Assembly: GCA_902803685.1 (NCBI GenBank)
Contig: CADCQR010000091.1
Span: 1 to 17,602, forward strand
Direction: 5' to 3'
Length of the DNA: 17,602 nt
Source of the DNA: an uncultured Erysipelotrichaceae bacterium
GTDB lineage: Bacteria > Bacillota_I > Bacilli_A > RF39 > UBA660
Positions 1 through 17,602 of the stretch are shown in pieces; within the stretch, counting starts at the first letter, position 1, and each line of letters begins with the position of its first letter. A program made the translations under genes and the position numbers. The notes beneath the pieces are model-generated. The model was not told where the DNA came from. It did no database searches and worked only from the letters and a program-made list of their open reading frames with translations.

Positions 1-318
1 CTTGAATTTTTAGGTGATATAGATATGTACAATGAGACTATAGAAGAATTTATACAAGGCATTGATGATAGAATAAATGATATAACAAAGTATAAAATTG
101 TTCATGATTTAAATAACTATAGGATATTAGTGCATTCCTTAAAAAGTGATTCGAAATATTTAGGATTTACAAAATTAGCTGAGCTTGCCTACAATCACGA
201 AATAGCAGCAAAGAATAATGATTCTAATTATATTGATGATAATTTTGATGAGTTGATTTGTGAAGCTGACAGGAATATAAATCTAGCTAAAAAATATGTA
301 GCAAGAAAAGGCATTTAA
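1..318 (+). CDS. Hpt (histidine phosphotransfer) domain protein, 3' part only
   Basis: The reading frame is open from base 1, and the eight codons before the ATG at 25 (LEFLGDID) read as the normal beginning of an Hpt helix bundle. The true start therefore lies outside the window and the visible part is the C-terminal about 105 residues. The Hpt signature is HSLKSDSKYLGF, which fits the family pattern H-x-L-K-[GS]-x-[SA]-x-x-[LI]-G with the phospho-accepting His. Hpt domains relay phosphate between receiver domains in multistep phosphorelays. This one may be free-standing or the tail of a hybrid kinase or response regulator. A terminator overlaps its stop codon, so it is probably a separate transcript from the two-component pair downstream, although a functional link is possible. 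The family call is quite sure; the parent architecture is unknown. Confidence 0.72.
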   Translation, partial: LEFLGDIDMYNETIEEFIQGIDDRINDITKYKIVHDLNNYRILVHSLKSDSKYLGFTKLAELAYNHEIAAKNNDSNYIDDNFDELICEADRNINLAKKYVARKGI

Positions 319-330
319 GATGTCTTTTTA
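306..330 (+). terminator. Intrinsic terminator after the Hpt gene
   Basis: A 9-bp stem (306-314 with 320-328, one G-U pair) closes a 5-nt loop and runs into a short T tract. It overlaps the stop codon of the Hpt gene and separates it from the response regulator gene. Confidence 0.6.
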
Positions 331-375
331 TTTGTGTTATTATATAAATATAAGAAAGTTTAAGGAGTTAAATGC

Positions 376-1074
376 ATGAAGATATTAATTATAGAGGATG
401 AAAAATCATTGGCTGAAGTTATACAAGAATCGCTAGAAAAAGAAAAATATTCTGTAGATATATGTACAGATGGAGAAGCGGGATTATATAGCGCTCTAAC
501 TAATATTTATGATTTAATAATTTTAGATGTTATGTTGCCAAACAAAAATGGATTTGAAATATTGAATGAAATACGAAGGGAAAATATAAATAGTAAAGTT
601 ATTATGTTAACTGCTAAATCTGAGCTAGAAGATAAGTTGACAGGGTTGGGGAATGGTGCTGATGACTATATAACAAAACCATTTCACATTGAAGAAGTTA
701 TTGCTAGAATAAATAATCAGTTAAGAAGAACATCTCAGGGATTAGTAAAAAATATTATAGAATTTAAAGATATAAAATTAGATTTGAAAAAGCCGACTCT
801 TGAATGTACAAAAACTAATGAATTTATTGAATTAGGTAATAAGGAATTTCAACTTTTGGAATATTTTCTACAGAATGCGGATATTGTGTTATCTAAGGAA
901 CAAATCTATGATAGAATATGGGGAGTCGAGAGAGAAACAGAGTCTAATAATTTAGAGGCATATCTGTCATTTTTACGAAAAAAGTTAAAAGTTATAGGTT
1001 CAACTACAACTATCAAATCATTAAGGGGATTAGGCTATAGACTGGAGAATAAGGATGAAAAAACTGAAAAATAA
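376..1074 (+). CDS. OmpR/PhoB-family response regulator
   Basis: This 232-aa protein has an N-terminal receiver domain (about residues 1-118) and a C-terminal winged-helix DNA-binding domain (about 130-227). In the receiver, the acidic pair is in IIEDE, the phospho-acceptor is D51 in LILDVMLPNKNG, the Thr is in VIMLTAK and the conserved Lys is K101 in DDYITKPF. The C-terminal end carries the TIKSLRGLGYRLE recognition-wing signature of the OmpR family. An AAGGAG site (362-367) lies 8 bases before the ATG. The coding end overlaps the kinase start by 20 bp, so the two are translationally coupled. Direct repeats with the 11-bp spacing typical of this family occur just after the kinase gene, in a position to be its operator. 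The target genes appear to be decayed, so the regulon is not visible here. Confidence 0.93.
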   Translation: MKILIIEDEKSLAEVIQESLEKEKYSVDICTDGEAGLYSALTNIYDLIILDVMLPNKNGFEILNEIRRENINSKVIMLTAKSELEDKLTGLGNGADDYITKPFHIEEVIARINNQLRRTSQGLVKNIIEFKDIKLDLKKPTLECTKTNEFIELGNKEFQLLEYFLQNADIVLSKEQIYDRIWGVERETESNNLEAYLSFLRKKLKVIGSTTTIKSLRGLGYRLENKDEKTEK

Positions 1075-2311
1075 AGTATTTTGGACATTGTTATTGATAT
1101 TGACACTATTCTTATTGACAGTATTAATTATTTATAATTCTCAGTTGTATTTTAACGAAGTTAGAGGAATTAAAGATAGTTTAGAAATAATGAGTCATCG
1201 AAATTCTAATTTGCATGCAAGTAACAAAGAAACTCCACCGGAACATTTTGCTGATGATATGGAAGAAAATCAAAAAAGAGAAAATCGAATGTTTATGGAT
1301 GTTATTTTGTACTCTATTGATTTAGATGAAGAAAACAAAATAATAAATATTATATGTCATAATGAAGAAATCCAAGATATACAAACTATTGAAAAAGTTG
1401 CTCAAAAAACAATAAATAGAAATAAAGTGAGTAATACACATGTAGGAAATTTATATTTAAATAAGTATTCTTACAAATATCAAGTTGGTAGTTATTTAAT
1501 AATTGTTGACAATACTAAAAATATTAAATATTTAAGAAAATCTCTACTGTACTCATTAGTAATTTTTATAATATTGCAATCTGTAATTATATTAATATCA
1601 AAAGTGTTAACAAAGTGGATTATAACCCCAGTAGAAGAAAGCTTTATTAAACAAAAACAATTTATTCAAGATGCATCACACGAATTAAAAACTCCTTTAG
1701 CAGTAATAATGGCAAGTAGTGAGGCGTTAGAAAAAGAAAATAAAGAAAAATGGATAAAAAGTATTCAGCATGAGTCAGAGCGAATGTCAAAACTAATAAA
1801 AAGTTTGTTAGATTTAGCTAAGGTGGAAAATTTTAATAACAAACAAAACTATAAAGAAGAAAATTTATCTAAAATTGTGGAAAAGCAGGTATTAACATTG
1901 GAAAGTCTTATGTTTGAGAAAAATATACACTTGGATTATGATATAGCAGAAGACATATATTTATTATGCGATTCACTACAAATAAAAGAGCTACTATCAA
2001 TTCTTTTAGATAATGCCATAAAGCACTCAACGTCCCCTGGAAAGATAAGAGTAACCCTAAAGAAAGAAAAGGGTAATTTAATACTAGATGTTATTAATAA
2101 AGGAAATCCTATTCCAAAGGGAATGGAAGAAAAAATATTTGAGAGATTTTTCAGAGCAGATGAATCAAGAAATAGGGATTCAAATCGATATGGTTTGGGA
2201 TTATCAATTGCTAAGAATATTGTCAATAATCATAATGGAACAATAGTTGCTGAATCAAAAGATGGATATACTAATTTTAAAGTGATTATAAAAACCAAGA
2301 AAGCTAATTAA
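1055..2311 (+). CDS. Membrane sensor histidine kinase (HisKA/HATPase)
   Basis: A 418-aa kinase partner of the preceding regulator. TM1 is at about residues 8-28 and a hydrophilic extracytoplasmic sensor segment of about 130 residues follows. TM2 at about 163-183 carries the fold back to the cytoplasm. The HisKA H-box is FIQDASHELKTPLAVI with H209 as the phosphorylated residue. The ATPase domain shows the N-box LLDNAIKHS, a G1-region VINKGNPIP, the F-box FERFFRADESRNR and the G2 box GLGLSIAKNIV. All catalytic boxes are present, so it should be active. The sensor segment has no recognised domain and contains an acidic stretch (residues about 60-75), so the stimulus cannot be read. Kinases of this shape beside an OmpR regulator often control envelope-stress or peptide/metal transporters. 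No such transporter survives here. Confidence 0.92.
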   Translation: MKKLKNKVFWTLLLILTLFLLTVLIIYNSQLYFNEVRGIKDSLEIMSHRNSNLHASNKETPPEHFADDMEENQKRENRMFMDVILYSIDLDEENKIINIICHNEEIQDIQTIEKVAQKTINRNKVSNTHVGNLYLNKYSYKYQVGSYLIIVDNTKNIKYLRKSLLYSLVIFIILQSVIILISKVLTKWIITPVEESFIKQKQFIQDASHELKTPLAVIMASSEALEKENKEKWIKSIQHESERMSKLIKSLLDLAKVENFNNKQNYKEENLSKIVEKQVLTLESLMFEKNIHLDYDIAEDIYLLCDSLQIKELLSILLDNAIKHSTSPGKIRVTLKKEKGNLILDVINKGNPIPKGMEEKIFERFFRADESRNRDSNRYGLGLSIAKNIVNNHNGTIVAESKDGYTNFKVIIKTKKAN

Positions 2312-2330
2312 TAAAAATTAGTTTTTTTTA
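2301..2330 (+). terminator. Intrinsic terminator of the two-component operon
   Basis: A 9-bp stem (2301-2309 with 2316-2324, one G-U pair) with a 6-nt loop runs into T2322-2328. It overlaps the last codons of the kinase gene. Confidence 0.65.
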
Positions 2331-2346
2331 TAAATAAATATATTTT

Positions 2347-2368
2347 TTTAATATTCATTTAATATTCA
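2347..2368 (+). promoter_or_regulatory. Tandem 11-bp direct repeat, likely response-regulator operator
   Basis: The 11-mer TTTAATATTCA occurs twice back to back without a mismatch (2347-2357 and 2358-2368). OmpR/PhoB-family regulators bind direct repeats spaced by one helical turn, and low-GC Gram-positive examples such as CiaR use TTTAAG-like half-sites spaced 11 bp. It sits 36 bp after the kinase stop codon and about 40 bp before a well-formed RBS/ATG, where an activator site that supplies the -35 function would lie. A -10-like TACTAT (2371-2376) is nearby. Binding by the adjacent regulator is inferred. Confidence 0.6.
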
Positions 2369-2390
2369 GGTACTACTATTAATTTGTAAA

Positions 2391-2640
2391 GAAAAGGAGT
2401 GATTAATGAACATAATAAATGGAAATAATTAAAATACTGCTTAATTTATTAAGTTAGAATAGATAGAATTGGTAAAGGATGTGGATATATAATATAAAAA
2501 ATTACTAGAAATATATGATAATAAAGGGATGTGATATGTACAAATGACTATAATAATTTATGGAAAGTGGTGGTAAAGAAAAGTTAAAATAGAGTAATTA
2601 ATTGGTAATTAACTATAACTATTTATATTAAATAAAATAT
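2391..2640 (+). pseudogene. Remnant of a decayed gene (possible ABC transporter ATPase)
   Basis: A strong RBS (AAAGGAG, about 2393-2399) stands correctly before ATG 2407, but the frame reads only MNIINGNN and stops at 2431. All three forward frames between 2431 and about 2640 are full of stops. MNII-x-G-x-N is a common beginning of MacB/BceA-type ABC ATPases in Firmicutes. A further fragment VKDVDI (about 2471-2488) resembles the strand that follows a few residues later in that family (KALDGVDI). Such transporters are the usual targets of OmpR/HisK pairs like the one upstream. The remnant status is reasonably supported by the good start site with no gene. The ABC identity rests on two short matches and is weak. 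Confidence 0.3.
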
Positions 2641-2687
2641 TTCTCACTCTAAATTTAAGTTTAAAAGATATATTATAATTCTCACCA

Positions 2688-2713
2688 AAAGGATATTAAT
2701 AATATCTTTTTTT
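2688..2713 (+). terminator. Intrinsic terminator downstream of the decayed locus
   Basis: A 10-bp stem (2688-2697 with 2701-2710, one G-U pair) with a 3-nt loop is followed by an unbroken T run to 2713. With no intact gene upstream, it looks like the surviving end of the lost operon. Confidence 0.72.
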
Positions 2714-2762
2714 GTTTATATGAAAAGTAATTTTTTGTGATAAAAAATAGCAATATTATACT

Positions 2763-2822
2763 TATAATACTATACAAATGGTTTTAAAAATATGGAAAAT
2801 AATATATAATAATATACAAATG
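2763..2822 (+). repeat. 18-bp direct repeat, 17/18 identical, containing TATAAT
   Basis: TATAATACTATACAAATG (2763-2780) recurs as TATAATAATATACAAATG (2805-2822), offset by 42 bp. Each copy begins with a consensus -10 hexamer. For the second copy a weak -35 (TTTTAA, 2782-2787) lies at 17-bp spacing, so it is a plausible promoter for the operon starting at 2865. The function of the duplication is unknown. Confidence 0.45.
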
Positions 2823-2864
2823 AAAAAGGAACTTGTGTAAAAATATATCAATCGAGGATTAATA

Positions 2865-3512
2865 ATGGACAAAGAAAATATTAAAGACAATTATATATTA
2901 GATGAAGAAAAAGTTAGGCTATTGGGATTTAAATTAGAAAACGAGTTTTATACAAAGAATTATGAAATTAGTGATGAGTTTTATGTATGCTTTTATATAA
3001 ATAGAAATGATTATTTATATAAAGTTTTTGATAAAAATAGTGATGAAGAATATTTACCGTTTTATATAAAGGATTTAACAGGAGAATATATAAGTGAAAT
3101 AAGAAATAAAGTAAAATATATAGAAAACAAAATATTAAGTGAAATTTATGTACCAATAAATATTAAAAATAAGTTATTAGGCTACGTAAAGAACAAATAT
3201 GATTGTATTATTGAAATGCCATGGAATGATGGCAATATAACGATAAAAGATTTTAATAGAAAAAAATGGTATGCACTTATAATGAATATTCCAAGCAAAA
3301 GTTTGCATATAGATAGGGAAGGTAGGGTAGATATAATAAACCTAAAAAATAGTCCGGAAAGGATTACTCGGCTGCAAGAAGAAGGCATTGTATTACCTGC
3401 ATATCATATGAATAAGAAACATTGGTTTACCATAATTCTTGATAAGAATGTTGATATGTTTTTATTAAAACAATTAATTGATGAAAGTTATAATATTGTA
3501 GTAGGAAAATAG
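2865..3512 (+). CDS. YjbR/MmcQ-family protein with an extra N-terminal domain
   Basis: In this 215-aa protein, residues from about 100 to the end match the YjbR/MmcQ (double-wing, CyaY-like fold) family. The evidence is the aromatic W-Y-A-L-I-M-N-I strand, a Lys-Asn-Ser-Pro segment, the near-invariant LPAYHMNKKHWFTIILD block and the terminal LIDESYNIVV. YjbR-type domains alone are about 115 residues, so the first about 100 residues (charged, tyrosine-rich, KLENEFYTKNYEISDEFYVCF) are an additional region I do not recognise. Families of this fold are often annotated as DNA-binding, but that role is poorly established. A GAGGA site precedes ATG 2865. The stop is 13 bp from the next gene, which makes this the first gene of the long operon to 8658. 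Confidence 0.78.
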   Translation: MDKENIKDNYILDEEKVRLLGFKLENEFYTKNYEISDEFYVCFYINRNDYLYKVFDKNSDEEYLPFYIKDLTGEYISEIRNKVKYIENKILSEIYVPINIKNKLLGYVKNKYDCIIEMPWNDGNITIKDFNRKKWYALIMNIPSKSLHIDREGRVDIINLKNSPERITRLQEEGIVLPAYHMNKKHWFTIILDKNVDMFLLKQLIDESYNIVVGK

Positions 3513-3525
3513 AAGGAGTGAAAAG

Positions 3526-3873
3526 ATGCTATTTATATATTATCCAAAATGTACAACTTGTCAAAAAGCAAAGAAATATTTAGATGATAATAAAATTAAA
3601 TATGATGAAAGAAATATTAAAACAGATAATCCAACTATAACGGAATTGAGAGAATGGTATCAAAAGAGTAACTTGCCATTAAAGAAGTTTTTTAATACAA
3701 GTGGATTGAAATATAAAGAACTTAATCTAAAAGAGGGATTATTACATCTAAGTGAAGAGGAACAGTTACAATTATTGTCTACTGATGGAATGTTAATAAA
3801 AAGACCAATATTAGTATATGATAATGAAATAATTTTAGGATATAAAGAAGAAAATTATAAAAATATAAGGTAA
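3526..3873 (+). CDS. Spx/ArsC-family thioredoxin-fold protein
   Basis: A 115-aa protein of the usual ArsC/Spx/YffB length. The N-terminus MLFIYYPKCTTCQKAKKYLDDN carries the redox motif C9-T-T-C12. The middle includes the family segment LREWYQKSNLPLKKFFNTSG. The C-terminal part has the LLSTDGMLIKRPILVYDNEIILGY block, in which Arg and cis-Pro (KRP) shape the active site. True Spx binds the RNA polymerase alpha subunit as a disulfide-stress regulator, while ArsC-type members are glutathione/thioredoxin-linked reductases. The sequence shown does not separate these. RBS AAGGAG (about 3513-3520) is well placed. Placement directly before a cysteine desulfurase suggests thiol or persulfide chemistry rather than arsenate resistance, since no other ars genes are present. 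Confidence 0.82.
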   Translation: MLFIYYPKCTTCQKAKKYLDDNKIKYDERNIKTDNPTITELREWYQKSNLPLKKFFNTSGLKYKELNLKEGLLHLSEEEQLQLLSTDGMLIKRPILVYDNEIILGYKEENYKNIR

Positions 3874-3890
3874 TATTTATTATCTTATAT
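3863..3890 (+). other. 13-bp near-perfect hairpin between operon genes, no T tract
   Basis: ATATAAGGTAATA (3863-3875) pairs with TATTATCTTATAT (3878-3890) over 13 bp with one G-U. It includes the stop codon of the Spx/ArsC-like gene and lies just upstream of the RBS of the desulfurase. No T run follows, so it is not a standard terminator. RNA processing, stabilisation or differential expression within the operon are possible roles. Confidence 0.5.
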
Positions 3891-3909
3891 TAGTAAAAGG
3901 AGAAGTATT

Positions 3910-5046
3910 ATGAAACAGATATATCTAGATAATAATGCTACTACTAGGTTAGATGAAGAGGTATTTAACTCTATGATGCCATATCTAAAAGATATATATG
4001 GTAATCCAAGCAGTATATATTCATTTGGTAAAGAAGTAAAGAACCAAATTACTAATGCTAGAAAAAGTGTAGCAAAACTTTTAAATGCGAGCGAAGAAGA
4101 AATAATATTTACCAGTTGTGCTAGTGAAAGCAATGTTACTGCTATTATGAATGCTATAAGAATATACCCAGAGAAAAAACATATCATAACTACAAAAGTA
4201 GAGCATGCTTCTATTATGGAGACAATGAAGTACCTTGAAAGTATTGGTTATGATATTTCATACTTGTCAGTTGATAGCTTAGGGAAAATCAATTTAGAAG
4301 AGTTGGAAAATACTATTAATAATAATACCTGTTTAATAGCTGTAATGATGGCTAATAATGAAATTGGCAATATATATCCGATTGAAGAAATTGGAGCTAT
4401 TGCCAAAAAACATAATGTTTTATTTCATTGTGATTCTGTTCAAGCTGTTGGAAAAGAAAAAATAGATGTTGATAAGTTGAACATAGATACTTTATCATTA
4501 TCAGGGCATAAAATTAATGCTCCAAAGGGAATAGGTGTATTATACATCAAAAAAGGAATTCCCTATACGCCATTAATATTTGGACATCAGGAAAAAAATA
4601 GGCGTGGTGGTACAGAAAATGTAGCATACATAATAGGTTTAGGAAAAGCGGTAGAGCTAATATTAGAAGATGACTACAAATGTAATGATACTTTGCGTAA
4701 TCTTAGGGATTATATGGAAGCTCAAATAAAGAGTAGCATTAGTGACGTGTTAATATATGGGGACTTAGATAATAGATTACCTAATACTTCTAATATTGCC
4801 TTTAAAGGAATAAAAGCAGAAGAGTTATTATTAATATTAGAATCATTTAATATATTTGTATCAACTGGTTCTGCTTGTAATTCAGAAATAGCTGAGCCAT
4901 CTCATGTACTAGTTGCTTGTAAAGCAGATTTAGAAAATTATAGCCCTATAAGAGTAAGCTTAGGAAAATATAATACAAAAGAAGAAATAGATATATTTGT
5001 TAAGACTTTGATAAATGTTATAAATATGATACGAAAGAGGAAATAA
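3910..5046 (+). CDS. Cysteine desulfurase (NifS/IscS-like, class V aminotransferase)
   Basis: A 378-aa PLP enzyme that would release sulfur from cysteine as an enzyme-bound persulfide plus alanine. The start MKQIYLDNNATTRLDEEV is the canonical NifS/IscS N-terminus. H99 in KVEHAS stacks on PLP. The Asp and Gln ligands sit in HCDSVQAVGK. K201 in LSLSGHKINAPKG is the Schiff-base lysine. The GHQEKNRRGGTENV block follows, and C323 in STGSACNSEIAEPSHVL is the persulfide-forming cysteine, followed by an RVSLGKYNT end. All catalytic residues are present. RBS AAAAGGAGAAG is 7 bases before ATG 3910. No IscU/NifU scaffold or ThiI/MnmA thiolase is adjacent, so the sulfur acceptor must be another protein, possibly one encoded in this operon. 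The next gene starts 2 bp after the stop. Confidence 0.93.
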   Translation: MKQIYLDNNATTRLDEEVFNSMMPYLKDIYGNPSSIYSFGKEVKNQITNARKSVAKLLNASEEEIIFTSCASESNVTAIMNAIRIYPEKKHIITTKVEHASIMETMKYLESIGYDISYLSVDSLGKINLEELENTINNNTCLIAVMMANNEIGNIYPIEEIGAIAKKHNVLFHCDSVQAVGKEKIDVDKLNIDTLSLSGHKINAPKGIGVLYIKKGIPYTPLIFGHQEKNRRGGTENVAYIIGLGKAVELILEDDYKCNDTLRNLRDYMEAQIKSSISDVLIYGDLDNRLPNTSNIAFKGIKAEELLLILESFNIFVSTGSACNSEIAEPSHVLVACKADLENYSPIRVSLGKYNTKEEIDIFVKTLINVINMIRKRK

Positions 5047-5048
5047 AA

Positions 5049-5753
5049 ATGTCAGAAGAAGAAACAAAAAAATTATTAGAATTATTTGATCCAAAAGATA
5101 AAGTAATTTTGGATGTTGGCTGTGGTGATGGTAGGTATGCAAGTGTATTTTCAAAATATTGTAAAGAATATGTAGGAATTGATATAAATAGAGAAATAAT
5201 AGATGCTAATAACAATGATAATACTAAATCAAATGTTTTCTATGAAGTTGCTGATATAGTAAAATATAATGGTAATCAACACTTTGATATTATAGTGTTG
5301 TCATTAGCTTTTCATGAGATAGATATTAAATGTCAAGGACTAGCTCTTATTAATATGTTGAGACTTTTAAATGCTAACGGTATAATAATAATACTTGACC
5401 CGGCCTTTGAAAATGATTCATTTCAAGCATTATGGAATATAGCTTATGATAGTATAAAATTCTATAATCACGATTACTCTGTCAGACACTCACAAGAGGT
5501 TATCCAAAAAGCCTTAGAAAATAATTTATGTAGTATAGTAAAAAAAGATTCATTGGCTATTCCATTTAATTTTGAAACTATTAATGAAATATATGAAATG
5601 ATTGTAACTGATGATGATTTTAAAGATGTTATGTGGGATTCTTATAATAAAGAAAAATTATATGATTGTTTATGTTCATTTCTTCATAAGAAAGAAAATA
5701 TTACTATTTATGACAAATTAGATATAACAATATTAGAAAAGGTAGATGATTAA
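5049..5753 (+). CDS. Class I SAM-dependent methyltransferase
   Basis: A 234-aa protein with a Rossmann-type SAM fold. Motif I VILDVGCGDGRYASVF (about residues 18-33) binds SAM, and motif II ends in the acidic VGIDIN that contacts the ribose. The motif IV region is FDIIVLSLAFHEI, with LNANGIIIILDP as motif V/VI. The C-terminal about 100 residues (helical, NHDYSVRHSQEVIQKAL and beyond) would form the substrate-binding part and give no substrate clue. The nearest general type is Methyltransf_11/UbiE-like. ATG 5049 lies 2 bp after the desulfurase stop with GAGGA overlapping that gene's end, so translation is coupled. The substrate (small molecule, peptide or nucleic acid) cannot be told from the sequence. 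Confidence 0.88.
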   Translation: MSEEETKKLLELFDPKDKVILDVGCGDGRYASVFSKYCKEYVGIDINREIIDANNNDNTKSNVFYEVADIVKYNGNQHFDIIVLSLAFHEIDIKCQGLALINMLRLLNANGIIIILDPAFENDSFQALWNIAYDSIKFYNHDYSVRHSQEVIQKALENNLCSIVKKDSLAIPFNFETINEIYEMIVTDDDFKDVMWDSYNKEKLYDCLCSFLHKKENITIYDKLDITILEKVDD

Positions 5754-5754
5754 T

Positions 5755-6708
5755 ATGAGTAATAAGAAAAAGATAATTTTCTATCTCGATTGGACGGATT
5801 GTTTAGCACATCTAACTGGAGATGATGCTTATAGTGAAGGTGAGACTTCTGCTGAGAAAAGAAAATATACTAGAAATCAAGTAAACCGTTTTTTTAAGGC
5901 ACTAAGAAAGTTAAAAGAAAAATATGATGTTGAGATACATTGTATAACTGGTGGTTCACAGGAATATCTAAATGGTAATGGAAATGGCTGGATAAGTTTG
6001 ATACATGAATTGTTTATAAATGAGGGTTTTCCAGATGTATTTAAGTCTGTAGTTACTGAATATGGAGCAGATTTATTGGTTGGCCCAAATGTACAATTAT
6101 TAGAATGTCCCTATGAAGATTCCAAAAAGTTATGTACGAATCAGTTGTTACAAAATATTAATGATGTTGTACCAGAAGAAATCAAATCTATGGTTGAGTT
6201 ATCATTTTATAAATATTTTGCTAATATAAGATTTTTAAAAGATGATTTAACAGATGAAGAATTTAACTATTATTATGAAATTTTGAAAGAATTTAAAAAT
6301 AATGAGTTATATACATTATATCCTTATTATTGTCCCGGTTATGGAGTTGAAATCGATGTATTGCCAAATGGGCTAGATAAGACAAGAGCTGTTGAAAGTA
6401 TTAATGAGTATTTTTATAAAGACACAAAACCAGAAGATATAGCCTTATCTGTTTTTAATGGCGATTTTCATCAAATTGATTTGAGAATGGTTGATTCTTC
6501 TTTGACAAATGATGTGTTATTTGTTGGCTCTGAAGATGCGGATATAAGTTCTTATATTGAAAGCACTGATTTGCCTTATCGTAATGCAGGACATAAGATT
6601 GAGGCTATTTCTATGGTTATGGAAGAACTCGCTGATGTGGATTTAGAAAAGCATCCATATGATAAAGGGGGATATCAGTATGCCAAACAAAAAAATAATA
6701 ATTTTTAA
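5755..6708 (+). CDS. HAD-superfamily-like protein, atypical first motif
   Basis: A 317-aa protein from ATG 5755. An ATG at 5746 would add MIN, but it overlaps the previous gene and sits too close to the AAAAGG site at 5737-5742. The shape resembles Cof/SPP-type (HAD-IIB) phosphatases. The first strand is IIFYLDWTDCL (D12), motif II is HCITGGS, a basic residue is in VLPNGLDKTRAV, and the acidic motif IV is NGDFHQIDLRM followed by VGSEDAD. In normal phosphatases of this class the first motif is DxDGT. Here the second Asp position is Thr (D-W-T-D-C), as in the DKTGT of P-type ATPases, so chemistry may differ or be lost. The protein is acidic and cytoplasmic. It overlaps the next gene by 29 bp. 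The family call is moderately sure and the substrate is unknown. Confidence 0.6.
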   Translation: MSNKKKIIFYLDWTDCLAHLTGDDAYSEGETSAEKRKYTRNQVNRFFKALRKLKEKYDVEIHCITGGSQEYLNGNGNGWISLIHELFINEGFPDVFKSVVTEYGADLLVGPNVQLLECPYEDSKKLCTNQLLQNINDVVPEEIKSMVELSFYKYFANIRFLKDDLTDEEFNYYYEILKEFKNNELYTLYPYYCPGYGVEIDVLPNGLDKTRAVESINEYFYKDTKPEDIALSVFNGDFHQIDLRMVDSSLTNDVLFVGSEDADISSYIESTDLPYRNAGHKIEAISMVMEELADVDLEKHPYDKGGYQYAKQKNNNF

Positions 6709-7093
6709 AAATTTAACTACAGGTTTTATGAATTTAAAATATATAAATTATTTAGCAGATGTTCTCTCTAAAAACAATGGGTTACGAGAAAATTTAGTAT
6801 TTATATTAGACAATAGCGCTTCTAATGAAAGTAATCAAGCTATAATGCAAATGTATAATAAATTACTTGGCTATAATATATTTAGTGTGGCTTATTCAAA
6901 TGGTGAGATACTAGAATATAGAGAATTAAATGATTTAGAGTTAAGAAAAAAGATAAATGGTATTAATATAGAATTAAATTCTTTTTTAAAAGAAAAGTAT
7001 AAAGACTATAATACAGAAATACATATAATAGAAAATGATATCTATGAAAATATTTTGTCAATTATTGGGGAGGATGTTCAGTGGCAGTATTAG
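6680..7093 (+). CDS. Unrecognised 138-aa protein in the sulfur/redox operon
   Basis: I do not recognise this family. The chosen start, ATG 6680, has a strong AAGGGGG site (about 6664-6671) at correct spacing. An in-frame ATG at 6659 would precede that site and add only seven residues. The protein (MPNKKIIIFKNLTTGFMNLKYINYLADVL...) alternates hydrophobic strands (KIIIFKN, NLVFILDN, FSVAYSNGEI, TEIHIIEND) with amphipathic helices, suggesting a small alpha/beta fold. It has no Cys, no signal peptide and no membrane segment. It overlaps the gene before it by 29 bp and the ferredoxin-like gene after it by 13 bp, so it is a genuine member of the operon and probably acts with its neighbours. Confidence 0.7.
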   Translation: MPNKKIIIFKNLTTGFMNLKYINYLADVLSKNNGLRENLVFILDNSASNESNQAIMQMYNKLLGYNIFSVAYSNGEILEYRELNDLELRKKINGINIELNSFLKEKYKDYNTEIHIIENDIYENILSIIGEDVQWQY

Positions 7094-7674
7094 TCAACTT
7101 TAAAATTTGTGATAATGCAAAAGAATGTGGGGGTATTTCTGTATGCCCGACTGGTGCGTTATCATGGAATGAAGAAAAAAAGTCAATTGAAATAGATAAT
7201 GATAAATGTATTTCATGTGGACAATGTGAAAAAGAATGCCCCATAGGTGCAATTATGATCTCTAAGAGTAGAGAAGAATATGAAAAAAATAAAAAAGAAA
7301 TAGCTGAAGACACAAGAACTATAAAAGATTTATTTGTAGATAGATATGGGGCGTCTCCTTTATCTGATTTTTTTAAAATTGATGGTAGTGATATAGAAGC
7401 AAAGAAAAATCTAAAAAGAATAACTCTTATAGAACTATATAATGATGATTCTATACAATGCTTACTTAAATCAATTCCAATCAAAAAAATAACTGAAAAT
7501 TTTGAAGATATTATGTTTTATAAGGTTTATGCTGATGATGAGACTCTAAAAAAATATAATATTAATGTATTGCCATCATTATTAGTCTTCAAAGATGGTA
7601 AATTAAATAATATTGTAGAGGGATATTATTGTGAAGAAGAATATTCAACATTAATTTCAAAAATAGATTTATAG
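7081..7674 (+). CDS. Ferredoxin-thioredoxin-fold fusion protein
   Basis: A 197-aa protein starting at GTG 7081, 7 bases after GGGGAGGA. Residues 1-60 are a 2x[4Fe-4S]-type ferredoxin domain. The second motif is classical (C43-x2-C46-x2-C49-x3-C53-P), while the first is unusual (C10-x5-C16-x5-C22-P) and one Cys short, giving seven in all. Cluster II (C43, C46, C49 with C22) should assemble; the other may be 3Fe-4S or missing. Residues about 105-197 have a thioredoxin-like pattern ending in YNINVLPSLLVFKDGKLNNIVEGY with the cis-Pro, but a single Cys (in SIQCLL) stands where CxxC is normal. It would be a cytoplasmic electron carrier, plausibly serving the desulfurase or another enzyme of the operon. 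That partnership is inferred from the overlapping gene order. Confidence 0.8.
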   Translation: MAVLVNFKICDNAKECGGISVCPTGALSWNEEKKSIEIDNDKCISCGQCEKECPIGAIMISKSREEYEKNKKEIAEDTRTIKDLFVDRYGASPLSDFFKIDGSDIEAKKNLKRITLIELYNDDSIQCLLKSIPIKKITENFEDIMFYKVYADDETLKKYNINVLPSLLVFKDGKLNNIVEGYYCEEEYSTLISKIDL

Positions 7675-7687
7675 GATTAAGGTGACA

Positions 7688-8658
7688 ATGCGGCTATATC
7701 TAAAAAGAACATTGATACTTTAGTAAGAGAATTTGTCAAAAATCCTCGTGCTTTGGAGAATTATAGTAAGAATTGTCTCTCTATATTAAAAAATGATTTG
7801 ATTAAAAGAAAAACAATATGATCATACTATAAGTAGTTATGATTATTTGAAAGAATTTATTGACGCTTATGAGGTAAATTAATACTTACTTTTAAGAGAA
7901 TATATATTTTTTTATAAAGACTTTGTTTCTAAAATTGATAGGAAACATCTTAAAGTTATACACTCAAATATATATTATTTAAATGAATCAGATAAGTTTC
8001 TTGAAGATATGAATGTTATTTTAGAAACAAACAATATGATAGGGAGTACAGACTCAAAAACCAATAGTCAGCAATATGATAGATTAGACTTTCTAGTTGC
8101 AACTACAGAAGATAGTATAGATTTAGATGAAGATAAAGAATATACTCATTCGGAAATATATAACCTTGTCCAAGACAAAAAAATATATGTTTTGAATAGT
8201 TATACATCGACAGTAGTTTTGATATTGATGAAGAAGCAAATAAAAGTAAAACTAATTGCGATAAAATATATATAACTCAATGTGGCTCGGAATATCTTGG
8301 TGTTAAGACAATGGTAGTTGATGCTTATTACCAACACAATGATAAAAGTGTGTGGGGAGAAATTTATGCACCATTTTGTGATTATATTAGGACACGAGAA
8401 GTTTCTTTTGATTCTAATGCACAAAGTAAAATAAGCATTACTAAAAAGTTTTATGAAACAATAGAACACTTATCTAATATAATGACAGCAGTATCTGCTT
8501 ATTATAGAAAAAGAAAAAAAGCTATGCCGGAGATTTTAGACGATGCCATATCTGAGATTAGAAGTTCAATAGACCAGCTTACGGATGAATTTGAAACCTC
8601 ATTAGGTCAAAATTTAAAGACGTATAAATTGGGAAGTAATAGTGAGCAGACGGGATGA
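7688..8658 (+). pseudogene. Broken last gene of the operon, family unknown
   Basis: Joined across lesions, this reads as about 320 residues. The part AAISKKNIDTLVREFVKNPR... runs to a TGA at 7818. The next frame continues with KQYDHTISSYDYLKEFIDAYEVN, hits an in-frame TAA at 7880-7882, then goes on through FLEDMNVILETNN to about 8205. There the frame shifts back to YIDSSFDIDEEANKSKTNCDKIYITQCGSEYLGVK and ends at 8658. The start is also damaged: ATG 7688 after AAGGTGAC is out of frame with the first segment. The protein is soluble, charged and helical, with no motif I recognise. It begins 13 bp after the ferredoxin-thioredoxin gene, so it was part of that operon. ATGs at 8009 and 8311 only yield internal fragments. 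Confidence 0.72.
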
Positions 8659-8783
8659 TTAAATAGTAATAGTCTCACGCCCTTACCTTTTATTAATAGT
8701 AACATAAGATAAACTAGGGTGGTGATACTATTATTTTTTTATTTTGTTTTTTTATTCCTGGGGTTTACGTTTTAATTAAAGTA

Positions 8784-9629
8784 TTGATATATTTTCTAAC
8801 AATTAAATTTGGAAAAATCTCATATGATGGATTTTCGGCTGTAGGATTTGATTATAATGCGGAAAAAGACATATTCTATTCAGCAAAAGATGCCTGGCAA
8901 AAAAACTTTGGTTATTGTCATCTATACGATGTTAGTGCACCACTATTTTGTATGATAATTGATACAGAACCGATTAAGTTTTATTATAATAACAAAAATT
9001 GGCTTATATCATTTTGGAAAGGGCAATATGGTATGGTTACAGGGGCAGAAATCGGAATCTATTATACAAATCATATGATGGTTGATAAAAATACTGTATA
9101 TATGCCAGCCAAAGAAGAAGATATGCCTAAAATATCATTTGCTTTATATCGAAAAGGTTCAGAAATAGCTAAGGCAACGGCAAGGCATTGGTGGTTAGCA
9201 ATTTTTAAATTAGGACTATTTAGTAATCCCAAAGATTTGGTTATGGATATAGAATTAACGTTTCCATCAAAAAAAATGTTAGCAGCTTTTATTACTGCCT
9301 TTAAGAAAAAGGGATATAAAGATAAAGATTATAAAATTATCGCAGATACATTTTATTTTACATATAAAAAGCCACATACAAGAAAAGTTTGGACTAGGAA
9401 TTGGCTGACAGATAAATTTAGACAGAAGTTTAATAAAAGGAATGTAATATTATATAATAAGTATCTAATAGATTTGATTGATGATAATTTAATAGATGAT
9501 GCACAAAGTAAAACTCATAATAAACTATTATTGGTAAACAAAATGATTCCGACTTTATTAAAAAATCATAAAAAGAGTAACGATATTGAAGTATTGGGAA
9601 ATGAGTCAGAGGATGTTGATATAGTATGA
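8784..9629 (+). CDS. DUF4474 protein, probably membrane-anchored
   Basis: The body matches the clostridial DUF4474 family: GFDYNAEKDIFYSAKDAWQKNFGYC, then FYYNNKNWLISFWKGQYGMVTGAEIGIYYT, then ATARHWWLAIFKLGLFSNPKDLVMDIELTFPS. The function of the family is not known to me. The start is unresolved. TTG 8784 has no RBS, yet the same frame stays open back to 8718 and encodes a strongly hydrophobic stretch (IIFLFCFFIPGVYVLIKVLIYFLTI). The G-rich AGGGTGGTG (8716-8724) is well spaced only for ATT codons at 8730 or 8733. The natural product therefore probably has an N-terminal membrane anchor begun from ATT, or the original start was mutated. The C-terminus is basic, then acidic (NESEDVDIV). Its TGA overlaps the next gene's ATG (ATGA), so the two are translationally coupled. 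Confidence 0.8.
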   Translation: MIYFLTIKFGKISYDGFSAVGFDYNAEKDIFYSAKDAWQKNFGYCHLYDVSAPLFCMIIDTEPIKFYYNNKNWLISFWKGQYGMVTGAEIGIYYTNHMMVDKNTVYMPAKEEDMPKISFALYRKGSEIAKATARHWWLAIFKLGLFSNPKDLVMDIELTFPSKKMLAAFITAFKKKGYKDKDYKIIADTFYFTYKKPHTRKVWTRNWLTDKFRQKFNKRNVILYNKYLIDLIDDNLIDDAQSKTHNKLLLVNKMIPTLLKNHKKSNDIEVLGNESEDVDIV

Positions 9630-10504
9630 GTAAAAAACTAAATAAGCTCTTTCAAAAGTCTAAAAAGATTATGATAAGTGACAATACAAAAATTGTTATT
9701 ATGAGTGATTGTCATAGAGGATCTGGAGATAGCTATGATACTTTTTTACATAATAAACACATATATGAAGCAGCTCTGCGGCATTACTTTGATTTGGGAT
9801 TTACTTACATTGAATTAGGTGACGGTGATGACATGTGGGAAGTAAAGAATTATAAAGATATAATTGAAGAACATATAAATACCTTTAAGCTATTGAAAGA
9901 GTTTCATAAGTCGGATAGATTGATTATGATTTATGGCAATCATGATATGTGCAAAAAATCTAAAAAGGTATTAAAAGATACATTTTACAAATATTATGAC
10001 AAAACGACAAAAAAAGAAGAACCATTATTAGATGATATTGATGTAAGAGAATCTCTGGTATTATTATATAAAAAATATGAGATATTTCTTATTCATGGTC
10101 ATCAGGTTGACTTCTTAAATAATAACTTATGGTTATTTTCTAGATTCTTAGTAAGACATATATGGAGACCTTTGGAAAGACTTGGTATCAAAGATCCAAC
10201 AAGTGCTGCAAAGAATTATCAAGTATCTAACAAGAAAGAAAAAAAGCTAGAAAAATGGAGCATTGATAATAATAAGATATTAATATCTGGACACACCCAT
10301 AGGCCTATTTTCCCTAAAATAGGGAAAAGCTTATATTTTAATGACGGTTCTTGTGTGCATCCTAATGGAATAACATGTATAGAAATAGAAGCTGGTGGAA
10401 TAACTTTGGTTAAGTGGTTATATCATTTGGATAACAATAAAGCAATTTCTGTTCGCCGCGTAGTATTAGAGGGGAAAGAGTCAATAGTAACCTTTTTTAC
10501 TTAG
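9626..10504 (+). CDS. Calcineurin-like metallophosphoesterase
   Basis: A 292-aa protein with the full set of binuclear-metal motifs: D28-C-H30 (SDCHRG), GDGDD (65-69), G-N-H-D (104-107), IHGHQVD and the C-terminal SGHTHRPIF. Such enzymes hydrolyse phosphomonoesters or diesters using Mn/Fe/Zn pairs. The SDCHRGSGD and ELGDGDDMWE forms resemble those of LpxH/UDP-diacylglucosamine-type and related stand-alone phosphoesterases, although a lipid A role is unlikely in a Gram-positive. No membrane segment or signal peptide is seen. The ATG overlaps the DUF4474 stop by 4 bp, suggesting that the phosphoesterase works with a membrane-bound DUF4474 partner. Its 3' end overlaps the convergent minus-strand gene by 8 bp, and no terminator is apparent between them. 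The substrate is unknown. Confidence 0.88.
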   Translation: MSKKLNKLFQKSKKIMISDNTKIVIMSDCHRGSGDSYDTFLHNKHIYEAALRHYFDLGFTYIELGDGDDMWEVKNYKDIIEEHINTFKLLKEFHKSDRLIMIYGNHDMCKKSKKVLKDTFYKYYDKTTKKEEPLLDDIDVRESLVLLYKKYEIFLIHGHQVDFLNNNLWLFSRFLVRHIWRPLERLGIKDPTSAAKNYQVSNKKEKKLEKWSIDNNKILISGHTHRPIFPKIGKSLYFNDGSCVHPNGITCIEIEAGGITLVKWLYHLDNNKAISVRRVVLEGKESIVTFFT

Positions 10505-11303
10505 AGTTTTTTGAGGTATAATCTACAGTTAGATCGTCTACGATTTCAAATCTGTGCTTTTGCTTAGTTACATTGTCTTTTCTTTTTGCGTCGATAGTTT
10601 CAAAAAACATTTCCGCAGGTCTAACCCAAATATTAGAATCTTCTCTGTTGTATAATGTTTTGTATACTACCACATATTTTTTAGTTTCAGAATCCATACA
10701 AATATTATCAATATAATAATAATTCCCTTTAAAATGTCTAACTACTTTGCCTATATAATCTTTATAAATTTTTGAACCTTTCAATCCGTCTTCATTCTGA
10801 TAAGATGGATTTTTTTCATTATAATATAAAAGACTTTCATCAACTTTATCATCCATACTTTCAAAAATAACTTGGGCAATCTGTAAGTTTGGTATTAGAA
10901 TATATGTATTTTTAGAATTATTAAATATAGTGATATTTAATTTTCCTCTATATCCTGGATTTAAATGCTGAGAGGAAATGAATATTCCTAAACGGTTAAA
11001 AGAGGTTCTACCACGAATTGAGGCACAAATGTAATCAGGAATATTGAATTGTTCTTCTAATGCGATTAATATACATTCACCTGGTTTAAATTTATATCCA
11101 TCGCTTATATCAATTTCTTCATACATATCATTTATAAAATCAGCATCAATTAATGAAACATCTTTTTTTGTTGTTTTGAATCTTAATATATGATTACTTG
11201 TAGTAACATCATATGAAGAAGAATGTATATTTTTGACATTAGCTTTTTCAATAAGAATATTATCTTTAATTAATTTTTCTATACTTTTTCCATTTAATAT
11301 CAT
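10497..11303 (-). CDS. dCTP deaminase/dUTPase-fold protein fused to DUF1653
   Basis: A 268-aa protein. ATG 11303 gives MILNGKSIEKLI, the usual dCTP-deaminase N-terminus, with GTAGG upstream; a TTG six codons earlier is less likely. Residues 1-165 have the Dcd/dUTPase fold: YICASIRGRTSFNRLG (91-106, triphosphate-binding loop), HLNPGYRGKLNITIFN (113-128) and LIPNLQIAQVIFE. Residues about 183-253 form a DUF1653 domain (GKVVRHFKGNYYYIDN, YVVVYKTLY, WVRPAEMFFE). Set against E. coli Dcd (HRIDPGWSGCIVLEF), the Asp is N115 and the catalytic Glu is T125, so deamination or dUTP hydrolysis is doubtful. The protein could bind nucleotides without turning them over. Genuine Dcd enzymes can act in phage defence. 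This one stands alone on the minus strand, diverging from the large paralogues. Confidence 0.82.
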   Translation of the reverse strand: MILNGKSIEKLIKDNILIEKANVKNIHSSSYDVTTSNHILRFKTTKKDVSLIDADFINDMYEEIDISDGYKFKPGECILIALEEQFNIPDYICASIRGRTSFNRLGIFISSQHLNPGYRGKLNITIFNNSKNTYILIPNLQIAQVIFESMDDKVDESLLYYNEKNPSYQNEDGLKGSKIYKDYIGKVVRHFKGNYYYIDNICMDSETKKYVVVYKTLYNREDSNIWVRPAEMFFETIDAKRKDNVTKQKHRFEIVDDLTVDYTSKNSK

Positions 11304-11404
11304 AAAAATACCTACTTTCAAATTAATTTTATCATATTTTATATTAAATGGTTAGAATAAATATTTATATTTTTTTAACAAATAAAATAGTATGACAAGA
11401 TGTA

Positions 11405-11413
11405 TGTTATAAT
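11405..11413 (+). promoter_or_regulatory. Extended -10 promoter element before the 853-aa gene
   Basis: TGTTATAAT (11405-11413) is a consensus extended -10. No good -35 is seen at 17 bp. A start of transcription 6-8 bases later would fall at about 11420, inside the first codons of the annotated frame (ATG 11416), which matters for choosing the start codon. Confidence 0.4.
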
Positions 11414-11415
11414 TA

Positions 11416-13977
11416 ATGTATAAGATTATATGGGATGTGACTACTGTGGAAGAATATGATAAAAAGCTAGAATTGATTTTGTCATTACCTAAATCTATCG
11501 CAATAAAATATATAAATCATCATTTTGATAAATTTGGTGTTAATGAATTTTATAAAATTGTTGATAGAGTTCCAATTAGGTTGGAAAATTTTCGCTGTAA
11601 TAGGGAATTAAATGAAAATAGTAATGTTCTCAATTATATGCTAAAAAAAGATGGTACAGCTTTTAGATACTTTGCTCCATGTGCAATGACGGAAGAAAAT
11701 ATTGAAACGATTGCAAACCAAAAAAATGACCTTAATCTAAATGATATGTATAACTTTCCACAATTATTAAAAAATTCAAAAATATGGCTAAAGTTTGATT
11801 GTGATATTCGGCCTTTTTTGTCTCTTGTTTCTAATTTATATGATTATATAAATGTTTATGTTGATGAAAATGACCAAGAACAACAAGCAAAATATTATAC
11901 ATATTTAGATTTATTTGTAGATGCTATAGCAAGTCTAAGATACAGAGAAGACAAAGAAAACTTTTTATATACAGATATTGTTTCTTTAAATAAAAGTATA
12001 TTATCGACATTTGATAGTGCATATGTAGCTGGTGATACACTTATAATTTCTCAGTACATTGAACAACTGTATAATTTTTGTGGAGGGTTGATTCCTAAAA
12101 ATGTAATTGAAGAAGAAGTTAATAGATATTATGCAATTTATTTAGAAAATAATGTAATAGATTTATCCCTTACTAAAGACTTTTGTAATATGGTACTTAA
12201 TCAACATCGTAACAATTATATAAGAATTACAAAAGAAGAAATACTAGCAGAAGTACAAAAAAAGTTGGAATTAACAGAGACAAGAAAAAATTCGATTTTA
12301 ATGAGTAGAAAGATAAGAAAAGTAGAAAAGTTTATACGACATGGTGATTATGCTAGCTTAGGTATAACTGTAGAAGAATATGAAGATTTGTTTGATAATG
12401 TCAAAACATTGATTCTAAATAATAAAGATATCATGAAGAGTGGAATATCATTAAGCGAAATTAAGCTTTTGGGATTATTTGAAATATTTAATACTCATGG
12501 ATTCTTGAATTCACAAATTGTTGCTAAGTATTTACAATGTACAGAAAATGAGTACACTGATTTTATTGCTAGAAAATTTGAACAGGTAAAGTTTCATTTA
12601 GCGCAAAATATAACATTAACCAAAGATGAAAAGGAGATTAGTACTACTGATAAATTAAAGCAGGAGGGCATTACTCCTACAAACTTTATTATTGCTAACT
12701 CTAAGCTTACAGCAAATAACATTTCTGATATTTTAAGAAGTATTAATTCAGAAGAGAATTATAAAAAAGTTTTGTGGAATGAACGTTTTATAAAAGATTT
12801 TACTTTTTTAATTCCTTTTGTAAATCTCTTAGATGAATTAGATACTAATACTATGATAAATATTTTATTATATTCAGAAAAAATTATGTACAAATTATTT
12901 AAAGGTAATGATGAGTTATCTCCAAAGACTAAGGCATATTTGATTCTAAAACATCTTGATAAAGTTATTTCCTTGGCTAAAGAATATGCTTCATTGGACG
13001 ATTTATCAAAATATGTTATTGGGCAACAAAATGCTAAGCTATTGGAAGATGATGTATCAGCTTATTTAGATGTCTATCATAATATGCTTACTAGAAAAGC
13101 GTGCTCTATTCCACCTATAAAATTAGAAATAGATAATTTATTTTATGAAGCTGGAAAATATGGTGATTTTGATAGATTGCTAATTGGTAAGATTCCTTAT
13201 GCTGACAGTTGTATAACCCCAACAAATTATGCTGGAAAAGCTACATTTTATGAGGTGCTTTTTGGAGAAAATGCAGATGTTATTCTTGTAAAGAACAATG
13301 AAGGTCAGATGGTATCAAGGATTTTTGCTTTTCGTAGGGGAAATGTTGTGCAGTTGGTTGGAAGCGCTAATAAACCAATTCGAGGAGAGGTTTATAAAGA
13401 AATAGCAGATGAAATTATAAAAAAAGCAATCGATAATGATGATAATATTGATTATGTTTTTGTAAGCACATTTTCGGTTTATGCTGGAGCTGATTTTCCC
13501 CGTGTACATGATATATGTTTTGAAAGAGAGTTTCCGCATGCTGATACTGGATATGCAGCATATTTATTAAGTTCTAAGGAATTGCTTGGGGGAGAAATAG
13601 CTAGCCCTTTAAAACTTAAATTAACTGATTTACCTAAAGGAAAATATATCGGCACAAGAAGCAATATAAATTATAGTCCACCGGAATTTGAAATTACAAG
13701 ATTAAGAGCATTAGATATTGTTATGGATGAAAATATTGATTCCAGAGAGCGAAAGGAACATTTGTTTGAACCGTTTAGTATGTCTGATTACGAAAGCGTT
13801 GTATGTGGTCAAGACTGGTATATAGCTGTAAAAAAAGATAAAACAATTGAAGAAGTAATTTTACCAACTAATGATAATAGAATCTATGAAGAAATGGCAA
13901 TAGCAAAAGAAAAATTACAATTAAGTTATGATGATAATTCTATGGAAGATAGTTTTATTCATTGTACAAAAAGATAA
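11416..13977 (+). CDS. Large unrecognised protein, paralogue A (853 aa)
   Basis: I do not recognise this family. It is paralogous to the next gene from about residue 150 to the end. Shared blocks include ASLRYREDKENFLYTDIVSLN, FCNMVLNQHRNNY, a helical middle (about 250-540) and a C-terminal alpha/beta module. In that module, DRLLIGK (586-592) leads to C599 in ADSCI, then VSRIFAFRRGNVVQLV (about 633-648), DNIDYVFV, H708 in FPHAD, C797 in VVCGQDWYIA and KKDKTIEEVILPT. The first about 75 residues are unique to this copy. There is no signal peptide or membrane segment, so it should be cytoplasmic. ATG 11416 has no RBS and lies right after a -10 element; GTG 11437 or 11446 may be the real start. 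The gene heads a probable three-gene operon. Confidence 0.85.
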   Translation: MYKIIWDVTTVEEYDKKLELILSLPKSIAIKYINHHFDKFGVNEFYKIVDRVPIRLENFRCNRELNENSNVLNYMLKKDGTAFRYFAPCAMTEENIETIANQKNDLNLNDMYNFPQLLKNSKIWLKFDCDIRPFLSLVSNLYDYINVYVDENDQEQQAKYYTYLDLFVDAIASLRYREDKENFLYTDIVSLNKSILSTFDSAYVAGDTLIISQYIEQLYNFCGGLIPKNVIEEEVNRYYAIYLENNVIDLSLTKDFCNMVLNQHRNNYIRITKEEILAEVQKKLELTETRKNSILMSRKIRKVEKFIRHGDYASLGITVEEYEDLFDNVKTLILNNKDIMKSGISLSEIKLLGLFEIFNTHGFLNSQIVAKYLQCTENEYTDFIARKFEQVKFHLAQNITLTKDEKEISTTDKLKQEGITPTNFIIANSKLTANNISDILRSINSEENYKKVLWNERFIKDFTFLIPFVNLLDELDTNTMINILLYSEKIMYKLFKGNDELSPKTKAYLILKHLDKVISLAKEYASLDDLSKYVIGQQNAKLLEDDVSAYLDVYHNMLTRKACSIPPIKLEIDNLFYEAGKYGDFDRLLIGKIPYADSCITPTNYAGKATFYEVLFGENADVILVKNNEGQMVSRIFAFRRGNVVQLVGSANKPIRGEVYKEIADEIIKKAIDNDDNIDYVFVSTFSVYAGADFPRVHDICFEREFPHADTGYAAYLLSSKELLGGEIASPLKLKLTDLPKGKYIGTRSNINYSPPEFEITRLRALDIVMDENIDSRERKEHLFEPFSMSDYESVVCGQDWYIAVKKDKTIEEVILPTNDNRIYEEMAIAKEKLQLSYDDNSMEDSFIHCTKR

Positions 13978-14019
13978 GAAAGTTAATATAAAATATAATT
14001 GGAAAGTTGGAAGATATTA

Positions 14020-16371
14020 ATGAGAGATATATTAAATAATAATGGGGAAGAAAGGGCGAAATATTGGTTAGAAGATGTTTATAGTAATCCAATGTTGTTG
14101 CCTGATGAGATAGTAAAAGATGAGTTAAGAGATAAAATTATTCAAAAACAAACAGTAAGAAACATTATTTTAAATTCAAAACTATCCAATCCTGAAGTAA
14201 AAAAGCTTAAAGCAGTTGAAGACTTATTTTCTGATTTAAATATTGATGTAAATGAAAATGATTATAATCAGCAAAAATACTATTTAAAGCTTTTGGATAT
14301 GTTAATAGACTGTATTGTTAGTTTAAGATATACAAAAATGAAACCTAAATTTTTATATCCAGATATTGTATCTTTAAATGAAAGTTTGTCTGCGGTGTTT
14401 TCTAATTTGTCATTAACAAAGGATTTTGATGTCTTTGCTAGCAAAATACAGCAAATATATACTTTTAGTGGAGAAACATTGCCATTTGAATATATAAGAG
14501 ATGAATTACAGAAGTGTTATGACATATATAGAGAACAAGGTTTTATTGATTTATCAATTACTGGAGTTTTTTGTAATGAAGTATTAAATCAGCATAGAAA
14601 TTCTTTTATGAAATATGAAAAAGAAAAAATATTATTAGAATTATCGAAGAAATTAAGAATTAGTTCAAGAGTAGAACAATCAGTCTTGCGTGGAAGAAAA
14701 TTAAATAAAATTAGTGAAGCTATAAAATTACGCGATTTTGAAAAATTGGGTATAACATATGAAGACTATGTATCATTACTTGAAAAAGTAAAACAAGAGA
14801 TTACTACTAATTCGGATATAAAAAAGCAAGGAATAACACTTAATAATCAAATGTTAAATGCTTTAGTTAGACAATTTCATAAGCATGGATACTTAGATTC
14901 TGATTTGGTAGAAGCCTGTATTAAAGTGAATAATAAAGAAGTTACAAGATATATTGCATCTAAGTTTGAGAATGTAAAATTGCATTTTTTGGCTAATGTA
15001 CATTTATATGGAGATGAGGCAATTGTAACAGAGCAGGATTTAATAAAATCAAACGGAATAAATTATAAAGATTTTGTTATTGCCGATAAAAATAGGTTAG
15101 TCGAAAATATATCAGATGTTTTATCTTCTATAGATGATGACGTGATATTAGAGCAAATTTCAGAAAATAGTAGAGATATTGATGAGATATCTCCGTTAAT
15201 TCTTTTTTTAAATCTATTTGATGAGTTGGATTCTAGTACATTCATAAATATTTTAAGTGATTATGAAAGAATAAAAAGTAGGTTGTTTGATGATGATAAA
15301 CAATTTGATGATACTAGTATGGAAACTATATGGAAAAGATTAGATGATATTATTTTGTTAGCAAATGCATATGGGGATGCGGATGATATTACACTGGCTG
15401 CATTAGGAAGTGACGTTGTTGGTGAAATAAATCAAAGTTTCTGCAATAAATATCTAGGGTGCTATCTTGAAATGCTTGATAGGCAAACTGGAAGTATTCC
15501 GCCTATAAGTATAAATAAAGGTGGATACTACTTTGAATCTGGAAGATATTCTGATCCTGAGAGATTATTAATAGGAAAAAAGCCTAGAGATACAAGCTGC
15601 ATTGATTTGCTACATCCAGGAGGTGTTAAAACATATAATGAAGTCTTATTAAAATATACTGGGGATGTTATTCTTGTTAGAAATCAAAATCATAATTTAG
15701 TTTCTCGAATATTAATGTTTAGAAGAGGAAATGTTGTACAACTTGTAACTGCCGTAAATAATACGTATCCATCAGCAATATACAAAGAAATTGCCGATAA
15801 GATAATTCAAGAATCTATTGCCACAAATGATAATATTGATTATGTATTCGTAAATAAGAATAGTTTATCTGAAAATAATTGTAATTTTAGAATGGTAGAA
15901 GATTCTAGGTTTGTAAATAAGTTTCCACATGCTGATTTTGATACCACTGCCTTTTTGGCTAGCTCAAAGAGAATGTTAGCTGGTGAAGAAGATAATTTGA
16001 TGCCAGATTTTTCTGCTCAGATTAGAGGAAATTATATTAAACCTAGAGCAAAAATACAATATGATCCATCACCGGAATCAATCACGCGGTTAAAAGCATT
16101 AAGTATTGTCATGGAAAGAGATGAGGAAAAAAGAGAAGAACGTTCTAGAAATTATATTCCGTTCTATCAGCAAGATTATAGTAGGGTAGTTTGTGGTGAG
16201 GATTGGTATATAGCAATAAAAAAGGATAAAACAATTGAAGAAGTAATTTTGCCAACCAAAGATACGAGAAAATATGAAGAGATAAGAGTAGTTAAAGAAG
16301 GCCTTGGATTAATTGATCCAAACGACTTAGAAAACGGGGAGATAACCAATGAAGACAAAAGGAGTTATTAA
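14020..16371 (+). CDS. Large unrecognised protein, paralogue B (783 aa)
   Basis: The family is the same as the preceding gene and is unknown to me. ATG 14020 is chosen because GGAAG (about 14009-14013) is correctly spaced; TTG 13999 lies upstream of that site. Blocks aligned with paralogue A are VSLRYTKMKPKFLYPDIVSLN, FCNEVLNQHRNSF, then ERLLIGK (514-520), C527 in DTSCI, VSRILMFRRGNVVQLV (about 561-576), DNIDYVFV, H637 in FPHAD, C725 in VVCGEDWYIA and KKDKTIEEVILPT. Cys527, His637 and Cys725 are retained in both copies, so the C-terminal module could be catalytic or metal-binding (inference). The central helical part is much more diverged. It lies 42 bp after paralogue A and overlaps the small OB-fold gene by 23 bp, so all three are probably expressed together. 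Confidence 0.87.
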   Translation: MRDILNNNGEERAKYWLEDVYSNPMLLPDEIVKDELRDKIIQKQTVRNIILNSKLSNPEVKKLKAVEDLFSDLNIDVNENDYNQQKYYLKLLDMLIDCIVSLRYTKMKPKFLYPDIVSLNESLSAVFSNLSLTKDFDVFASKIQQIYTFSGETLPFEYIRDELQKCYDIYREQGFIDLSITGVFCNEVLNQHRNSFMKYEKEKILLELSKKLRISSRVEQSVLRGRKLNKISEAIKLRDFEKLGITYEDYVSLLEKVKQEITTNSDIKKQGITLNNQMLNALVRQFHKHGYLDSDLVEACIKVNNKEVTRYIASKFENVKLHFLANVHLYGDEAIVTEQDLIKSNGINYKDFVIADKNRLVENISDVLSSIDDDVILEQISENSRDIDEISPLILFLNLFDELDSSTFINILSDYERIKSRLFDDDKQFDDTSMETIWKRLDDIILLANAYGDADDITLAALGSDVVGEINQSFCNKYLGCYLEMLDRQTGSIPPISINKGGYYFESGRYSDPERLLIGKKPRDTSCIDLLHPGGVKTYNEVLLKYTGDVILVRNQNHNLVSRILMFRRGNVVQLVTAVNNTYPSAIYKEIADKIIQESIATNDNIDYVFVNKNSLSENNCNFRMVEDSRFVNKFPHADFDTTAFLASSKRMLAGEEDNLMPDFSAQIRGNYIKPRAKIQYDPSPESITRLKALSIVMERDEEKREERSRNYIPFYQQDYSRVVCGEDWYIAIKKDKTIEEVILPTKDTRKYEEIRVVKEGLGLIDPNDLENGEITNEDKRSY

Positions 16372-16549
16372 TGAATTTAATGGTAGATATGGTACAATTA
16401 ATATGAACAATGAAATAGTAGACTTTTCTGCTAAAGATATATCGAATAATGAAAAAGTGCAAGTTGGTGATTTAGTTGAATTTAGATTGGAAGTAAAATT
16501 TCCTAATATTAAAATAGCCAGAAATATTAAGACTTTAGTTATAATTTAA
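16349..16549 (+). CDS. Small cold-shock-like OB-fold protein (66 aa)
   Basis: A 66-aa protein, about the length of a bacterial cold-shock protein. The layout fits that fold: KGVINEFNGRYGTINMNNE stands where CspA-type proteins have GxVKWFNxxKGFGFI, and DFSAKDI corresponds to the FVHFSAI strand. The last strands are KVQVGDLVEFRLEVKFPNIKIARNI. The aromatic RNP1/RNP2 residues are reduced, because Phe-Gly-Phe is replaced by Tyr-Gly-Thr, so nucleic-acid binding may be weakened or altered. RBS GGGGAG lies 7 bases before ATG 16349. The gene starts 23 bp inside the end of paralogue B, so it is translationally coupled to it, which suggests a partner role. An S1-like or other OB fold is the main alternative. 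Confidence 0.65.
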   Translation: MKTKGVINEFNGRYGTINMNNEIVDFSAKDISNNEKVQVGDLVEFRLEVKFPNIKIARNIKTLVII

Positions 16550-16667
16550 TTAGCAAAAGAGAGTGCTGGTACTAATGTGATTAAATGCATTAATAATTAT
16601 AATAAGCGATGATATATAATATAAATATATTGATTAGATTTTGGCATTAACGGTGGACAAGATAATA

Positions 16668-17363
16668 ATGGATTTTGACATAGAAATTTCACGATATAAT
16701 ACAAATAGCCTCAAATATGATTTTAAAGAGGAATGTGGTAAATCGAGGATGTTTTTCTAATGTGGGTTGCAGATATGGACTTTAAATGTTGTGATGAAAT
16801 ACATAGTGATTTTGTATGGAAAGGCAGTCATTTCTGCTTATTAAATTATAAAGATTATATCAATAATATCATTGCTTGCACTTCTTAAACTAAAACATTT
16901 AATGTAGCTGGATTACAAGTATCTAATATTTTTATTCCCAATGGTACAATAAGGGAAGGGCTCCAGACGGAATTATGGAATACAGGATATAGTTTAATTA
17001 ATATTATGGGCTTGGTTGCTTGCCAGGTGGCATATGAGAAAGGTCAAGTGCGGTTAGATGAGTTAAGAGTATACTTAAAATTTAATATAGAGTATGTTAA
17101 TTCATTCTTAAAGAAAAATATTCCTAAAAGAGAGATGATATATCCAGAAAGAACATATTTAGTTTGGTTAGATTTTAATAAAATGAATTTAACGGATGAT
17201 GAAATAGAGGAATTAATGCTAAAAAAGGCAAAACTGTGGTTAGATAACGGAAAGTTTTTTGGTAAAGCGGGGAGTGACTTTTCAAAGATTAAATATTGCT
17301 TTACCTCGAAAAAAATTAGAATGGGCAATCCGGCAATTAGAAAAAACATTTAAAGATATTTAA
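16668..17363 (+). pseudogene. Dead MalY/PatB-type C-S lyase (aminotransferase class I/II)
   Basis: Fragments follow the MalY/PatB family in order. MDFDIEISRYNTNSLKYDF is the N-terminus; after a frameshift near 16740-16745, EDVFLMWVADMDFK follows. The frame then jumps directly to DEIHSDFVW, missing about 160 codons between the N-terminal and PLP domains. Next come a TAA at 16886-16888 just before TKTFNVAGLQVSNIFIPN (the Lys is the PLP lysine), NIMGLVACQVAYEKGQ, ERTYLVWLDFNKM and LWLDNGKFFGKAGSDF. An extra T in the run at 17279-17282 shifts the frame to QRLNIALPRKKLEWAIRQLEKTFKDI, ending at 17363. Intact members cleave cystathionine or cysteine conjugates with PLP. A 115-codon frame from 17006 is only part of this relic. 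Confidence 0.88.
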
Positions 17364-17408
17364 AGAAAAAATTTAGATATTTCTAATAAAATCATTGTAC
17401 ACTAAATT

Positions 17409-17440
17409 AAAGTCAAATAATTTGTAATTTGACTTTTTTT
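17409..17440 (+). terminator. Strong intrinsic terminator
   Basis: A perfect 10-bp stem (17409-17418 with 17427-17436) encloses an 8-nt loop and ends in a T run to 17440. It closes the transcript containing the MalY/PatB relic. Confidence 0.82.
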
Positions 17441-17528
17441 GTCTTATTAAAATAAATCCAAATAAAAATTAACAGTATCTCATAAAATGATAAAAATAAT
17501 TTTATACAATACATCGTGACCCCCTGAG

Positions 17529-17558
17529 TTACTATGTATTTTTGTTTTGTAGTATAAT
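17529..17558 (+). promoter_or_regulatory. Promoter of the gene at the window edge
   Basis: The -10 TATAAT (17553-17558) is consensus. TTACTA (17529-17534) is a weak -35 at 18-bp spacing. It lies 27 bp before the start codon at 17586. The stretch 17441-17528 shows nothing else recognisable. Confidence 0.5.
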
Positions 17559-17561
17559 ATG

Positions 17562-17599
17562 TAACTTGAAAAGGAGGTGAAAATTATGTGGTCAAGTTA
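17562..17599 (+). repeat. 8-bp inverted repeat around RBS and start codon
   Basis: TAACTTGA (17562-17569) and TCAAGTTA (17592-17599) are perfect inverted repeats. The transcript could fold with the RBS and AUG in a 22-nt loop, a possible translational control element. Confidence 0.35.
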
Positions 17600-17602
17600 T
17601 CA
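17586..17602 (+). CDS. Start of a gene truncated by the window end
   Basis: The consensus RBS AAGGAGGTGA (17571-17580) is 5 bases before ATG 17586. Only MWSSY and part of the next codon are visible, so no product can be named. Confidence 0.5.

Follow-up and report, generated by a model that had tools for sequence, protein, structure and literature searches.

The question raised by the locus described here is what two adjacent genes for large, related proteins may do together with the small OB-like gene that overlaps the second of them. In the window, by which we mean the whole stretch of 17,602 nt that was analysed and that appears to be a complete contig, the open reading frames place the three genes (gene A, gene B and a 66-aa OB-like gene) in the same direction on the plus strand, with the following features.

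11416..13977, plus strand: gene A, an open reading frame of 853 aa with 43% identity to gene B and no family match; an N-terminal stub, an acidic helical scaffold (residues ~135-560) and a C-terminal module predicted to be GNAT-like (~564-845)
13105..13596, plus strand: predicted GNAT-like domain 1 of gene A, residues ~564-727, limits carried over from gene B by alignment
13210..13212, plus strand: codon of the invariant Cys599 of gene A
13999..16371, plus strand: gene B, 790 aa from TTG 13999 or 783 aa from ATG 14020 (open reading frame and structure models); in 790-aa numbering a helical scaffold (70-493) and a C-terminal module (499-780)
15493..15984, plus strand: predicted GNAT-like domain 1 of gene B, residues 499-662, with the invariant Cys534 and an R-x-G-N motif
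15598..15600, plus strand: codon of the invariant Cys534 of gene B (Cys527 in the 783-aa form)
16042..16338, plus strand: predicted N-terminal half of GNAT-like domain 2 of gene B, residues 682-780, with a DWYIA motif
16349..16549, plus strand: OB-fold/cold-shock-like gene, 66 aa, 23-bp overlap with gene B; matches to cold-shock models weak

The coordinates bear out the earlier note on this DNA in that a small cold-shock-like gene overlaps the end of gene B. The TTG of gene B lies 21 bp downstream of gene A. As an SD-like GGAAG stands just 5' of ATG 14020 and GGGGAG 5' of ATG 16349, the 783-aa form of gene B, which is the version in the protein database (P0004), and the 66-aa OB-like gene are both likely to be translated. 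The products of gene A and gene B are acidic, with net charges of -26 and -25. In the window no RNA gene reached the gathering score; promoter-like sites numbered 52 against 42.5 (sd 6.8) in shuffles, and terminator-like sites 1 against 1.1.

That gene A and gene B belong to no family that can be named was claimed from the letters and held in all libraries searched. Pfam, NCBIfam, PADLOC and PHROGs gave only weak and scattered matches to the two proteins (best E 0.022), with no PADLOC family for either; the OB-like protein matched CSD_V of PADLOC at E 0.011. Sequences of the PDB had no significant match to gene A or to the A1 and A5 profiles (best E for A5 0.069). Protein searches gave at least 3, at least 2 and at least 36 entries, counting the copies from the window itself, and these lists are partial because only the ~8,000 candidates with most words in common were scored. 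The search of genome contigs found three loci, in records of two uncultured Bacilli and an Erysipelotrichaceae bacterium with genomes of 1.0, 1.4 and 1.8 Mb. No description of the module family was found in titles and abstract openings of the literature, and term matching within the texts of PMC7301438 and PMC10868615 gave nothing relevant to it.

Over 720 aligned positions, gene A and gene B have 308 identical residues (43%, E 2e-175). In windows of 60 residues, identity is 27-47% in the scaffold and 35-55% in the module. The suggestion that the N-termini and the helical middle diverge stands for the extreme N-termini, the only place where the alignment fails, but the middle is not clearly divergent. 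Relatives of ~1,090 aa have a block of N-terminal repeats, ~250 aa long, that is missing from gene A; in gene B this block and most of the N-terminus that precedes it are missing. In a rapid maximum-likelihood tree built from module sequences, gene B clusters with L001, L002 and the pair of L033 (SH-aLRT 97). Since gene A branches outside this group, the window pair seems not to have arisen by recent duplication, unlike the two genes of L039, which are sisters (SH-aLRT 99).

What the two proteins have in common with more distant relatives is their C-terminal part. Alignments of 25 and then 32 members show that the last ~290 residues are one homologous unit. In the alignment of 32 (A5), with members down to 15% identity with gene B, no column is invariant but that of the first Cys (C599 of gene A; C534 of gene B in 790-aa numbering). 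This residue is kept in 39 of 39 close relatives and in all 82 proteins of a wide set; the 82-row alignment is profile-guided and hence favours conserved columns; MAFFT alignments of 39 and of 32 sequences had already shown this Cys without exception. Other positions of the wide set are conserved to a lesser degree (gene B numbering: G526 81/82, R575 77/82, N578 66/82, G577 64/82, W736 60/82 and D735 55/82). The earlier note had pointed to a Cys, a His and a second Cys in each protein (C599/C527, H708/H637 and C797/C725), and all are present at those positions. Conservation across homologues, however, was confirmed for the first Cys but not for the others. The His is found in 38 of 39 close relatives (with one gap) but in 16/82 of the wide set, where Tyr is commoner at that position (47/82), and the second Cys falls from 26/39 to 12/82. 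We have dropped the triad, as the wide alignment leaves the first Cys alone as a family-wide residue.

The AlphaFold model of the module (pLDDT 91.4, pTM 0.88) predicts one GNAT-like domain followed by half of a second. In a VIA structure search with the module, the best 50 rows are GNAT-type acyltransferases, nearly all of them by title. AtaT is among the rows, which also include Rv1347c, NAGS and NAA80. The signature of this fold, in the available text of PMC4964394, is a P-loop of the form Gln/Arg-x-x-Gly-x-Gly/Ala between beta4 and alpha3. A conserved P-loop was not found in the module: in five of the 82 proteins the pattern occurs in the stretch from the RGN motif to the following strand, at no common place. 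Three of these five are near-identical copies from L161; gene A has the pattern as QLVGSA and gene B lacks it. The same portions of PMC4964394 state that atypical P-loops occur in some true GNATs, and that GNAT domains can be present in tandem or in part. A clear match to a well-known enzyme family would, according to the earlier note, have refuted its view; what emerged is a modelled likeness to GNATs at the level of the fold, but without a conserved acyl-CoA P-loop and with no Pfam GNAT match. As the P-loop motif is unconserved, acetyl-CoA in its customary binding mode is probably not the donor of any transferred group.

A domain of this kind could also be a degenerate GNAT-like fold that serves as a non-catalytic adaptor, that is, a platform for binding or assembly in which the Cys has a structural role or works as a redox switch. 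The half second domain, the lack of a conserved P-loop and the strong scaffold character of the proteins would suit such a role, and the conserved Arg-Gly-Asn suits a turn as well as catalysis. We consider an adaptor quite unlikely nevertheless, as a Cys that persists in 82 of 82 proteins down to 15% identity, while nearly everything else drifts, would by analogy be more typical of an active residue.

Alternatively, the module may take its donor from RNA. GNAT-fold enzymes that use aminoacyl-tRNA in place of acyl-CoA are known (available portions of PMC2922099 and PMC10115844), which is a good precedent for tRNA- or RNA-dependent aminoacyl transfer in the manner of Fem, MprF and ATE1, with the OB subunit holding the RNA. 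The two-domain GNAT-like layout, the unconserved P-loop and the cold-shock-like partner would agree with this, and MprF stands at rank 44 among the VIA rows for the full-length model. The charges speak against it. ATE1-type enzymes are described, in the portion of PMC10115844 available, with a positively charged helix, whereas its presumed equivalent here, helix alpha3, has a median net charge of -1 in 39 sequences, with -5 for domain 1 and -4 for domain 2. The OB partners have pI values from 4.1 to 9.4 with a median of 5.4. We regard aminoacyl transfer as improbable. With the large proteins and the module domains acidic, and the charge of the OB partners mixed, these properties argue more for protein partners than for nucleic acid.

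A further candidate relative came from viral structures. In BFVD, PcfJ-like phage proteins take ranks 1 and 2 with the full-length model (E 5.8e-3 and 8.3e-3). By eye, PcfJ has a Cys in a comparable position, and the strands after it are arranged much as in the module, so that the module might be a PcfJ domain, as known from plasmids and phages, that has diverged. This is very improbable: the module-only model moves the PcfJ-like entries down to rank 27 and lower, and hhalign gives probabilities of 0.3-1.65%, with 7 and 15 of 150 column-shuffled controls as high. Membership of PcfJ (PF14284) was rejected on the ground that the profile comparison is no better than shuffled columns; PF14284 is also absent from the Pfam matches of gene A and gene B and from the best 25 of 34 families for A3. 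The best viral structural match of the module itself in BFVD is the phage protein A0A7G9A3X2 (656 aa, E 5.4e-4, TM 0.40). Searches of limited sensitivity found no relatives among phage records (tblastn with gene B and two module sequences), plasmids (tblastn with gene B) or viral contigs (gene B, two module sequences and A3). On these results a phage or plasmid origin was rejected, and the mobile setting that the earlier note had thought of did not emerge, with no phage, plasmid or viral-contig relative for the queries used. As these searches were not very sensitive and A0A7G9A3X2 matches in structure, a phage relative of the module is possible.

Within one order of Bacilli, 88 of 288 genomes carry the module, with 125 matches in sum and up to 6 per genome; a sample of the phylum (392 genomes) gave 5 more matching entries, each of which also matches in the order set and so adds no new genome. 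Genomes with the module are of 0.6-1.7 Mb where listed, and its genes mostly of ~2 to 5 kb. The N-terminal scaffolds are of unrelated kinds. Among helical scaffolds, that of L083 matches DUF4116 above cutoff; L160 and L161 have LRR_5 scaffolds (E 5.3e-69 and 6.5e-60), as has L162 by eye; and a long class (~1,600 aa) consists of proteins of 1,220-1,675 aa that form a clade of 11. Members of this clade have a coupled partner of ~340 aa in 10 of 11 cases, one being cut by a contig end. Tandem module genes recur in L033, L039, L160, L161 and L162. These results support the earlier view of a multi-gene cassette that includes an OB-like gene and in which a constant C-terminal module is joined to N-terminal regions that vary. 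The fusion of the module to helical repeats, to LRR_5 and to the ~1,600-aa class fits an effector on interchangeable binding scaffolds.

The linkage between the OB gene and the module gene is real. A profile made from an alignment of seven OB-like proteins had 19 matches in 15 of the 288 genomes of the order, and 17 of the 19 overlap a module gene or sit within 60 bp of one. The two matches that have no module neighbour are L082, beside a 397-aa protein, and L091, which lies within a histidine-kinase-like frame and is probably false. The OB gene is downstream of the module gene in 15 of the 17 cases and upstream in L049 and L080. Moreover, all of the 11 large proteins that were reached only through an OB gene match the module HMM at E <1e-30, this HMM having been built from 25 members without those 11.

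The reverse does not hold to the same extent: the survey of neighbourhoods for co-occurrence that had been proposed found OB matches adjoining module genes, but most module proteins (59/82) have no detected OB neighbour. An OB neighbour is present in 23/82, namely 19 by HMM and 4 by eye (L128, L131, L134 and L135). Loci fetched through an OB match contributed 11 of the 82 proteins; among the 71 sampled by other means, 12 have an OB neighbour. On the module tree the OB label falls in several supported clades and requires at least 10 changes, against a mean of 20.3 in shuffles, none of 500 being as low; 11 of the 23 OB rows were sampled via the OB gene, which adds to the clustering. The spread of the label over several supported clades fits an association between OB and module that is old and has been lost or replaced many times.

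The surroundings of the loci bear on a different reading: that of an intracellular conflict system (toxin-antitoxin or abortive infection), in which the large proteins are sensors, the module poisons the host cell and the partner is antidote or trigger. Such a system would account for class-specific coupled partners (the OB protein, or the ~340-aa protein beside 10/11 of the ~1,600-aa clade), for tandem copies and for a patchy presence in 88/288 genomes with up to 6 matches each; GNAT-fold toxins exist, AtaT being in the VIA list. We have scanned 143 of the 543 neighbours within 4 kb, namely at most two proteins of 90-600 aa from each of 72 loci other than the window. With a threshold of E 1e-5, 69 PADLOC models matched, each in one of the 143 neighbours, in raw counts without a background set. 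These single matches could be counted in favour of conflict, but no PADLOC model recurs in more than one neighbour. With no family recurring, these raw counts without background give no support to the defence setting considered for the locus and make defence islands less likely. Pfam assigned 142 families to the neighbours, of which the best 25 are mostly enzymes or related to the cell wall or translation; DDE transposases appear with 3 and 2 members.

Further points against conflict are that the listed neighbours look mostly like housekeeping genes, that the proteins of gene A and gene B have no PADLOC family themselves, and that no plasmid or phage relative turned up with the queries used. 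In addition, L040, L041 and L084 have MerR-like and YbjQ neighbours in common, which suggests their vertical descent. Taken with the points in its favour, a conflict system is on the whole unlikely; if it were one, it would be one that PADLOC-DB has missed.

The module, its invariant Cys, its spread over unrelated scaffolds and its OB linkage are what has been shown. To explain them we prefer, tentatively and with less than even confidence, that gene A, gene B and the overlapping OB-like gene form a cytoplasmic protein-modifying unit, with the module mounted on a helical scaffold. The scaffold would bind or select the protein to be modified; a group would be transferred to that protein with the invariant Cys serving as nucleophile or acyl carrier; and the OB subunit may dock on the large protein and assist or control it. 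It is possible, though we hold it with some doubt, that the unit represents a new protein-modification system of small-genome Bacilli, in which a CoA-independent, GNAT-derived catalytic module with its invariant Cys is combined with interchangeable scaffolds for target recognition (helical, LRR or very long) and class-specific subunits, of which OB is probably the oldest.

We regard the system as new because the proteins are unnamed in the libraries searched, because the signature motif of GNATs, the one relative at the level of the fold, is not conserved in the module, and because the literature searched has no account of a constant Cys module that is combined with scaffolds that change and with partners specific to each class. 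Biochemical results may yet place it nearer to something familiar, and its component folds (a GNAT-like core, the OB fold and LRR_5) are already known. The sampled order of Bacilli holds, in 88 of 288 genomes, one to six matches to a module that the searched libraries do not name. A single invariant Cys and a linked small subunit make its function directly testable in vitro. If it is an enzyme, it would perform GNAT-derived chemistry without the usual CoA site.

Compared with known systems, the module resembles GNATs in the predicted core of domain 1, in the half of a second domain and in the GNAT-type VIA rows. It differs from them in having no conserved P-loop and no Pfam GNAT match, and in carrying an invariant Cys at the C-terminal end of large repeat scaffolds. 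With Fem, MprF and ATE1 it would share a GNAT fold used without acyl-CoA and, for some of them, a two-domain layout (available portions of PMC2922099 and PMC10115844), but the module is acidic, has a repeat scaffold and an OB partner, and no sequence relation was found. PcfJ resembles it in the BFVD comparison of folds and in the position of a Cys.

The OB partner resembles cold-shock domains in the OB-like pattern of its 66 aa, which by eye is kept overall while the aromatic RNP1/RNP2 residues are partly lost. Its profile matches the CSD chains of Unr (whole-sequence E 0.003), and the partner of L128 approaches Pfam CSD (E 2e-5, 24.7 bits against a cutoff of 27). It differs in that the window partner stays below the 27-bit cutoff (14.2 bits), its RNP motifs are eroded, and 17/19 matches lie beside a module gene. 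The DUF4116 and LRR_5 repeat proteins are alike in the scaffolds of some members, in the N-terminal parts only, the module lying outside those families. Polymorphic toxins, finally, are the inverse of the module proteins: here it is the C-terminal module that is constant and the N-terminal scaffold that varies.

Around genes A and B, the ~800-aa paralogues that share the C-terminal module (predicted GNAT-like, with an invariant Cys), the window encodes proteins of recognisable families:

Window 8784-10504: DUF4474 protein, then calcineurin-like phosphoesterase, their genes overlapping by 4 bp.
Window 10497-11321, reverse strand: fusion of dCTP deaminase and a DUF1653 domain, divergent to gene A.
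Window 17006-17353: remnant of a C-S lyase of PatB type, comprising its C-terminal part (NCBIfam E 5.2e-23).

The 5' start of the lyase gene is apparently broken.

In other genomes, large repeat proteins, a lone OB-like gene and a small overlapping gene were found at the following loci:

L003:13841-20548, reverse strand: 2,235-aa repeat protein near the module gene.
L045:5810-10753, reverse strand: 1,647-aa protein matching the N-terminal repeats of the module-protein family.
L082:5779-5997, forward strand: OB-like gene without an adjoining module gene.
L132:5628-6212, reverse strand: 194-aa protein whose gene overlaps the module gene.

By eye, the C-terminal end of the L003 protein is kinase-like. 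In the L045 protein only the family's N-terminal repeats were matched, and the C-terminal module was not. The L082 gene adjoins one for a 397-aa protein of unknown kind. The cluster of the 194-aa protein, found near four loci (L132, L051, L142 and L150), is ankyrin-like by eye, and its L132 copy had no Pfam match. Upstream genes coupled to the module genes of L136, L140 and L141 encode proteins of 270-300 aa that appear peptidase-like by eye; Pfam Peptidase_M28 was matched by two of the 143 scanned neighbours.

Module proteins of ~1,600 aa at ten loci have a coupled ~340-aa partner encoded on their 3' side, and the two genes share 11-41 bp (L046, L151, L152, L154-L159 and L166; the L156 copy is truncated at the contig end). 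Five scanned neighbours matched Pfam Aldedh (best E 6.1e-9), and among the partners tested singly, those of L046 and L152 gave this match. The start of the ~340-aa partner may resemble ProA.
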